Origin: Verrucomicrobiia bacterium
GTDB taxonomy: Bacteria; Verrucomicrobiota; Verrucomicrobiia; Verrucomicrobiales; Akkermansiaceae
Assembly: GCA_030432565.1 (NCBI GenBank)
Contig: JAUIGV010000025.1
Location: 1 to 64,000 of the forward strand
Reading direction: 5' to 3'
Length of the DNA stretch: 64,000 nt
The notes beneath the pieces are model-generated. The model was given only the letters and a program-made list of their open reading frames with translations. It had not been told where the DNA came from and did no database searches. A program made the position numbers and the translations under genes. Below are positions 1 through 64,000 of the stretch, piece after piece; the first letter of the stretch is position 1; the number at the start of each line of letters is the position of its first letter.

Positions 1-14
1 TGTTGACCGTCGTC

Positions 15-43
15 TTGATACTGTTACTTTGAACAAGTATCAA
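15..43. repeat. imperfect hairpin near the window edge
   Basis: Arms TTGATACT (15-22) and AGTATCAA (36-43) are perfectly complementary. Inside them GTT (23-25) pairs with AAC (32-34), leaving A35 unpaired and ACTTTG as the loop. A stem with one extrahelical base recalls folded integron recombination sites, but the outer RYYYAAC/GTTRRRY boxes of attC are absent. It also contains TGTTA-CTTT-GAACA (22-35), one base away from the LexA consensus. Confidence 0.45.
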
Positions 44-312
44 ATGAGGACGCAAACCGAAAAACAGTCGTTCGCTCCACCGTTATCGAGAACCTTTTAA
101 TATCTCCTGATATTTTAGCACAACAGTGTTTATTCGTAGCCCTTTTAAGAGCGATATCTGCTCAGGACTGGATCCGCAGTTTGGCCTTTCTTCCTTCTGG
201 ATCAAGGGGAATTGACGGGAAAAGCGGTGATATCAGGGGGTTTGGTGCAGGAAGCGTCTCCTCTGGAGAATTCCACTGATATCACAGGTGGCCTGACTGG
301 ATTTTTTGGTCC

Positions 313-319
313 GCTTAAC
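313..319 (-). other. candidate attI core site (GTTAAGC)
   Basis: GCTTAAC on the plus strand reads GTTAAGC on the minus strand and fits the integron core GTTRRRY. Its orientation and place, upstream of a rightward integrase gene with any cassettes expected further left, match the attI layout. It is the only match to this core I found between 1 and 385. A seven-base degenerate motif occurs often by chance, so this is a weak call. Confidence 0.25.
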
Positions 320-327
320 ATTAATAG

Positions 328-341
328 TGTTCTTTTGAACA
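328..341. promoter_or_regulatory. LexA (SOS) box, perfect verrucomicrobial consensus
   Basis: The 14-base palindrome TGTTC-TTTT-GAACA is an exact match to the LexA-binding motif described for Verrucomicrobia, TGTTC-N4-GAACA (known from the Verrucomicrobium spinosum recA promoter). It sits 45 bases before the ATG at 386. Integron integrases of other phyla are commonly LexA-repressed, so the position makes functional sense. It also argues that translation starts at 386, since the longer open frame would place this operator inside coding sequence. Confidence 0.8.
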
Positions 342-385
342 TTTTTCACTTGCCTGTTCCCACCAATTTCTGGCAGATCTTGATC

Positions 386-1648
386 ATGACCAAAAAACTG
401 ATGAATTGCTGCTGGAGGACGGATCTTCAGGATTTTCGTGGCCTGAGTCATTTTGAACGATCTGGCTTCCTGATCTGCCTCGAGTGGTTTGAAAATTTCC
501 GTCTCCGCTATTCTCTGGCTGCTGGTCGTGAGGCTGCCAAGGTATTCTGGGTGAGTGAAGTGAAGCGTGATGGATTTGAGCGCGAAGACTGGCAATTGAA
601 GCAGTGGTCTGAGGCGATCCGGTGGTATTTGGCATGGTTGGAGGCTTGCCAGTTGGCCGGGAAGGATCATCGCAGCACGATTGAGCGGGCGCGGGCAGCC
701 GTTGCTTCGGCAGGCGCACGACGAGGATTAGCCCGACGCACGATCCAATGCTATTCAGGTTGGGTCGGCCGATATGCTGGCTTCGCTGAATCGGCAAAGA
801 GTATGATGAAGGTTGAAACCGCAACAGCTTTTCTGCAATCAATTGTGGCACAAGAAGAGTGTGCCTATTCCACCCAGAAGCAGGCACTCAATGCACTCGC
901 CTTCTTCTTTAAGCAGGTGTGCGGGATTGAGGACCCGGTGTTTGGGGTAAAGCTCAGGAAAACCGAGCAGCGTGTTCCGGTGGTGTTATCGAAAAGAGAA
1001 ATGGGTGAGCTTTTGCATGACATGAAGGAATCCGAAGGGCGCTACTCGCTCGCCGCTGAGTTGCAGTATGGCGCTGGCTTGCGACTTTCTGAGCTGATGG
1101 GCCTGCGAATCAAAGACGTCGATCTTGATCGCGGGACTTTGACCGTGAGACAAGGCAAAGGTGACAAAGATCGGGTGACGGTCCTGCCAAAGTCATTGAG
1201 GGAAGCTTTGGCGTTTCAAATTGAGAAGGTGCGCAAGGTCTGGGAAAGTGACCGGGGGGAAGATCAGCCGGGAGTTTACTTGCCGGGGGCTCTGGCCAGG
1301 AAGTTTCGAAGAGCGGCAAAGGAGTTTGCGTGGTTTTGGCTATTCCCGGCACCGAAGGTTTCTCGCGACCCTGAGTCCGGGATCACACGGAGACATCATC
1401 TCCATGGCGACGTTTACGGCAAGGCGATCAAGAGATCTGCCGCCCGGGTTGGAACCGATAAACGGGTGACAAGCCACGCTTTGCGCCACAGCTTCGCGAC
1501 CGGTCTTTTGGAAAATGGCGCGGATCTACGAACCATTCAGGAGCTTTTGGGGCACGAGGATATTACGACGACTGAGATTTATCTCCACGTGGCGGTGGGG
1601 GCGAATGGATTGGGCGTGGTGAGTCCGCTGGATCGGGTGATGGCTTGA
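386..1648 (+). CDS. intI: integron integrase (IntI-type tyrosine recombinase)
   Basis: Site-specific recombinase that would insert and excise gene cassettes at attI/attC sites. From the ATG at 386 it has 420 residues. The catalytic set is present: Arg near 233 (GLRLSE), H-x-x-R near 364-367 (HALRHSF), His near 390 (LLGHED) and the nucleophile Tyr near 399 (TEIYLHV). The insert that separates integron integrases from XerC/D lies at about 297-338 (YLPGALARK, then FWLFPAPK and RRHHLH). The first ~80 residues (FLICLEWFENFRLRYSLAAG and following) form an extension longer than in class 1 IntI. The frame is open from 212, but a LexA box at 328-341 makes 386 the better start. Family is sure; the start is likely. 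Confidence 0.93.
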   Translation: MTKKLMNCCWRTDLQDFRGLSHFERSGFLICLEWFENFRLRYSLAAGREAAKVFWVSEVKRDGFEREDWQLKQWSEAIRWYLAWLEACQLAGKDHRSTIERARAAVASAGARRGLARRTIQCYSGWVGRYAGFAESAKSMMKVETATAFLQSIVAQEECAYSTQKQALNALAFFFKQVCGIEDPVFGVKLRKTEQRVPVVLSKREMGELLHDMKESEGRYSLAAELQYGAGLRLSELMGLRIKDVDLDRGTLTVRQGKGDKDRVTVLPKSLREALAFQIEKVRKVWESDRGEDQPGVYLPGALARKFRRAAKEFAWFWLFPAPKVSRDPESGITRRHHLHGDVYGKAIKRSAARVGTDKRVTSHALRHSFATGLLENGADLRTIQELLGHEDITTTEIYLHVAVGANGLGVVSPLDRVMA

Positions 1649-1671
1649 ACTGCCTGGCTTGGGCGGGTGGG

Positions 1672-1702
1672 TCGCGTAAAGGGCTGCGCCCCACGCGATT
1701 TT
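1672..1702 (+). terminator. possible terminator of the integrase gene
   Basis: TCGCGT (1672-1677) pairs with ACGCGA (1693-1698), enclosing a second small stem GGGC-TGC-GCCC, and is followed by TTTT. It lies 24 bases after the integrase stop codon. The T-run is short, so strength is uncertain. Confidence 0.4.
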
Positions 1703-1739
1703 GGCCTGGTGGCTTGGCTACCGGATCCTGGGGGCTGGC

Positions 1740-3107
1740 CTACTCTGTTTTTTCAAAGACCTTCTGAACTTTGTCGAGGTATTGGTGCAGCGGGTCGTCA
1801 TGTGACTCGTTCCCCTCACGGAGGTTTTCCTGCATCTTCAAGTAGTCCTCAAACTCCCCGCTCTCTTTCTTGACGCTGGACAAGTGATACCAGTCCATGA
1901 GGTCAACGAGTTTGCGGTGACGTTCCAATTCCGCTGTCCGGAACTGCTCGAGGTTTCCGATCATTTCCTCAACCTCGTCTGTTTTTCCATCAGCGATATC
2001 AGAAAGGATTTTGAGGTATCCGGCGATGACCGGACGGAAGGTCGGGAAGCAGCGAAAACTGAGGTGCGCGAGGAGATCGTTGGCAGGTCTCACTGATTCA
2101 ATCCGTTCGTCCTTGGACTCCAGCATCGCGACCTGACGCCATGATTCCAGCCCAACCCGGAAGTCGATTCCGTTTTCGTCCTTGAGATGAAGTTCCAGGA
2201 TTTTGCCGAGGCGTTCATTGGTTTCGGGAATGGTCATGGCCTCGGACAACTTCTTTTCGGAGAGGGCGGCCACCTGCAGCATCCACCAACGTTCCAGGCC
2301 TTTGGGCCCGAGGTTGGCCTGCGGAAAGTGCGTTCTCAGAAGCGTCATTTGCTCCCCCTGGAAGACGGCGACCTTGTCCAGGAATTTGGAGAGACTCCGG
2401 GCTCCCTGGCTCTGGGCGAGGAGGGCCATCACGAGGGCGCCGGACGAGGCGCGAAAGAGCTCACGGCTCAGGACATCAAGTTCGGCAACTGTGGTGCGAT
2501 CAACCAATTCCTCCACTTCCACCCAGCCGCCGCTCTCCATCAAGGAGGAATACATACGTCGGTCTCCCCTGCCATTTTCCCACCGGATGGCCTCGGCGAG
2601 CCCATCCAAAAGCCATGGCCTGACTTCCACCCGGTCGGCGGATTCCCCCTCGGGAAGGGCCCGCAGGCTTCGCTCCATGACGAGCATTTGCAGGAGGACC
2701 CGCTCGTATTTTTTTTGATCAAAGGAATTCCCCCGCCCCAGGCGAAGGTAAATCTGCAGGCGATAGGGAGCGCCGCCTTCGGGCTTTAAAAACTCCAAAG
2801 AAATTCGGGAGGGCTTGTCTTTTTCAAAGGGGAAAAGTTCCAGGTAAATCGGGTAGGGTTTTCCGGGAACCTCCCCCACCAGGCGATCGAGATCGGCGAT
2901 CAGGGAGTCGGCATCCTGAATCATCGCGACGCGCAGGCTGGAACTCCCGCCCAGAATGGTGAGGCGTCCATCAATCGAACTGGACTTGGCCACCTGCCCC
3001 GACGAGCAGAGTGGCAGCAGAAAGAGGATGAGGAGGAGAACTTTCACGGGGCGGGGAGCTTTCCCTCTTTGAGACCTCAGGACAAGAGTGGAATTGAGCG
3101 CTTTCAT
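1740..3107 (-). CDS. exported protein of unknown function, possibly a degenerate gluzincin-like peptidase
   Basis: About 455 residues from the ATG at 3107; the frame stays open to 3140, but the shorter start puts the signal sequence nearer the N-terminus. Basic residues then VLLLILFLLPLCSSG (about 22-36) look like a Sec signal peptide. I do not recognise the family with certainty. The segment ERVLLQMLVMERSL followed by RPWLLDGLAEAIRW resembles the layout of MA-clan peptidases, where HExxH precedes a P-W-L-x-E-G-L-A motif, but the histidines are missing. If that reading is right the protein is a non-catalytic relative. The C-terminal third is helical and charged. It is divergent from trpC, with 35 bases between the starts. 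Confidence 0.6.
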   Translation of the reverse strand: MKALNSTLVLRSQRGKAPRPVKVLLLILFLLPLCSSGQVAKSSSIDGRLTILGGSSSLRVAMIQDADSLIADLDRLVGEVPGKPYPIYLELFPFEKDKPSRISLEFLKPEGGAPYRLQIYLRLGRGNSFDQKKYERVLLQMLVMERSLRALPEGESADRVEVRPWLLDGLAEAIRWENGRGDRRMYSSLMESGGWVEVEELVDRTTVAELDVLSRELFRASSGALVMALLAQSQGARSLSKFLDKVAVFQGEQMTLLRTHFPQANLGPKGLERWWMLQVAALSEKKLSEAMTIPETNERLGKILELHLKDENGIDFRVGLESWRQVAMLESKDERIESVRPANDLLAHLSFRCFPTFRPVIAGYLKILSDIADGKTDEVEEMIGNLEQFRTAELERHRKLVDLMDWYHLSSVKKESGEFEDYLKMQENLREGNESHDDPLHQYLDKVQKVFEKTE

Positions 3108-3142
3108 TTTCGAAGGCTTCGCGTATTGGATGGGCGTCACCC

Positions 3143-3934
3143 ATGAACAAGCTGGACGAAATCATCGCCTACAAGAAGAAGGAGATTGAATCTCTCCTCC
3201 CCCTCACCAAGAAATTACGGGCTTCCGCGCTGATGCGTAATGACTTCGCGGGATTTCGAGCGGCTCTTGATCAGGGGCCGGACAAGCTTGGGGTGATCGC
3301 GGAGGTGAAGAAGGCGTCGCCCTCCGCCGGGATTATCGATCCGAATTTCGACCCCGTGCGCCAGGCCAAGCGCTACATCGATGGCGGAGCCACCTGCATG
3401 TCGATCCTGACCGATGAGAAATACTTCCAGGGGCACCTGTCCTATCTGATGGAGATTTCAAAGATCTCCCCCATCCCGCTTTTAAGAAAGGACTTCACGG
3501 TCCACCCGTGCCAGATTTACGAAGCCAGTGTCTCCGGAGCGGATGCCATTTTGCTGATTGTGGCCGCGCTGAATGACGACGAACTCCGCGAGCTTTATGA
3601 TGCCGCCCGGGACGTCCAACTGGACGTTTTGGTGGAGGTGCACGATCTCCCTGAAATGGACCGGGCCCTCGAGCTCGGAGCCGATCTGATAGGCATCAAC
3701 AACCGGAACCTGCAGACCTTCACCACCGATCTGATGACGACCGAAAAGCTGGCTGACGAGGTGCCGGATGATGTCATTTTGGTTTCCGAGTCCGGGCTCA
3801 AGGACACCACCGATGCCCAACGCGCTCTCGATGCCGGCGCCAACGCCATTCTCATCGGCGAAACCCTCATGCGGCATGATGACCCCACTCGGGCGGTGGA
3901 AGAATATCTCGCCCTGCGGGCAAGCGAAGAGTGA
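3143..3934 (+). CDS. trpC: indole-3-glycerol phosphate synthase
   Basis: Converts 1-(2-carboxyphenylamino)-1-deoxyribulose 5-phosphate to indole-3-glycerol phosphate in tryptophan synthesis. At 263 residues it is a normal single-domain TrpC. Visible motifs along the (beta/alpha)8 barrel: VIAEVKKASPSAG (catalytic lysine and phosphate region, ~50-63), PLLRKDF (~113), LVEVHD (~154), LIGINNRNL (~180) and VSESGL (~208). No other trp gene is adjacent, so the pathway is scattered here. It runs toward the DUF445 gene with only 7 bases between the stops. Confidence 0.96.
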   Translation: MNKLDEIIAYKKKEIESLLPLTKKLRASALMRNDFAGFRAALDQGPDKLGVIAEVKKASPSAGIIDPNFDPVRQAKRYIDGGATCMSILTDEKYFQGHLSYLMEISKISPIPLLRKDFTVHPCQIYEASVSGADAILLIVAALNDDELRELYDAARDVQLDVLVEVHDLPEMDRALELGADLIGINNRNLQTFTTDLMTTEKLADEVPDDVILVSESGLKDTTDAQRALDAGANAILIGETLMRHDDPTRAVEEYLALRASEE

Positions 3935-3941
3935 GTTCTTC

Positions 3942-5201
3942 TCAGCTTCCCCAAACCAGCAGACCTGCTCCGTGAAGTAGAAGCCCCACGAGGCCCCCGA
4001 TGAGGGTGCCGTTGACGCGGATGAATTGGAGGTCCGCGCCTACTTGGTTCTCGATCCTTGCGATCAACTCGTTTGCCTCCCAGCTATCGACCGTTCGGTT
4101 CACGAGCTTCTCGGCACTATCACCATACCGGCCGAAAAATCGCGATGCCATTTCGGCGGCCCGATCCTCGATCTCCGCCATCCGCTTTTCATCATTCAAG
4201 AGTCGCGTCGCAGCTTCCGAAAGCACCTCACTCCAGCGATCAATCGTGCCATTCTCATGCAATGATTCGGCGCTCTCCAGAAGGAGACGCAAACCTTGAT
4301 CGACAACTTCCTCAACGGTCTTTATCGTCTCGGGATCATTGATCACGCGGGCTTTGATGACTTCCCACCGGTCAACGCCTCCTGCTTCCAATTCGTTGGC
4401 GGTTTCGCGCAAGGCCTCCTCGATTTTATCATAGAGAGGGTGCTGCGGATCCGCGCTGGCAGCCGCCATTTGGGTCGCGAATTTTTCGACGGCCTTTCCG
4501 GAGACCGCGGAAGCGGCGGCCTTGCTCAGGAAATCAACCACCTTGAGCTTCTTGGGCGTGGTCGCCTTGCCCGCCTCCTCCATGACCCAGTCACGATTGT
4601 CGGACACGCTTTTCCCAATTCGCCCGATGATGGGTGCGATTAAATCCCGCCTTCCCGGACTCCTTAAAAAACCCTTCAAGAGAATCGTCACCATCCGCGC
4701 CATGGGAACGGTGCCGGCCCCGTGTCGAATTCCGGATGCCCCCAATCGCGCGAGATTTTTGCGATCCGATTTCTTCACCAAGCCGGGCAGCCGCGTGACC
4801 AGCCACTGCAGCCGTATCGTGGCGTTTTCCCGGCTGGAAAGATGTTTGGCGAGCTGCCGTGCCGGTTTCCACTCCATCCATTGCCGGGTCACTTCCTCGG
4901 GCATCAAAAAACTCTTCCGGACGAAAGAAGCGACCGCCGCTCCGATACGCGCTTTTTCTTTTTTAACAATGGCAGTGTGAGGGATGGGAAGTCCCAGTGG
5001 ATGGCGAAACAGGGCGGTCACCGCAAACCAATCCGCCAACGCGCCAACCATGGCGGCCTCGGAAAAAGCCTTAAGCCAGGGCCAAAACGCCCCGGAACCT
5101 TCGAGGGACCTCGCCAACACATAGAGAACGGCCATGAAGACGAGGAGCCCTGTGGCCAGCCGCCGCATCTTGCACAAGGAGGGATCAGGAAGGTCGGTCA
5201 T
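3942..5201 (-). CDS. DUF445 family membrane protein (YjiN-like)
   Basis: 419 residues. Membrane helices near the N-terminus (RRLATGLLVFMAVLYVLA, then AAMVGALADWFAVTALF) and one at the very C-terminus (LIGGLVGLLLHGAGLLVWG) flank a long helical middle. The block ADWFAVTALFRHPLGLPIPH followed by I-KKEKARIGAA is the family hallmark. The molecular role of DUF445 is not established. A downstream ATG (Met12) is also possible as start. It converges with trpC. Confidence 0.85.
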   Translation of the reverse strand: MTDLPDPSLCKMRRLATGLLVFMAVLYVLARSLEGSGAFWPWLKAFSEAAMVGALADWFAVTALFRHPLGLPIPHTAIVKKEKARIGAAVASFVRKSFLMPEEVTRQWMEWKPARQLAKHLSSRENATIRLQWLVTRLPGLVKKSDRKNLARLGASGIRHGAGTVPMARMVTILLKGFLRSPGRRDLIAPIIGRIGKSVSDNRDWVMEEAGKATTPKKLKVVDFLSKAAASAVSGKAVEKFATQMAAASADPQHPLYDKIEEALRETANELEAGGVDRWEVIKARVINDPETIKTVEEVVDQGLRLLLESAESLHENGTIDRWSEVLSEAATRLLNDEKRMAEIEDRAAEMASRFFGRYGDSAEKLVNRTVDSWEANELIARIENQVGADLQFIRVNGTLIGGLVGLLLHGAGLLVWGS

Positions 5202-5264
5202 TCACTGGAATGTCGACGCTCAGAATTCATTCGCAAGGGACTGCTTTCGTGATAGAACTTCGAC

Positions 5265-6344
5265 ATGAAGTTTTTCGCTCTTGTCTTGCTGGCATTTCTC
5301 CCGATGCCCATTTTTTCGCAGATCGCGAATCAAGCCACACTCACGCTGGTGGACGAGGACGGAGCCAATGAAGTTGACATCGAGGTGGAAATCTCTCTCG
5401 GCGCCATCAACCTGAAGTCAGACGACACCTCCGACCTTACCGGCACGATCGACGTGGAGTTAAATATTAACCCCGGCACTGCCACTACTGATGAGTTTAC
5501 GATTCTGTCTGCCGATGTCCAGGGGAGTGACATCCAACTCTCAGCCCGGGAGCGTGTCCTTTTCACCGTAGTGGCGGAGTATGACTTTACCGGGACCGGA
5601 TTGGGCTTCACCGCAGAGACCACAACTCCTCCGGGGCCGGTGGACGTGGAAACCGGGGAATTTGATGCGAGCGACCACTCGGTCACGGTCAACCGTGGAT
5701 TGCTTGACGGTTCAGCCGATAGTCTTGCCACTGAAGAAATCGCAGTGATGTATGACTTTGCGGAAGCGCCCTTCACGGGAGCAGGGGCAGGCACCGGGAC
5801 CGTTACGGTCACCCCGGGCCGCCGGGAAGGAATCAGGCAATACTTTGATGTCTTGGTAGAGCTGCCCATCAGCATCGTGCAAGAAATCGAGCTGGAAGAT
5901 GTCGAGATCCCCGATCTCCAGGTCAACGGCGACATTTCGGGCACCATCAAAGCAGTGGGAGAAACCTTTCTGGATATTCCCGACTATGAATCATGGGCTG
6001 GAGAAACGGGGGTCGCCCCTGACAGCCAGAGTGGGTTTGATCTCGACCCTTCCGTCCCAAATTACTTTTTCTTCGCACTTGGACACGATGAGTCCGCCGT
6101 TCCATCCCAGCTCTTCACGGTCTCGCCTGCCGGTGTGACCCTGGAAACCTCGGGTGACTTTGCTCTGGGCGATGTCGCCATCGAGTGGTCGGAAGATCTC
6201 GAAAACTGGTCACCGGTTCCGCAATCAGCGATGACGAGCGGAAATAGCACCATTGGCTTCGGCGACTCTTTCGAAACAGCCACCACGATTGGCCTCGAGG
6301 GGGCTAAAAAATACTTCCGGGTGGCCCGCACTCCGGAGAACTAG
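5265..6344 (+). CDS. secreted protein of unknown function with C-terminal SxDLxNW module
   Basis: 359 residues with a clear signal peptide (MKFFALVLLAFLPMPIFSQ). The body is rich in beta-forming, acidic and threonine residues with few cysteines, as in extracellular adhesin-like proteins. I do not recognise a named domain. The last ~60 residues (VAIEWSEDLENW ... KKYFRVA) resemble the C-terminal modules of the secreted proteins at 11529, 34853 and 38544, so this end may serve in sorting or attachment. It starts 63 bases from the divergent DUF445 gene. Confidence 0.7.
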   Translation: MKFFALVLLAFLPMPIFSQIANQATLTLVDEDGANEVDIEVEISLGAINLKSDDTSDLTGTIDVELNINPGTATTDEFTILSADVQGSDIQLSARERVLFTVVAEYDFTGTGLGFTAETTTPPGPVDVETGEFDASDHSVTVNRGLLDGSADSLATEEIAVMYDFAEAPFTGAGAGTGTVTVTPGRREGIRQYFDVLVELPISIVQEIELEDVEIPDLQVNGDISGTIKAVGETFLDIPDYESWAGETGVAPDSQSGFDLDPSVPNYFFFALGHDESAVPSQLFTVSPAGVTLETSGDFALGDVAIEWSEDLENWSPVPQSAMTSGNSTIGFGDSFETATTIGLEGAKKYFRVARTPEN

Positions 6345-6355
6345 AGCTCGGCGCG

Positions 6356-7291
6356 CTAGGCCGTCTGCGCTTGTTTAGCGGCAGCCAGATCGGACTCGAT
6401 CGCTTCAAGGACATCGTCTTCCGGGTGGAAGTCGGCGGCATGGTACGAACTCCGCACCAGCGGGCCGCTCGCGACATGGCGAAAGCCCTTTGAAAGAGCC
6501 ACTTCCTTCCATTCCTCGAATTTTTCGGGAGTGACATACTCAACTACCGGGAGGTGCATCGGAGTTGGGCGGAGATACTGCCCCAGGGTGAGAACGGTCA
6601 CATCCGCTGCGCGGAGATCATCCATGGCTTGTTCGATTTCCTCGGGTTTCTCGCCGAGGCCGAGCATGATTCCGCTCTTGGTTGCGACCTTGCCCGCGGC
6701 CATCTCCTTGGCCTTCTTGAGGACGACAAGCGAGCGCTCATATTTGGCCCGGCTTCGCACCAAAGGAGTCAGGCGCTCAACCGTCTCCAGGTTATGATTG
6801 AAAATATGAGGTCGGGCTTTCATCACCAGATCAAGAGCCCAGTCCTTGTCATTAAAGTCCGGCACGAGCACCTCGATGATGATTCCGGGATTGGTTTCGC
6901 GAACAGCCTCAATGGTCTTTTGAAAGTGCTCCGCACCTCCGTCCTTAAGGTCATCACGAGCGACCGCGGTGATGACGACGTGATTGAGATTCATGCGTTT
7001 GGTGGCCTCGGCGACCCGCTGGGGCTCGTCGGCCTCGAGAGCATCCGGCTTGGCGGTCTTCACCGCACAAAATCCACAGGCGCGCGTACACTTCTCTCCC
7101 GCGATCATAAAGGTGGCAGTCCCCTGCCCCCAACATTCCCAACGGTTCGGGCACTGGGCTTCTTCGCAAACCGTGACCAGGCTCAAGTCCTTGATCATGG
7201 ACTTGGTATCCCAGAACACGGGATTGTTCGGAAGCCGGACCTTAATCCAGTCAGGCTTCTTATCGAGATGGAGGGAGGAATCCATCTTCAT
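6356..7291 (-). CDS. lipA: lipoyl synthase
   Basis: Radical-SAM enzyme that inserts two sulfur atoms into protein-bound octanoyl groups. Both iron-sulfur cysteine sets are present: the auxiliary cluster in CEEAQCPNRWEC and the radical-SAM C-x3-C-x2-C in CTRACGFC. Also visible are VVITAVARDDLKDGG, NHNLETV, KSGIMLGLGE and the closing GPLVRSSYHA. From the ATG at 7291 it is 311 residues, usual for LipA. An upstream in-frame ATG at 7330 would add a Gly/Cys-rich 13 residues of unclear merit. No lipB is next to it. Confidence 0.96.
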   Translation of the reverse strand: MKMDSSLHLDKKPDWIKVRLPNNPVFWDTKSMIKDLSLVTVCEEAQCPNRWECWGQGTATFMIAGEKCTRACGFCAVKTAKPDALEADEPQRVAEATKRMNLNHVVITAVARDDLKDGGAEHFQKTIEAVRETNPGIIIEVLVPDFNDKDWALDLVMKARPHIFNHNLETVERLTPLVRSRAKYERSLVVLKKAKEMAAGKVATKSGIMLGLGEKPEEIEQAMDDLRAADVTVLTLGQYLRPTPMHLPVVEYVTPEKFEEWKEVALSKGFRHVASGPLVRSSYHAADFHPEDDVLEAIESDLAAAKQAQTA

Positions 7292-7400
7292 TCGGGGACC
7301 AAAATTTCTGCCGCTACCGCAACCGCTCATGCTTGCTAGTTACTCGCAGATGGTCCCGAGCGCAATGCCGGATCTTTCAGGAATCCACATCCCAACAAGG

Positions 7401-8027
7401 CTACTCTTTGCGCTTTTCAACCGGATACCGGTCTGTCCACAACCAGGCAAAGGGAGTTTTACTCTTCGGCATGATCGTGTCGGGAACGCTTTTTCCCTTC
7501 CAATTGACCCACCACTTTGCGGACTCTTTCTTGGTTGCCTTAAAAAGCCCCTTTTCATAACGGCCGTTTGTGAGAACCCCCGGCCCGGAAATGGTCAAAG
7601 CAATCGAGTCAAAATCACCGCTGGAAGGCTTGGTTTCGCCAGTCAGACGTTCCAGGGTATCGGGCCCGATGTAGGCACTCAAAATGGCTTTCTTGTCCGC
7701 CGTTCTGATATTTTGAAAGACGCAGTTGCCGCTCAGGAGAGTCGAGACTTCCTTGCCGTTTTCTTCCACCTGAACGACGGCGAACCAGCTCGCGGTGAGC
7801 TCCGGAATAAATTCCGACGGATCGGTGGTATCGACTTCCAACTCGGCTTCCATCTCAAGCCAGTAACGTGGAATGACCCTCTTTTCCTTGGGACCAACCA
7901 CTTGAAACTGCGGAGTCTGTTGGACTTCGGTGACGATTTTTTTGATCTCAACCCGGTGTGCCACCTGGGCGGACAAGGGATGGGCGAGAAGACAAAGAAT
8001 GGGAATTAGGAATCGGGAGGGTTTCAT
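7401..8027 (-). CDS. secreted Amuc_1102-like protein, orphan paralogue
   Basis: 208 residues with signal peptide MKPSRFLIPILCLLAHPLSAQ. It matches the first gene of the pilus-like operon at 49450-50079 in length, signal peptide and many C-terminal positions: YIGPDTLERLTGETKPS against YISPNTLKRITGSTKAS; KTPFAWLWTDRY against QTPFAALWYDRY. The two are clearly paralogues. The Akkermansia relative (Amuc_1102) belongs to a pilus-associated locus of unresolved mechanism. Here the extra copy is next to a periplasmic L,D-transpeptidase (19 bases from that gene's stop), far from the main operon. Function is unknown. Confidence 0.75.
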   Translation of the reverse strand: MKPSRFLIPILCLLAHPLSAQVAHRVEIKKIVTEVQQTPQFQVVGPKEKRVIPRYWLEMEAELEVDTTDPSEFIPELTASWFAVVQVEENGKEVSTLLSGNCVFQNIRTADKKAILSAYIGPDTLERLTGETKPSSGDFDSIALTISGPGVLTNGRYEKGLFKATKKESAKWWVNWKGKSVPDTIMPKSKTPFAWLWTDRYPVEKRKE

Positions 8028-8046
8028 CGGGTATTCAGGTTTTCGG

Positions 8047-10086
8047 TTAAGGTACGATCTCGACGTAGTCGCCCACGCGGGTCATCGTGAAAAGCTTGCG
8101 GGCCGCGTGATCCGGCATCCGGATACATCCGTGGGACGCCGGGTAATTGGGAACGTATCCCACATGGAAGCCGAAATCGCTCGCACTCAGGCGCTGGAAA
8201 AACGGCATCGATGATTCGTAGATGGTCGACTCCCACTCGCGGTATTTGTTCGTGATGACAAACTTCCCCTTCCGCGTTGGGTTTGACTTCTTGCCAGTGG
8301 ACACACGCGTCTTGTAAATCTCCTTCTCGCCCTGGAAAACGTAGGCCCGCTGCTCCGAAAGATCCACCCTGATCCAGAGATCGGTCTTCCCCGGCTTCCG
8401 ACCCAGCATCACCTGCATCATGTCGTTATCGACACGACGAGTGGCAAAGGTCAGGGGCCACCACCTGATCTTATCGATGACCGTCGACTTTCTGGTGCTG
8501 GCACCATGCGCCACGAGCGCCTGCGCCATCTTCACATTTCCGGAATCAGAAGCCATCATGAGGGGCGAGATCGACTTGGAATTTTTCAAAGCCCATCGAA
8601 TCACCCCTTTGGTCTCAATCGATTTAAGAAACTCTTCGCTCAACTCGACGTTGAAGGGCTTGTTGGGATCAGCGCCATTTTCGAGCAGCACCTTGGCCAT
8701 CGTGACATCTCCCCGGGCCACCGCGACCTGCAGTAAACCCTGCCCGCAGGGATCGACGGCCCCAACGGCGGCGCCAGCGGCCAACAGGGCTTTCGCAATA
8801 CCAACATCGCCGGATCGGACTGCCAGGGCGAGAGGGGAGTCTTTCTCCCCTCCCCGGTCCGGAGAGTGGGACGCTCCGCCTTCAAGGAGAATCTTGACGA
8901 GTTTCAAGCCTTCGTCCCCGCCAACCTTGGCGGCACGGTAAAGTTCATCATGCGGTTTTGCGCCCTTCTCAAGAAGGAAAGCGGCCATTGGCAGACATCG
9001 TTGCCGGAGCGCCAGGGAGACCGGTGTCATGGCCTTCTCTTCGTGCCGCGAAGCCAGGTTCACCGCAGCTCCCTTCTCGACCAAAGCACGGACAAGATCC
9101 CCATCATAAGTCCGGACCGCCGCGAGAAGCGGAGTCAATCCGTCGGAGGCAAAGCCATCGACCGGGGCACCGGATGCCAGCAATTCCCGCAGCATCTTTT
9201 TGTCGCGCGCCTCCACCGCGAGGCGGATCGCCGAGCGCGCTCTTGAATCGACCGCGCCAAAATCAACGTCGAACTTCTTCAACACTTTCAAGAGCTGAAC
9301 CCTCCCGGACTTCACCGCTGAAATCACGAGCGACTCCCCGGCATGATTCACCGCATTGACGTTCATTCCTTTCTCGAGCAAGGCCGCCAGCATTTCGTCC
9401 CGGCCGTGCTCCAGGGCGACGTGCGGGAGATCGACAAGATCGCCCACCCCGGGACGGCGCCCCTCTTGAAGATTCGCGCCCTTCTCCAACAGATCCTCAA
9501 AAAGAGCCCCCTGGTTTTTCTCAATGGAAATTCGAACAAGACTTTTCCCTTCCCCGTCTTTCGAATCAGGAAACGCTCCGGCCTCGAGCAACAAACCGGC
9601 AGCCGCAACCCGGCCGTCCTTCATAGCCTGCGCGACCAGACTTCCCTCGTAACCATGCTGCCCCCAGGGCGAAGCTCCGGCGTCGAGCAACCTGACCACA
9701 GCGTCCAAATTACCGTTCTCAATAGCGTGGGCGAGTGCGGTCTTACCCGCCTCATCAACCGCGCCCATGTCTGCACCTTTTTCCAAAAGAAGCGGAACCA
9801 GGTGTGAAGCGTCTCCTCCGGCAGCCAGGATCAGAGGGGTCTCGCCTTCAGGGCCCCTGGCATTCGGATCCACCTCCAAAACAAGCATGGCCTTGGCAAG
9901 CTCGAGATTCCCTTTGCGAAGAGCTTCGGCAAGCGCGTCCGCGTTCGCCTCCGTTCCTTTTTCTTCGATCAATCTAAGAGCGGCATCCTTCTCGTCGTGA
10001 CACGCGGTGAGCCAAAAAGCCAATACCACCCCCATGAGCCTGGGAGCCGGGAACTGAATGAGAGGCTTGTGGATTGGTAGTTTCAT
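8047..10086 (-). CDS. lipoprotein with ankyrin repeats and C-terminal L,D-transpeptidase (YkuD) domain
   Basis: 679 residues. The N-terminus ends in lipobox LTAC (Cys ~29), so the protein is probably lipid-anchored. Residues ~45-540 are a long run of ankyrin repeats (G-x-TPL-x-x-A, LLLEKGA-, AALLEKGMNVNAV). Residues ~560-679 form a YkuD domain: RVDLSEQRAYVFQ, STGKKSNPTRKGKF and the catalytic HVGYVPNYPASHGCIR, with Cys and His both intact. YkuD enzymes make 3-3 peptidoglycan cross-links or attach proteins to the wall. Ankyrin repeats on a periplasmic cross-linker are unusual and may hold a partner protein. The 168 bases upstream contain a GTGTAA/TTACAC inverted repeat (10164-10191). Confidence 0.9.
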   Translation of the reverse strand: MKLPIHKPLIQFPAPRLMGVVLAFWLTACHDEKDAALRLIEEKGTEANADALAEALRKGNLELAKAMLVLEVDPNARGPEGETPLILAAGGDASHLVPLLLEKGADMGAVDEAGKTALAHAIENGNLDAVVRLLDAGASPWGQHGYEGSLVAQAMKDGRVAAAGLLLEAGAFPDSKDGEGKSLVRISIEKNQGALFEDLLEKGANLQEGRRPGVGDLVDLPHVALEHGRDEMLAALLEKGMNVNAVNHAGESLVISAVKSGRVQLLKVLKKFDVDFGAVDSRARSAIRLAVEARDKKMLRELLASGAPVDGFASDGLTPLLAAVRTYDGDLVRALVEKGAAVNLASRHEEKAMTPVSLALRQRCLPMAAFLLEKGAKPHDELYRAAKVGGDEGLKLVKILLEGGASHSPDRGGEKDSPLALAVRSGDVGIAKALLAAGAAVGAVDPCGQGLLQVAVARGDVTMAKVLLENGADPNKPFNVELSEEFLKSIETKGVIRWALKNSKSISPLMMASDSGNVKMAQALVAHGASTRKSTVIDKIRWWPLTFATRRVDNDMMQVMLGRKPGKTDLWIRVDLSEQRAYVFQGEKEIYKTRVSTGKKSNPTRKGKFVITNKYREWESTIYESSMPFFQRLSASDFGFHVGYVPNYPASHGCIRMPDHAARKLFTMTRVGDYVEIVP

Positions 10087-10163
10087 TTTCCAGGGGAGAG
10101 CCGGAGAAAAGACCTGCGGGCCCTAATGTGATAGCGGCCCCCGCTCCCAGGGAAACAGCATTT

Positions 10164-10191
10164 GTGTAAAAAACTCGTAAAGAGATTACAC
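10164..10191. repeat. GTGTAA-N16-TTACAC inverted repeat upstream of the ankyrin/LDT gene
   Basis: Arms 10164-10169 and 10186-10191 are perfect inverted copies separated by 16 bases, about 78 bases upstream of the start at 10086. It could be an operator for a dimeric regulator. Six-base arms at this spacing can also arise by chance. Confidence 0.3.
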
Positions 10192-10199
10192 TACTCCGG

Positions 10200-10219
10200 C
10201 TCCGCAAAAGACTGCGGAG
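10200..10219 (-). terminator. hairpin after dapL, weak terminator candidate
   Basis: CTCCGCA and TGCGGAG (7 base pairs, loop AAAGAC) lie about 36 bases after the dapL stop codon on the minus strand. No strong T-run follows, so it may only be a protective 3' stem. Confidence 0.3.
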
Positions 10220-10254
10220 TTTCGACCCGTCTGGAATGAAATTTAGCTCAATCC

Positions 10255-11484
10255 CTAAACCATGGCCGCAAGGCGACGGCAAACCTCCTCGACATTTTCA
10301 CGCGAGTTGAAGGCGGAGATCCGGAAAAATCCTTCGCCGGCGGCACCGAATCCAGCTCCCGGAGTCACGACCACCTGGGCCCCTTCGAGCATCTTGTCAA
10401 ACATCCCCCAACTGGTGACCCCCTCGGGACATCCCACCCAAACGTAAGGAGCATTTTCACCACCCCACACTTTGAGACCGAGACCTTCGCAAGCTTCGCG
10501 AAGAAGCTTTGCATTCGTCATATAATGCTCGACCAACCCGGCAACCTCGGCTTTTCCGGCATCGGAATAAATGGCCTCGGCACCCCGCTGGACAGGATAG
10601 CTGGCTCCGTTGAACTTGGTGGAATGACGACGTCCCCAAAGCTGTTTCAGGGGGACGCGCTCACCCGATGCCGTCGAGCCGGTGACGCTTTCCGGGATAA
10701 CGGTGTAGGCGCAGCGCACGCCGGTGAATCCTCCGTTCTTCGAGAAGGAGCGGAATTCGATCGCGCACCGATGCGCCCCTTCGATCTCAAAAATTGAGCG
10801 CGGGATGGAATCGTCCTGAACAAAGGCCTCGTAGGCGGCGTCATAAAGAATGACGGCATCATTCTTAAGCGCGTAGGCCACCCAGGCCTCGAGCTGCTCG
10901 CGGGTGGCGGTGGTTCCGGTGGGGTTGTTCGGATAGCAAAGATAAATGAGGTCAACTTTCTCCTCGGGAATCGCCGGAACAAACCCGTTTTCAGGAGTGC
11001 ACTTGAGGTAAATCAAACCTTCATATTCTCCGGCCTCATTGGCCTCGCCGGTGTTGCCGGCCATCACATTGGTGTCCACATAAACGGGATACACGGGATC
11101 AGTCACCGCGATCTTGTTTCCCTGGCCGAAGATATCGAGGATGTTACCGGAATCACACTTGGAGCCGTCGGAGACGTAAATATCACCCGGATCGATCCCA
11201 AGTCCGGCGTAGGCATTTCGGGCGATGGACTCACGAAGGAAAGGGTAACCTTGCTCGGGACCGTAGCCGCGGAAGGTGCCGCGATCGCCGAGTTCATCGA
11301 CGGCTTTTTTCATGGCCTCGCGAGCGGCAACCGGAACGGGCTCGGTGACGTCACCAATGCCGCAACGAATCAGCCGCTTGGCCTTCTCAGGCTCGGCCTC
11401 GGTGTAGGCGTTGACACGGCGGGCGATCTCCGGGAAGAGATAACCTGCTTTAAGCTTCTGGAAGTTTTCGTTGATGCGAGCCAT
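10255..11484 (-). CDS. dapL: LL-diaminopimelate aminotransferase
   Basis: PLP enzyme that turns tetrahydrodipicolinate directly into LL-diaminopimelate, supplying lysine and peptidoglycan. Fold-type I motifs: [10 protein letters not shown] (~33), [15 protein letters not shown] (~73), YVSDGSKCD (~98), CYPNNPTGT (~184) and the PLP lysine in [17 protein letters not shown] (~250). The last block is typical of DapL rather than of aspartate aminotransferases. From ATG 11484 it is 409 residues, the usual DapL size; the frame is open to 11532 but would then overlap the next gene. The DapL route is known in Chlamydiae and Verrucomicrobia. Confidence 0.95.
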
Positions 11485-11528
11485 GATGAGTGGGAGATAA
11501 ACATCCCCCGCCCGACTCGCAACCGAAA

Positions 11529-13154
11529 TCATTCGTTGAGAGAAACCTTGAGCCGAAAAAAGCGATCAGCGGACGGCTCTGGAAATTCCATCCTCACCCG
11601 CTCGAATCCATTGCCCAACGAAATCGGGCTATCGGCAGTCATCCCGCCCGGGATCGTCTCCCAATTTTCTCCAGTCAAATCAGGAGAAGATTCGACCTCG
11701 TAGCTAAGCGCACGACCAGAGGCATCCGTTCGCCTCAGGAAAGTGAACACCCTGCCTGCGGACTCGGATTCCAGAAACGGCAGCAGCCGCTCGCCGCTTC
11801 CTTCCTGGACGATTGAGGCCATCTCCGGATCACCTCCGAAGGCATATTCCTGAAGATTCGAAACACCGTCACCGTCGAGATCAGCATTCACGGACGAGTC
11901 GGCAAGACCAGCTGACCACGAGCGGTAGGATTCGATAATATTCAGCACGACCTCTTCGCTACTTTCCGCAAATTCATCCGCCGAAAAAGTGACCTCGGAG
12001 GTGAAGACACCCGGAGTTGAGGGAGTCAAACTCACGGTTAGCTCCGAGCTTTCGCCAACTTCAAGCCCTCCTTTGCGAGCGGTCATTCCTTCGGAATCAA
12101 AGGAGGAAACCCAGAGCGTGCCGGAGCCCGTCTGACCGGAGGCCAGGGGAAGAGACTGGGATACTCTAAGGTTATTGGCATCTTCCGAGACACCGGTGTT
12201 TGACACCACCACACCAAGGTCAACCGGATAGCCGGCGCGAATGATCGACGGAGCATTGATGCTCACCGCAAGCGTTGTCGATGGCTTGTTGGCCCCCGGA
12301 ACCGCGCGCGTCATGTGATAACCCGATTCCGCAATTTTTTCGTTCACCTGATCCACGTAAAACGGAACGAAAGTATCATAGCTGATATTCTGGTTTGATA
12401 TGAGGACACTGGCTGTTCCCGCCGCGGTGTGAATCCCTACGATCGCTCCCTGCCCATCGATAGCAGCCAATGAAGGGCTCCCGGAGTCGCCCCCCTCGGT
12501 ATAAGAATCATTCGGGTTCCCGGTGAAAAGAAGCGAGTTCTCCTGATAGGTCCACGAAAAGACCTCCGTCCGTTTGATCCCGGTATTGGCTCCAATTGCA
12601 GTCCCTTCACCGAACTGCGAACGAGCCTGAAAGACCGCGCGGCCTGCCCGCAAGGTCGGAGTCCCCGGGCGACGATGTCCCATAAAAATCAACTCCTGCC
12701 CGGTGTAACCCGCCTCGGGAAGGCTCAGAAAAGGTTGAAAATTGATCCCGTCATCCGGCGCCACTTCAGTTTCCAAGGTTCCCAGAACAAGATCGCTCGG
12801 GTCACCGTCTGAATTCAAAATGGCACTGAGCGATTCGATGGCATAGGTCCGGACAACCCCATCTTCTGAAAGGAAACTCAAACTTCCATTGGCAGACGGG
12901 CGGAAGTGGTAGGCTCCCACAAAATGCTTCGGCGAGATCAAAGTAAACTGGCGGCGGCGTTCCACCGCGGTGTTTGATGGCGCAATATACCAACCGACAC
13001 CGGTGAGATCGACATCACCATAGATGAAATCCGGATTCGCGGTGGGCGCGGATGGAAAATCCAGAAAGCGATCGTGCAGGGAGGCGCTGTAGGACCGGAC
13101 CTGGAGCCCCGGTGAGGATTGAAGAAGAAGAAGCGGGAGTAGGAATTTTTTCAT
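11529..13154 (-). CDS. secreted trypsin-like serine protease with C-terminal secretion-type module
   Basis: 541 residues from ATG 13154, opening with a signal peptide ([16 protein letters not shown]). A chymotrypsin-fold catalytic set is visible: His in [12 protein letters not shown], a candidate Asp in [12 protein letters not shown], and Ser in [11 protein letters not shown], followed by [13 protein letters not shown]. The middle is a beta-rich domain of CARDB type ([19 protein letters not shown]-like). The end has a calcium-loop motif, [19 protein letters not shown], then a module ending [16 protein letters not shown] ... RFFRLKV. That module resembles the ends of the proteins at 5265, 34853 and 38544. 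A longer frame to 13184 is open but lacks the signal peptide at its start. Confidence 0.85.
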
Positions 13155-13215
13155 GGCTCGGAGTCGATCTTTCGTTTGAAACAACGATCACCTCACCGTG
13201 CCGGATGCAGAAAAC

Positions 13216-13887
13216 TCATTTTTCTTCGCCTTCGTGATGGGGGAGGTGGAGCGTGCCGCGATTATTAATGGCTGCAAGCAATTCCTCAGGATGATCGACA
13301 ACCAAACCGGGGCCGCTTTTCTCCAACGCCTCCCTGCTATTGAATCCCCAGGTCACCCCGACCACCGGTACTCCTGCTTTCCGGCACGCTTTGACGTCGC
13401 GAACCTCATCACCCACGTAAAAAAGCTCTTCGGGTTTCACCGCACACTCCCGGGCAATCGCTTTGAGATACTTTGCCTTCCCCTGCAATCTGCGACAGCT
13501 TGTGATGAAATCGAAGTGATGTCGCACGCCGTGCCTTTTTAAAAAGAGATCCACATTTCCCTCCGAGTTTGAGGTCAGCACACCACATTTGACGGCACTC
13601 CCACGCATTGCCGGAAGAGCTTCAAACACTCCGGGGCACGGACTGAGTTCATCGAGCTGGTCTCGCAACATCGCCTTTCCTTTCTTCATGAGGCCCGGCA
13701 GAGATCGCTGTCGGACCCCCAATGTTTTCAGCAGCCCGCGCAAATTCAGGTGACGCAGTTCCGGGATTCTTTCGGGGCTGATCGTTTCATATCCATAGTC
13801 AGGTGCGAGCCGATTAAAAATCGACCTCCCCGCCTCCAGGGTGTCCGCCAACGTTCCGTCAAAATCAAAAACAAGAACCTCTCTCAC
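13216..13887 (-). CDS. HAD-superfamily phosphatase, phosphoglycolate phosphatase-like
   Basis: 223 residues with all HAD motifs: I, VFDFDGTLADT (nucleophile Asp ~9); II, GVLTSNS (~100); III, Lys in QGKAKYLKAI; IV, YVGDEVRDVKACRKAG (~170). The small helical cap between motif I and II fits subclass IA (Gph/PgmB type). Substrate cannot be read from the sequence; phosphoglycolate is the commonest for this shape. 29 bases separate its stop from the 13216-side neighbour region, and the protease gene upstream of dapL ends its own signal at 13154. Confidence 0.88.
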   Translation of the reverse strand: MREVLVFDFDGTLADTLEAGRSIFNRLAPDYGYETISPERIPELRHLNLRGLLKTLGVRQRSLPGLMKKGKAMLRDQLDELSPCPGVFEALPAMRGSAVKCGVLTSNSEGNVDLFLKRHGVRHHFDFITSCRRLQGKAKYLKAIARECAVKPEELFYVGDEVRDVKACRKAGVPVVGVTWGFNSREALEKSGPGLVVDHPEELLAAINNRGTLHLPHHEGEEK

Positions 13888-13955
13888 AGCGGGCTTCTAA
13901 CAAAATCCGCGATCCTTCGCCAAGACAAGCCGTGACTCTTCCGTCACCACCGGAC

Positions 13956-14852
13956 TCAAACCTCAATCGCCTTCCCTGCTTCCGGCACAATGACACGGTC
14001 TTCCAGGCCTCGTTTCCGGGCCTCCTCCAGCAGCCTTTCAATGGGTTCCTCAGGCGGCTCGTTTCCAAGAGGGAAAGTCCCGTAATGCATCGGCACCATC
14101 AACTGGGCTCCCAGATCCTCAAATGCTTGCAGCGCCTCTTCCGGGTTCATGTGAACGTCCCGGCCACTCGGCGCGTCATAGGCCCCGATGGGGAGCAGTG
14201 CGAGGCAGATATTCTCGCGCGCCCCGATCTCCTTGAATCCCGGAAAATAAGCGCTGTCACCGCAGTGAAAAACACTTCGTGTTCCCGAGCCGACCAAAAA
14301 CCCGCCGTAATCGCGTTTCACATCCGCCCCATATCTGGCCCCCCAGTGGTGGCTCGGAGTGTGCACCACCCGCATCCCGGCAAACTCACGTTCCTCCCAA
14401 ACCTTCATCTCCGTGACATTCTTGAACCCCAGTCGCTTGACCAGGCCTCCGCTCCGTTGCGGCACCACAATGCCCTCGCGAGCTTCAATCGCACGGAGTG
14501 ATCTTTTGTGAAGATGATCGAAGTGAGCGTGCGACACCAAAACGAGATCCAAATCAGGTAGATTTTCGAGGTGCAATCCCGGCTCGGTTTGCCGTTTCAC
14601 CGGCCCGTGGAAGTTGGCCCAGTTGGGATCAAAAATAATGGCATGAGTGCCAAACTGAACCAGAAAAGAAGCATGCCCGATCCAGGTTGCGCGGATCACC
14701 CCTTCCTCCGGCGGGGTCAGAATTGCGGGTTGGGTTTCCCCGGCCCGCTTCTTCAAGAGCTGGGGCAGCAGGCGATGCCGCCAGAAGGTGTAATTCCGAC
14801 CCGGCCAGCCGCGCCTGGGCTTTAAACCTGAATTTCGCTTCTCCTGTTCCAT
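13956..14852 (-). CDS. metallo-beta-lactamase fold hydrolase (NAPE-PLD/UlaG-like)
   Basis: 298 residues. The metal motif SHAHFDHLHK (HxHxDH, ~106-112) is intact, with later ligands in THTPSHHWGAR (~170), FHCGDSAYF (~205) and PMHYGTFPLG (~262). The layout WIGHASFLVQ plus R-x-x-H/W-GAR is that of the group containing N-acyl-phosphatidylethanolamine phospholipase D and related lipid or lactone hydrolases. Substrate unknown. It follows pyrF by 7 bases and is probably in the same transcript, DoxX-like, pyrF, then this gene. Confidence 0.85.
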   Translation of the reverse strand: MEQEKRNSGLKPRRGWPGRNYTFWRHRLLPQLLKKRAGETQPAILTPPEEGVIRATWIGHASFLVQFGTHAIIFDPNWANFHGPVKRQTEPGLHLENLPDLDLVLVSHAHFDHLHKRSLRAIEAREGIVVPQRSGGLVKRLGFKNVTEMKVWEEREFAGMRVVHTPSHHWGARYGADVKRDYGGFLVGSGTRSVFHCGDSAYFPGFKEIGARENICLALLPIGAYDAPSGRDVHMNPEEALQAFEDLGAQLMVPMHYGTFPLGNEPPEEPIERLLEEARKRGLEDRVIVPEAGKAIEV

Positions 14853-14859
14853 CTCTCAC

Positions 14860-15639
14860 TTACGATAGGCTGTCCGCAATCTTGTCGGCCCAATACTTGG
14901 CCAATCCGGCGTAATCGGCATTTCCCTCGGCGTAGGTAATTCCGCGCGAGACGTTGATGACGCTCGCGGCCTTCCGCCCACTCCCCGCCAAAGAATCAAG
15001 CGACCCTCCCTGCGCGCCCAAGCCCGGCACCAAAAGCGGGACATCCGGAAGGTTCGCAAGCACATCACCATCGGCATTCGTCAAACCGACCACCAGTCCG
15101 GCAGTTGTTTTCCGGCCCTCGGACCGTGCACGCTCGCAAAGCTCACCGACGCGCTCGAAGAGCTTCTTCCCTTCACAGTCCCGCCGTTGAAAATCGACGC
15201 TCCCCGGATTTGAGGTCACCGCAAGAAGATAAACGCCCTTTCCTTCCCAATCCAAAAATGGCTCAAGGGTGTCGTATCCCAAAAACGGATTGAGAGTCAC
15301 GGCATCCACGCCCCAGTTCTCGAAGTAGCTGCGGGCATAATACTTTTGCGTCTCGCCAATATCACTCCGTTTGGCATCGAGAATCACCGGAACCTCTTTG
15401 GGCATTTCTCCCAGCAGTTGATCCAACATTTCCAACCCGCGCAAACCCATCGCCTCGAAGTAAGCGATATTTGGCTTAAAAGCCGCCGCGAACTCCGCGG
15501 TCTCGCCGATCACGCGGCGCAAAAAATCCGGGATCGCCTCGACGCCACCTTCCGTCATATCGGGCCTCGGATCGAGTCCCACGCACAGGGCGGATCCGGT
15601 CGTTTCCAGTCGGGACTTCAGACGTTCGGCGTAGGTCAT
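14860..15639 (-). CDS. pyrF: orotidine 5'-phosphate decarboxylase (long type)
   Basis: Last step of UMP synthesis, decarboxylating OMP. 259 residues, the longer type-2 PyrF. Motifs: SALCVGLDPRP (~17), AAFKPNIAYFEAMG (~54) and the catalytic DAKRSDIGET (~89). GVDAVTLNPFLGYDTLEPF and VPGLGAQGG near the phosphate site are also typical. Its start codon overlaps the stop of the upstream membrane-protein gene by four bases (ATGA), indicating translational coupling. Confidence 0.95.
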   Translation of the reverse strand: MTYAERLKSRLETTGSALCVGLDPRPDMTEGGVEAIPDFLRRVIGETAEFAAAFKPNIAYFEAMGLRGLEMLDQLLGEMPKEVPVILDAKRSDIGETQKYYARSYFENWGVDAVTLNPFLGYDTLEPFLDWEGKGVYLLAVTSNPGSVDFQRRDCEGKKLFERVGELCERARSEGRKTTAGLVVGLTNADGDVLANLPDVPLLVPGLGAQGGSLDSLAGSGRKAASVINVSRGITYAEGNADYAGLAKYWADKIADSLS

Positions 15640-16136
15640 GGTTCAACCTTAGGCGCCTCCGTCCCGCTGACAAGTCGTCGATGATACCAGATCAACCAAA
15701 GAATCAGGGAGGCCACATAAATCAGCCCAAAATTTGAAGCAATTTTCAGCGGATAGTTCGTTGGAGTGTCCGAGACACCGTGGCATCCGCACAGCAAATC
15801 CGTAATCCCAAGGTTCCACGCGTATGCGAGAGCCACATTGAAGGAAATCAACATCCCGATCAGAATGACCGCCCCACCCACCTTGGAATACGGGATTAAA
15901 AGGGCCACCGCCGCGATGATTTCAAACCAGGGGACAAGATAGGCAATAAAAGCATCAGTCGGTGCGTCAAAGAAATTGCGCTCCTCATCGGACCATGGCA
16001 TCTGCCACTCGAACTGAAAATTCCCGACCGATCTGGTAAACGCCGAGAGATCATCAAGCTTCTCAGAACCACTCCACAAAAAAAAGACCGCCAACGCGAT
16101 ACGAAGATTCCATTCCAAAAACTGCGTCGGTCGCAT
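15636..16136 (-). CDS. DoxX/MauE-like four-helix membrane protein
   Basis: 166 residues, four hydrophobic segments: LRIALAVFFLWSGSEKL (~10-27), FIAYLVPWFEIIAAVALLIP (~63-82), VGGAVILIGMLISFNVALAYAW (~86-107) and LIYVASLILWLIWYH (~138-152). SGSEKL in the first helix and a late CGC pair (LLCGCHG) recall the MauE/DoxX group of quinone- or thiol-linked membrane proteins. Specific function unknown. It overlaps pyrF by four bases and starts 98 bases from the divergent BamD-like gene. Confidence 0.75.
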   Translation of the reverse strand: MRPTQFLEWNLRIALAVFFLWSGSEKLDDLSAFTRSVGNFQFEWQMPWSDEERNFFDAPTDAFIAYLVPWFEIIAAVALLIPYSKVGGAVILIGMLISFNVALAYAWNLGITDLLCGCHGVSDTPTNYPLKIASNFGLIYVASLILWLIWYHRRLVSGTEAPKVEP

Positions 16137-16234
16137 GGCTCAACGCTATCACAATCGCGGCAACCCGGCCAAGCCCTCATGATGGCTGCAAATGCTCCCT
16201 TTCCTTTTTCACCCAACCCACTATTTTTTCACCC

Positions 16235-17182
16235 ATGAACCTTTTCAAGCATGCGATTCCCCTCCTCGCAGCCAGCCTCCTTCTCATTTCCTGCGGCGGG
16301 GAAGTCGAATCCGCCCGACTTGCCAGCGAAAGCCGGGCATCCGAGAAAGTCGCCCAAGGGCTTTATAATTCAGCTGTCGCGGCCGAGAAAGCCGGGAAAC
16401 TTGGCAAGGCCACAAACTTATACGAGAAAATCGTCCTCCGGCACCCGCTCTGCCCCGTCGCCCCCGAGTCCGCCTTCCGGTGGGGCAAGCTTTTGGAAAG
16501 AGACCGCGAACCAATCGAAGCCTTTGATGCCTACGACGCCATTCTCACCAGATATCCCGCCTCCCCTCACTACGCCGAAGCGATGAAACGCCAGGAGGTG
16601 ATCGCCACCCAGGTTGCCGAAGGCCAAATCACCAAATCCCTGATCGGGTTCAAGACCCCTATCGAACTTAAGAAGAGCGCCGAATTGCTCTCGAAAGTCC
16701 GCCAAAACGCCCCGCGGGCTCCTTCGGCCGAGAAAGCCCAATACACCATCGGCCGGATTTACCAGTCCCGCGGCTCAGGGACCACCGACACCATCCGGGC
16801 CATTTCAGCCTTCCGCGAATTAACCCGCGATTTCCCGGACTCCAAGTATGCTCCGGATGCCCAATACCGCATCGGAGAAATCCTGCTGGCCGAATCGAGG
16901 AAGGGTAACCAGGACAGCGCGAACCTGGATCGGGCCAAGCGGGCCTTCGAAGACGTCCTCATTCGCTACCCCGATTCCAGGCAGGCAAAATTGGCCAGGG
17001 CCCAGATCCAAAAACTTGCTTCCGGCGATATCCAACGCTCCTATGAAATTGCAGAATTCTACCGTAAAAAAGATCAAATCCCCTCGGCCCTTTTTTACTA
17101 CCGTGATGCCGTCAACCGCTCCAAGCCCGGCCCTCTTCGCACAAACGCCCAAGCTTGGATCAAAAAGCTTTCCGCCCAGTAG
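16235..17182 (+). CDS. BamD-like outer-membrane assembly lipoprotein with TPR repeats
   Basis: 315 residues. Signal peptide with lipobox LISC (Cys ~20). The body has several tetratricopeptide units: AQGLYNSAVAAEKAGKLGKATNLYEKIVLR-like, EAFDAYDAILTRYP and FRELTRDFPDSKYAPDAQYRIG, with the F-P-x-S-x-Y-A-x-x-A signature of the BamD/YfiO family. BamD works with BamA to insert outer-membrane beta-barrels. It is longer than E. coli BamD (about 245 residues). It lies three bases before the LptE-like gene, which supports an outer-membrane biogenesis operon. Confidence 0.8.
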   Translation: MNLFKHAIPLLAASLLLISCGGEVESARLASESRASEKVAQGLYNSAVAAEKAGKLGKATNLYEKIVLRHPLCPVAPESAFRWGKLLERDREPIEAFDAYDAILTRYPASPHYAEAMKRQEVIATQVAEGQITKSLIGFKTPIELKKSAELLSKVRQNAPRAPSAEKAQYTIGRIYQSRGSGTTDTIRAISAFRELTRDFPDSKYAPDAQYRIGEILLAESRKGNQDSANLDRAKRAFEDVLIRYPDSRQAKLARAQIQKLASGDIQRSYEIAEFYRKKDQIPSALFYYRDAVNRSKPGPLRTNAQAWIKKLSAQ

Positions 17183-17185
17183 CCC

Positions 17186-17695
17186 ATGAAGCACTTCGTC
17201 CTTCTGGCACTCAGCCTCGGCCTCCTGACCTCATGTGCAGGATACCGCTTTGGAGGCAACAAGCCCGAGCACCTGGACGGGATTCAATCGATCTCGGTCC
17301 CGCTCGCGAAAAGCCGGGTCGTTTTCCCCCGTGTGGAAGCTCTGGCGACCAACTGCATGGTGGATGCCCTCGTGGGTGACGGCACCTATCGTCTTGCCAC
17401 CAGCAGTGGCGCGGATGCCACACTCGTGATCACTCTCGAAAAACTCGACTACGTCCAGGCTCGTTCCTCCACGGTCGATGTTCTCCGTTCGGAGGAACTC
17501 CAGATCAACGTGACCGTCTCCTATCAGTTGATCGACAACACGCGCCCCGGAGTCGTCCTCGACGAAGGATCTGAAGCCGGAAGATCACGCCTTTTCGTAG
17601 ATGACAACCTCCAGACCGCCCGCGTGAACGCCCTCCCCGACGCGCTGCAGCGCGCCACCCAATCAATTATCGCCCGCCTCGCCGATGGCATCTAA
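17186..17695 (+). CDS. lptE: LptE-like LPS-assembly lipoprotein
   Basis: 169 residues. The signal peptide ends in lipobox LTSC (Cys ~17) followed by AGYRFGG, the usual opening of LptE/LptE-like proteins. Then come ISVPLAKSR, the alternating strands ATLVITLEKLDYVQ and ELQINVTVSYQL, and a final helix of repeated Ala/Arg. LptE plugs the LptD barrel that delivers lipopolysaccharide to the outer surface, so this gene implies an LPS outer membrane. Only three bases separate it from the BamD-like gene, and its last 11 bases overlap the rsmI start. Confidence 0.8.
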   Translation: MKHFVLLALSLGLLTSCAGYRFGGNKPEHLDGIQSISVPLAKSRVVFPRVEALATNCMVDALVGDGTYRLATSSGADATLVITLEKLDYVQARSSTVDVLRSEELQINVTVSYQLIDNTRPGVVLDEGSEAGRSRLFVDDNLQTARVNALPDALQRATQSIIARLADGI

Positions 17696-18395
17696 AGACA
17701 CTCCCCGGGTCCCCGTGGTTACCTTCGTCCCGACTCCTATCGGGAACCTTGGCGACATCACTCTTCGTGCCATCGAGACCCTCCGGGAAGCGGACCTCAT
17801 TGCCTGCGAAGACACCCGGCATTCCCTGCGCCTGCTCAACCACCTCGAAATTTCGAGGCCACTCATTTCCCTGCATGACCACAACGAACAGCAACGCATC
17901 CCCGAGCTGATCGAGCGCGCCCGTAAGGGCGAGACCATTGCCGTCATCTCGGACGCCGGCACCCCCTGCCTCTCCGACCCCGGTCACCGCTTCCTCAAAG
18001 CCTGCCGTGATGAGGAAATCGAATTCACGGTCTTGCCGGGCCCGTCTGCAATCACAACCGCGCTTGTTGCCTCGGGATTTCCACCCCACCCATTTTCCTT
18101 CCACGGCTTCCTTCACGTCAAAAAAGGAAAGCGCGGCAAACAGCTTCAGGCTGCTCTCGAAAGCGCCGAAACCACCCTGTTCTTCGAGTCCCCCCACCGC
18201 CTGCCCTCCACTCTCGAAATCATCAGCGACCTGGCTCCGGAACACCCCGTCTGTGTCGCTCGCGAGCTCACCAAGGCTTTCGAGTCCCTGCACCACGGCA
18301 CCAGCGGCGAAATCGCGGCTTATTTTTCAGAACGAAAGGTGAGAGGTGAAATCGTCCTCCTTATTCCTCCACCTCCCCGGGAAAATGCGCGTTGA
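17685..18395 (+). CDS. rsmI: 16S rRNA (cytidine1402-2'-O)-methyltransferase
   Basis: 236 residues. RsmI family (tetrapyrrole-methylase fold), which methylates C1402 in the ribosomal P site using S-adenosylmethionine. Diagnostic motifs: VPTPIGNLGDITLRAIE (~13), IACEDTRHS (~38), ISDAGTPCLSDPG (~86), VLPGPSAITTAL (~113) and FFESPHR (~165). It starts inside the last codons of lptE (11-base overlap) and ends inside the S4-domain gene, so the cluster is translationally coupled. Confidence 0.95.
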   Translation: MASKDTPRVPVVTFVPTPIGNLGDITLRAIETLREADLIACEDTRHSLRLLNHLEISRPLISLHDHNEQQRIPELIERARKGETIAVISDAGTPCLSDPGHRFLKACRDEEIEFTVLPGPSAITTALVASGFPPHPFSFHGFLHVKKGKRGKQLQAALESAETTLFFESPHRLPSTLEIISDLAPEHPVCVARELTKAFESLHHGTSGEIAAYFSERKVRGEIVLLIPPPPRENAR

Positions 18396-18774
18396 TAAGT
18401 GGCTCTGGTCGGTTCGACTTTACAAAACGCGCAGCCAGGCTTCTCACGACTGCTCGGCCGGCAAGGTCAAGCGTGACGGGAAAACCCTCAAGCCCAGCGC
18501 AGCGCTCAAGCTTGGCGACAAGCTCGAGGTCCCCTCGCCGGACAACACCTACAAGCGCAACATCGAAGTGCTTCAACTCATCGAAAAAAGAGTCAGCGCC
18601 CCTCTGGCGCGCGAAGGCTACCTTGATCACACGCCGGGCGAGATTCTCGCCGAAGCGGAACGCCGGCGATTAGCCAACAAAGAGAACCGCCAACGGCGCA
18701 AGGAAGGCGACCAGGGCCGTCTCACCAAACGCAAACGACGCCAATGGGAGGAAGGTGGCGGTAACTTTTTCTAG
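18385..18774 (+). CDS. S4-domain RNA-binding protein (Hsp15/HslR-like)
   Basis: 129 residues from ATG 18385. The S4 fold opens directly with MRVDKWLWSVRLYKTRS, then A-x-x-x-x-CSAGKVKRDGK and LKLGDKLEV. This is the pattern of heat-shock protein 15, which binds stalled 50S subunits carrying nascent chain-tRNA. The C-terminus is Arg/Lys-rich (NRQRRKEG, KRKRRQW) and would bind RNA. A longer frame from 18346 exists but lies wholly inside rsmI and lacks S4 character. It is the last gene of the 16235-18774 cluster. Confidence 0.85.
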   Translation: MRVDKWLWSVRLYKTRSQASHDCSAGKVKRDGKTLKPSAALKLGDKLEVPSPDNTYKRNIEVLQLIEKRVSAPLAREGYLDHTPGEILAEAERRRLANKENRQRRKEGDQGRLTKRKRRQWEEGGGNFF

Positions 18775-18782
18775 CGTGGCCC

Positions 18783-18819
18783 AAAAAAGCCCCCACACCA
18801 GGTCCGGTGGGAGGGCTTT
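18783..18819 (-). terminator. terminator of the tRNA gene
   Basis: On the minus strand AAAGCCCTCCCACC (18819-18806) pairs, with one slip, with GGTGTGGGGGCTTT, followed by a run of six T. It lies just after the tRNA 3' end. In the plus direction no T-run follows, so it mainly serves the tRNA. Confidence 0.75.
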
Positions 18820-18827
18820 CGTGAAAA

Positions 18828-18902
18828 TGGTAGCAGCGGGCGGATTTGAACCGCCGACAAAAGGCTTATGAGTCCTCTGCTCTACCCCTGAGCTACGCTG
18901 CC
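18828..18902 (-). tRNA. tRNA with CAT anticodon, probably elongator tRNA-Met
   Basis: 75 bases including an encoded CCA end. Arms read on the minus strand: acceptor GGCAGCG/CGCTGCT, with a G-U pair at 1:72; D stem GCTC/GAGC; anticodon loop CTCATAA; T arm GGCGG-TTCAAAT-CCGCC. The anticodon stem GAGGA/GCCTT has a G-U pair at its outer end and an A-G mismatch next to the loop. The acceptor lacks the C1-A72 mismatch of bacterial initiator tRNA. CAT with this shape can also be the lysidine-modified tRNA-Ile2; Met is preferred but not proven. Confidence 0.88.
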
Positions 18903-18997
18903 GTTGCGCGGGGAATTATCGCCGCAGCACGGTTCTGTCCAATAAAAAAAGCTTCAAGATCGTATTGGGCGACATTTTCACTCACCTTGGAAGGCGG

Positions 18998-20206
18998 ATG
19001 AAATGGACGGCATTACTGATCCTGACAATCGGCTTGTTTGTCTTTTGGCCAAAAGATGAGGCACGTTCTCCCATTTCGTCCACGAAACAAAAGTCGGCAA
19101 GCGTCCAGCGGCCATCGACGGAACGACGTCGATCGGGAGGGCATTCCACCTCTTCCGGTCTCCAGAATGCCACGACAAAAGATCTCGAAGAGCAAATCCT
19201 AAGTCAATGGCCGGAGATTGAATCCGGTCTCCCCGCCCGCGACCCACGGGTCGTGAAATTCATCCGAACGCTCCGCGAACTAGGGAAAAGAGATGGCCCC
19301 GGCACTTTGGATTTTCTCGATCAACTTGACCAAACAGACAAGGAAGCGGCCTGGATTCAAGCCCGCATGGCAGTGGCCGGGGGCTGGGCCCTCAGCGATC
19401 CCGAGGCAGCCGCCCGGAGTCTTTTGGAAAAAGATCATATCCTGCAGGAGAACTATCAGGAGTTGACGATGGACTTTAACTTGGGTTCCAAAACTCCGGC
19501 CCACCAATCCATCACCCGCGCCGCTCGCCAAATTTTCGAACTCTGGGCCGAGGAAAATCACGAAGATGTCAAAAAAACTGCCGTGGAAATTGTCTCTAGA
19601 GGCTCAATGTGGAATTTCGGGATTCAGACGCAGCTCTGCGCGATCGCAAATAGGGACGGCGTCCTCTCTGGAACGGCTTCCATCAACAGAAATTCCATCG
19701 ACTATATCCTCAACAATCCTAATCGCACAGTTCCGCAATTTCACGCTAGCCAATCCAGGCCTTTGACTTCGGAAATGCAGACCATCGGTGAGCCTGACTT
19801 TAACCAAGAAGGGTGGGCCGCGCGTAATCCGGAGCTGGCGCTCGGAATGATTCACGAAAGGCGATTCGAGAAAGAACCAGACTTGATCTCTTTGATTTCA
19901 GGCCTCGCACGCACACACGAGGATTACGGGAGCCTGCTCGCAATGGCGGATCCTACGGAACGAATGAAAGTCGCGAGCCACCTCGTTCAGATGAAACACC
20001 CAACCGTTTCTGAAAGAATTTGGCAGCTGGATGGCCGGGAAACAACTTGGCGGCTTCCTCCTGAAATCCGAAGCCAAGCCGCAGAAACCCTTATAAAGGT
20101 GGGCCGCTTCACGCCGTCCCAGAGAGAAACTTTGATGATGAAGTTCAACAGTTTTCCCGTCACTCCACCCGAACTCCCCAACCAACAAAAAGACCCGGCT
20201 GAATAA
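18998..20206 (+). CDS. membrane-anchored or exported protein of unknown function
   Basis: 402 residues from ATG 18998 (frame open from 18965). MKWTALLILTIGLFVFWPK is a single N-terminal hydrophobic segment with no good signal-peptidase site, so probably an anchor; the rest would be periplasmic. A Ser/Lys-rich linker (~25-60) is followed by a mainly helical domain with phrases such as GWALSDPEAAARSLLE and GWAARNPELALGMI, which suggest degenerate helical repeats. Around 19667-19729 it carries NRNSIDYILNNPNRT, almost the same as a stretch in the secretin at 42813. No function can be given. Confidence 0.65.
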   Translation: MKWTALLILTIGLFVFWPKDEARSPISSTKQKSASVQRPSTERRRSGGHSTSSGLQNATTKDLEEQILSQWPEIESGLPARDPRVVKFIRTLRELGKRDGPGTLDFLDQLDQTDKEAAWIQARMAVAGGWALSDPEAAARSLLEKDHILQENYQELTMDFNLGSKTPAHQSITRAARQIFELWAEENHEDVKKTAVEIVSRGSMWNFGIQTQLCAIANRDGVLSGTASINRNSIDYILNNPNRTVPQFHASQSRPLTSEMQTIGEPDFNQEGWAARNPELALGMIHERRFEKEPDLISLISGLARTHEDYGSLLAMADPTERMKVASHLVQMKHPTVSERIWQLDGRETTWRLPPEIRSQAAETLIKVGRFTPSQRETLMMKFNSFPVTPPELPNQQKDPAE

Positions 20207-20230
20207 ACAGCCGGGCCTTTGAATTTTTTT
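20187..20230. terminator. bidirectional terminator between the unknown gene and gap
   Basis: CCCGGCTG (20194-20201) and CAGCCGGG (20208-20215) form an 8-bp stem with loop AATAAA. T-rich tracts follow on both strands: GCCTTTGAATTTTTTT going right, and TCTTTTTG going left. The left arm overlaps the stop codon of the 18998 gene. It sits between the two converging genes and can end both transcripts. Confidence 0.85.
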
Positions 20231-20246
20231 GACGTTCGAGCGAATC

Positions 20247-21257
<1,011 letters not shown>

Positions 21258-21312
21258 CTAGGAATATTAGGGTTGGTCGTCCTCCCAACCTGTCTGGCAG
21301 GAAAACGGCGGC

Positions 21313-21340
21313 ATTATGCAGGGAAGCCCTTCCCCGTCAA
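21313..21340 (-). promoter_or_regulatory. sigma70-like promoter of gap
   Basis: On the minus strand TTGACG (21340-21335) is followed after 16 bases by CATAAT (21318-21313), about 65 bases before the gap start codon. The spacing is slightly short; TAATGC at 18 bases is an alternative -10. Confidence 0.5.
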
Positions 21341-21416
21341 GGTTCACGCGAAATGATTCAGGCCGGATGAATTCCGCGCGATATCAGGGTGAAAGGGAGA
21401 TGACGGGCGAGATCCC

Positions 21417-22217
21417 CTATTGCGAAGGCTTGGGCGGCCTGGGGATTTTTGGCATGGGCTCGGGGGCATAACGATACCTCACCGGACCGGTCGCCTTGGC
21501 ATCCTGGGCCTTGTAAAAGAAGCAATTGACGCGCTGGCTGCTCAAAACCCGAAACTGGTTATCCCAAACCAGCCGTTTGCCTCCTTCCAATCCCTGCTCG
21601 ACGTAATTGACCATAATCCGATTCAAACCCTCCTCGATGGGCTTGATGACCACCTTTCCGGGCTCTACCGCAAATGTTTCAAACTGGGGTCTCTCGGTCG
21701 GGTCGGCAGGAACCGGAGCCAGCCGGATCTCCAGAAGTTTCTCTGAAACGTTGACAAAACGCATCTGCCCCGGCCTGAAGGACGCCTCATCATCTTTCAA
21801 AAGGAGCATTTGGGGATTGTTCCAGCTCATACTCGTCGAATCACGGTAAAGAACTCCCAGACTCAAGGGGGCCGCCGGCTTGGGCCTGGTGAGCCAGGGA
21901 GCCGCACCCGCCCCTTCCCCGGTTCGAATTTCCAAATTCTCGGTCGATCCCGCCATCGTCAGAACCGGAGTGAAGGCACGAAGCACCATTTTGAACGGGA
22001 GGGCCTGATCGCCCGAAACCAAAGAAGTCACCTCGGGAGGTTCCGAACCCGGAGGTGGTTTCAGCCCCTTGCGAATCCCGTCAACCAGTTCCTCCCGCCA
22101 GGGAGCTCGCTCTCCCAAGGTGAGGAAACGAATATGTTTCGGTGGATTTTCCTGGGCCTTGGCAAGCAAAGCCAGCGAACAAAAACCAAGAATGGCAAGC
22201 AGAGACGGTCTCATCAT
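21417..22217 (-). CDS. secreted protein of unknown family, tandem copy 1
   Basis: 266 residues with a signal peptide ending LLAKAQ. It is one of three neighbouring paralogues (also 22417 and 23315). Blocks shared by all three: NPPKHIRFL-LGE, RKG-PPPG-PPE, SGDQA-PF, LR-FT-LTMA, AAPLSLGV, NP-LLL-DD--SF, RFVNVS-K and a late FF-A. The C-terminus is Pro-rich (PMPKIPRPPKP). No cysteine, lipobox or catalytic motif is visible. The repeated beta-type blocks suggest two similar beta domains. An ATG three bases inside (22214) is an equal start choice. A conserved element lies about 35 bases upstream (22252-22262). Confidence 0.72.
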   Translation of the reverse strand: MMRPSLLAILGFCSLALLAKAQENPPKHIRFLTLGERAPWREELVDGIRKGLKPPPGSEPPEVTSLVSGDQALPFKMVLRAFTPVLTMAGSTENLEIRTGEGAGAAPWLTRPKPAAPLSLGVLYRDSTSMSWNNPQMLLLKDDEASFRPGQMRFVNVSEKLLEIRLAPVPADPTERPQFETFAVEPGKVVIKPIEEGLNRIMVNYVEQGLEGGKRLVWDNQFRVLSSQRVNCFFYKAQDAKATGPVRYRYAPEPMPKIPRPPKPSQ

Positions 22218-22251
22218 GTTTTACAAAGTTAATACATAAACCATGAGACTG

Positions 22252-22262
22252 CCAGCGAAAGG
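22252..22262 (-). promoter_or_regulatory. conserved upstream element of copy 1
   Basis: CCTTTCGCTGG on the minus strand, 35-45 bases before the start. The same word precedes copy 3 (24107-24117), and a variant, CTTTTGCTGG, precedes copy 2. Downstream of it both copies 1 and 3 have a TATG-x-(x)TTAAC/CTAAC stretch at nearly equal distance, so it may be part of the promoter (-35 region) or an operator. Confidence 0.4.
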
Positions 22263-22416
22263 TTTGCCCGAAAAGCCGTTGCTTCATTGCTTCGGCAATA
22301 AAACGGATCGTTACCGGATCTTGTGGCCGAGAGTCATCGCCAACACCGCCCTGAAGTCCGAGAGGATGAGAGTTCCCGCGTTCATTGGTTGCGGGTGTCA
22401 AAAATCGTCCGCAAGT

Positions 22417-23181
22417 TCAAGGTGCTTTAGGTGCCTTTGGTAATTTGGGAACGGTTTCGAACATTTGGCGGGTCCTGACGGGACCAGTCGATGACTCGGG
22501 ATCACGAGCCTGGAAAAAGAAGACCTGCACCCTTTGGTTAGTCAAAACCCGGGTGGTATTTTGTTCCAGAACGACCTGTTCCCCTCCGTTCTGGTATCCC
22601 AACATGAGACGAGTCGAGCCCACTTTAATCGGTTTGATCACCGATTTGCCGGGCGGCAATTTAAAGCCATCATTCCCAAGCTTCACCAGAGCGACCTTAT
22701 TCGAGACATTCACAAAACGAATTTGACCCGGCTTGAAGGAATCCTTGTCGTCCTTGAGAAGGAGGAATTTTGGATTATTCCACAACATGGTGGCCGGGTC
22801 ACGATAGACCACGCCAAGGCTTAGCGGCGCGGCTGGCATTGGCGAACTCAGCCAAGTCTCGCCAGACTCCTTCGTTCCCGCCTTAATCTCCAGCTTCGGG
22901 GTCGACCCGGCCATAGTCAGGAGCTTTGTGAAGGAGCGCAGATTGAATCGAAATGGAACAGCCTGATCACCGGAAACCAATGCAGTTGCTTCAGGAGGAT
23001 TGGCACCGGGAGGCGGGGGTTCTCCTTTTCGCGTCTTTTTGTCCAAGGTCTCGCTCCACGTCCAAAGTTCACCCAAAGCCAGGAAACGAATATGCTTGGG
23101 GGGATTCTTTTGGGCCCGGGCAAATGGAGCCATTGCCAAAAAGGCGCTGAAACACAGGATGACGACGGCGATTGCTTTCAT
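22417..23181 (-). CDS. secreted protein of unknown family, tandem copy 2
   Basis: 254 residues from ATG 23181 (frame open to 23208, but 23181 puts the signal peptide MKAIAVVILCFSAFLAMAPFARAQ at the start). Same family as the neighbours at 21417 and 23315: QKNPPKHIRFLALGE, SGDQAVPFRFNLRSF, PAAPLSLGVVYRD, KPGQIRFVNVSNK and QRVQVFFFQA are all in the same order. It is the most diverged of the three, both in its N-terminal third and in the upstream element, which reads CTTTTGCTGG at 23227-23218. Function unknown; exported. Confidence 0.72.
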   Translation of the reverse strand: MKAIAVVILCFSAFLAMAPFARAQKNPPKHIRFLALGELWTWSETLDKKTRKGEPPPPGANPPEATALVSGDQAVPFRFNLRSFTKLLTMAGSTPKLEIKAGTKESGETWLSSPMPAAPLSLGVVYRDPATMLWNNPKFLLLKDDKDSFKPGQIRFVNVSNKVALVKLGNDGFKLPPGKSVIKPIKVGSTRLMLGYQNGGEQVVLEQNTTRVLTNQRVQVFFFQARDPESSTGPVRTRQMFETVPKLPKAPKAP

Positions 23182-23217
23182 GGATTGGGCCAGCTTGTCA
23201 GGCTTCAAACCCGCCTG

Positions 23218-23227
23218 CCAGCAAAAG
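23218..23227 (-). promoter_or_regulatory. variant upstream element of copy 2
   Basis: CTTTTGCTGG on the minus strand differs by one base from the CTTTCGCTGG that precedes copies 1 and 3. It lies about 37 bases before the chosen start. Confidence 0.35.
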
Positions 23228-23251
23228 CTTTGTAAGAATTCCGATCAGGCC

Positions 23252-23291
23252 AAAAAAACGGACCAACCTCCCCGTCGGGAAATTGGTCCGT
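23252..23291 (-). terminator. strong terminator after copy 3
   Basis: Minus strand: ACGGACCAA (23291-23283) pairs with TTGGTCCGT (23266-23258) and runs into seven T. It is 24 bases after the stop of the gene at 23315. It shows that copy 3 and copy 2 are separate transcription units rather than one operon. Confidence 0.88.
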
Positions 23292-23314
23292 CGAAAATCA
23301 GGGTTTTAGAAAAG

Positions 23315-24070
23315 CTATCGCGAGCGGGGAGCCTTCGGCAGCTTTGGCATGGGCTCCGGCGCAAAATGGAATCTCACCGCTCCGGTTGCATTGGGGTTTT
23401 GAGCCTTGTAGAAAAAACACTGTACCCGTTGGTTGCTCAAAACTTTGATCTCGTTCTGCCAAATCTCCTTCTGGGCTTGCCCCTCGAGATATCCCACCAG
23501 AATTGGTGTTTTCCCCTCCTTGATCGGCTTGCTCGCAGTTTTGCCGGGTGCAATCCCAAAAGCGGATCTTCCCAATTTCACCAGCACCGTTTTATCAGAA
23601 ACATTGACGAAACGAATTTCCCCCGCCTTGAAAGACGAAGGATCATCCGGAAGAAGAAGCATCTTGGGATTGTCCCAACTCATCGTGGCAGGGTCCCGGA
23701 ACAGAACACCGAGACTCAACGGAGCCGCAGGCGGTCTCGACGTGGAGAGCCATGGAGTCGCGGCGGTCTCTTTCCCCTTGCGAATTTCCAGCTTCGGAGT
23801 GGTTGGCGCCATCGTGAGCATCTTCGTAAAAGCACGCAGGGTCATGTCAAAAGGAATGGCCTGATCTCCGGAGAGGAGAGCCGTGTCTTCGGGCGGAACC
23901 GAGCCCGGAGGTGGCTTGAGGCCTTTGCGAACCCCGTCCCTCAATTCCTCCTTCCAGGCAGGGAGCTCGCCCAAGGGAAGAAAACGAATGTGTTTTGGAG
24001 GATTGTCCTGGGCACTGGCGGCGGAAGCCAGGGCACAAAAACCAAGTGCGGTAAGAAGAATGCGTTTCAT
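23315..24070 (-). CDS. secreted protein of unknown family, tandem copy 3
   Basis: 251 residues from ATG 24070 (frame open to 24097), starting with signal peptide MKRILLTALGFCALASAASAQ. It is close to copy 1 (21417): NPPKHIRFLPLGELPAWKEE, RDGVRKGLKPPPGS, SGDQAIPFDMTLRAFTKML, PLSLGVLFRDPATMSWDNP and PMPKLPKAP at the end. Own upstream element (24107-24117) and own terminator (23252-23291). No known domain recognised. Conservation across three copies with differing surface-type residues suggests envelope proteins with related but distinct roles. Confidence 0.72.
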   Translation of the reverse strand: MKRILLTALGFCALASAASAQDNPPKHIRFLPLGELPAWKEELRDGVRKGLKPPPGSVPPEDTALLSGDQAIPFDMTLRAFTKMLTMAPTTPKLEIRKGKETAATPWLSTSRPPAAPLSLGVLFRDPATMSWDNPKMLLLPDDPSSFKAGEIRFVNVSDKTVLVKLGRSAFGIAPGKTASKPIKEGKTPILVGYLEGQAQKEIWQNEIKVLSNQRVQCFFYKAQNPNATGAVRFHFAPEPMPKLPKAPRSR

Positions 24071-24106
24071 AGGATCACCAAGGTTAGCATATTTCAAAAC
24101 CGGCCT

Positions 24107-24117
24107 CCAGCGAAAGG
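24107..24117 (-). promoter_or_regulatory. conserved upstream element of copy 3
   Basis: CCTTTCGCTGG on the minus strand, 37-47 bases before the start at 24070, identical to the element of copy 1 and followed at nearly the same distance by ATGCTAAC. Confidence 0.4.
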
Positions 24118-24145
24118 TTTCGCCGATTTTTCGGTCGCACGGCCC

Positions 24146-27100
24146 TTAAACCTCGTTTCGATTCAGCCACCGGAAGCTTTTCACTCTAAACCGACGCCCA
24201 AAATCCGGAAGTCCTCCCCCCTGCTGCGGATTCAACCCGGCCGCATCCGGCCTGAGCGGCTCGGGCAACCTTTGCACCACAGCCTCACACCAGGCTCTGG
24301 CCTTGATCTTCCCATTGACCACGGCCTCACCATAGCCCCTGATGACAAAAGTATCCGAACGGGCCGACAAGCCCGGGCCAATCGCTTGCAGAACATCGGC
24401 CTGGGTCAGGTAAACCGGCGCCCCCCACGCTTTACTCTCAGGCTTCAAGGTTTGCTCAAGGAGAGTGGAGTCCTCAATATTGTCCGGATGATTGTAGTCA
24501 GCCAGCGAGCGCTCATTGGTGAGGAGAAATCGTGGCTCCTGATTGAGCGGCTGATTAATGCCGGCCCGTTCAATGGCAGCCTCGAGAGCCCCTTTCTCAC
24601 CTGCTAAATCATCGCTCAGGCGACGATTGACAAAATCAGCCAGCGAAAGAAACGGCCCCCGTTCATGAACCTCCTCAACGATGGCGCGGGCAAGTCGATC
24701 AATTTCATCGTCATTCAGAACTCTCGTGCCATCCCAGGTTTGGTCCATCGTCACCGCGTCTTCCGAAGTCCATTCCTCCCTCCCCCCGCCGATAATCCTC
24801 GGAAACGGAGTCTCCCCGTTTTCCCGGCGATTCGCCGAAAGAATCGCTTTCCAGGCCTCGATGCTCGTCGAGTTGACGTTGAAGGCGCCGTCATTCATGA
24901 GAGCCAGGCCGGCCCGATGGAAATTGTAAATTTGGTCGTGGTCCGCTCCCCGGACCGGGCGCATGCGCGGATTTGGAAGTTGTCCCGCCACCCCGTTCTG
25001 CGCAGCCTGACGGAGTTGGCTCTCCGATCCGGAGCTCAGAAAGTAATCATCCCAAAGGGTATGATTCACCTCATAGGAAAGATCATAAACGACATTGGAG
25101 GTCTCCGGGACGTCGAGAAACAATCCCTTGCCATGCTCGGCCCAAGTGTCGCGTGAAGTGCCACGCTCGGAATTGTCGGACCACCCGATTTTCCCGGCCG
25201 AGAAACCATTGGACTCCCGCTCGTCCCCCTGCAGGAGAGGCGCTGTCCGGACCAGCCCGTCGAGACCGAACTTGGGATCCGCGAGGGAATTGCCAATGGC
25301 ATAAGACGGATGCCAGACGTATTCCGAAATCTTGGCGTGCTGGAATTGGGCCAGCGAAACAATCCCAAGTTCGCGCCTTGGCACGTCGAAAAGAATATTC
25401 CTTTTTGCCCCCGCGATCGGCAAACCAAAGGGATTGCCGCGGTTCCGGTTATCGGAACCGCGCACCGGAGTTTGCGCCCCCCAGCTCACGGACTCATCAT
25501 AAAGGTCGCGCGTGTAGATTCCAAAAAACCAAGGCCCGCTCGCAACCCCATCGCCTACGTTGCCAATCAAATTCTCGAAGGGCGACCGCGAGGAATAAGC
25601 CGCACGCAGGTTCCAATTCGCGAGATAAGCTTCCTCCCAAACTTCCGGTTGATCTGACAATTCGTTGCCTCCGATTCCCAAATTGGAAGCGTGCTCGGTG
25701 AGCCACCGCATCCGGTATCCCTGCCGGGTTCGACGGTCGGGAGGCATGGTCACAACCGGGTTGACCATATCGAGAAATTCAATCTGAACCCCGCTGTTTG
25801 GATCGGAAGGATCGTGATACCAGGCTTCGGGCGGCTCCCTTCCTGCCCCGAATTGCAGCGAACAAGAGACCGAGGCAATCTGGGGAAGGGTATCGAAATC
25901 CGGCGGCGCGACTTGCGATCGGCTATCCACCTTCTTTAGAATCATCTGGCTGTCGTCACTCTGGGTTAGCTGACCTTCGCCCCCAAAAAAGGCATCCGAC
26001 GGGCTATACCAAAAACGCTTGGGATACCAGGCCATCCCGCCAACCTCACCGGGATTTTCTTCATCAAACTCGGAAGCGGAATGATAATAGTTGTTGGCAA
26101 AATCGTAATCGGCAGTCGCGGTCAAGGTGTTATTCAAAACGTTCTGCCCGTCGTACTCGGCCGCCTTGTTGGGCAGGAAAACGAGGCACTCTCCAGGTTG
26201 AAATGTAGTCTCCTCCAGATGAAAATAATAGCTTCCGGTGTAGGCGTCATCGTAAGCCTGACTCCCGACCACCGGGCCATCCGGCCTCGTCCGGCCTCCA
26301 AAGCTCAGCCAGGTCGCGAATCCCAGAAAGCGCTCCCCCCCGTCCGGAGTCGGCTGCCAGGCATCCGTTCTAAAACCCCGACGACCGTTCACTTGCAACA
26401 TGGCAATCGTCGCAGGAAGTGAGATCGGAACACTGTAAGGATTCCACAGAACCACTTTCGGGAAATCGTGGCTTCGGATGTTAAAGGGAAAACGACTCCC
26501 CGCCGGATTGCGATGGGTGCTGAAGGTATTAAACATCGAGCCTTCCACCAAAATCGGGGTGAGACTGGCCTGGTCGACGTCAGTAAGTGCGGCCGGATTG
26601 AGATTTTGCGAACTCCCTTGCAGCTCGTCCGGGATTGCCAAATTCTTTTCGGTCTTCGGGAGAAGCGCCTCCACTTGATTGCCTTGCAAAGTCACGCGAT
26701 CGCCGAGGCGGGCCCAATTGCGAAGGAGCCCGAATTTGGGCGAGGTCTCAATATGGCGGGTCTCCTGCCAATCCAACCCTTGCCGCGCCGCGGCTTCCGC
26801 ATTCGGGGGCCCCACCAAATTATCATCCACCGAAAGCCCCGGACTAAGGATCCGCCCATCGCGACGAATGGGCTCCACATCGGTCTCGCGGTTCAAAAAC
26901 ACGGTGAGGTTCCGCTGCAGACCACCATCGCGAACATTGGCCAACACGCCTTGGGAATGAATCGTAACGTCATGAAATCCGGAACGACGCCATTCCTCTC
27001 CCTGGCTGTGGGCAAGATCCACGGTAAGATCGGAGACAAGACGGGACTTGGTCGGCTCATTAAAACGAATCCGGTTGCCAGCCTCACTCTCGACACCCGC

Positions 27101-27826
27101 GGCCTCCGGGCCGACTCCCCCGAGAAGGGGTAAAAATTTCTCGGGAGAACGATCCCTATCGTGAGGATTCGTCACCGTGACATTTGCTTTCACCCCCAAA
27201 TCTCCCACCCAAAATCCATACCCCCCTTTTAGTTCCTGATCTTCATACAGGCCGACCTTGGGAACAAAAACCTGATCATCGGAGTCGCCGTTGGTGGATC
27301 CATCACCCACCATGAGGACGCCATCGTTCCGACCGACAGATCCGGGGCGATACGGGATCGTCGAATTGGTTCGCAGCCCGCCTTCGTTCCCACTGACCAA
27401 ATAATTGACGGGCTCATCCCAACCGGCCTCCTCCACCCGCAGATCCCGGAGTCCCCCGTTCAGGTCATCGCGAGTCAGGAAGGGCTCTCCATTCCGCCGG
27501 GTTGTTCGATAAACCGCTGTCCAATATTGCTGCCGCTGTCCCGATGGCGAACCCAAGGAAGAGGTCGCCGTCACCCGTTGATCCGGACCAAGCTCACGTT
27601 GCAATTCTCCGATCGCAATCATAAGCGCCAGGCGGGCATTGGCACGCGCCTCCTCCTCGAAACGGTCTCCCCGGGCATTTCGAACCTGCACCGTCGCAAG
27701 ACTCAAAAAGGCCACCGCCACCAAGGTTAAAAGCGACAAAAGGATGAGAGCGGAGATCAAGACAAACCCGGAACGGATTCCAATCGAATCCATTCCGCGC
27801 GAACGGCTTGTCAAAGTAAGCTCCAC
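24146..27826 (-). CDS. Verru_Chthon cassette protein A-like, giant pilin-like protein
   Basis: 1226 residues. After a short basic leader comes RSGFVLISALILLSLLTLVAVAFLSL (~18-43), one long hydrophobic helix, followed by VRNARGDRFEEEARANARLALMIAIGELQRELGPDQRVTA. That last block is the hallmark of the Verru_Chthon cassette A family, whose members resemble PilX-type minor pilins. The rest is a long Asn/Asp/Pro-rich extracellular part with no recognised enzyme motif; near the end are helical blocks (EIDRLARAIVEEVHERGPFLSLADFVNRR) like those in GspK-type proteins. The usual partner proteins B, C and D are not next to it. It follows gyrA by 132 bases, with a terminator between. Confidence 0.78.
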   Translation of the reverse strand: MELTLTSRSRGMDSIGIRSGFVLISALILLSLLTLVAVAFLSLATVQVRNARGDRFEEEARANARLALMIAIGELQRELGPDQRVTATSSLGSPSGQRQQYWTAVYRTTRRNGEPFLTRDDLNGGLRDLRVEEAGWDEPVNYLVSGNEGGLRTNSTIPYRPGSVGRNDGVLMVGDGSTNGDSDDQVFVPKVGLYEDQELKGGYGFWVGDLGVKANVTVTNPHDRDRSPEKFLPLLGGVGPEAAGVESEAGNRIRFNEPTKSRLVSDLTVDLAHSQGEEWRRSGFHDVTIHSQGVLANVRDGGLQRNLTVFLNRETDVEPIRRDGRILSPGLSVDDNLVGPPNAEAAARQGLDWQETRHIETSPKFGLLRNWARLGDRVTLQGNQVEALLPKTEKNLAIPDELQGSSQNLNPAALTDVDQASLTPILVEGSMFNTFSTHRNPAGSRFPFNIRSHDFPKVVLWNPYSVPISLPATIAMLQVNGRRGFRTDAWQPTPDGGERFLGFATWLSFGGRTRPDGPVVGSQAYDDAYTGSYYFHLEETTFQPGECLVFLPNKAAEYDGQNVLNNTLTATADYDFANNYYHSASEFDEENPGEVGGMAWYPKRFWYSPSDAFFGGEGQLTQSDDSQMILKKVDSRSQVAPPDFDTLPQIASVSCSLQFGAGREPPEAWYHDPSDPNSGVQIEFLDMVNPVVTMPPDRRTRQGYRMRWLTEHASNLGIGGNELSDQPEVWEEAYLANWNLRAAYSSRSPFENLIGNVGDGVASGPWFFGIYTRDLYDESVSWGAQTPVRGSDNRNRGNPFGLPIAGAKRNILFDVPRRELGIVSLAQFQHAKISEYVWHPSYAIGNSLADPKFGLDGLVRTAPLLQGDERESNGFSAGKIGWSDNSERGTSRDTWAEHGKGLFLDVPETSNVVYDLSYEVNHTLWDDYFLSSGSESQLRQAAQNGVAGQLPNPRMRPVRGADHDQIYNFHRAGLALMNDGAFNVNSTSIEAWKAILSANRRENGETPFPRIIGGGREEWTSEDAVTMDQTWDGTRVLNDDEIDRLARAIVEEVHERGPFLSLADFVNRRLSDDLAGEKGALEAAIERAGINQPLNQEPRFLLTNERSLADYNHPDNIEDSTLLEQTLKPESKAWGAPVYLTQADVLQAIGPGLSARSDTFVIRGYGEAVVNGKIKARAWCEAVVQRLPEPLRPDAAGLNPQQGGGLPDFGRRFRVKSFRWLNRNEV

Positions 27827-27860
27827 AACTGGCCGACATTACATAGCACATACAAATATT

Positions 27861-27888
27861 GCAAATGAGATTGCCTCATTTCATTTGC
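27861..27888. repeat. inverted repeat upstream of the Verru_Chthon A-like gene
   Basis: GCAAATGA (27861-27868) and TCATTTGC (27881-27888) are perfect inverted copies 12 bases apart, 35 bases before the start at 27826. It may be an operator or a leader hairpin. Confidence 0.3.
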
Positions 27889-27901
27889 GCCCAGGAGGAC
27901 G

Positions 27902-27937
27902 AAAAAAGGGCGGAGGAAATGACTCCCCCCGCCCTTT
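27902..27937 (-). terminator. terminator of gyrA (gyrBA transcript)
   Basis: Minus strand: AAAGGGCGG (27937-27929) pairs with CCGCCCTTT (27913-27905), with a T-run of six at 27907-27902. It is 22 bases after the gyrA stop. Confidence 0.85.
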
Positions 27938-27958
27938 AAATTAATCGAACGCTCGATT

Positions 27959-30595
27959 CTATGAATCGGTTCCCGGATCTTCGGCTGCCTCGGATTCACT
28001 CTCCTCTGGCTCTGCATCAGATTCATCATCCGGCATCACACGAGCCACGGCCTGAAGTTTTTCCCCCTGATTCAGGGTTACCAACTTGACGCCCTGGGCG
28101 TTTCGACCGGTCTCCCGCACATCCGAAACGCGGATCCTGATACTTTGACCGCCATCGGTCATGAGCATCACCTCGTCCGCTTCCTCAACCGCCAAGCTAC
28201 CGACCACCGGGCCGGTTTTTTCGGTACACTTCATCGTAAGCATTCCGATTCCGCCTCGATTCTTGGCCATGTAGTCGCCAAACGGAGTCCGTTTCCCGAG
28301 GCCATTCTCCGAGGCCACCAGGAGGCGGGCATCGTCAGTCACCACCGCCAATCCGACGACGAAGTCACCTTCGCGGGGCTTGATTCCACGGACCCCGGCC
28401 GAGTTTCGGCCCATCGTCCGGGCTTGCTCTTCGTTGAAGCGGATACTCATGCCCCGGTGGGTCACCAGCATAACGTCGTCTTTGCCCGATGTCAGACGGA
28501 CTCCGATGAGTTCGTTTCCTTCATCCAGCTTGATCGCAATCGTCCCCGCTTTCCGGTAGTTCTTAAAGTCGTAGAGGCTCGTTTTCTTCACCTTGCCCGA
28601 GCGGGTTGCAAAGAAAACATTACCGGCATCCTCACGGAAGGTGATGTCGGCACCGCTTTCCTCGTCAGTCGTGTATTCGAGACGCAGAACGGCCGCGATG
28701 GTTTCCTCCGGTTGTAAATCAAGCACGTTCTTAATGCTCCGCCCTTTCGAGGCACGGGAGCCTTCCGGCAATCCATAAACCCGCTCCACATAGACACGTC
28801 CGGTGTTGGTGAAGAACATAAGGTAGTCATGAGCCTGAGCCGTGAAGAGCTGCTCGACAAAGTCGTTTTCCTCATCATCGGCAGCCTTCTGGGTCACCAT
28901 GCCCTTCACCCCTTTTCCTCCGCGAGCCTGCACCCGGTATTCACTGGCAGCCGTCCGCTTGATGTACCCGCGGTTACTCAAGGTCACGATCATGCCGTCG
29001 TTGGAAATTAAATCCTCGATGGCGATCTCCCCCTCGTCCGGAAGGATCGGGCAGCGACGCGGTGTGGCGTGCTTCTCCTTAATCTCCAAAAGCTCCTCCT
29101 TGATTATGGCAAGCACGCGCTCTTCACGGGCGAGGATATCGAGAAGGTCCTTGATCTCTGCAATGATGGCATCGTATTCCCCCTTGATCTTATCCTGCTC
29201 CATCGCAGTCAGCTGATAGAGACGGAGTTCAAGGATGGCATTTACCTGGCGATCAGTGAAAATATACTTGTCACCCACGACACTGGCCTGACCACGGATC
29301 AGGACGCCCAGAATCTCGGCTGCGGATAGTTCAAAGTGATAGGCTTTGAGTTTCTGACGAGCTTCGTCGCGGTTCCTGGAATCCCGGATCATCTTGATGA
29401 AGTCATCAAGATGGCCCAGTGCGAGCAAATAAGCTTCCAGGTTTTCAGCCCGTTCCTCGGCCTTATTCAGGAGGAAACGAGTCCGGCGGATCACCACCTC
29501 ACGGCGGTGCTCAATAAAGCAATCAAGAGCGTCGAGAAGTCCCAACTGCTTGGGACGTCGCTCGTGAATCGCGAGCATGTTGACGCCGAAGGAAGTCTCC
29601 ATCGCCGTCAACTTGAAGATCTGGTTCACCACGACCTGCGGGCGGGCGTCACGCTTCAGGGTAATTTCAATGCAGGTGTCATCTGCGGAGAGATCACGCA
29701 TTCCCGAGATATCGAGAAGGACCTTCTCGCGAACCAATTCGGCAATCCGAATCTGGAGAGTTGCCCGGTTCACGCCATGGGGGACCTGCCGGATGATGAT
29801 TTGAGAGGCACCGGTTTTACTCTCGGTCACCTCCATGACCCCGCGCATCTTAATACTGCCACGACCGGTTCGAAAATAACTGTCGATGCCCTTGTAGCCG
29901 CGAATTTCGCACGGTGATGCGAAGTCGGGACCCTTGATGAATTCCTTCATCTCATCAACGGTGATGTAGGGATTGTCGATACGAGCGCAAACTCCATCAA
30001 TCACCTCGCCCATGTTGTGGGCCGGGATGTTGGTGGCCATACCCACGGCGATTCCGGTTCCTCCGTTAATGAGCAGATTCGGGATGGCAGCCGGCATGAC
30101 AACAGGCTCGGTACTATTTTCATCGTACGTCGTCTGGTGGTCGACGGTATCTTTTTCAAGATCCGTCATCATCGCCGAGCCCATGTGAGTGAGGCGGGCC
30201 TCGGTATAACGCATGGCGGCGGGAGCATCCCCTTCGACCGAGCCGAAGTTACCCTGACCGTTGACCAGGGTTTCACGCATCGTCCATGGCTGGGCCATAT
30301 TCACGAGAGTGGGATAAATGGCACCATCGCCGTGCGGATGATATTTACCCATTGTCTCACCCACGATACGGGCACACTTGAGGTGAGCCTTGGTCGCGGA
30401 AAGGGAAAGGTCATGATGCATCGCATAGAGCAATCGTCTCTGCGATGGCTTCAAGCCATCACGCGCATCGGGCAGGGCCCGGGAAATGATGACGGACATC
30501 GAATAGTCCAAAAAAGACTTCGACATCTCGTCGGCAACGTTGATCGACTCAACGTAATCGCGTGGCGGGATAGGGTCTGGAGTGTCGTCAGGCAT
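27959..30595 (-). CDS. gyrA: DNA gyrase subunit A
   Basis: 878 residues. Breaks and rejoins DNA in the A2B2 gyrase that introduces negative supercoils. The catalytic tyrosine is in AAMRYTEARL (Tyr130, E. coli Tyr122). The C-terminal beta-pinwheel carries a GyrA box read as QARGGKG, which separates it from ParC. The tail is acidic (DDESDAEPEESESEA). In the quinolone pocket the usual Ser and acidic residue are replaced: YHPHGDGAIYP gives Gly91 and Pro95 (E. coli 83 and 87). It is 19 bases after gyrB, in one operon. Confidence 0.98.
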   Translation of the reverse strand: MPDDTPDPIPPRDYVESINVADEMSKSFLDYSMSVIISRALPDARDGLKPSQRRLLYAMHHDLSLSATKAHLKCARIVGETMGKYHPHGDGAIYPTLVNMAQPWTMRETLVNGQGNFGSVEGDAPAAMRYTEARLTHMGSAMMTDLEKDTVDHQTTYDENSTEPVVMPAAIPNLLINGGTGIAVGMATNIPAHNMGEVIDGVCARIDNPYITVDEMKEFIKGPDFASPCEIRGYKGIDSYFRTGRGSIKMRGVMEVTESKTGASQIIIRQVPHGVNRATLQIRIAELVREKVLLDISGMRDLSADDTCIEITLKRDARPQVVVNQIFKLTAMETSFGVNMLAIHERRPKQLGLLDALDCFIEHRREVVIRRTRFLLNKAEERAENLEAYLLALGHLDDFIKMIRDSRNRDEARQKLKAYHFELSAAEILGVLIRGQASVVGDKYIFTDRQVNAILELRLYQLTAMEQDKIKGEYDAIIAEIKDLLDILAREERVLAIIKEELLEIKEKHATPRRCPILPDEGEIAIEDLISNDGMIVTLSNRGYIKRTAASEYRVQARGGKGVKGMVTQKAADDEENDFVEQLFTAQAHDYLMFFTNTGRVYVERVYGLPEGSRASKGRSIKNVLDLQPEETIAAVLRLEYTTDEESGADITFREDAGNVFFATRSGKVKKTSLYDFKNYRKAGTIAIKLDEGNELIGVRLTSGKDDVMLVTHRGMSIRFNEEQARTMGRNSAGVRGIKPREGDFVVGLAVVTDDARLLVASENGLGKRTPFGDYMAKNRGGIGMLTMKCTEKTGPVVGSLAVEEADEVMLMTDGGQSIRIRVSDVRETGRNAQGVKLVTLNQGEKLQAVARVMPDDESDAEPEESESEAAEDPGTDS

Positions 30596-30614
30596 GGAAA
30601 ATGAGTGGGTTCGA

Positions 30615-33224
<2,610 letters not shown>

Positions 33225-33263
33225 TTAAGTGTTTTTTTCAAAGAATCTCCCGGAGAGAATTCG

Positions 33264-33662
33264 TCACGATCCGAATGCCTGATATCCGAAGTAAACCGCC
33301 AGCAAAACCAGCAACAAAAGAATCAATCCAAGCCCCAACAACCTGATCACCGCTGCGACCTCTTCGCGCTCCTGACGGGTCTCCGAAACCACCCGCCGGG
33401 CGGTTTTTTTGGGGCGTTCCCTGGGGAATTCCCGCCCCCTCCCGCCCCCTTGGTCGACGGGACTCCGGGCAGGCTCCTGCCGCGGTCTCTCGTCCCTCAA
33501 ACCACTCCTCAAACCCGCTCTTAGTTTCTGGTCGGGAGACTTGGTCGGTTTCCCGCATGAAGGACATGGACCGGAAACCCCGGCCAGAGATTCATCAATC
33601 GTCAGGGAGATTTCACAATGCTCACAGGTGAATTGAATCACTCCATTGTCCTTGTTGCTCAT
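33264..33662 (-). CDS. small zinc-ribbon protein with C-terminal membrane anchor
   Basis: 132 residues from ATG 33662 (GTG 33665 also possible). The N-terminus has a C-x2-C ... C-x2-C ribbon (FTCEHCEISL, GPCPSCGKP) that probably binds zinc. A basic, Pro/Arg-rich disordered linker follows, then one hydrophobic helix (LLGLGLILLLLVLLAVYFGY, ~106-125) near the C-terminus. Such ribbon-plus-anchor proteins are common in Planctomycetes and Verrucomicrobia and have no assigned role. It lies between gyrB and rnd, same strand, 39 bases after rnd's neighbour region. Confidence 0.7.
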   Translation of the reverse strand: MSNKDNGVIQFTCEHCEISLTIDESLAGVSGPCPSCGKPTKSPDQKLRAGLRSGLRDERPRQEPARSPVDQGGGRGREFPRERPKKTARRVVSETRQEREEVAAVIRLLGLGLILLLLVLLAVYFGYQAFGS

Positions 33663-33701
33663 CACCTTCAGAATCTCACTAAATTCACTTCAAGTCCATC
33701 C

Positions 33702-34757
33702 CTACAAGTCGAGCAAAGAAAGCTGCCACTTGAGCAGGATCTCCTCGGGCCGGGCACGACCGGAAATGATTTGCTCAAGCACGCCTCGTGAGGCAATCAC
33801 CGAAGGGTCGATCCCGAGGTCCTCCGCAACCTTGTTTCGCCCCTCCATCACCTCCTTTAACCTTTGCTCAAAAGACTCATCGAAACGCTGACGCAACCGT
33901 TTCGGCCTCACCGGCCACTCGGATTCGGGGATTCCCCGTGACTCATTAATTGCCGCCTCGAGCCGTTGACGGCGATCAGGACGCAGCTTGGGGGGCAGAT
34001 GAATCTTCCTTCCTTCGGCCAGATCAGTCGCCCACGCAATCAATTGCTTATTGGTTGCCACCATGAAACTTGGACGATTCCAGGAGGCCGCCTCTCCGTC
34101 CCGCCAGTTCCAAAGCGCCTGTAAAAACCTCAACCCGGCAGGCTGCAATCGGCCACTCCCGGCAATTCTCCACGATTCCTTGTCCTCCCCTTCCCGCCCC
34201 TTCACGCGGGTTTGAGCTGATTCGCAGGACTCCAGAAACCACTCGTAGCGCCCCAGCTCCTTGAGCTTGGTCTCAACCTCGTGCGCCAAGGGAAGAAGAT
34301 ATCGGACGTCATTGCAGGCGTATTCAAGCATCTTTGGACTAAGCGGTCTCTTTCCCCAGTCCGCCTTCTGAGAACTTTTCGAGAGTTCAATGCCGAAATA
34401 CTGCTCGACCAAACTTGCGTAGCCAAATCGCTGATGCCCCAAAAGCTGCGCTGCAATCTGGGTATCGTAGAGCATCGGTGGAACCATCTTCCACTCCCGC
34501 AGCATGAGCGTCATGTCATAATCCGCGCCATGCATCCAGATCCGGGCGGAACCCAACCATTTCACCAAAGGGTCCAATGACTCCTCCGCCAAAGGATCGA
34601 TTAGTTCAACTTCCTCACCGTAGCAGACCTGAACGAGACAAATTCGCTCCGCATATCGGTAAAGGCTGTCGGCTTCCAAATCCAAGCCAACCTTGCCATC
34701 GCCGGGAGGAAGATTCCCCATTAGTTCTTCGACGCTTATATAGTGATCTGCTGCCAT
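33702..34757 (-). CDS. rnd: ribonuclease D (DEDDy exonuclease with HRDC domain)
   Basis: 351 residues. 3'-5' exoribonuclease acting in tRNA 3' maturation. Exo I is GLDLEADSL, Exo II is HGADYDMTLM and Exo III is YACNDVRYLLPL (the Tyr of DEDDy). Between them is DTQIAAQLLGH and a conserved SSQKADWGKRPLS. Residues ~215-290 form an HRDC domain (FLQALWNWRDGEA ... FMVATNKQLIAWA). Close in length to E. coli RNase D (375 residues). Its start follows the terminator at 34763-34796. Confidence 0.93.
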   Translation of the reverse strand: MAADHYISVEELMGNLPPGDGKVGLDLEADSLYRYAERICLVQVCYGEEVELIDPLAEESLDPLVKWLGSARIWMHGADYDMTLMLREWKMVPPMLYDTQIAAQLLGHQRFGYASLVEQYFGIELSKSSQKADWGKRPLSPKMLEYACNDVRYLLPLAHEVETKLKELGRYEWFLESCESAQTRVKGREGEDKESWRIAGSGRLQPAGLRFLQALWNWRDGEAASWNRPSFMVATNKQLIAWATDLAEGRKIHLPPKLRPDRRQRLEAAINESRGIPESEWPVRPKRLRQRFDESFEQRLKEVMEGRNKVAEDLGIDPSVIASRGVLEQIISGRARPEEILLKWQLSLLDL

Positions 34758-34762
34758 GAAAT

Positions 34763-34796
34763 AAAAAAAAGGAACAGGGATGATCCCTGTTCCTTT
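34763..34796 (-). terminator. terminator of the subtilase gene
   Basis: Minus strand: AAAGGAACAGGGA (34796-34784) pairs perfectly over 13 bases with TCCCTGTTCCTTT (34780-34768), loop of three, ending in a run of T. It lies 57 bases after the subtilase stop and separates it from rnd. Confidence 0.92.
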
Positions 34797-34852
34797 GAAG
34801 TTAAATGAATAATCCCAAGAGAGTCAAATGATCGACGGTAGGGTGTCCAAAA

Positions 34853-37800
34853 TTACTTGGCACTGGCAACCACCCGATAGTAGAGATGACGGCGTCCTTG
34901 GGCGGCAATCACCGGGATCCGGTAGATCTCGTAGTTACCCTCGACCCGATGAAGGCTGGCCAGCTCGACCGCCTGCCAGTTCTCCAAATCGACGGACTGT
35001 TGAGCCGTGTAATTGAGATCCGGACGACTTGGGTCGATCCCGTATTCGATGTAACTGAGAGCCCCGTCCACCACCAACTGGGGAAGGTAGGACGGAATAT
35101 CGGCCACCAGGACGTTGCCACCGAAGGCATACTCCTGATGATTTGAGTATCCATCACCGTCGGCATCAGCCTCAGGGCTTGGATCAAATCCGGCACCATA
35201 CTGCGAGACAAAGTTATCGAAATTATTGTCGGGGACAAACTTGATGTCATCAAGCAAGGCTCCATCAAAAGGAAGGCCGGTGCTGGTCCGGATCGCGGCA
35301 TCAGATCCAGAGAAGTCCTTGCGGAAACGAATCTGAACACGGTGACGCCCGGGAGGAATGATCCCCGCAGCACCCGGAGAGAAAAAGTCGACCAGACCAC
35401 CTGCGGAACCAACTCCGGGACCAGTGGCAAGAACAACTCCGTCAACGAGGAATTCCAGCACATCGGCAGGCTCCGCAAGGTTCACCGCGATGAACGAGAA
35501 TGTTCCCGGTCCGTTGACCCAACCCGAGATGGAAGCAGTTTGGCCATTGCCGATTGAAGGCGTGACCAGAGCACTTGGACTCCCACCTTCCGGCGGAGGA
35601 CTGATCCCATCAAGAGTCGTTGGCAGGAACAAGGCCCGGCTATCCAATTCGAAATCAAACCCTTCGATGTTTGCTGCACTTCTGATGTCCGCCATGAACT
35701 TGTCCATTGGAACGAGTTCGACGTTATCGACCAAACCACGATCCTCGCCGGAGGTCCCAGCTCCATCCTTGGTATAAATCCAACGGACATTATTGCTGGC
35801 TTCGGGCAACACGATGGCAGAGCGACCCCATGAACGTTCTCCGCTGATGAAGGCGTCCCAAGTCTGGGGAACACTGCCACCGCGGTTGACCCAGAGACGA
35901 TCGGAACCTTCCTCGGAGGATGTCTTCCAATCAAAGAGCAAGACGCCGGCGCCCAAACCATTGAAACCAAAAATCGAAGTTTGATTGTCAGAGAGGCCAA
36001 CTGCACTCCGCGCCGAGCGTGGCTCGTCCACATCGCCGTCATTGGTGTCCGTGAGCTCAAAGTCCCAGGGCGCATCACCCTCGAAAATAGCAGGAAAATC
36101 GGGCAATCCGACCGCATCACCCAAGGCTACGGCAGTTGGACGAACCACAACGTTAATGGAGAAGTTACCTTCATTTCCATCAGCATCTGTCAACACAACC
36201 CCGATGGTATACAAGCCGGGATCGGATGGAGTTCCGGAAATGATCCGGGTATTTGGATTGTAAGCGACGCCCGGAGGGAGATCGGTGACCTGAATCTGAG
36301 TGGCTCCAGAGGTCTCCAGAGTATAAACGAAGGATGCTCCCTGGTTGACGTCGATCACGCGTGAACTGGTCAAAATAGGGATTTGGTTCACCGGGGCATC
36401 AGGGTCGGCACTACCGTGAATGGTCAAAGTCGCGTTGTTCAAGACCGCCTGGTTCCCGGTGACACGATCGGTCACACGGACAACCCACGTTCCGGCAGAA
36501 CCTTCACCCCAGTTACGAACCGTCATGAAGTTCCAGAAGAAGATACTGTCTTCCACATGATCGGTATCCACTTCCGACAAAATACTTTGTGTGCCGTTTG
36601 GAGAAATCAGAACGACTTCAAGATCAGCGCGGTTTGGAGTAATGATCGTCGCATTGAACTCCACGTGCTCGACTCGCAGGTTTTCAAAAGGAGTGCCATC
36701 ACGACCTTGGGTCATATCAAAGGACGCGAGGAGTGAATTTCCGGTATTGTCAGGAATGACACCCGTTGGCTCCTCGGGAGTTCCAACAGGATTACTCGTG
36801 AAGAAAGCTGAACGAGAGTGCTCAACAGCCTCCCCGAGGAATGCGTTTGTACTATTTACCCTGAAGGCCTCTTGAACCGCAGCTGCAGCATCAACGAGTC
36901 CGGCACCGTAGTTGTGGTTGAAGTCAAATCCAGCCGCATTGGTCTCCCACTCGGCGTTATCAGCATCCACCTTGAAGGCGGTGCGGATCAGAATGTCCTG
37001 AACGTCACGCCAGGAAAGATCTTCGTTCTCCTCAAGCATCAAGGCCACGACACCTGAGACGAGAGCAGCCGAGGCTGAAGTCCCTCCGAAATCATTAATA
37101 TATTCCGTGGTCCGGATTGGGTTGTCATCTTCGTCCACATCCAAACCATAGGATGCAGCGAGCAAATCCTGGGCACCACCGTCCGAAGGAGCGACCACCA
37201 CGAGGTTGGCCCCTCTTTCAGAATAAGCGGCACGCCTTCCGGCATCATCGACAGATCCAACCGCAATGGTGAAACGTGAATTCGCATAGCCGTCATAGTT
37301 GGAGTTATCGCCAATCAGCCCGCCATCACCGGCAGCCCAGACGAAAATATTTCCAAGACCACGTGGATTTTGATTTCCCGGGGTAGCCGGACCGGAACGA
37401 CCGAACAAAACGCCGTTTTCAAGAGCGGCCCGGGTCAAAGATCCCGGCCCCTCAAGATCAAGAGTCGTATCATCGGGACCCCAACTTGCGTTGTAGATAT
37501 CGACCGTGTCATTTTGGAAAGAAAGGGCGGCAGCCTCGTCGACATCATTGGTCAAGCCGTCTCCGCCAAAGAGCCGGATGCCTGAGAGGGTGGCGTTTGG
37601 AGCAACTCCGGACATTCCCTCGCCGTTATTAAAAGCAGCAGCAATTAAAGATGCAACGCTCGTTCCGTGGGTCAAAGCCGCATCAAAAGTCGTGGGATCG
37701 TCGTCGGCGCCATCAAGAAGATTCAGATGGGGGCCGGTCGCGTTCGCCGCAAGATCGGCGTGATCGATGGACAGACCATCGTCGATGACCGCAACGGTCA

Positions 37801-38494
37801 CGCCCTGGCCGGTCGCCCGATCCAAAGCCGCTTCGAATTTGATATCAACACTGGCAACACCACCGTTGACACCAATGTTATTCAGGCTCCACTGGTAGGC
37901 TCCGTCGGCACGAGGGTTGTCAATGGTATCGTAAAAAGGATCAGTCGGAATTGCCCGCTTGAATCTCTTCTTGGAAAAAACAGGCTCTGCGGAAATCACT
38001 TCCGGATCGGCGGTAACACGCGCAAGCTGGGCAAGCACTTTCCCTGCCGAATCCTCTTCGCAAATCGCAAGATTGGATCCCTCACGAACCAATTTCATCG
38101 AGCCGATTCCGCAACGCTGCTGCACCTCTTGCACATTTGCTCCATCGGCAAGCTTTACGATATAGCGGGTGCGGAGAATGCGGCGGGCATTCGGGTTGCG
38201 CTGCTCACCAACCGGATAAAAGACCAAATACTTCTCGGCACCGGGCTCGGACGCCTGCGACACGATCGCGGAAGTAGAACCCGCCGCAACCGGCGTGATC
38301 TTCAGCCTTCCTGACTCATCGAGATGGCAGAGTTCGTAGGTGCAGAGGGTGAGATTGTTGATCAGCCCGCCCTGTGAGAACTGATGGGTGCCAGACGAGC
38401 CGGCTTGTCCGCTGACGATGGAGGCCGCGGAATCACCAAACGAGCTGCCGGACAGCGCGATGAGTGAGAGGAGGGTCATTGATGACTTTTTCAT
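34853..38494 (-). CDS. secreted kexin-like subtilase with P domain, Ig-like domain and C-terminal module
   Basis: 1213 residues from ATG 38494; the frame runs on to 38599 but without a signal peptide. Order: signal peptide (MKKSSMTLLSLIALSGSSFG); propeptide (~105-175, RYIVKLADGANV); S8 catalytic domain with Asp ~238 (VAVIDDGLSID), His ~276 (LTHGTSVAS) and Ser ~473 (GGTSASAALVSG); proprotein-convertase P domain (~585-690, RVEHVEFNATI to GTWVVRVTD); putative Ig/cadherin-like domain (PPGVAYNPNTRIISGTPS); further beta domains; calcium-type loop DADGDGYSNHQEYAFGG; and a module ending NYTAQQSVDLENW ... YYRVVAS. The oxyanion-hole position reads AAGDGG (Asp ~390) instead of the usual Asn. Likely an extracellular protease. 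Confidence 0.9.
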   Translation of the reverse strand: MKKSSMTLLSLIALSGSSFGDSAASIVSGQAGSSGTHQFSQGGLINNLTLCTYELCHLDESGRLKITPVAAGSTSAIVSQASEPGAEKYLVFYPVGEQRNPNARRILRTRYIVKLADGANVQEVQQRCGIGSMKLVREGSNLAICEEDSAGKVLAQLARVTADPEVISAEPVFSKKRFKRAIPTDPFYDTIDNPRADGAYQWSLNNIGVNGGVASVDIKFEAALDRATGQGVTVAVIDDGLSIDHADLAANATGPHLNLLDGADDDPTTFDAALTHGTSVASLIAAAFNNGEGMSGVAPNATLSGIRLFGGDGLTNDVDEAAALSFQNDTVDIYNASWGPDDTTLDLEGPGSLTRAALENGVLFGRSGPATPGNQNPRGLGNIFVWAAGDGGLIGDNSNYDGYANSRFTIAVGSVDDAGRRAAYSERGANLVVVAPSDGGAQDLLAASYGLDVDEDDNPIRTTEYINDFGGTSASAALVSGVVALMLEENEDLSWRDVQDILIRTAFKVDADNAEWETNAAGFDFNHNYGAGLVDAAAAVQEAFRVNSTNAFLGEAVEHSRSAFFTSNPVGTPEEPTGVIPDNTGNSLLASFDMTQGRDGTPFENLRVEHVEFNATIITPNRADLEVVLISPNGTQSILSEVDTDHVEDSIFFWNFMTVRNWGEGSAGTWVVRVTDRVTGNQAVLNNATLTIHGSADPDAPVNQIPILTSSRVIDVNQGASFVYTLETSGATQIQVTDLPPGVAYNPNTRIISGTPSDPGLYTIGVVLTDADGNEGNFSINVVVRPTAVALGDAVGLPDFPAIFEGDAPWDFELTDTNDGDVDEPRSARSAVGLSDNQTSIFGFNGLGAGVLLFDWKTSSEEGSDRLWVNRGGSVPQTWDAFISGERSWGRSAIVLPEASNNVRWIYTKDGAGTSGEDRGLVDNVELVPMDKFMADIRSAANIEGFDFELDSRALFLPTTLDGISPPPEGGSPSALVTPSIGNGQTASISGWVNGPGTFSFIAVNLAEPADVLEFLVDGVVLATGPGVGSAGGLVDFFSPGAAGIIPPGRHRVQIRFRKDFSGSDAAIRTSTGLPFDGALLDDIKFVPDNNFDNFVSQYGAGFDPSPEADADGDGYSNHQEYAFGGNVLVADIPSYLPQLVVDGALSYIEYGIDPSRPDLNYTAQQSVDLENWQAVELASLHRVEGNYEIYRIPVIAAQGRRHLYYRVVASAK

Positions 38495-38543
38495 GGAAAA
38501 TCGAGGTGAAAATTGAAGTGGTGGGTGACAAGCAAGACCGATC

Positions 38544-40058
38544 TTAGTTCTGCTGGAACTGAACACGAAGGAAGCAAGGATTGACGTTATAGGGCTCACG
38601 GCTCAGCACACTGACCCGCTGGTCGTTATCGAACACGATGAACCAGTTCGGATCTCCCTGCTCGATGGTAATCCAAGTCTCCAGATCAACAGAGTATTGG
38701 ATGATGTAATCCAAGCGGGAACCTACGGCAGGGCGCTTGGCAATCTCCAGATAGCACTGATCGTTTCCGATCAAAGTCGGAGTTGGGTTGGGAACCGAAG
38801 CTGGATCAAGCGGATCGGTCTGGAGGCCAAACTCTTCCAGGTTGGTAAATCCATCTCCATCGAAATCAGCATCGGGGGCGATTAGAGCATCAGGACTCCC
38901 GGCCGGGAAGGTCACAATCACGAAACCTGCGTAGGTATCGATAAGATCAATATCCCACTGGAAAACCCTCACCGATCGATCGACCGTATCTCCGACGGGC
39001 TGCTCGCGAACGAATTCAAGCTCCACCAAAAGCTGCCGGTTGGGTCCAAAAAAGTCGGGACCGAGTTCATATCCGGTTGGAATCCCGAGATCGCTGCTAC
39101 CGATGAGCTGGGGAAGCTCGGGGTTGGGTGGGTTTGGCCCTGGAGGATTCGGGTTGGGAATCGGCGGGAAGAAGATCTTCCGCGTCTCACGGTCCCGAAC
39201 GGAGAAGAAAACGCGATCCCCTGCGAGGAAGGTCTGGGAATTAAACCCTTCCCATTGGAAGTCGAAGACGATTCGTGGATCAAACTCCATCACCTCGCCA
39301 TTCCAGCGATCGTCATTGGTGAGGCGGAAATCATTTCCAACGCCGATACCCCCGCTCACGACATTGCGGCCTCCCGGCCCGGGGACTGCTTCCACCATCT
39401 CACGGTGGGCGGCATTCATGAAGAAATTTGCCGGATTGTTTTCGTCCGAACCAAGCGCGGGGAACTTGAAAATATAGCTTCCGGGAACGATTTCATCACG
39501 ATGGCGCTCAAGTTCGTTTGGAAGGTAAAAACGGGTCGACTCATAGTCGGTAAATTCATACCCGACTCCATTCACAGGATCGTTAATCAGGTCGTAGAAA
39601 ACAACCGTGCTGTTATCAATCCAGTTGAATCCGCTAAGGGGACGGGGTAGATCGGAAGGAGGAGCTGAAAATAACTCCACGAGTCCGGTCTGGAAGGGCT
39701 CAATACTGCGCGCGGGAATCGGCTGGCTCACCGAAACATAAACCCCGACATCACGTACTCCATCACCATCAAAGTCACCTTGGGTAACCAGGCCCGTGGT
39801 TCCACTCGGACAAGTGATGTTTGGCGGTGTGTATAAAAAGCCGAAATTCGCCGCACATCCGAGAACAACCGCATTCCCATCGAAAACGCGAACAAACCAA
39901 GTGCCGCCTTGGTATCTGGAATCATCCGGCCCGATCATCTTGAAGGTTTTCGTGTCCCGAAACGTGAGATCAAGGGTGTCAACAAACTGTGCCTGGGCCA
40001 AAGAGGCCGTCAGTGAAAAGGCACCCGCAAGCAGGGCCGTGGATTTTGCGATATTCAT
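38544..40058 (-). CDS. secreted protein of unknown function with calcium loops and C-terminal module
   Basis: 504 residues from ATG 40058 (frame open to 40103). Signal peptide SKTALLAG-type, ending LAQAQ. A calcium-type loop QGDFDGDGVRDVGVYV lies early (~95). A Pro/Asn-rich hinge (PPIPNPNPPGPNPPNPELP) divides the protein. Near the end is DFDGDGFTNLEEFGLQTDP, then LDYIIQYSVDLETW and CFLRVQF, similar to the endings of the subtilase downstream and the proteins at 5265 and 11529. It may be co-transcribed with the subtilase (50 bases apart), but no function can be read. Confidence 0.7.
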   Translation of the reverse strand: MNIAKSTALLAGAFSLTASLAQAQFVDTLDLTFRDTKTFKMIGPDDSRYQGGTWFVRVFDGNAVVLGCAANFGFLYTPPNITCPSGTTGLVTQGDFDGDGVRDVGVYVSVSQPIPARSIEPFQTGLVELFSAPPSDLPRPLSGFNWIDNSTVVFYDLINDPVNGVGYEFTDYESTRFYLPNELERHRDEIVPGSYIFKFPALGSDENNPANFFMNAAHREMVEAVPGPGGRNVVSGGIGVGNDFRLTNDDRWNGEVMEFDPRIVFDFQWEGFNSQTFLAGDRVFFSVRDRETRKIFFPPIPNPNPPGPNPPNPELPQLIGSSDLGIPTGYELGPDFFGPNRQLLVELEFVREQPVGDTVDRSVRVFQWDIDLIDTYAGFVIVTFPAGSPDALIAPDADFDGDGFTNLEEFGLQTDPLDPASVPNPTPTLIGNDQCYLEIAKRPAVGSRLDYIIQYSVDLETWITIEQGDPNWFIVFDNDQRVSVLSREPYNVNPCFLRVQFQQN

Positions 40059-40226
40059 TTTCGAAGGTGTTTGCAATGCATTTACATGTGTTTGAGAACC
40101 CAATCAAACGAAAAACTGTCGTTATCAATTTTTTCGATCAATTCAGTGAGCCCAAGCGCCTAATAGTGCTTCGTTGGAGACTAGCTGGCTGGGACGAAAG
40201 CCGACAAGCGCAAAATCCGCGCAAAA

Positions 40227-42110
40227 TTAACGCATCCCCTGCAAAAGGAGTTCTGTGTTCGATTTTGTCCGTGCCAAATTGCGCAAGAGAGTCTCGATGG
40301 CCTCTCCAATGGGCAGGCTGGCGAGATGGCGGCGGATTTCCTGAACTCTTGGTAATTCATCAGGATGATAGAGCCGATCATCGTTTCGGGTGCCACTTTG
40401 AGGAATATGAATGGCCGGATAAATCCGTTGCTCGGCCAATTCACGGTCAAGGCGGACCTCCATGTTACCGGTTCCCTTCAACTCCTCAAAAATGACATCG
40501 TCCATGCGGTTCTCGGTCTCAATCAAGCAAGTTGCTAAAATCGTCAGGCTTCCACCCTCTTCAACATTCCGGGCCGCTCCAAAAAACTTCCGGGTTTCCG
40601 TGATCGCCTTGGGGCTGACCCCGCCCGAACCAATCGGACCACCCCGCGAGGCATTATTGTAGCCACGCGCCAGTCGGGTTAAGCTATCCAGCAAAATCAC
40701 GACATCCTTTCCCTGCTCCACCAGCCGACGGGAACGCTCGAGGACAAGATTGGCCACATCGGCGTGCCTCTTGGATGGTTCGTCGAAAGTCGACGCAAAA
40801 ACGTTTTGCCCCACCACTTCCTCAAAATCGGTCACCTCCTCCGGACGCTCATCCAAAAGCAGGATCACCAACTCCGTGCCCGGCGAATTCATCTGGATCG
40901 ATTTCGCAATCTGCTTGAGAAGAATGGTTTTTCCTCCGCGGGGAGGCGCCACAATCAAACCACGCTGCCCCTTTCCGAGTGGAGCGACGAGATCCACCAC
41001 CCGTGTTGCGAGCCCGGCACCATCGTCGGCCCCCTCGAGAACAAAGCGCTCCTCCGGGAAAAGGGACGTCAGTGAATCGAAATGAGTCGGTTGTTCGTAA
41101 TCAGCCAAGGCCACCCCTTCGATCTCGAGAATCTCAAGGGCCGATAAAAACTTGTCCCGATGCTTGGGCTCGCGAATTGAAACCTTCAATCGCTGCCCTT
41201 CCCGCAGACCGTGCTCCTGCAACATTTGCGCGGGCACATAGATGTCATCGGGAGAACTCCGGAAGCTTCGGGCTTCATCCCTGATCATGGCGTAGTTTCC
41301 ACCCGTGAATTCCAGAACACCCTCCCCTTCAATTCGCGTCCCGTGAGTTGCGTAACAAGAGAGAATGGTAAAAGCCAACTGGGCGCGGGTCACCTGATTG
41401 GGAATTCGGACCGGAAGACGCTCAACCTCATCATAAAGATCACTTAGCGGCTCATTTCGAAATTCATTCAAGTTAATTTCGTCCGGCACCTCGGGTGGGG
41501 GCGGCGGAGGGGTCTCTACCTTCTTCGGAGCCTTTTCTTCAGACTTCTCTTTATTTTCCGGAGTTTCTTTAACTTCCCCTTCTTCCACCACCGCGATCCC
41601 CTCCTCCCCGGGAGCTTCCGCGGCGGCCTTCTCGTCCGAATGCCCAGCCTCCTTGCGGACCTTGGGTTCAACGGCCTTTCTGGAAACCTTTTTGGCTGCA
41701 GCCTTTTTCTTTGCCTCAAGAGCTGCTTTTGCCGCCTTCTCGGCCGCCAAACGGGCAACCTCGGCAGCCTTCGCTGCAGCTTCCGCAGCTTTTGCAGCCG
41801 CCAATTCAGCGGCAGCGGCCTCTGCCATGGCAGTCTCCTCCTCGTCCGGGATCACCTCTTTCATCTCCTCAATCCCGAGCGCCAGCTCCGGAGATTCCTC
41901 AATTCCGACCTTCCTGGCTACGGCCTTTTTAGCCGCTTTCCTGGCCGTTTTCTGAACGGCTTTTTTGGCGACTTTCTTCGCCGCCTTCTTGGCTGCCTTT
42001 TTGGTCGCTTTCTTCGCTGCCTTTTTGGCAGCCTTCTTAGCCGCTTTTTTAACCGTGGGTTTGGCAGCTAATTCTTCGGTTGGCTCGATAGGCTCTTGCT
42101 CGTCAGTCAT
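40227..42110 (-). CDS. rho: transcription termination factor Rho with histone-H1-like N-terminal extension
   Basis: 627 residues from ATG 42110, against ~420 in E. coli. The C-terminal ~400 residues are a complete Rho: RNA-binding domain ([15 protein letters not shown]), Walker A in [16 protein letters not shown], Walker B in [15 protein letters not shown], and the R-loop/Q-loop region with [13 protein letters not shown] and [14 protein letters not shown]. Residues ~14-55 are a run of [12 protein letters not shown]-type repeats, followed by an acidic, Ala-rich stretch and then Pro-Pro-Pro, all of low complexity. Rho insertions before the RNA-binding domain are known in several phyla; the H1-like lysine repeat should add nonspecific nucleic-acid affinity. 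Its start overlaps coaE by four bases. Confidence 0.96.
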
Positions 42111-42709
42111 GGAATAGAAAGGGTTTTCAGGAATCGTGCGAGTTGCCTCTCCAAAACGGCAGGACAACCCTCATTCCAAAAAACGACATCCCCTCGTGCC
42201 ACCTTCTCCATAATGGGAAGCTGTGCTTTGAGGATTGATGAAATCATCCTGTCTTCGAAGTGACTCCGAGCCTTGAGGCGGGTTCGTTGCGTGGCTTCGG
42301 AAGTTGCCACGACCAGATTAAGCTCCTGATCAAAGTCAAATCCGCTCTCAAAAAGAAGCGGCACATCAGCGACAAACAGCGTCGTTGAGGGGTTTGTAGA
42401 AGAAATCTCGCGTTTCTCAAGACATTCCTTTCGCACTTTTGGATGCAACACCGCCTCCAATCTTGACCGCTGATCCTCGTTTTCAAAAACCAAGGCCCGC
42501 AAACCCGCTCGATCCAGGCTTCCATCAGGCAAAATCACCGACTGCCCCAAAGCCTCCGAGATCTCTTTAAGGACCCGGCCCTTCTTTAACAAACCCTGCA
42601 CCGATTCATCACAGTCAAAATATGCCATCGTTGGCAACAAACGTTGCATCAGCTTCCCCGCTGTCGACTTCCCCGTCGCGATGCCACCGGTCAGAGCAAA
42701 TGTTCTCAT
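42107..42709 (-). CDS. coaE: dephospho-CoA kinase
   Basis: Phosphorylates the ribose 3'-OH of dephospho-CoA, the last step of CoA synthesis. 200 residues from ATG 42709, the normal CoaE size; the frame stays open to 42898, but that part crosses the secretin terminator and has no family similarity. Motifs: P-loop LTGGIATGKST (~6-16), FDCDESVQGLL (~31), HPKVRKE, FVADVPLLFESG and the lid RTRLKARSHFEDR. Its TGA overlaps the rho ATG (ATGA), so the two are translationally coupled. Confidence 0.95.
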   Translation of the reverse strand: MRTFALTGGIATGKSTAGKLMQRLLPTMAYFDCDESVQGLLKKGRVLKEISEALGQSVILPDGSLDRAGLRALVFENEDQRSRLEAVLHPKVRKECLEKREISSTNPSTTLFVADVPLLFESGFDFDQELNLVVATSEATQRTRLKARSHFEDRMISSILKAQLPIMEKVARGDVVFWNEGCPAVLERQLARFLKTLSIP

Positions 42710-42762
42710 CGCAATAAAATCTCCCGGATCATTCCAAAACACCAGCTCTTGCTCCAAAAACA

Positions 42763-42796
42763 AAAAAGCGGGACCTGCACTGCAGATCCCGCTTTG
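42763..42796 (-). terminator. terminator of the secretin operon
   Basis: Minus strand: AAAGCGGGA (42795-42787) pairs with TCCCGCTTT (42773-42765), loop of 13 bases, T-run at the end. It lies 18 bases after the secretin stop codon and separates the five-gene operon from coaE-rho. Confidence 0.88.
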
Positions 42797-42812
42797 AAAT
42801 GATTGGGTCGGA

Positions 42813-45419
42813 TTAATCTCCGGGGAGACTTGGAAGCGCCGTATTTGCAGCTCCACCTCCAACCGAAATTGGAGAAGAGGTCGGATCATCACCGCCATTC
42901 ACCCGCTTACCAGTGGCATCAATGATCTCAGCAGTCACGAAGATGATGAGGTTACTCTTGATGTGGTTTTGAGCTTTGGTCTGGAAGAGACGTCCGACGA
43001 AGGGCAGGTCACCAAGAATGGGCACCTTGTCTTCGACACTTTGGACATCCTCGCGCATCAGACCACCAACAGCCACCGTGTAGCCGTCATAGATGGTCAG
43101 ACCGGTCTTCACACTACGGATCGAGAAGACAGGCATCTCGATGCGGTTCTCGGTGATGACAATCTGCACAGGGTTGCCGAGTGCGTCCGTTGCCGGAGCA
43201 GTGATCGGGCTACCATAGTTGATGAATCCCTCGAACTCGACGATGGTCGGAGTGAAGCGAAGCTCAATGATGCTGTCATTGGCATCGATCTGGGCTTCCA
43301 CCTCAAGAGTCACGCCTGTGTTCTTGGTATCGAATGCCGAAGGAGTTGCGGGAGTCACCGGGAAACCGGCTCCACCACCACCACCGCCAATACCACCTTG
43401 CTGGCCGCCGATGCCGCCACCAACCTGGTTGGGAAGCTCGGGTGGTTCGTATTCGGTAGGATAGATAAACTCACGAATGATCTCGATCGTGGCACTCTGT
43501 CCGGGAAGGGCAACAACGCTTGGCGCGGTCATGATGTCCGCCCCCTTCTTCTGGGAAAGTCCACGCATGATCATCTGGATCTGACCGCTGCTGAACAGAC
43601 CGGTCATGGAGAGGATACCGGGAGCAACGCTGTTGGCCTGGGCCGTCCGCGTTGGATTGTTCAAGATGGCATCAATGCTGTTGCGATTGATTGCCGCCGA
43701 ACCACTTCGGAGACCGGAGGTTACGATATTGGAGACATTCTCCTGGGGAGAAGCCGGGATTCCGGGAATGTTCACCCGATCCACCGTGCCAATAAAGTCC
43801 TGGTTGCTGCGGGCAGTTCCGCTACCAACGGTGCCACCACCGAGGAAGTAGTTACTGCCGAATCCAAACGGAGTCGCAATCCAGTCAAATCCGAGCTCTT
43901 CACCATTCTCCTGGGAAACCTCCACAAACTTGGTGGTCACGCGGATCTGGCGGGGAGTGTCATTGATGGCCGCCTGAACGATACCATCGATCAACTCGAG
44001 GTTGGTTGGAGTGTTCCGCACGATGAGAGTGCTGGAACTCTTCAGGAAACTGGCCGAGGAATTTGCCGGGAAGGAAACTCCATTCTCCTTGAGGAGAGTC
44101 ACGATGTCCTTGCGGGGCTCGATACCGGCAGGGCCGTTATCGTCTGCTGCAGCAAAAGGATCGGGATCGCCACCACCACCGGCACCACCGTCACCACCAC
44201 TGGTGGTAATGAAAGTCTCAAAGGTGGGAGGAACAGTCCAGCGACGCTGCACGATGTCGGCGTCGGCACCTTCAGTGATAGGAAGAAGGGTGACCGCGAA
44301 CTCGTCAACCTTGTAGCGAAGCTTGGCCTCGTCACAAATGTATTGCAGGGCTACACGAAGAGGAACCTGTCTCAGCTCGAGGTTCTTGATCAGGATGGCG
44401 TTGGGGTCGGTGGCATCACCAAATCCGCCGTCGAGAGCTTCGTCATCGCCGGCCGCATCTCCGGCCGCATCAAGAGTCTTCGGAGTGCGAACCACGAAGT
44501 TAATCCCCTTCTGACTTTCGTCGATCACGGTGTTGTCCAACTCAATGGAACGGAGGCGGAGGAATTCAACAGCCTCTTCCACCGTGATGTTGTTCAACTT
44601 CACCTCGGGAATGATGATTTGATTGAGCTTCGCAATGATCGAACGCTCGCGGTCGCGATCCGGGTTGAGATCGGGTCCCTGGTTGACACGCTCGCCGAGA
44701 GGAGGAACGGCAAGTTCCCACGCACGGTCGACCTGCATGAGCATCTCGGCACGGGTCTGATCGTAGGCGGCGCGGTAGTAGTCCGACTTAATGGCCGAGC
44801 AACGCTCCATCCAACGGCGGGCTGCCTTGTTGTAGGGGTCGATGCGAAGGACCTGCTTGAATTCTTCTTCAGCCTTGTCGTAGAGACCAAGGTTGTAATA
44901 GCTCTCACCCTTGTAGAGGAAGCGGCGGACCTGATCGACATTTTTGGTATGTTCGTAGGTCAGTCCGGCCTCGGTGCGAATCGGGTCGTCGAGATACTCT
45001 AGGCCTTTCTTGGAGGCCATGTTACCAGGATTGTTCTTGTCGATCTCCTCGAGGAGGTCGCGGGCTTCCTGATACTTGCCCTGGCGGCGGTATTTCTGGG
45101 TCAGGGCAACGGAACCCTCTTCGAGGCTCTTCGTGATGAAGGCACGACGATCGCTGGTCGCGGTTCCATACGGGAGGGTGTTCAGGGCCTCACGATATTT
45201 TTGAACTGCGGTTTCGTATTCGCCCTCGGCGTAGGCCTCACGACCTTCGTTAAGGAGTTCATCGGCCTTGGCCACGTCCTGCTGACGACGAATCATTTCT
45301 TGCGCGAGCAGGTCACTCTCGTTTTGACCGTATCCGGTCTCGACTGAGAGCGGCGCGATCACGAGTGCCGCAAGGGCAAACATGGTGCGATGAGTTAGGT
45401 GTGTTTGTCTCTTCTGCAT
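42813..45419 (-). CDS. secretin of a type IV pilus-like system (Amuc_1098-like)
   Basis: 868 residues. Signal peptide (MFALAALVIAPLSVETGYG). Residues ~50-210 are TPR-like (AYAEGEYETAVQKYREAL, YYNLGLYDKAEEEFKQVLRIDP), an N-terminal extension also known in the Akkermansia homologue. Then come N0/N1-type domains (NITVEEAVEFLRL; RQIRVTTKFVEVSQ) and the C-terminal secretin domain: ALPGQSATIEI, GVTLEVEAQI, VAVGGLMREDVQ, KVPILGDLPFVGRLFQTK and SNLIIFVTAEI. It should form the outer-membrane pore. It is the last gene of a five-gene operon and is followed by a strong terminator. A Gly-rich loop (GGGIGGQQGGIGGGGGG) lies before the pore strands. Confidence 0.92.
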   Translation of the reverse strand: MQKRQTHLTHRTMFALAALVIAPLSVETGYGQNESDLLAQEMIRRQQDVAKADELLNEGREAYAEGEYETAVQKYREALNTLPYGTATSDRRAFITKSLEEGSVALTQKYRRQGKYQEARDLLEEIDKNNPGNMASKKGLEYLDDPIRTEAGLTYEHTKNVDQVRRFLYKGESYYNLGLYDKAEEEFKQVLRIDPYNKAARRWMERCSAIKSDYYRAAYDQTRAEMLMQVDRAWELAVPPLGERVNQGPDLNPDRDRERSIIAKLNQIIIPEVKLNNITVEEAVEFLRLRSIELDNTVIDESQKGINFVVRTPKTLDAAGDAAGDDEALDGGFGDATDPNAILIKNLELRQVPLRVALQYICDEAKLRYKVDEFAVTLLPITEGADADIVQRRWTVPPTFETFITTSGGDGGAGGGGDPDPFAAADDNGPAGIEPRKDIVTLLKENGVSFPANSSASFLKSSSTLIVRNTPTNLELIDGIVQAAINDTPRQIRVTTKFVEVSQENGEELGFDWIATPFGFGSNYFLGGGTVGSGTARSNQDFIGTVDRVNIPGIPASPQENVSNIVTSGLRSGSAAINRNSIDAILNNPTRTAQANSVAPGILSMTGLFSSGQIQMIMRGLSQKKGADIMTAPSVVALPGQSATIEIIREFIYPTEYEPPELPNQVGGGIGGQQGGIGGGGGGAGFPVTPATPSAFDTKNTGVTLEVEAQIDANDSIIELRFTPTIVEFEGFINYGSPITAPATDALGNPVQIVITENRIEMPVFSIRSVKTGLTIYDGYTVAVGGLMREDVQSVEDKVPILGDLPFVGRLFQTKAQNHIKSNLIIFVTAEIIDATGKRVNGGDDPTSSPISVGGGAANTALPSLPGD

Positions 45420-45541
45420 GATCTGGTTGATTTATTGTTGATTTGTGGGGGGGGTGGAAGCTCTTTTTTCGAAAACGCTAAAGTTTCCTGCTTCCTCCCC
45501 TTCCCCGGGCTTGAGTTTTAAGATGATTTGGTGACTTGGAT

Positions 45542-46603
45542 TTATTGGGCAGGCACCGGAATTTCAACGGTTTTAACCTCTTCGCCGACCTTGTATTCAA
45601 CAACGACTGCTTCAGGCTTACGGTCGGCATCGAGCTTCACCTCGATGAGCTTGTAGATCTTCTCAGCGCCACTAAAAGGAAGCGCAAAGGTTCCGTTCTC
45701 CTCAAGAGTGAAGTTATTCCCCTCTTCGCCGATCGCGTTGAGGCGAAGGGTGACACGGTGATCATAGAAGGTGATATCCCTCAACTGTTTGGCATCCGCA
45801 TTGAACGGCAGCTCGAAAACGTTCTTATTCTTGCTGGGATGCTGGTCTTCAATCTTGGCCCAATCGCGCATTCGCTCGCCGGCAGGCCCCTGCTCCGGAC
45901 GCTGAACGACCTCAAGCAACTTGAAACGATCCTTCCCCGGATCTTCCGAGAAGAAGGTATCCCCAATTGCGATCGCTTCCGAAGCGGGAATCCGGTTCGT
46001 CGCCGGACGCTTCTGCCCGAAGGGGATGAAGGCGTAATCAAACTGAAAACCCTGTCCGAGGACGGTCTTGAAGAGGAGACGCCAGGTGTCGCTCTCCACT
46101 TTGACGACCTCAAGCTTGTCAATGAGAGCCCCATAATCATCGGGATCGTTGGGATCGGTCTTTGCAAGGTATTCCTCCTTGTTGGTGAAACCGTCGGAGT
46201 CCTGATCTCTCATCGGAGAGTCCGAATAGGAAGGATCAATGCGCTTATCGACCCACCACTGGTTATCAATCGGCGGGTGGACAGGTTCAATCTTCAGGAG
46301 ATCGAGGAGCTTCATCTTGTCACCATCCTTGGTGTAAAGATCGACACTCGTGAAGAGATCGACCGGACGCCCGGAGGAGGTCTTTTGCTGTATGACGGCA
46401 TCCTCCTCGGTGAGCATCTTGCTTACTGAGGCGGCAATTTCACCACCGGCAGAGGTGGTATCTTTCCCCGGGTTGGGGTTGGGCGCGTTGAACGTAGCGT
46501 TCACGGCTTGGTTACCGCTGTATCCGAGGTAGCCGAGCCCCGCGAGAACGAGGGCTCCGCCGCCAAGGGCTGCGATGTGGTAGTTTTCTTTAATCCAGGA
46601 CAT
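45542..46603 (-). CDS. Amuc_1099-like membrane-anchored protein
   Basis: 353 residues. N-terminus MSWIKENYHIAALGGGALVLAGLGYLGY: a short cytoplasmic MSW-KEN tail and one transmembrane helix, the same plan as the next gene upstream (46619). The periplasmic part has a calcium-type loop DQDSDGFTNKEEYLAKTDPND (~125-145) and beta-rich ends (YKLIEVKLD, VEYKVGEEVKTVEIP). By order and topology it corresponds to Amuc_1099, in the slot where type IV pilus systems have the inner-membrane/secretin linker PilP. 122 bases separate it from the secretin gene; 15 from the 1100-like gene. Confidence 0.8.
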   Translation of the reverse strand: MSWIKENYHIAALGGGALVLAGLGYLGYSGNQAVNATFNAPNPNPGKDTTSAGGEIAASVSKMLTEEDAVIQQKTSSGRPVDLFTSVDLYTKDGDKMKLLDLLKIEPVHPPIDNQWWVDKRIDPSYSDSPMRDQDSDGFTNKEEYLAKTDPNDPDDYGALIDKLEVVKVESDTWRLLFKTVLGQGFQFDYAFIPFGQKRPATNRIPASEAIAIGDTFFSEDPGKDRFKLLEVVQRPEQGPAGERMRDWAKIEDQHPSKNKNVFELPFNADAKQLRDITFYDHRVTLRLNAIGEEGNNFTLEENGTFALPFSGAEKIYKLIEVKLDADRKPEAVVVEYKVGEEVKTVEIPVPAQ

Positions 46604-46618
46604 GTTTTCGTAGGTGTT

Positions 46619-47617
46619 TTATTTGAGTTCTGGGAGGTTCTCCTCCTCGATGAAGAGAAGGAGGTCGGCACGGAGATAGACAATAAGTTCTTCGCCACCG
46701 GACACCTTGTCGAGAATCTTGACAGATTCGACAGGCTCGTCCTCGGCTGGCTCATCACCCACGATTTCCACATCACCAAAGGCCCCTTCACTCTTCTTTT
46801 CAGTGGAGGCAGCCTTCCCGGCGCTTGGAATGCTTGCGGGATTCAAAACCCGGGCAAGGCGGATCTCGTAGAAATACTGATCGGAGTTGCAAATACGCTT
46901 TAAAAACTCACGCACGACAGGCTCGGGAGCCTTAAAAGTGAGCTCAACCGGCATACGGCGGGCGATGGTCGGGAGTTTTTCGAACTTTGGAGGACGAACC
47001 TCATTGGGATCACGCTTCGCGGGGCGCGTCTTACGGGGCTCTTTCTTCGCCTCGCGAGTGCCGGGCCAACCGTATCCTTCTTCCTGGGGAAGAGGCTCGC
47101 GAACGAGGCTTTCAATCTGCTTCACTCCGGCTCCTGAAGCCTCGGTCATGAGATATTCGATCGCATCGAGTTGATAGTTCAGAATACCGGTGGCCTCCGG
47201 ACGGGGGAGGCTGCCGCGATACTTCTGAAATCCAAGATGGAACCCATTGGGAATGGCTTTCTCGCCGGGGAAGAGTGCTGTCACCTTTTCCACGGTCTCC
47301 GTGAGTTTGGCGGCAAAGTCCTTACCGGAGATGTCCTCCATTTTCTCGGGACGGAAGGCCAGGAGCTTCTCGCGAACCTCATTTGCTTTCGCAATGACAT
47401 CCTTGAGGCTCTTTTCCTTGTCCATCGCGTTCTCGCGGGTTGGGTATGGATTGAGACTCTTGTCTTTCTTAACGGTGGCTTCCTTTGCCGCGACCTGCTG
47501 CTGGACTTCCTCCAGGCTGGTGCCGGCCTTCATCCCAAGGAAGATGATGACCGCAGCCAGCAGGATCGTGATTGTCAGCAATCCGCCGAGGAACTTGTTT
47601 TCTTTAAACCAGGACAT
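46619..47617 (-). CDS. Amuc_1100-like PilO-type membrane protein
   Basis: 332 residues. MSWFKENKF, then a helix (GGLLTITILLAAVIIFLGM), then a coiled coil (~33-110, LEEVQQQVAAKEATVKK) and a two-part periplasmic domain. Landmarks also found in Amuc_1100: HLGFQKYRGSLPRPEAT...LNYQLDAIEYLM (LGF..Y and L-x-A-I-x-x-L), RRMPVELTFKAPEP, a QYF block, and a final beta strand (VYLRADLLLF). This is the PilO-like fold. The Akkermansia protein is an abundant outer-surface-associated protein known to signal through host TLR2; whether this homologue does so cannot be told. Operon context is the best evidence. Confidence 0.82.
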   Translation of the reverse strand: MSWFKENKFLGGLLTITILLAAVIIFLGMKAGTSLEEVQQQVAAKEATVKKDKSLNPYPTRENAMDKEKSLKDVIAKANEVREKLLAFRPEKMEDISGKDFAAKLTETVEKVTALFPGEKAIPNGFHLGFQKYRGSLPRPEATGILNYQLDAIEYLMTEASGAGVKQIESLVREPLPQEEGYGWPGTREAKKEPRKTRPAKRDPNEVRPPKFEKLPTIARRMPVELTFKAPEPVVREFLKRICNSDQYFYEIRLARVLNPASIPSAGKAASTEKKSEGAFGDVEIVGDEPAEDEPVESVKILDKVSGGEELIVYLRADLLLFIEEENLPELK

Positions 47618-47644
47618 AGTGAGTGATTTTAGGGTGCGTGTGAA

Positions 47645-49399
47645 TTATTTGTGTTGGAACGGCGTCTTCAGTGGAATGAGCATCTCAAAGGGAGCCGCGT
47701 AGTCGTTGGTCTCTTGTTCGGGTGTCGCCTTGATTCGAGCGAGCTGGTTGTCCGGGATGGGCTTGCCCTTGGCATCGACAAACTTAAAGATTTCGGATCC
47801 TTTGAACTTTTCGAGAATATCAAGAACCTCGGTCTGCTTGTTCAGGTGGAGGCCTCTGATGATCACGCTGTCGACCCAGGTCTCCTCCTTCATCAGGGGA
47901 GAATTGCCGGGAGTGGTGGTCGCGAAGCTCTCGTCCATGACCGGATCGCTCTTGGCGTCGCCCGTGACTTGATACTTGGTGCGGTATTCAAAATCAGTCA
48001 GCCAGACATTCTCGCTCACGAAAGCCGAGGACACGTCGTTCCAGGTTTTGATGAAGCTGAGGCGGCCGTTTTCGGCTGCTGCGTAGGCGTTGATGAGCCC
48101 CACACTCTTCTCCTCATCCTTGAGGAGCTTTTTGATCTTGGTGGCGGACTGCTGGATGGTTTGAGCCTCCTGATCAAGCTTGGCAAGATGAGCCTCACCA
48201 TCGCTGACCGACTTGATCTTGAAACCGGCCCAAGCGCCGAGACCGGCGATAAACAGAGCCGAGGCTGTGATAAGGGCAGGCTTCCGGCGGGTAATGTCCC
48301 GCTGGGCCTGAACGGCTTCGGGGACCAGGTCAATGTTGATCGTTGCGTTGTCCGAAGCGCGCAAAGCAAGACCGACAAGCTCGCCGAGTTGGTGGGCTTC
48401 GCGACCGATGGCATCGACGTCGACTCCCTTGCCGACCGAAATCCGTTGAAGCGGATTGAAGGTTTCGACAGGAAGGTTGAGCTTCTCCTCGAGGAACTCA
48501 CGGAGATAGGGAAGATTGGCCGTTCCACCGGCAAGAAGGACCTTCTGCGGAGCGTTCCCGCCCTGTTGGCTTCGGAAAAGAGTGTTGGTGCGCTGAATCT
48601 CCGCAGTGAGGCGGGTCAGGGCATTCCGGACCACCGTTCCGAGAGCGGCAGTTGCTTCGTCCAATTGTCCGGCGTGACCTCCTCCGAGGGTCACCAGTCC
48701 GCTGGTCAGCTTGCTGTTTTCGGCCTCGGCGAAGGCAACATTGTATTCTTTCGCAATTGCACTGGTGAGATTGGCTCCGCCAATCGAGACCGAGCGAGTG
48801 AAGAACTTCTTTCCATCGGCATAAATCAGATTGGATGTTTTCGCACCGATATCGAGCAAGAGGACACATTCCTCCAGTCCGGGATAATTATAGCGGAAAG
48901 CATTATAAAGAGCAGTCGGAGCCGAGTCGACCAAACGGGTGCCGAGACCGGTATCGGCAACAACCGAGTTCAAATCGTTCAGAGAGTCGGCCTTGATGGC
49001 GACCAGGACAACCTCGTTCTCAATGCCATCGGTCTCAAGCTTCTCCCAGTCCCAAACCACCTCGTCGATGGGGAAGGGAACATTTTGCTGGGCTTCAAAT
49101 CGCACCAGCTCCCCCATGTTCTCGGTCTCGAGAGGCGGAAGCTTGACGAAACGCACAAAGACCGACTGCCCCGAAAGAGCGTAGGCTGTCTTTTGTTTGT
49201 CAACCTTGAGTCCCTGGGCGAGCTCTTTGATGGCAAGTTGGACCTGTGGGATGCGCGCGGCTTCCGTGGCAGGGTCCGCGAGAATACTGGTGGCGGCGTA
49301 TTTCTTGAGGATCAGACCTTTTTTGGTCGGGGCAAAAACGCCCATGGAGATCCTTTGAGAACCGATATTAAGTGCAATGATCGACTGTTGGTCAGCCAT
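47645..49399 (-). CDS. PilM-PilN-like fusion of the pilus-type operon (Amuc_1101-like)
   Basis: 584 residues in two parts. Residues ~1-360 are PilM, an actin-like ATPase fold: SIIALNIGSQRISMGVF, VRFVKLPPLE, VPFPIDEVVWDW, LLLDIGAKTSNLIYADGK, TRSVSIGGANLTSAIA and KVLLAGGTANLPYLREFLEE. Residues ~375 onward look like PilN: a transmembrane helix (ALITASALFIAGLGAWAGF, ~378-396), a coiled coil (AHLAKLDQEAQTIQQ) and a ferredoxin-like periplasmic domain. In most pilus systems PilM and PilN are separate proteins that bind each other, so the fusion fixes the pair covalently. It lies 27 bases before the 1100-like gene. Confidence 0.9.
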   Translation of the reverse strand: MADQQSIIALNIGSQRISMGVFAPTKKGLILKKYAATSILADPATEAARIPQVQLAIKELAQGLKVDKQKTAYALSGQSVFVRFVKLPPLETENMGELVRFEAQQNVPFPIDEVVWDWEKLETDGIENEVVLVAIKADSLNDLNSVVADTGLGTRLVDSAPTALYNAFRYNYPGLEECVLLLDIGAKTSNLIYADGKKFFTRSVSIGGANLTSAIAKEYNVAFAEAENSKLTSGLVTLGGGHAGQLDEATAALGTVVRNALTRLTAEIQRTNTLFRSQQGGNAPQKVLLAGGTANLPYLREFLEEKLNLPVETFNPLQRISVGKGVDVDAIGREAHQLGELVGLALRASDNATINIDLVPEAVQAQRDITRRKPALITASALFIAGLGAWAGFKIKSVSDGEAHLAKLDQEAQTIQQSATKIKKLLKDEEKSVGLINAYAAAENGRLSFIKTWNDVSSAFVSENVWLTDFEYRTKYQVTGDAKSDPVMDESFATTTPGNSPLMKEETWVDSVIIRGLHLNKQTEVLDILEKFKGSEIFKFVDAKGKPIPDNQLARIKATPEQETNDYAAPFEMLIPLKTPFQHK

Positions 49400-49449
49400 A
49401 GTTTTTATGTGTGGGTGTGGAGAAAATTAGTGGGGAGTAGCCCAGGGCT

Positions 49450-50079
49450 TCAGTCTTTTGGCTGAACTTCGGCGTAGCGGTCGTACCAAAGTGCGGCAAA
49501 AGGAGTCTGGGTTTTGTCGAGCAGAGGAAATTTCGAAGTCGCTTCGACCCCCTTCAGGGCTTCGCGCCACCAGCCGGCTTTTTGGCCATGACTGAAGAAG
49601 CCGACCATTTTGCCACCCCACTCAATCTCACCACCGATGGCTTCGAGATCCGATTTACTGGCCTTGGTGCTTCCGGTAATCCGCTTGAGCGTATTCGGAG
49701 AAATGTAAATTGAGACAAAAACAGGCTCATCAACCGGAATGTTCACATAGGTGACTGTTTTGCTGATCTTGTAGGCTTTGCGATCCTGCCCTTTCACCAC
49801 GACGTGCCAGTTGACGTTGATCTGATCAAGATATCCGTCCTTGGGCTCGTTGCGCAGGCGGTCAGGCTGTAACTTCACCTCAACCTCGAGCCAGTCCTTG
49901 GGTTTGAAATTCTTGGCATTGCCATCCTGAATCTCGGGAGACTGCAATTCGGTAAACTTCGGATCATCAACCTTAAACTTCGCATCTTTTGAAACCTCGA
50001 GCTGTCCAAAAGCGCTGGTGGAGAGGCTCAGACCGCACGCAAGAGGGAGAATGGATTGAAGAAATCTCTGTTTATTCAT
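49450..50079 (-). CDS. Amuc_1102-like secreted protein, first gene of the pilus-type operon
   Basis: 209 residues from ATG 50079; the frame continues to 50265 but without signal peptide and into the aroD promoter region. Signal peptide MNKQRFLQSILPLACGLSLSTSAFGQ. Beta-rich body (WLEVEVKLQPDR, INVNWHVVVKG, EPVFVSIYISPNTLKRI) ending KTQTPFAALWYDRYAEV. In Akkermansia the corresponding protein has an immunoglobulin-like fold and is made with the locus. A full-length paralogue is at 7401-8027. 50 bases lie between it and the PilM/PilN gene. Confidence 0.8.
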   Translation of the reverse strand: MNKQRFLQSILPLACGLSLSTSAFGQLEVSKDAKFKVDDPKFTELQSPEIQDGNAKNFKPKDWLEVEVKLQPDRLRNEPKDGYLDQINVNWHVVVKGQDRKAYKISKTVTYVNIPVDEPVFVSIYISPNTLKRITGSTKASKSDLEAIGGEIEWGGKMVGFFSHGQKAGWWREALKGVEATSKFPLLDKTQTPFAALWYDRYAEVQPKD

Positions 50080-50235
50080 GATTTGTTGAAAGGTTTCGCA
50101 GAGGCTATGAAATCCGCACGGGGGGCGGCTAGCAAAAAACCGTGATACGGCTTGTTTTTTTAACAGTTGACAGCGCTCAACGATTCTGTCCGAAGGCCTT
50201 TGACAAATACAAATCCCCCACCCCACTCTCCGTTC

Positions 50236-50907
50236 ATGACGCAGCAAGGGCCAATGAACCAACATTTGTCGGACGGAAAAAGACTCGTTGTCGGGGCAAT
50301 TGCCGACTCCATGACTCTTTCCACCACCCCGACCGGTTGTGATGTGGTGGAATTGCGGCTCGATTCATTGGGAACCGGAGAAAATGTGCATCAATTCGCA
50401 AGGGATTGTCCACTGCCCATCCTGGTGACCGCAAGGGGTCCGGAGGAAGGCGGTCAAAGCGACTGGTCCATAGAAGAAAGAGCGGATGCTTATCGCTCAT
50501 TCCTGCCACAGGCTTCGCTCATCGACATTGAACTCCGTGACCTGGATGCTTTCAGCGGGGTCATTGACGAAGCCAGGAGCCTCGGAATCCCTCTGATCGG
50601 CTCCTTCCACGATTTCACCGCGACTCCGGAGCCTGAATCGCTGGCCGAAAAAATCGATTCACGGGTCGACATCCACAAGTTCGCCCTCATGACGCAGTCG
50701 ACGAAGGACGTTATCAAGCATCTCGCGATTTTCGAGCATCTTCCCGGACGCGCTTTGTCCGTCATGGGCATGGGACCTCTCGGCGCGGCGGCCCGGCCCC
50801 TGATGGCCGAAGCGGGATCGCTTTTAAACTATGGGTATCTGGGGATTACCCCGACCGCCCCCAACCAGTGGCCCGCCGAATTACTCAAGGCCACTCTTGC
50901 GATCTAA
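50236..50907 (+). CDS. aroD: 3-dehydroquinate dehydratase, type I
   Basis: Third step of the shikimate pathway: dehydration of 3-dehydroquinate through a Schiff base. From ATG 50236 it has 223 residues; ATG 50254, with AAGGG just before it, is an equally good start. Active-site residues: VVELRLDSLG (Glu-Leu-Arg), IGSFHDF (His) and VDIHKFALM (the Schiff-base Lys), with PLGAAARPL near the end. Divergent from the pilus-type operon and convergent with the helicase gene, their stops directly adjoining. Confidence 0.92.
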   Translation: MTQQGPMNQHLSDGKRLVVGAIADSMTLSTTPTGCDVVELRLDSLGTGENVHQFARDCPLPILVTARGPEEGGQSDWSIEERADAYRSFLPQASLIDIELRDLDAFSGVIDEARSLGIPLIGSFHDFTATPEPESLAEKIDSRVDIHKFALMTQSTKDVIKHLAIFEHLPGRALSVMGMGPLGAAARPLMAEAGSLLNYGYLGITPTAPNQWPAELLKATLAI

Positions 50908-52851
50908 CTACGGCACAATTTTCACCGGAGCCGGAGGCAGGGCGGCCAGAAAAGATTTTCCGTAACGCTTGGTGACGACACGATTATCGAGAATCACCAC
51001 CATCCCCTCGTCCTTTTTGGTCCGGATCAAGCGACCCACCCCCTGGCGGAGTTTGATCACCGCTTCCGGAACGGAATACTGCATGAAGGGATTTCCGCCC
51101 TCGGCTTCAATCTCTTCCAAACGAGCTGCCGTCAGCGGATGATCCGGCACGGCAAAGGGGAGCCGTGTGATGATGACGTTGCTGAGCGCTTCTCCCGGCA
51201 CATCAACTCCCGCCCAAAAACTTTCGGTCCCGAAGAGAACACTGTGCACATCCTTGCGAAATTCCTCGACCATTTTCTGGCGCGGCATTCCCATCCCTTG
51301 CGCGAGAAGAGTCCACCCGTGACCGTCGAAAAACTCCTCCATGCTCTCCGCGACCGATCGCAAAAGCCGGTGACTGGTGAAGAGGACAAAAGCGCGCCCT
51401 TCGGACTTTTTCACCACCCGTTCGATCCAGTGGACCAACATGTCCTCGTAATCATCGTCGCGCGGATCCGGCATCGACTTCATGACGTAAATCGCCATCT
51501 GCTTTTGATAGTCGAAGGGACTCCCGATCTTCACCGCGGGAACATGCTGCGCGCCAATGCGCTCTCGGAAATAGCTCAACTGGTCGTCGCCCGTTCCCAG
51601 GGTTGCGCTCGTGGTGATACAGGTTTTATCGGGCCCAAAAAGAAGCGGACGCAGACGATCCGCGACATTGACAGGCGCGGCATTCAGGGTGAATGAAGTT
51701 CCCTCATAGCCCGACTTCTCGACCCAGTAAACGCTCCCGCCATCTTCCTGATCGAGAAACATTTTCAGGCCACCGTGCATCTCACGGAGACGCCGCGCCC
51801 CTTCCATCAACTCACCCTTGCGGGTGTCGTCCTCCGTCTCTTCCGCAACCTCTTCGATCGCAGTCCAGCATTCACGCAGCGGCCCCGCCAATGTGTTCTC
51901 AACCAACTCCGGTTGCCGCACGCGACACTCCCGGCCCCATTCGCCAAAAGTCACGGCATCACCAATGTTTTCGAAAAAATCATCCGCTTCCTCGAGGACC
52001 TTTTTCGCACAATCCATCGCTTCCGTCGCCTGGGCATACTTCAACAAGCCCTTGCCGGTTTTGGGATGATACAATCGCTGCAAATCAAATCGCAATCCCG
52101 CCTGGCTGAGCCGCAAACCCAGCGACTTCGCAGCCACGGCCTCCAATGTGTGGGCTTCGTCAAAAATCACAAAATCATTCGGAACCAGAAAACCCGATTC
52201 GTTTTCATTCATCTCCTCCTCGGGATTGAGCAGCGAGAAAAACAGACTGTGATTCACCACCAGAACGCGGGCGCTTTGAGCAAACTTCCGGGCTTCCTGA
52301 AAAAAACAATTTCCTCGTGGCCCGCACGTCCGCTGCGTGCAGATGTGCGATTCGCTGCAAACCTGCAACCACACCTTGAGCGAGGGCTCGAAATCCAAAT
52401 CACTCTTGGTCCCGTCGCGAGTCGACTCCGCCCATTTCCAAATCTCCATGAGCTCCTCCTGCTCGCTCGAGGTGAAAAGATCGCCGCCGTTGTCCATGGC
52501 CCGACGCAACCTCATCGGACACAGATAATTCCCCCGCCCTTTCAAAAGAGCTGCTTCAAATGGCCCCGCCAAAAGCTTGCGCACAATCGGTAAATCCTTC
52601 CCGATCAATTGCTCTTGCAGATTGATGGTGTGCGTTGAGATCACCGCCTTCTTTCCTTCGCGAATGGCATACTCCACCGCCGGGATGAGATAAGCCAGCG
52701 ACTTCCCCACTCCGGTCCCGGCCTCAATCACCAGGGAACGCCCGCCCTCCAGTGCATCGGCCACTTCGCCCGCCATTTGCTGCTGCTCGGCACGGTATTC
52801 AAAGTCGGGAGATTTCGAGAGCAGACCGGTCTCCGAAAAAACCATCCGCAT
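50908..52851 (-). CDS. dinG: DinG/YoaA-type iron-sulfur DNA helicase
   Basis: 647 residues from ATG 52851, chosen because GGAG stands five bases before it; the frame runs to 52890. Superfamily 2, XPD-like 5'-3' helicase. Walker A is IEAGTGVGKSLAYLIPA, Ia is STHTINLQEQL, the DEAH box is VIFDEAHTLEA, motif V/VI are FGTESFWAGVDVPGEAL and QGVGRLIRTKKDEG. Four cysteines for the 4Fe-4S cluster: YLCPMRL, QVCSESHICTQRTCGPRGNC. Acts on R-loops and stalled forks in relatives. No LexA-type box is seen upstream, unlike E. coli dinG. The name could equally be yoaA. Confidence 0.9.
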   Translation of the reverse strand: MRMVFSETGLLSKSPDFEYRAEQQQMAGEVADALEGGRSLVIEAGTGVGKSLAYLIPAVEYAIREGKKAVISTHTINLQEQLIGKDLPIVRKLLAGPFEAALLKGRGNYLCPMRLRRAMDNGGDLFTSSEQEELMEIWKWAESTRDGTKSDLDFEPSLKVWLQVCSESHICTQRTCGPRGNCFFQEARKFAQSARVLVVNHSLFFSLLNPEEEMNENESGFLVPNDFVIFDEAHTLEAVAAKSLGLRLSQAGLRFDLQRLYHPKTGKGLLKYAQATEAMDCAKKVLEEADDFFENIGDAVTFGEWGRECRVRQPELVENTLAGPLRECWTAIEEVAEETEDDTRKGELMEGARRLREMHGGLKMFLDQEDGGSVYWVEKSGYEGTSFTLNAAPVNVADRLRPLLFGPDKTCITTSATLGTGDDQLSYFRERIGAQHVPAVKIGSPFDYQKQMAIYVMKSMPDPRDDDYEDMLVHWIERVVKKSEGRAFVLFTSHRLLRSVAESMEEFFDGHGWTLLAQGMGMPRQKMVEEFRKDVHSVLFGTESFWAGVDVPGEALSNVIITRLPFAVPDHPLTAARLEEIEAEGGNPFMQYSVPEAVIKLRQGVGRLIRTKKDEGMVVILDNRVVTKRYGKSFLAALPPAPVKIVP

Positions 52852-52959
52852 CTCATCTCCGAACGAATTACCACCACCAAGCGAAATCACCCCTCTGGGT
52901 AGCTTCTCACGCCGGCAAATTCAACTGCCATCATCACAAGAAGTCCAATGCTGATTTTC

Positions 52960-52973
52960 CAACATTTATGTTG
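52960..52973. promoter_or_regulatory. palindromic operator candidate for the BlaI-type repressor
   Basis: CAACAT-TT-ATGTTG: both six-base arms are exact inverted copies. It lies 32 bases before the blaI-like start. BlaI/MecI repressors bind dyads built on TACA-N2-TGTA; this site keeps the ACA/TGT core (ACAT...ATGT) with the same two-base centre. Autoregulation of the operon is the simple reading. Confidence 0.6.
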
Positions 52974-53004
52974 CAGGTTTTTTAGCATCCATTACGATCC
53001 CGTC

Positions 53005-53373
53005 ATGAACCGTTTGGAAAAAGGTGAACTCTCGCGTCGCGAACGACAGATCCTCGATATCCTGTATCGTTTGGGAGAAGCCACCGCCCAGGACGTGCAG
53101 GACGAACTGCCCGATCCTCCTTCCTACTCAGCTGTCCGGGCTCTTCTCGCCACCCTCGAAAACAAGGACATGGTGAAGCACTCCAAGGAAGGGCGCCGCT
53201 ATCTTTACAGTCCCGTTATCAACGAGAACAAGGCCAAGCGCACGGCTCTCAAAAACCTTTTGGGAACCTTCTTTAAAGGAAAGCCCGAGAACCTCGTCGC
53301 CGCTCTTCTCGATCCGAGCGATCAGCAGCTCAGCGAAAAGGAAATCGCCGAGATTCGCAAACTCATCAAGTAG
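53005..53373 (+). CDS. BlaI/MecI-family winged-helix repressor
   Basis: 122 residues from ATG 53005 (frame open from 52948). Winged helix at ~8-75: LSRRERQILDILYRLGEATAQDV, SYSAVRALLATLENKDMV (recognition helix) and EGRRYLYSPVI (wing). The remainder is the dimerisation helix pair (ALKNLLGTFFKGKPENLVAALL). In known systems such repressors are cut or released when the partner membrane protease senses a signal. The partner gene starts ten bases downstream. A palindrome at 52960-52973 is the probable operator. Confidence 0.93.
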   Translation: MNRLEKGELSRRERQILDILYRLGEATAQDVQDELPDPPSYSAVRALLATLENKDMVKHSKEGRRYLYSPVINENKAKRTALKNLLGTFFKGKPENLVAALLDPSDQQLSEKEIAEIRKLIK

Positions 53374-53382
53374 TCGCAAGCC

Positions 53383-54315
53383 ATGCTCATTCCTTCGCTC
53401 GTCTTCTCCCTCCTCGCGGCCTTCGCGATGTGGGTTTTCGTGCGACGGAATCCCGCCACCGACCCCCGGGTCACTGTCGCCATCCTTGCGCTCCTTCTTG
53501 TCCTCCCTCTTCTCAATTTCCTCCCCAAATACTCGGTCACGGTCGCTGGAAACAGCGAATCCGCCTCATCGCCGAGCCCCTGGGTTTTCCCCGCAATTTG
53601 GACCGTCGGTTTTCTTTTTTTCGGACTTCGTGGACTCATTGATGTCCTCTCAATGCAACGCTGGAATCGCGAATCGAGACTGGCGAATGATCTCCCGGCC
53701 TTTCAGGAAACCCTCGCTGAACTCGGCATCTCCAGAAGAGTTGACCTGCGCATTCATCCGAGGCTCACTTCGCCGGTCGTCTCCGGGTTGATCCGCCCAC
53801 GAATTTACCTGCCCGAGAGTTCCACCGACTGGTCTCCCCAGACCCTTAAGATGGCGCTCCTTCACGAACTTGGCCACGTCCAGCGTCGCGACCTTTGGAT
53901 GGCCACACTCGCGCATGTCGTCTGCGTCCTTCATTGGTTTAATCCCGCGGTGTGGTGGTTGCGTCGCACTTTCCTCTCCCAGTGCGAATATGCCTGTGAT
54001 GCTCACTTGGTTGAAAAAGGGACCGACCCCCGCATCTATGCCAACGCCCTTTGCGACGTGGCCCAATCGGCCTCCGCTCCCCCGCTTTCTCTTGCCATGG
54101 CCGGCCATGTGCCCCTGCGCGAGCGCATAATCTTTCTTTCGCGAGGTGGCCGGCGAGGCTCGGTCCTTCTCTCCGGACTCATTTTGCTGACTGCGAGCAG
54201 CGCCATCGCGATGAGCATGATTCGCTTCGTTCCGGAACGCGCAAAGGCCCCGCTCCCGGCCCCCATGAACGAAGTCGATCTTCGCTTCAGTGCCGACCCC
54301 TTTCCTGGCGATTAG
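53383..54315 (+). CDS. M56 family membrane metalloprotease (BlaR1-like, no beta-lactam sensor)
   Basis: 310 residues. Membrane helices at the N-terminus (LVFSLLAAFAMWVFV, VTVAILALLLVLPLLNFL, WVFPAIWTVGFLFFGLRGLI). The zinc protease site is LLHELGHVQRRDLW (HExxH, ~165) with a downstream Glu in QCEYACDAHLVEKG. One further helix (GSVLLSGLILLTASSAIAMSMI) is followed by only ~40 residues. BlaR1 has a ~250-residue penicillin-binding sensor after that helix; here it is missing, so the signal is not a beta-lactam bound by this protein. It should inactivate the BlaI-type repressor next door. Confidence 0.9.
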   Translation: MLIPSLVFSLLAAFAMWVFVRRNPATDPRVTVAILALLLVLPLLNFLPKYSVTVAGNSESASSPSPWVFPAIWTVGFLFFGLRGLIDVLSMQRWNRESRLANDLPAFQETLAELGISRRVDLRIHPRLTSPVVSGLIRPRIYLPESSTDWSPQTLKMALLHELGHVQRRDLWMATLAHVVCVLHWFNPAVWWLRRTFLSQCEYACDAHLVEKGTDPRIYANALCDVAQSASAPPLSLAMAGHVPLRERIIFLSRGGRRGSVLLSGLILLTASSAIAMSMIRFVPERAKAPLPAPMNEVDLRFSADPFPGD

Positions 54316-54387
54316 AGCAAAGATTTTCTTATCAACCGAAATCGACTCTGGAAAGTTCCCGGAACTACGGCACGTTCCTATAAACGA

Positions 54388-55824
54388 ATGGGTCGGCACG
54401 TCAAATCATCGAGAGAGGTCCTCGCCTGGATTGCGGCGCAGCGGCGGGCCACCTCGATTAGCAGTGTCATTATTGCCCTGCTCCTGATGCTCTTGATCGG
54501 AATCCTGCTTTACCTCATCAATCTCACCATCGACCGAAAGGACATCCCCCGGCAGGTCACCTACATCGCGCCCCCCTCGGAGGAAATTGACAACGATGCT
54601 TCACAGCAAAAGGCTCAGGTTCAGGTCGCACGCAGACCCACTCCGCCGGGAGGAGGGGCTCCCTCGAAAATCATCTCCGCAGTCACCGCCTCCCCTGTCG
54701 CCGCTCCTACCATGGTTGAGCCTGCCCTCGATCAGACTTTTGGGATCGACGAAGGTTTTGGCAGCGCTTCCGATCAGGGCTTCGGCGGCGGGGATTTCGG
54801 CACCGTCCCGGGCGGAGCCGGCAAACGCTGCAATGCCGACGATCGTCTCGCACGACTTGCCTCCACCGGCGGCTCACCGGAGTGTGAGACCGCGGTCATC
54901 AACGCGCTCCGCTATCTGACCAAAAAACAACACCAGGAAGGGTATTGGGGCGAGGAACATCGCTGCGGAATCACCGGATTGGCCCTGCTTGCCTACCTCG
55001 GACATTGCGAAACGCCGGTCTCCGAGGAGTTCGGCGAAGCCGTTTTTAACGCCACCGTCTACCTCATCGATCGCGCCATGAAAAACAAGGGACGGATCTT
55101 TGACGATGAAGGCGGCCCGTGGTGCTACGAACACGCCATTGCCACTTACGCCCTCTGCGAAAGCTACCTCTTCAGCCGCTCCTTTGGGTATCACATTCCC
55201 AATCTCGAGAAAGTTGTTCAGGGAGCGGTCCAATGGATCATCGACTCCCAAAACTCCGTGGGCAGTTGGGGCTACCGCTACGGTGGCGGAGGTCGCTACG
55301 ACACCTCGATTACCGCGTGGCATCTGCAGGCGCTGAAAGCCGCCAAGTCGACCGGCTTGAAATTCCCGAAACTGCAGGACTCCGTCAACCGGGGCCTCAA
55401 ATCCCTGATCAACACCCAGTTGCCCAGCGGTGGATTTGGCTACGATCTCAACCGGAAGGACGAAGGAAATTTACCCCTCACCGGTGCCGGGGTGCTTTGC
55501 CTCCAGCAACACAACGGACGCCGCGATTTTGATGCGCGCCAAGGGATCGCCCACATCGCCAGGAATTCCCGTTTTGACTTCAAAAAGAACGCCAACCTTT
55601 ACGAACACTACTACGTTTCACAGGCCGCGATGAACGAAGGCGGCGCTTTCTGGAAAAGCTACAACAAGATGTTCCGTGACCAATTGGTGACCAATCAAAG
55701 CCAGGACGGCTCGTGGCCCAACCCGCCTGGCAACAAGCACTCGGCTGGCGAAATTTACAACACCGCCCTCGCCACCCTGATGCTCGAAGTCTACTACCGC
55801 TACCTCCCCGGCACCGGAAAATAG
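54388..55824 (+). CDS. membrane-anchored protein with prenyltransferase/squalene-cyclase-type repeats
   Basis: 478 residues. One N-terminal transmembrane helix (ISSVIIALLLMLLIGILLYLINL, ~24-46), a Pro/Gly-rich linker (~50-150), then an alpha/alpha-barrel domain (~165-478) with QW-like repeats: KKQHQEGYWGEEH, DSQNSVGSWGYRYGG, TQLPSGGFGYDL and NQSQDGSWPNPPG. The DxDD acid motif of squalene-hopene cyclases is not found, so a cyclase role is unlikely. Proteins of this shape are frequent in Planctomycetes and Verrucomicrobia and are thought to bind peptides or lipids. It starts 72 bases after the M56 protease gene. Confidence 0.85.
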   Translation: MGRHVKSSREVLAWIAAQRRATSISSVIIALLLMLLIGILLYLINLTIDRKDIPRQVTYIAPPSEEIDNDASQQKAQVQVARRPTPPGGGAPSKIISAVTASPVAAPTMVEPALDQTFGIDEGFGSASDQGFGGGDFGTVPGGAGKRCNADDRLARLASTGGSPECETAVINALRYLTKKQHQEGYWGEEHRCGITGLALLAYLGHCETPVSEEFGEAVFNATVYLIDRAMKNKGRIFDDEGGPWCYEHAIATYALCESYLFSRSFGYHIPNLEKVVQGAVQWIIDSQNSVGSWGYRYGGGGRYDTSITAWHLQALKAAKSTGLKFPKLQDSVNRGLKSLINTQLPSGGFGYDLNRKDEGNLPLTGAGVLCLQQHNGRRDFDARQGIAHIARNSRFDFKKNANLYEHYYVSQAAMNEGGAFWKSYNKMFRDQLVTNQSQDGSWPNPPGNKHSAGEIYNTALATLMLEVYYRYLPGTGK

Positions 55825-55947
55825 CTCCCCGCTCCATGCGACCCGGGATGATGCTCCGCTGAAATCACAAGCCGCGAACGAGGGATTTTATTTTCGTAAC
55901 CTTTCTGTGAATCCCGGCGTAGACCCACAAATCAGAAACCAGAAGCC

Positions 55948-56937
55948 ATGAAATTTAATATTCTCCTCGCCGCCACTTGTATCGCCATTGGCGCATCCAT
56001 TGCCTGGCTGGCAAAGCCCGACCCGAAAGCTGATACCGCTGAGGCTGAAGTCGTCGAAAACAAGCCTCGTTCAAACGGCAAGATCGGCTCTTCCGAAAGC
56101 CAGAAGCGCGCAACCAGCGAGCGCACCATTGTTGAGCCCGAAGAGGTTCCACCGGTCGCGATCATCCCTGCTGACGGCGAGGGGCGCGAACAAGCCCGCG
56201 AAATGGGGAACCGAATGGAGCAAATGTTCCGCAAGCGCCAGCAAGCCAAGCTTGACGCACGCATCGCAAAACTCGTTTCCCAACTGAATCTCACCCCGAC
56301 CCAGGAAGCGGCCCTTCGCAAGGCTGCCGCAGACAGGATGAGCAGCTTTGGTGAAATGATGAAGGGTGATGTCGACCCATCGAAAATCAGCGAGATGTTG
56401 AAAGCCGATGTCATTGATGAGGCCCTTGCCGACATCCTCACTCCGGAACAACAGGAAGAACTTGAAGCCGTCAAGAAGCGCGAAATCGCCAATAAGGTCG
56501 AAGCGCAGGCCCTTAAGGAACTCGCAAAATTGAGCAATCTTGATCTGACCCAGGAACAAAAAGACGCCGCCTATGACATTCTCTACAAGGACGCCCAAGC
56601 ATCTGTCGGAAATGAAACACCCGCGACCGGGATCGTATCGATGATCACCGAGGGATTTGGCATCGAGTTGGACTCGGACACCCTGGGAGTGGCCACCGCG
56701 ATGATCCCCGACATCGGCGACATCGAAAGCGGTGAGGTCGAGCAAGACCCGCAGGCCATGATGGCCAAAGCCCAGGAAAATATGACCAAGCGGATCGACG
56801 ACAAAGTCGAAGCGATGCGGCCCGTCCTCAACGACAACCAACTGAATCAATACCGCAAGGATCTCGAGCTGAAATCAGGCGGCATTTTCGGAGGCCTTTT
56901 GAACGGCTTTGGTGCCGGCGGAGAAGACGGCGAGTAA
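55948..56937 (+). CDS. exported coiled-coil protein with LTxxQ-type motifs
   Basis: 329 residues. N-terminal hydrophobic segment (ILLAATCIAIGASIAWLA, ~4-22) acting as signal or anchor. Mostly helical and charged, with three repeats of the CpxP/Spy kind: LNLTPTQEAALRKAA (~115), ILTPEQQEELEAV (~163) and LDLTQEQKDAAYDI (~197). In CpxP and Spy the LTxxQ motif marks periplasmic chaperones that respond to envelope stress. A Gly-rich end follows (GGIFGGLLNGFGAGG). 123 bases separate it from the previous gene; co-transcription is possible but unproven. A strong terminator follows at 56957-56991. Confidence 0.72.
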   Translation: MKFNILLAATCIAIGASIAWLAKPDPKADTAEAEVVENKPRSNGKIGSSESQKRATSERTIVEPEEVPPVAIIPADGEGREQAREMGNRMEQMFRKRQQAKLDARIAKLVSQLNLTPTQEAALRKAAADRMSSFGEMMKGDVDPSKISEMLKADVIDEALADILTPEQQEELEAVKKREIANKVEAQALKELAKLSNLDLTQEQKDAAYDILYKDAQASVGNETPATGIVSMITEGFGIELDSDTLGVATAMIPDIGDIESGEVEQDPQAMMAKAQENMTKRIDDKVEAMRPVLNDNQLNQYRKDLELKSGGIFGGLLNGFGAGGEDGE

Positions 56938-56944
56938 AGCGACC

Positions 56945-57478
56945 CTAAAATTCTTCAGGCCCGCGCTCATCCTTGAGCCGGGCCTTTTTTTCGCGCGCTT
57001 CCCGGAAAAAACTCTTCAGTATCCCCACGCACTCGTCCTCCATCACCCCCATCGTGATTTCGCAGCGATGGTTCAGCGGCGGATTACTTTGCAGAAGATT
57101 AATCCAGCCGCCGGCCGCCCCCCCCTTCGGATCCATCGCCCCGTATACCACCCGGTCCGGCCGACAGTGAACAATCGCTCCGGCACACATCGGGCAGGGC
57201 TCCTTGGTCACGTAAAGAGTTGCACCTTCAAGCCTCCAATCACCATAAGCGGTCTGCGCCGAGGTCAAAGCAAGCATCTCGGCGTGAGCAGTGGCATCCT
57301 TGAGTGTTTCGACCTGATTCCAGGCTCGCGCGATAACCTGTCCATCACGGACGATGACGGCCCCGATTGGCACTTCGCCGACTTCATAAGCCCGACCCGC
57401 CTCCCGCAGGGCCTGACTCATGAAAAAGAGGTCGCTCTGAAAGTCAATCGACTGCTCACTCTCGAAATCAAATTCCAT
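56945..57478 (-). CDS. tadA: tRNA-specific adenosine deaminase
   Basis: 177 residues from ATG 57478 (frame open to 57586 but overlapping trmO). Deaminates A34 to inosine in tRNA-Arg(ACG). Zinc motifs: DATAHAEMLAL (HAE, with the proton-shuttling Glu) and EPCPMCAGAIVH (PCxxC). VPIGAVIVRDG and ARAWN form the deaminase core. Eight bases after the trmO stop, in a crtI-trmO-tadA run. Its last codons contain the terminator hairpin of the converging gene. Confidence 0.94.
   Translation of the reverse strand: MEFDFESEQSIDFQSDLFFMSQALREAGRAYEVGEVPIGAVIVRDGQVIARAWNQVETLKDATAHAEMLALTSAQTAYGDWRLEGATLYVTKEPCPMCAGAIVHCRPDRVVYGAMDPKGGAAGGWINLLQSNPPLNHRCEITMGVMEDECVGILKSFFREAREKKARLKDERGPEEF
56957..56991 (+). 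terminator. terminator of the LTxxQ gene, embedded in the tadA 3' end
   Basis: AGGCCCG (56957-56963) pairs with CGGGCCT (56979-56985) and GCTCA (56965-56969) with TGAGC (56974-56978); loop TCCT, one bulged C, then seven T (56985-56991). It ends rightward transcription 20 bases after the 55948 gene. The same bases code for the last residues of tadA on the other strand. Confidence 0.88.
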
Positions 57479-57486
57479 GGCCGTGG

Positions 57487-58176
57487 TTAAACCATCTTTC
57501 CGCCACTGGAAAGACTCTCTTGAGAAAGGACCAGAACCCGCCCGTCTTTCACCTGCCACTTCACATTCAGCCCCGCCAGCTGGCAACCGTAGACACGCTC
57601 TTCATCATCGTGAAAGGCCGGCCTGGGATCGACCGCCAATACCCTCGTGATCAATGCAACCGTCTCCCCGCTTAGTCCCGCTTTCGCCCCGGCACAAAAT
57701 TCCACAGCCAATGGTGCGGGAGCCTCTTTGGCAAATCCTCCGTCGGCCCCGGGCAGGGACTCAACGTAAGGTAGATATGGCTTGAGATCGAGAACCGGAG
57801 TGCCCTCGACAAGATCGAGCCCACTCACCTCCAAAGCCTCATCGGAAACCGACTCCAAAGTGACCAGGGAAAGCCCGATTCGATTGGGCCGAAAGGGTGA
57901 GCGGGTCGCAAAGACCCCCTTCTTTTCATTCCCGCCCAGTCTTGGGGGCCGGACAAACCAGCGTGCTTCTTCTTCCTTTACCTGATCAAACAGAAAGACG
58001 ATCCAGACGTGGCTGAATTCCTCAAGCCCGCGACTTGCACCCGGCGGAACCTCATCGGAGAAAACGACCCGCCCGCGTGCCTCCGGCACGATGCCGCTTT
58101 GTCGGGGCGTGCCAAATTTTTCACCAAAACAACTCTCGATCCAGCCAATCGGCCGCATGGGAATCTCCTCGCTCAT
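57487..58176 (-). CDS. trmO: tRNA (t6A37 N6)-methyltransferase TrmO
   Basis: 229 residues. Adds a methyl group to N6-threonylcarbamoyladenosine at position 37 of tRNA-Thr. Family blocks: IGWIESCFGEKFGTPRQSGI, EARGRVVF, EEFSHVWIVFLF, RPPRLGGNEKKGVFATRSPF and RPNRIGLSLV, with DLKPYLPYVES later. The last ~70 residues fit the TrmO C-terminal dimer domain (ITRVLAVDPRPAFH, YGCQLAGLNVKW). Its ATG overlaps the stop of crtI by four bases, so it is translationally coupled to it. Confidence 0.93.
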   Translation of the reverse strand: MSEEIPMRPIGWIESCFGEKFGTPRQSGIVPEARGRVVFSDEVPPGASRGLEEFSHVWIVFLFDQVKEEEARWFVRPPRLGGNEKKGVFATRSPFRPNRIGLSLVTLESVSDEALEVSGLDLVEGTPVLDLKPYLPYVESLPGADGGFAKEAPAPLAVEFCAGAKAGLSGETVALITRVLAVDPRPAFHDDEERVYGCQLAGLNVKWQVKDGRVLVLSQESLSSGGKMV

Positions 58177-59693
58177 GCGTTCAGCAGAGCAGGAGCAAGA
58201 TCAACACGCGAGTATTCCTTTCCAACCGAATCGCAGAGCAAGTTCGATGATATGCGACCGCTCTCGTAAATGGTGGGCAACCCACTCCCGGGATGAGTCC
58301 CGCCACCGACGAGATAGAGGTTGTCGTATCCCCTCATCCGGTTGTGAGGGCGGAAATAAAGCATTTGGTCAAGGGTGTGGGAGAGATTGAAAGTCGCCCC
58401 CATGAAGATGCTGTAATCATCCCGCCATCCCGCCGGACTGAGAATTTTCTCCTCCACGATATGCTCCCGGACATCCTTCATCCCGGTCCGTTCGATGATC
58501 CGGTCAATCACGAGATCACGATACTCCCGCTGGGTCGTCTCCCAGTCCTGATGATGGCGGGCGTTGATCGTGGGCACCAGAACATAGAGCTGGGAATGAC
58601 CTTCCGGCGCCACCGTCGGATCTGTCACGCTGCTATTACGGACATAAATCGACATATCGGTGGAAACCTTGCTTTCGCTCTGGATGTCCTTGACGTTCCG
58701 GGCGTAGTCATCCGCAAAGAGGATATGATGATGCGGCTCATCTTCATAAATCTTGTCGAGTCCCAGATAGAGCATAAAGGCCGAGCATGAAAACTTCTTC
58801 CCCTTCAAGTCGTCCGGTTCCTTGCGGTGACCATTCATCAAATTGACCATGGCATGCGCGTAGTCGGCATTCATCACGACATGATCGGCCTCAAGAATCT
58901 CTCCGCTTTCCAGGGTCACTCCGGTGGCGTGCTTGTCCGAAAAATTCACCTGCTTGATTGGAGTCGAGAGCTTGATCTCGGCGCCCTCCTCACGGGCGAC
59001 CTTGGCCATCGCCTGGGAAATTTTACAGAGCCCGCCCTGAACATGATAAATCCCGTACTTGTATTCCGTGTAGGACAGAATAGTGAACAATCCGGGGCAT
59101 TTCCAGGGGCTCATCCCGAGATACTTCGCTTGAAAGGTGAACGCCAATTTGAGGCGGTCATCCTTGAAATAGTCATCCAGCACATCGACCACCGTCTTGG
59201 TTGTGGCAATGTAGGGGATCGTCTTCACCAATTCCTTCCTCAAGTATGAAGTCAGCTTGTGGTAGGGCTTCTGCAGGACCGGATAAATGGCACGGAGCTT
59301 TGCGGCGTGATCATCCATGAAGCGCCGATATCCCTCTTCGTTACCGGGGAAGTTCTCTGCAATGTTGGCGAACATCTTCTCCACGTCGGAGTTGGTTTCG
59401 ATCGCGGTTCCATCACTCCAACTCAACCGCGCCATCGGATCGAGCTGGATAAATTCGAGATAGTCGGAACTTTCGCGTCCCGCCTCGGCGAAGATTTCAT
59501 CGAGTGTGAATTTCTGGTGGAGAAAGGTCGGCCCCGCATCAAAGGAATAATCGCCCAGTTTGATCTCGGAATTCCGACCACCCACGCGATCCGCTTTCTC
59601 CACAACCGTGACATCGAAGCCACGATGGGCCAGAATCATCGCCGAGGAAAGTCCCCCGGGTCCCGCACCGACAATGATCACCTTCTTCTTCAT
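58173..59693 (-). CDS. phytoene desaturase-family carotenoid oxidoreductase (CrtI/CrtN type)
   Basis: 506 residues. FAD-binding start KKVIIVGAGPGGLSSAMIL with the acidic VVEKADRVGGRNS, then FDAGPTFLH, the long substrate-binding middle, YLGMSPWKCPGLFTILSY, HVQGGLCKISQAMA and the closing NLYLVGGGTHPGSGLPTIYESG, the bacterial carotenoid desaturase signature. It would introduce double bases into phytoene (C40) or dehydrosqualene (C30) and so support pigment synthesis. No phytoene or squalene synthase is in the window, so C30 against C40 cannot be decided. First gene of the crtI-trmO-tadA run; 58 bases from divergent gluQ. Confidence 0.92.
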   Translation of the reverse strand: MKKKVIIVGAGPGGLSSAMILAHRGFDVTVVEKADRVGGRNSEIKLGDYSFDAGPTFLHQKFTLDEIFAEAGRESSDYLEFIQLDPMARLSWSDGTAIETNSDVEKMFANIAENFPGNEEGYRRFMDDHAAKLRAIYPVLQKPYHKLTSYLRKELVKTIPYIATTKTVVDVLDDYFKDDRLKLAFTFQAKYLGMSPWKCPGLFTILSYTEYKYGIYHVQGGLCKISQAMAKVAREEGAEIKLSTPIKQVNFSDKHATGVTLESGEILEADHVVMNADYAHAMVNLMNGHRKEPDDLKGKKFSCSAFMLYLGLDKIYEDEPHHHILFADDYARNVKDIQSESKVSTDMSIYVRNSSVTDPTVAPEGHSQLYVLVPTINARHHQDWETTQREYRDLVIDRIIERTGMKDVREHIVEEKILSPAGWRDDYSIFMGATFNLSHTLDQMLYFRPHNRMRGYDNLYLVGGGTHPGSGLPTIYESGRISSNLLCDSVGKEYSRVDLAPALLNA

Positions 59694-59751
59694 TTTCGAT
59701 CGATAGGTAGACGAGACTCCGCCATCGGGCTAATACTTTTTTAACGATGAG

Positions 59752-60573
59752 ATGATTAGGACCCGCTTTGCCCCAAGTCCCACCGGGAAACTCCACCTCG
59801 GCCATGCCTATGCTGCAAGGGTAGCCCATGATCTTGCGCGCGAAAATGGCGGACGATTTCTGGTTCGCTTCGAAGATATTGATCACACCCGGGTGAGGGA
59901 CGAATTTTACCGCGGGATTCTGGAAGACCTCCGCTGGCTTGGCCTTGAGTGGGATGGGGAGCCGTGGCGCCAACTCGATCGACTGGACCACTACCAGACG
60001 GCCCTCGAACATTTAAAGTCACTCGGGATCGTTTACCCCTGCTATTGCACCCGCCGCGAAATTGAGACTGAATTGGCAAACCTCACCCACGCCCCGCACG
60101 GTCCCGAAGGCCCTCTTTACCCCGGAACCTGTCGTGGCTTAAAATCACCTCCTCCGCAACGCGAACCGGCCTGGCGGCTAAATGCCGCAAAAGCAGCCGC
60201 CATGACCGGACCGCTCACTTTTACGGACCAACGCCACGGAGTCATCACAGTCGAACCTGAACTTCTCGGTGACGTCATTCTGGCCCGAAAGGATATCGGC
60301 ACTTCCTACCATCTCGCTGTCGTCGTCGATGACGCTGCCCAGGAAATCAGCCATGTCACGCGAGGCGAAGATCTTCTTGGCTCCACCCATATTCACCGGG
60401 TTCTTCAAAATCTGCTTCAACTCTCCGAGCCCTGTTACCTCCACCACTCGCTTATTGTGGATGAATCGGGCCAACGGCTGGCCAAGCGGCATGACGCTCT
60501 CTCCATCGAGACTCTTCGGGAACATGGCGAGGACGTTTGGAATTTGCTGCCCTCCCCTTCCTCGAGTGAGTAA
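59752..60573 (+). CDS. gluQ: glutamyl-Q tRNA(Asp) synthetase
   Basis: 273 residues, the size of GluQRS, which attaches glutamate to queuosine at position 34 of tRNA-Asp. It looks like a GluRS cut after the catalytic domain. HIGH-type motif: RFAPSPTGKLHLGHAY. Also FLVRFEDIDHTR; cysteines for zinc in YPCYCTRRE and LYPGTCRG; SYHLAVVVDDAAQEISHVTRGEDLL; and the KMSKS-type site LAKRHDALSIE. No anticodon-binding domain follows, as expected. Nine bases before the next gene, probably one transcript. Confidence 0.94.
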   Translation: MIRTRFAPSPTGKLHLGHAYAARVAHDLARENGGRFLVRFEDIDHTRVRDEFYRGILEDLRWLGLEWDGEPWRQLDRLDHYQTALEHLKSLGIVYPCYCTRREIETELANLTHAPHGPEGPLYPGTCRGLKSPPPQREPAWRLNAAKAAAMTGPLTFTDQRHGVITVEPELLGDVILARKDIGTSYHLAVVVDDAAQEISHVTRGEDLLGSTHIHRVLQNLLQLSEPCYLHHSLIVDESGQRLAKRHDALSIETLREHGEDVWNLLPSPSSSE

Positions 60574-60582
60574 ACTTGCGGC

Positions 60583-61560
60583 ATGTTGGACATGCCCCTG
60601 CGAGTCGGAATCGGCGGAAATGGAAAAGTTGCCCGTGGCGTCGAATTTCAAGTCACCCACGCCGACGGTATGGAGGTCGCGTGGCGGCACGGACCCGATG
60701 ATGTCGAATCCCATCTCAAAAGTGATCCCATCGACGTTTTTATCGAGGCTTGTGGAAACGTTCACGATGGTGCCGAATGCAGCCTTCTCGCAATCGAGAA
60801 CCATGCCCACGTCGTTCTCACCGATGCGCGGATTGACGTCGCTTACGGCCTCCCCATTCAAACGGAAGCCCACCAGAACGGCATCGTCGTCACCTCGGAT
60901 GTCGGAACCCCGCACGGGACTCTCGCCACCATGATTCAGGAAGCCCACATCATGGGATTTGACATCCTCCAAGCCGGGCAGATTTGCCCGCGGAGCGAAC
61001 CCACGCAATTCCTCTACGAAATGGCCGCACTGGCCAACGGCTTCAGCTACCTCCCGCCCGAAGGCGGAATGACCGGGCCGGAACTGGCCACCCCAGCCGA
61101 TATCCTGACGAACTTCAATCCCGGGCAAATCGGCGACACCCCTCAGATTGATTTCGTTCGTATCCCTGGTGCTCCAGCGGGTCTCTACCTCGTCGTGCGC
61201 CCAAGCCACAAGGCTCCGGCAGAGCAATTTGAGCACCTCAAACCTTCAAAAGCTCCCTACTATCTTCTCCACCGGCCCGCCCCTCTCGGTTACCTCGAGA
61301 CCCCAAAAACAATCCTCGGGGCCGCCGCCGGACAACCCGTCCTTTCTCCGGGGTATCCGACCTGCAATATTTACGCATTGGCCAGGAAGGGTTTGCAAAC
61401 CTCAACCAAGCTCGAAAACAAACATCTCAAGGCAGTTCTTGCTCCTCTCGATCCCGACCGGGTTCCGCTGATCCAGGCCCTCGAAAGTGCCCGGGTGAAG
61501 TCCGACATATCCCAAGACGGGGACCTGACCTTCGAAAACACCCGAATTTCCCCGACTTGA
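60583..61560 (+). CDS. homoserine dehydrogenase-like NAD(P) oxidoreductase (possible SAF-domain group)
   Basis: 325 residues. N-terminal Rossmann start RVGIGGNGKVARGVEFQV (glycine-rich, ~6-24), IDVFIEACGNVHDGAE and AHVVLTDARIDV follow as in the NAD-binding half of homoserine dehydrogenases. The middle EMAALANGFSYLPPEGGMTGPE and the late KTILGAAAGQPVLSPGYPTCNIYALA fit the predicted homoserine dehydrogenase group with a C-terminal SAF-like region (COG4091-like). True substrate is unknown; members of that group act on sugar acids rather than homoserine. An ATG three codons inside (60592) is also possible. Confidence 0.65.
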   Translation: MLDMPLRVGIGGNGKVARGVEFQVTHADGMEVAWRHGPDDVESHLKSDPIDVFIEACGNVHDGAECSLLAIENHAHVVLTDARIDVAYGLPIQTEAHQNGIVVTSDVGTPHGTLATMIQEAHIMGFDILQAGQICPRSEPTQFLYEMAALANGFSYLPPEGGMTGPELATPADILTNFNPGQIGDTPQIDFVRIPGAPAGLYLVVRPSHKAPAEQFEHLKPSKAPYYLLHRPAPLGYLETPKTILGAAAGQPVLSPGYPTCNIYALARKGLQTSTKLENKHLKAVLAPLDPDRVPLIQALESARVKSDISQDGDLTFENTRISPT

Positions 61561-61636
61561 TAGGCAGCTCCAAATGAGCGGAATTCATCATTTTCCCGTT
61601 GCACGACATTATCGATTTTGGTAAGACACTCTCAAC

Positions 61637-62260
61637 ATGAACAAAAATCTCATAGTTTGCGTGGGTTTGGGTTGTGGCCTCGCAAGCGGCGCGACCTTCT
61701 ACCCCATCGCCGGAGTCACCTCGGACACAGCCGGAACTGACTTCTTCCCTGCCAACAGACTGATCGAAGGAGCAGGCGTCGGCTTCGATGCCGCCGAACC
61801 GCACGACCGGACCAGCACCCAAACCTGGGTGACCAACGCACCAAACGGAGGCAGCGGCGATTACTTCGGCCCGACCCCAACACCGGCTCCCCGCTTGGTC
61901 TTTGACCTGGGATCCCCCGTTCTCCTCAATGAAATTAGTCTCTGGGGATATGCGAACGATAACGGCAACGGACTCATTTCCGCCGACCTCCGCTTCTCGG
62001 ACACCACCACCTTCACCGGGGCTCCGATTTCAATTTCCGGGATCACCCAACCGGTGACACCCCGCCAAAGCTTTTCCTTTGCGGACGTCACCGCCCGCTA
62101 CGTTGAACTCGTCCCAACCGACAATCTCTTCGGCATCGCTCCTCCGGGAGGTGACCGGGTCGGCATCGGCGAGGTCGCATTCGCGGTTCCGATCCCCGAA
62201 CCTTCCAGTGCCGTGCTTGCCCTCCTCGGCCTCGCCGGATTGGCTCGCCGCCGCCGCTAG
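61637..62260 (+). CDS. PEP-CTERM surface protein with one beta-sandwich (discoidin-like) domain
   Basis: 207 residues. Signal peptide (MNKNLIVCVGLGCGLASG). The body is a single ~150-residue domain: RLIEGAGVGFDAAEPHDR, TWVTNAPNGGSGDYF, LVFDLGSPVLLNEISLWGY and ARYVELVPTDN, which resembles F5/8 C (discoidin) folds that bind glycans. The C-terminus is a classic PEP-CTERM sorting signal: IPEPSSAVLALLGLAGLA followed by four arginines. Exosortase is expected elsewhere in the genome. The same domain occurs twice in the next gene. A terminator follows directly. Confidence 0.88.
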   Translation: MNKNLIVCVGLGCGLASGATFYPIAGVTSDTAGTDFFPANRLIEGAGVGFDAAEPHDRTSTQTWVTNAPNGGSGDYFGPTPTPAPRLVFDLGSPVLLNEISLWGYANDNGNGLISADLRFSDTTTFTGAPISISGITQPVTPRQSFSFADVTARYVELVPTDNLFGIAPPGGDRVGIGEVAFAVPIPEPSSAVLALLGLAGLARRRR

Positions 62261-62263
62261 CTG

Positions 62264-62285
62264 ATCCTGAAGCATCAGGATTTTT
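62264..62285 (+). terminator. terminator of the PEP-CTERM gene
   Basis: ATCCTGA (62264-62270), loop AGCA, TCAGGAT (62275-62281), then T to 62285. It starts four bases after the stop codon, so the two related genes are separately transcribed. Confidence 0.85.
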
Positions 62286-62347
62286 AACTGAAGGGGGGAT
62301 GTTGAAGTTTCAACGCCCCCCTTTTTCACCGACTTACCACAATACCA

Positions 62348-64000
62348 ATGAAGATATTTCCCTATTTCGCAGCTCTGACCACCTCCGCCACCCTGTGTCC
62401 GGCCCTGGACTTCCTCACCGTCACCGATGTTGCCACCCCAAACATGATCGAGGGCAATCCCGGCGGTAATCCGCTCACCAACATCATCGAAGGTGCTGGC
62501 TTGGGCTACGATATCAACGAACCTCACACCCGCTTGGGCGGGACCTGGTACACCGACGCTCCCGGAGGCTTCCCCTCCGACTACATCGTTTCCAACCCCG
62601 GGGATGAAATTATCATCCTGGATCTGGGCGAAGATCGCACTCTCTACGAACTGAGCTACTGGGGTTATGCCGACACAAATGGTAATGGCTTGCGAGACTT
62701 TGAAGTCCGCTTCGCAACCGATGCCGAAGGCGGCGACGCAGGGCTTGGCGATGAAAGCTTTGGATCCTCAATCACGGACACCTTTCTCTTCAACGCCCTC
62801 AATGATCAAACCCCCCGGCAAAGCTTTGGCTTCGGAAAGGCCATCACCGCCCGCTATGTTGAAATCAAAGCCCTGACGAACTATTTTAATATTGTCGTTG
62901 GCGGCGACCGCTTGGGAATCGGTGAAATCTCTTTCGCCCAACCTACCGCCATCGGCGCTCCGGATATTGTCCCAACCGCACCACAGGTTCTCGACTTTGA
63001 TTCAGGAAGTAGCTTCCAGATCCCCGTCCTGAACACCGGAGATTCCGACCTCAACATCTCGAACATCTCCTTCACCGGCCCAAATGCCGATGCCTTCAGC
63101 GTTGTGAATACGATTCCCCTCGCCATTGGGCCTTTCCTGAACGGACCAATTGAGATCCAGTTCGACAAAACCGGACTGGGCGGAGAGGTCGCAGCCACCA
63201 TGGTTGTGACCAGTGATGATCCCGACGAAGGCACGATTGAAATCCCTCTCAGCGGCACCTTGCCACCTCTCGGACCTATCATCGTCGTGACCTCGCCAGC
63301 CACCATCACTCTCAATGAGACCGGCGTGCAAAGTTTCGAGCTCCCGATTTCAAACAATGGCGGCCTGCCTCTGACAATTAGCGGCGTTTCCGTGACCGGA
63401 TCCGATGCCGACCTTATCACTGTCACCAGCTTCCCGGCCTCGCTTGGAGTTGATAGTCAGGGAGAAATCGTCATCGAGATCGATCCGCAACTTGCCGGAC
63501 CCGGTGCGATCGACGCCGCGATCGAGATTGCCTCGAATGATTCCACAGAGCCAAACACGACGATCACGCTGATCACAGGACTCCCCGTGGTCTTTCATCC
63601 AATTGCCAACGTTCAAACCAATACGGTTGATTTCTACGCTGCTCCCAATCTCATTTCGGGAATTGGCATCGGGTTTGAATCTCCCTTCCCTCACACCTCG
63701 ATTGGAGCAGGGCAGGCGGCAACCTGGGTGACCGATGCACCTAATGGCGGCTCGGGCGACTACTTTGCAAACGCCCAACCCAACCCCGTCATCATCTTCG
63801 ACCTCGGTGCCGACGTCCCCCTCGGCGAGATCAACACCTGGGGTTACTCCAACACTAATTCAAACGGCGCCAAGGATTACACCCTGCGCTTCGCCACCGA
63901 TGCCGAAGGTGGCGCCGAAGGACTGGGAGATGAAGAATTTGGAAGTAGTATTACCTTCCAACCCAGCTTCGAAGCGGCCTTTAGCGCCAACGATCGCGAT
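62348..64000 (+). CDS. multidomain secreted surface protein, cut by the window end
   Basis: Open for 551 codons from ATG 62348 to the last base, with no stop, so the 3' end is missing. Signal peptide MKIFPYFAALTTSATLCPA. Domain A (~20-195) matches the PEP-CTERM protein just upstream: NIIEGAGLGYDINEPHTR, TWYTDAP and LYELSYWGYADTNGNGL. Residues ~205-415 are two ~100-residue beta repeats of choice-of-anchor/HYDIN type (QIPVLNTGDSDLNISNISFTG; ELPISNNGGLPLTISGVSVTG). A second copy of domain A starts at ~430 (GIGIGFESPFPHTS, TWVTDAPNGGSGDYF). Probably an extracellular glycan-binding or adhesive protein; a PEP-CTERM end may follow beyond the window. Confidence 0.85.
   Translation, partial: MKIFPYFAALTTSATLCPALDFLTVTDVATPNMIEGNPGGNPLTNIIEGAGLGYDINEPHTRLGGTWYTDAPGGFPSDYIVSNPGDEIIILDLGEDRTLYELSYWGYADTNGNGLRDFEVRFATDAEGGDAGLGDESFGSSITDTFLFNALNDQTPRQSFGFGKAITARYVEIKALTNYFNIVVGGDRLGIGEISFAQPTAIGAPDIVPTAPQVLDFDSGSSFQIPVLNTGDSDLNISNISFTGPNADAFSVVNTIPLAIGPFLNGPIEIQFDKTGLGGEVAATMVVTSDDPDEGTIEIPLSGTLPPLGPIIVVTSPATITLNETGVQSFELPISNNGGLPLTISGVSVTGSDADLITVTSFPASLGVDSQGEIVIEIDPQLAGPGAIDAAIEIASNDSTEPNTTITLITGLPVVFHPIANVQTNTVDFYAAPNLISGIGIGFESPFPHTSIGAGQAATWVTDAPNGGSGDYFANAQPNPVIIFDLGADVPLGEINTWGYSNTNSNGAKDYTLRFATDAEGGAEGLGDEEFGSSITFQPSFEAAFSANDRD

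Follow-up and report, generated by a model that had tools for sequence, protein, structure and literature searches.

The closest described counterpart of the locus analysed here is the Amuc_1098-1102 locus of Akkermansia muciniphila (Ottman 2017; PMC5332112). The corresponding MUL2 locus (1099-1102) was described in aquatic Akkermansiaceae by Wilkie et al. 2026 (ISME J, April 2026; PMC13174399), who found it surrounded by the secretin, coaE, rho and aroD genes, left the motor unnamed and called 1099 and 1100 uncharacterised. As MUL2 of aquatic Akkermansiaceae has thus been published, the present operon is an already known find. As a find it is ordinary, and its usefulness lies in the detail: a motor is assigned, 1100 is identified as PilO-like, 1102 is unlikely to be a pilin, and a twin PilB is described. 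Two further systems were used for comparison, the type IVa pilus (PilMNOPQ; Myxococcus, Pseudomonas) and the type II secretion system (T2SS), which belong to a common superfamily.

The window, a stretch of 64,000 nucleotides from a genome of the family Akkermansiaceae, contains the genes 1102-1101-1100-1099-1098 as one co-directional run on the minus strand, as judged by ORF positions (Table 1). Within it, the analysis covered the operon and the regions close by. The first-pass annotation had recognized an Amuc_1098-1102-type operon with five genes in this order, and all five proteins indeed passed the curated cut-offs of the respective NCBIfam models. The five families, their order and strand, and the neighbours coaE, rho and aroD are all shared with A. 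muciniphila and with MUL2 of aquatic Akkermansiaceae; in the Akkermansia locus inspected (L056) the same operon order is followed by coaE and rho. The terminator postulated at the end of the operon was confirmed as a hairpin. Since a terminator scan returned 12 sites versus about 15 expected by chance, the number of sites is uninformative; the hairpin at 42795-42765 is distinguished by its stem length, by far the longest found, and by its position after the secretin stop codon.

Some gene boundaries were adjusted. The start of 1102 at position 50079 is a better choice than that of the longer ORF 49450-50265, which is over-extended because 1102 homologues mostly comprise ~208 amino acids. The aroD-like ORF overlaps this over-extended ORF, and its true start therefore probably lies further in. 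The start of coaE was estimated from the first methionine of the conserved domain, and the rho ORF may be over-extended at its start. The operon is preceded by a dinG-like and the aroD-like gene and followed by coaE and rho. In many relatives coaE likewise follows 1098, rho too is a conserved neighbour, and the position of the aroD-like gene is also conserved, as noted beside the locus by Wilkie et al. (PMC13174399). At 38544-40103 of the window (minus strand), a protein with a TSP3-type repeat resembling that of 1099 is encoded, a homologue of which comes after rho in many relatives.

Table 1. Features of the operon, its neighbours and related loci in the same genome (positions refer to the window).
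Feature	Position or contig	Strand	Evidence
Amuc_1102-family exported protein (MUL2A)	49450..50079	-	NF042424, 201 bits (cut-off 55)
Amuc_1101-family PilM-PilN fusion (MUL2B)	47645..49399	-	NF045709, 750 bits (cut-off 650)
Amuc_1100-family inner-membrane protein, PilO-like predicted fold	46619..47617	-	NF038287, 219 bits (cut-off 180)
Amuc_1099-family protein	45542..46603	-	NF042425, 276 bits (cut-off 50)
Amuc_1098-family secretin, N-terminal TPR repeats	42813..45419	-	NF042912, 1081 bits (cut-off 750)
Intrinsic-terminator-like hairpin 3' of secretin gene	42765..42795	-	14-pair stem, T-rich tail
coaE, dephospho-CoA kinase (neighbour outside machine)	42107..42712	-	TIGR00152, 112 bits
rho, transcription termination factor (neighbour outside machine)	40227..42167	-	Rho models, 473-478 bits
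aroD-like 3-dehydroquinate dehydratase (divergent neighbour)	50167..50907	+	TIGR01093, E 4e-26
PilB1-PilB2-PilC-pilin locus	contig C48		domain scans: PilB, PilB, PilC, N_methyl pilin
PilT pair	contig C3		two PilT/PilU-family proteins over cut-off
PilT pair	contig C41		
Prepilin peptidases, Peptidase_A24	contigs C8, C55		C8 protein with both A24 domains
GspE-GspF	contig C70		
GspK/L/M/D-like set	contig C34		
PilM, two small proteins, secretin, GspE, GspF, PilT	contig C42, 9.8 kb (L028)		

Protein 1101 starts with a PilM actin-like domain (residues ~1-350) that matched TIGR01175 (PilM) with 167 bits and M. xanthus PilM (3jc8) with an E value of 1e-37. Because this domain is followed by a transmembrane segment (~373-395) and a C-terminal part recognized by Pfam PilN, albeit weakly (four of 11 family members, best E 2e-4), 1101 is taken as a PilM-PilN fusion. 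For 1100, Foldseek searches with an AlphaFold2 model (pLDDT 82.7) retrieved the Amuc_1100 crystal structures first, with only ~14-17% identity to Amuc_1100 in the structural alignment. PilO, the sole convincing structural match beyond these crystals, came next (3jc8_Oa, probability 1.00; 2rjz_A, 0.99; 5uvr, 0.97), and 1100 is thus PilO-like by its predicted fold. Comparison with PilO by sequence (Pfam on family alignments) yielded nothing convincing, with one of 37 members matching at E 0.027.

Protein 1099 has an N-terminal transmembrane segment, a TSP3-type DxDxDGxxNxxE loop (~133-144) and a beta-rich region. The loop, its sole recognized motif, was kept in all 67 close homologues, and the Akkermansia genomes examined have the variant DPDNDGFTVQEE; Pfam TSP3_bac was detected in 27 of 37 family members. 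Judging from this motif, 1099 would bind calcium. Its gene occupies the PilP/GspC position. An identity of 1099 with PilP was rejected, as its model (pLDDT 84.2) had no match in the PDB at E≤0.001 (Foldseek) and PilP was absent by Pfam across 37 members of the family. A scan for 1099 in viral contigs found nothing. The possibility had been raised that the middle genes are ordinary PilO and PilP genes. This applies to 1100 as far as its fold is concerned; by sequence, both 1100 and 1099 differ from ordinary PilO and PilP, and the cluster is therefore not of the proteobacterial type. In 1098, Pfam TPR and Secretin domains were found, and GspD/PilQ structures matched the C-terminus; the PilQ model scored far under its cut-off and the GspD model reached 105 bits (cut-off 351). 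Protein 1102 matched the Amuc_1102 crystal structure 7dsz (E 6e-29).

The Amuc_1100 family was detected in 224 of 289 sampled genomes of the phylum (E≤0.001). As the curated cut-off was reached by only 30 genomes, the family is strongly divergent, and missed copies may be among the 65 genomes lacking a detected 1100. A weak match in a genome of family f16 (G022; E 9e-7) lies within an intact 1101-1100-1099-1098 order, which is also intact in a genome of family f26 (G040). In 14 control genomes outside the phylum, one sub-threshold match was found. A scan of named genomes returned 569 relatives of 1101. Gene order across Verrucomicrobiota was compared, as had been suggested, for the best 80, most of which come from environmental Akkermansiaceae and related Verrucomicrobiales. 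The complete operon order was present in 67 of these 80; in 12 the locus runs off the contig, and in one (Rubritalea marina, L142) 1100 and 1099 were undetected. Among the best 80 of 569, the nearest relative was the environmental MAG SFB_South_Co_22 (L072), whose 1101 is 99% identical, in agreement with the earlier description of an apparently free-living organism. The first-pass annotation was likewise right in locating the operon outside the gut, but overstated the point: such an occurrence is usual in the phylum and has been published for aquatic loci (PMC13174399). Its suggestion of an older envelope role rather than host signalling is also supported.

Genes for a motor, a pilin and a prepilin peptidase had been reported missing. 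This is correct for the operon and its immediate flanks, where none was found, but not for the genome (5.9 Mb, 82 contigs): the search for Pil genes elsewhere, recommended at the time, located PilB1, PilB2, PilC and a pilin on contig C48, where the pilin gene follows pilC. Contig C3 carries a PilT pair, and prepilin peptidases are encoded on C8 and C55. A motor missing from the organism was accordingly rejected. PilB1, PilB2 and PilC all score below the curated cut-offs of type IV pilus and T2SS models alike, so that the choice between pilus and secretion-system names is left undecided by sequence. The PilT motif normally reads GExRD; GEMRN is found in the second of the two tandem PilTs on C3 (L030:5689-6771), and GEMRD in its partner. 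On contig C56 (L036:2-5049), about seven similar pilin-like proteins are encoded in tandem, most of them with an ALANAKS motif, and one member scored as an N_methyl pilin.

PilB1 and PilB2 formed two clades with supports of 93/98 and 100/99 (ultrafast bootstrap/SH-aLRT) in a small tree with long-branched outgroups and midpoint rooting only. Genomes from six families (f1, f5, f9, f16, f22 and f26) are represented in both clades, which fits an old duplication kept across the phylum. A dead copy was considered for one of the two and rejected, as the ATPase motifs are intact: the Walker A motif, the GExRD box and two CxxC motifs are kept in all PilB1 and PilB2 proteins examined. The adjacency of their genes suggests that the two ATPases serve one machine.

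Since the motor lies on a different contig from the operon and the genome has three loci with PilC, the pairing of operon and motor rests on relatives. Genus g2 corresponds to Akkermansia (1100 of G033 versus the Amuc_1100 crystal sequence, E 3e-162), and 22 of its 22 genomes have one PilC with two T2SSF domains. In the three Akkermansia genomes opened (G033, G111, G232), this single PilC sits in a PilB1-PilB2-PilC-pilin locus, with which the C48 locus shares gene order and best matches gene by gene. In each of five g2 genomes checked, two secretins and two PilT-type proteins accompany PilB1 and PilB2. In family f22, motor and operon form one cluster, PilB1-PilT-PilB2-PilC-pilins-1101-1100-1099-1098 (L059, G015); in a second genome (L058, G157) the same motor block adjoins 1101-1100-1099-1098, followed by coaE and rho. 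PilB1 comes after coaE-rho in locus L190. Two genomes (G176, G208) possess a single PilC and a single secretin each, the latter being 1098 of the operon. PilC was present in 224 of 224 genomes with 1100, and 1100 in none of eight genomes without PilC (counting probability 5e-6, uncorrected for kinship); the latter belong to only two families and therefore represent about two independent cases. The motor on C42 was rejected as partner of the operon, since this separate, fuller type IV filament locus has its own PilM, secretin, GspE, GspF and PilT, and the single motor of the opened Akkermansia genomes is of the C48 type instead.

We consider it likely that the operon encodes the stationary half (the alignment platform and the gate in the outer membrane) of a type IV pilus-type machine common to the phylum as a whole, the moving half of which is supplied by other loci. 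The PilM-PilN fusion 1101 would lie at the cytoplasmic face with 1100 as its PilO-like partner, 1099 would be a periplasmic connector anchored in the inner membrane, and 1098, a secretin with built-in TPR repeats, the exit of the pilus. The moving half would consist of the two PilB-type ATPases, PilC and the class III pilin of C48, the PilT pair of C3 and a prepilin peptidase (C8 or C55). PilB1/PilB2 and PilC would assemble the pilus, which would pass outward through 1098 and be retracted by the PilTs, most likely holding or drawing in polymeric glycans. Such a role in glycan attachment or uptake is suggested by literature on relatives: mucin accumulation requires MUL genes including pilus genes, as summarised in a review (PMC12418764), and uptake of labelled fucoidan was described for marine Akkermansiaceae (PMC13174399). 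Several points run counter to this proposal. They include the unconvincing PilO match of 1100 at the sequence level, the pairing with the motor by way of relatives, and the scores of PilB1, PilB2 and PilC below the cut-offs. Neither by sequence nor by fold does 1099 match PilP or GspC, and Amuc_1100 and Amuc_1102 were reported to be surface-exposed or pilin-like (PMC5332112, PMC13174399), a poor fit with a purely periplasmic platform.

Compared with the type IVa pilus, the genome shares a PilM domain, a PilO-like fold, a secretin and a weakly recognized, fused PilN, and elsewhere encodes PilB, PilC, PilT, an N-methyl pilin and a prepilin peptidase. Unlike in that system, PilM and PilN are fused, TPR repeats are on the secretin itself, 1102 is additional, and two conserved PilB paralogues exist. 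A PilP linking platform and secretin was not found; in its place stands the unrelated-looking TSP3 protein 1099, which fits by position only. The operon might instead provide platform and secretin of a T2SS-like protein exporter with a short pseudopilus and no surface pilus. With all scores under cut-off, PilB2 is slightly closer to the GspE model than to PilB, and the best-scoring model for PilC is GspF; the 1101 fusion joins the same two parts as GspL, and clusters of family f22 encode three N-methyl-type proteins of pseudopilin size and a protein of 690-700 amino acids in a GspK-like position. Yet neither PilB1, PilB2 and PilC nor 1098 exceeded the equivalog cut-offs for GspE, GspF and GspD, 1101 has a full PilM domain, 1100 resembles PilO and not GspM, and GspK/L/M/D-like proteins are encoded by a set of their own on C34 of this genome. 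Moreover, in three families (L058/L059, L063, L194) PilT-family ATPases are part of the motor clusters, and to our knowledge T2SSs have no retraction ATPase. An exporter is therefore regarded as rather unlikely.

It is scarcely credible that the operon does without the C48 motor and serves, for instance, as a motorless envelope channel or a scaffold for host signalling, the co-occurrence reflecting shared ancestry only. In favour of this, operon and motor lie on separate contigs here and far apart in the Akkermansia genome inspected, and Amuc_1100 by itself acts on TLR2 of the host (PMC5332112). Against this stand the single gene cluster of f22, the lack of any genome with 1100 but without PilC, and the genomes with a single secretin and a single PilC; a host-specific role is also at odds with the phylum-wide spread of 1100. 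A structural pilin of the system could be sought in 1102, the first gene product of the operon, whose likeness to an archaeal type IV pilin has been published (PMC13174399). In a simple pattern test, as opposed to a trained predictor, a GFxxxE-type class III prepilin leader was found in none of 80 homologues, the N-termini resemble Sec signal peptides, and a true N_methyl pilin gene follows pilC. By its sequence features, 1102 is very improbable as a pilin and would rather be an exported accessory protein of the pilus-type machine.

The combination of twin intact PilBs, a PilM-PilN fusion, a TPR-secretin, a calcium-binding TSP3 connector replacing PilP and polysaccharide capture may define a distinct, phylum-wide class of type IV filaments in which the PilB pair has travelled together since early in the phylum; this proposal is tentative, and we place it slightly below an even balance. 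If the operon is the stationary half of a pilus-type machine, Amuc_1100, developed as a host-signalling protein, would be one fixed part of a pilus machine common to environmental and gut members. Naming the motor (PilB1-PilB2-PilC with the adjacent pilin) provides a handle on whether glycan uptake and host effects need a working pilus.

Further secretins of the 1098 type were encountered. Contig C64 of this genome encodes a second Amuc_1098-family secretin over cut-off (L070:10916-13504; 840 bits), which adjoins a 542-amino-acid protein without Pfam match; several proteins are encoded upstream of it (L070:13948-19896), three of them resembling part of 1098. Akkermansia genomes also have a second 1098-like secretin, in G033 again with a neighbour of the 542-amino-acid type (L185). 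In families f16 and f26, two tandem 1098-type secretins are located at the end of the operon (L191:7427-12310, L193:7184-11907); these cluster together in the tree, apart from the Akkermansiaceae paralogue.

Follow-up and report, generated by a model that had tools for sequence, protein, structure and literature searches.

The conserved unit to which the locus described here belongs consists of the repressor BlaI, the membrane protease M56, and LipA (label coined here), a lipoprotein that other genera encode divergently from blaI. The best explanation of the data, to which we assign a probability of about 0.6, is a BlaI/M56 switch that senses through a short C-terminal tail of the protease and acts on the blaI-M56 operon and on lipA. 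SQ and LTQ, the two genes which follow blaI and M56 in the window, i.e. the 64-kb stretch of contig C32 analysed here from a genome of 5.9 Mb, were added later, vary between lineages, and are local company only.

The ORF list places blaI, M56, SQ, and LTQ in the order, on the plus strand, and at the coordinates proposed by the first-pass annotation (Table 1), with intergenic gaps of 9 bp (blaI-M56), 72 bp (M56-SQ), and 123 bp (SQ-LTQ). The blaI frame contains an additional, earlier ATG at 52948. BlaI matched the Pfam family Penicillinase_R with 101.7 bits (cut-off 22.6) and, in phmmer searches, structures of MecI and BlaI at 8.5e-7 or better; a defence library yielded weak winged-helix matches only. 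When the gaps were folded, no T-run terminator was seen between the four genes. The strong terminator previously noted after LTQ was likewise predicted by folding; it falls within the 3' end of a convergent tadA-like gene and was missed by the consensus scan, probably due to a one-base bulge. Neither a beta-lactamase nor a PBP2a gene was found among the scanned genes that flank the locus or lipA, which, for these genes, agrees with the earlier statement that a beta-lactamase is lacking.

Table 1 Predicted features of the blaI-M56 locus, and operator-like sites at a candidate gene in related genomes
Feature	Position	Strand	Basis
BlaI operator copy 1 (predicted), TGCTGATTTTCCAACA, one departure from TGCT-N8-AGCA	52949..52964	+	
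BlaI operator copy 2 (predicted), TGCAGGTTTTTTAGCA, one departure	52972..52987	+	
sigma70-like promoter TTGCAG-16-TACGAT, operator-overlapped	52971..52998	+	sequence reading and 21-locus conservation
blaI, BlaI/MecI repressor, 122 aa	53005..53373	+	ORF and Pfam; MecI/BlaI structures matched by phmmer
M56 membrane protease, BlaR1-like core, without sensor domain	53383..54315	+	Pfam, profile, fold, motifs
M56 C-terminal motif EVDLRFSADPFP, residues 297-308, common to LipA	54271..54306	+	
SQ, membrane-anchored alpha/alpha-barrel protein, lineage-variable neighbour	54388..55824	+	ORF and Pfam
LTQ, LTxxQ (CpxP/Spy-like) protein, one 13-genome subclade	55948..56937	+	ORF and Pfam
Intrinsic terminator, hairpin and T run	56957..56991	+	predicted by folding
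DUF4349 lipoprotein, operator-like sites	L233 2760-2825; L243 4050-4110; L244 4016-4075		

The sequence preceding blaI is closely similar in all 21 genus loci for which upstream sequence is available. The predicted blaI promoter, which remained under the threshold of the consensus scan, has a -10 box ending 6 nt ahead of the blaI ATG. Operator copy 1 is located at about -56, a position it also occupies in most relatives within the genus, and copy 2 begins 23 bp downstream of copy 1. In other genera, the 16-bp dyad TGCT-N8-AGCA is repeated in the intergenic regions between blaI and the divergent lipA. Sites were counted as operators if they showed at most one departure in the eight fixed bases plus AT core and were located not more than 170 bp upstream of the gene. 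By this rule, an operator precedes lipA in 32 of 32 loci (from 57 genomes with a lipA match) and blaI in 30 of 31 loci, where the dyad overlaps, as judged from sequence only, the promoter of blaI itself; when lipA and blaI are divergent, one site can count for both genes. Operators were found upstream of none of 29 SQ, 27 LTQ, and 28 M56 genes (30 loci each, minus those without 170 bp of upstream sequence), the M56 count being a weak control because the region upstream of M56 is blaI coding sequence.

Only three sites in the window conform to the rule, including the two at blaI, as compared with a mean of 0.8 in a first-order Markov control (20 runs). Raw counts of operator-like sites per genome do not exceed those of the reversed pattern (10 vs 10 in the genome under study), and only sites recurring at orthologous promoters were therefore used. 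The second blaI of the genome, on contig C53, is associated with another dyad, TACGAC-N4-GTCGTA, which argues that TGCT-N8-AGCA belongs to the BlaI of the window. A description of the operator as the palindrome CAACATTTATGTTG, of which copies without mismatch occurred only at blaI, was abandoned in favour of TGCT-N8-AGCA on inspection of the lipA/blaI intergenic regions from other genera. Perfect copies of TGCT-N8-AGCA are also located before blaI in records of Phycisphaerae, Gemmatimonadetes, and Verrucomicrobium (L254 at 5092; L255 at 129 and 148; L259 at 5201 and 5246), where the M56 proteins are larger. Judged by these sites, the operator type occurs in more than one phylum and is not peculiar to this system.

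The operator counts make lipA the best-supported candidate target of BlaI/M56, and the predicted regulon is well supported by sequence. In the genome under study, lipA is situated on contig C27 and is preceded by two operator sites, one of which (TGCTGTTTTTCTAGCA) is found 75 bp before the point where the match begins, and by a TTGACG box. Two YkuD L,D-transpeptidase genes, scoring far above the PF03734 cut-off, are divergent from it. LipA had no matches in Pfam, NCBIfam, or the PDB, and its single-sequence structure model was poor (mean pLDDT 34). LipA-like proteins were retrieved from 10 Burkholderia and enterobacterial plasmid-collection records; in nine of the ten, the match stops before the tail. 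The M56 search of contigs yielded at least 32 loci. Among 59 genomes of the family, 37 contain both M56 and lipA at E 1e-30, two contain M56 only, three lipA only, and 17 neither (Fisher p 6e-10, kinship uncorrected); within the genus, the corresponding numbers are 21, 2, 1, and 3 (p 0.013, kinship likewise uncorrected). In G026, BlaI/M56 is present but LipA was not matched; conversely, G008, G027, and G056 contain LipA but gave no M56 match at the cut-off. Some of the exceptions are perhaps contig ends; G014, which was counted as lacking lipA, harbors a lipA fragment at the end of a contig.

Operator-like sites also occur at other genes. A LolA-like secreted protein, encoded beside aspartate kinase (L230 3236-3922 and relatives, L282-L311), has such a site over or near the start codon of its gene in 11 of the 22 genus genomes counted as containing blaI, and in neither of two genomes without the pair; G008, with a weak M56 match, was entered as containing blaI by default. 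As the TGTTAA of this site could instead represent a -10 box, the protein was not accepted as a firm regulon member and is retained as a candidate. Further candidates are a caspase-like gene and the genes of DUF4349 and DUF1375 lipoproteins, for each of which between one and three genomes show such sites: the site lies just upstream of the gene of a caspase-domain secreted protein in two genus genomes (L231 3755; L248 3079), and two sites precede the gene of the DUF4349 lipoprotein in three (Table 1). In one Akkermansiaceae record (L253 5145-6897), blaI, M56, and lipA all appear to be frame-broken, by decay or by assembly error. The contig ends L104 10023 and L248 4076 translate as GDVYKRQ and VSYTHLTL, which we take to be typical adapter-derived ends of metagenome assemblies.

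The M56 protein (310 aa) matches Peptidase_M56 of Pfam with 114.2 bits (cut-off 31) and contains both the HEXXH and the EXXXD motif of the BlaR1/MecR1-type core (HELGH at residue 161, EYACD at 202). The cryo-EM structures of BlaR1 match the core by profile with an E value of 1.9e-18, and its predicted fold likewise matches BlaR1 of S. aureus. The first-pass annotation had described the protease as lacking the BlaR1 sensor domain, and we concur: no C-terminal penicillin-binding sensor domain was identified in M56, the absence being deduced from the end of the chain about 30 residues past its last helix, and the score against blaR1_generic amounts to 72.3 bits (cut-off 400). According to PMC9834060, the C terminus of BlaR1 is located outside the membrane; by analogy, the tail of M56 should therefore be periplasmic.

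This tail carries the motif ExxxRxxAxPFP, in which R, A, F, and the final P are present in 37 of 37 M56 proteins and E and the inner P in 36 each, and which is preceded by a variable linker. Of 34 LipA proteins, 33 retain the R, A, and F at a distance of 3-14 residues from the C terminus, and in the same 33 the best-scoring window on a matrix of the M56 tail is located within 14 residues of the end; the exception is LipA of G045, shortened by a stop. The median LipA score is 11.9, none of 1700 shuffles exceeded 11.3, and 20 of the 34 tails scored above all shuffles; chance windows in background proteins reached up to 10.7, so that LipA scores and chance scores partly overlap. Besides the score, the position of the motif and its rarity across the genus support the common tail. 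Nine LipA tails, including the truncated one, scored below 8.5 and are therefore backed by their position, not by their score. A codon-pattern scan of 27 genus genomes gave 53 matches (20 for the reversed pattern), which by position comprise 23 M56 genes (one per genome having M56), 12 LipA genes, and 18 others, a number close to the control level. A recurring extra match, in G002, lies at a long distance from the terminus of a secretion/pilus ATPase-like protein. Three further matches outside M56 and LipA were inspected and showed no motif-bearing open frame of at least 50 aa.

Since the near-invariant tail of the protease recurs in its putative target, the simplest reading is that the two proteins have one binding partner in common. 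We propose that BlaI binds TGCT-N8-AGCA, thereby repressing both the blaI-M56 operon, in which it is itself encoded, and the distant lipA, and that M56 acts as a BlaR1-type membrane zinc protease carrying the periplasmic tail in place of the beta-lactam-binding domain. A changed contact of the tail in the envelope would then, by analogy to BlaR1, produce a periplasmic signal that activates the cytoplasmic zinc site of M56; active M56 would cleave BlaI, so that blaI-M56 and lipA would be derepressed and LipA would be made. The tail of LipA would probably compete for the partner of the M56 tail and thus feed back on the switch, the sign being positive or negative according to whether the partner activates M56 or keeps it inactive. 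The association with L,D-transpeptidases suggests the state of the cell wall as input. Our more specific, and tentative, suggestion is that the protease has swapped its ligand-binding domain for a tail of about 12 residues, and that the main lipoprotein of the regulon is a decoy which, by copying the tail, resets the signal.

SQ matches SQHop_cyclase_C of Pfam weakly (27.8 bits, cut-off 26.1) and scores far under the NCBIfam cyclase cut-off (TIGR01507, 31.3 vs 431.1 bits); it does not contain the DxDD motif and, by that test, is therefore not a working squalene-hopene cyclase. The SQ family has 15 matches in the genome, several of them in tandem (for members see G000:C68:74286-78745 and 105665-108364), and most of the SQ-family proteins read possess an N-terminal anchor of the same kind. 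SQ remnants persist 3' of blaI/M56 in G025, G015, and G006 (L100 6865-7227, L101 5842-6066, L113 6488-6706). In the tree, a single clade comprises the in-place SQ genes and the copies from G011 and G021, which stand elsewhere, and from G008, which is at a contig start. This clade indicates that SQ probably adjoined M56 in an ancestor within the genus and was then repeatedly lost or moved. LTQ contains LTxxQ motifs at residues 115, 164, and 200, and its match to the LTXXQ family is marginal (25.4 bits, cut-off 24.3); a six-frame scan of the genome for this family gave no matches.

The first-pass annotation had raised the possibility that all four genes form an envelope-stress system, with SQ as the sensor controlling M56 and LTQ as an output or feedback chaperone. 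The common strand, gaps without a T-run terminator, and the strong terminator after LTQ agree with this, as do the old link of SQ within the genus and the position of LTQ 3' of M56 in 13 of 13 members of one subclade of the M56 tree (in G021, with three unrelated genes in between). However, SQ and LTQ part from blaI/M56 in most relatives, an outcome which the first-pass annotation had itself named as a refutation. The genus sample comprised 23 loci, from the window and from 22 other genomes in which M56 was matched at E 1e-90 or better. LTQ occupies its place at 13 of these loci, SQ is intact at nine and a remnant at three, and the complete set occurs at seven; at 12 M56 loci outside the genus, two of them on pieces of only 3.6 and 6.9 kb, neither SQ nor LTQ was found. 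An M56 at this cut-off is absent from four genus genomes (G005, G008, G013, and G019). G005 (L346, G005:C6), an 80% complete genome in which lipA was not found, has BlaI and its operator intact and a short remnant of M56. SQ has decayed in place next to intact BlaI/M56, and neither SQ nor LTQ is preceded by an operator or by an upstream region conserved across subclades. The sensor role of SQ and the standing of the two genes as defining outputs are thus not supported, and the four-gene operon is very improbable. LTQ as an output survives in part: it follows M56 throughout its subclade, but it is lineage-restricted and without an operator, and in this lineage the blaI operon may carry it as a passenger or have it as an output. 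Transcription from the blaI promoter may continue into SQ and LTQ, but the two are not the conserved output. What stands of the envelope-stress proposal is a BlaI/M56 pair without a PBP-type sensor, which most likely watches the cell envelope.

Two other readings leave lipA under BlaI/M56 control or leave the switch in place and differ in what the tail or the signal means. The shared tail might serve localisation or processing instead of sensing, in keeping with its location at the extreme C terminus of M56 and close to the end of LipA; a general sorting signal, however, would be odd, as 35 of the 53 codon-pattern matches fall in two putatively co-regulated proteins and the remainder do not rise above the control, and we regard this as unlikely. 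The system might also respond to beta-lactams or peptidoglycan damage, another protein sensing the beta-lactam and an L,D-transpeptidase being a useful output. This is compatible with the tail-sensing switch, from which it differs in the signal, and is supported by the YkuD L,D-transpeptidase genes adjoining lipA in 11 of 16 genus loci (motif test). Against it, this test showed no transpeptidase beside lipA in the other five loci, M56 has no penicillin-binding domain, and the scanned neighbours include no beta-lactamase; we regard a response of this kind as possible but doubtful. The tail-sensing BlaI/M56 switch remains our preferred reading.

This switch resembles BlaI-BlaR1 and MecI-MecR1 of Staphylococcus aureus and Bacillus licheniformis in the repressor gene beside that of an M56 gluzincin membrane protease, in the HEXXH and EXXXD motifs, in the operator dyads over the promoter of the repressor, and in the match to the BlaR1 fold. 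In contrast to these systems, it has a short conserved tail and no beta-lactam sensor domain, its best-supported target is a lipoprotein and not a beta-lactamase or PBP2a, and its predicted operator is TGCT-N8-AGCA. Lack of the sensor domain is a feature shared with BlaR of Mycobacterium tuberculosis, which PMC9834060 describes as an M56 protease without an equivalent domain and with an unclear mode of signal detection; BlaI of M. tuberculosis is tied to cell division and growth genes in PMC12565901. BlaI_1845 and BlaI_0696 of Clostridium thermocellum control small regulons with blaI, blaR1, and hypothetical proteins according to PMC8457756; in that account the BlaI_1845 regulon is one operon shared with blaI, whereas in the present genus lipA is on another contig. 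LTQ is reminiscent of CpxP/Spy by its LTxxQ motifs and narrowly passed LTXXQ cut-off, and differs by its restriction to one lineage and by the absence of Cpx- or Bae-like genes among the scanned neighbours.

The BlaI/M56 switch is ancient; a literature search of open-licence PMC text retrieved no description of such a pair in Verrucomicrobiota. With its conserved tail, its defined operator, and one well-supported candidate target that shares the tail, the sensorless M56 renders the question of sensing directly testable. The data also suggest that, in Verrucomicrobiota, the targets of BlaI/M56 pairs are envelope lipoproteins and not beta-lactamases.
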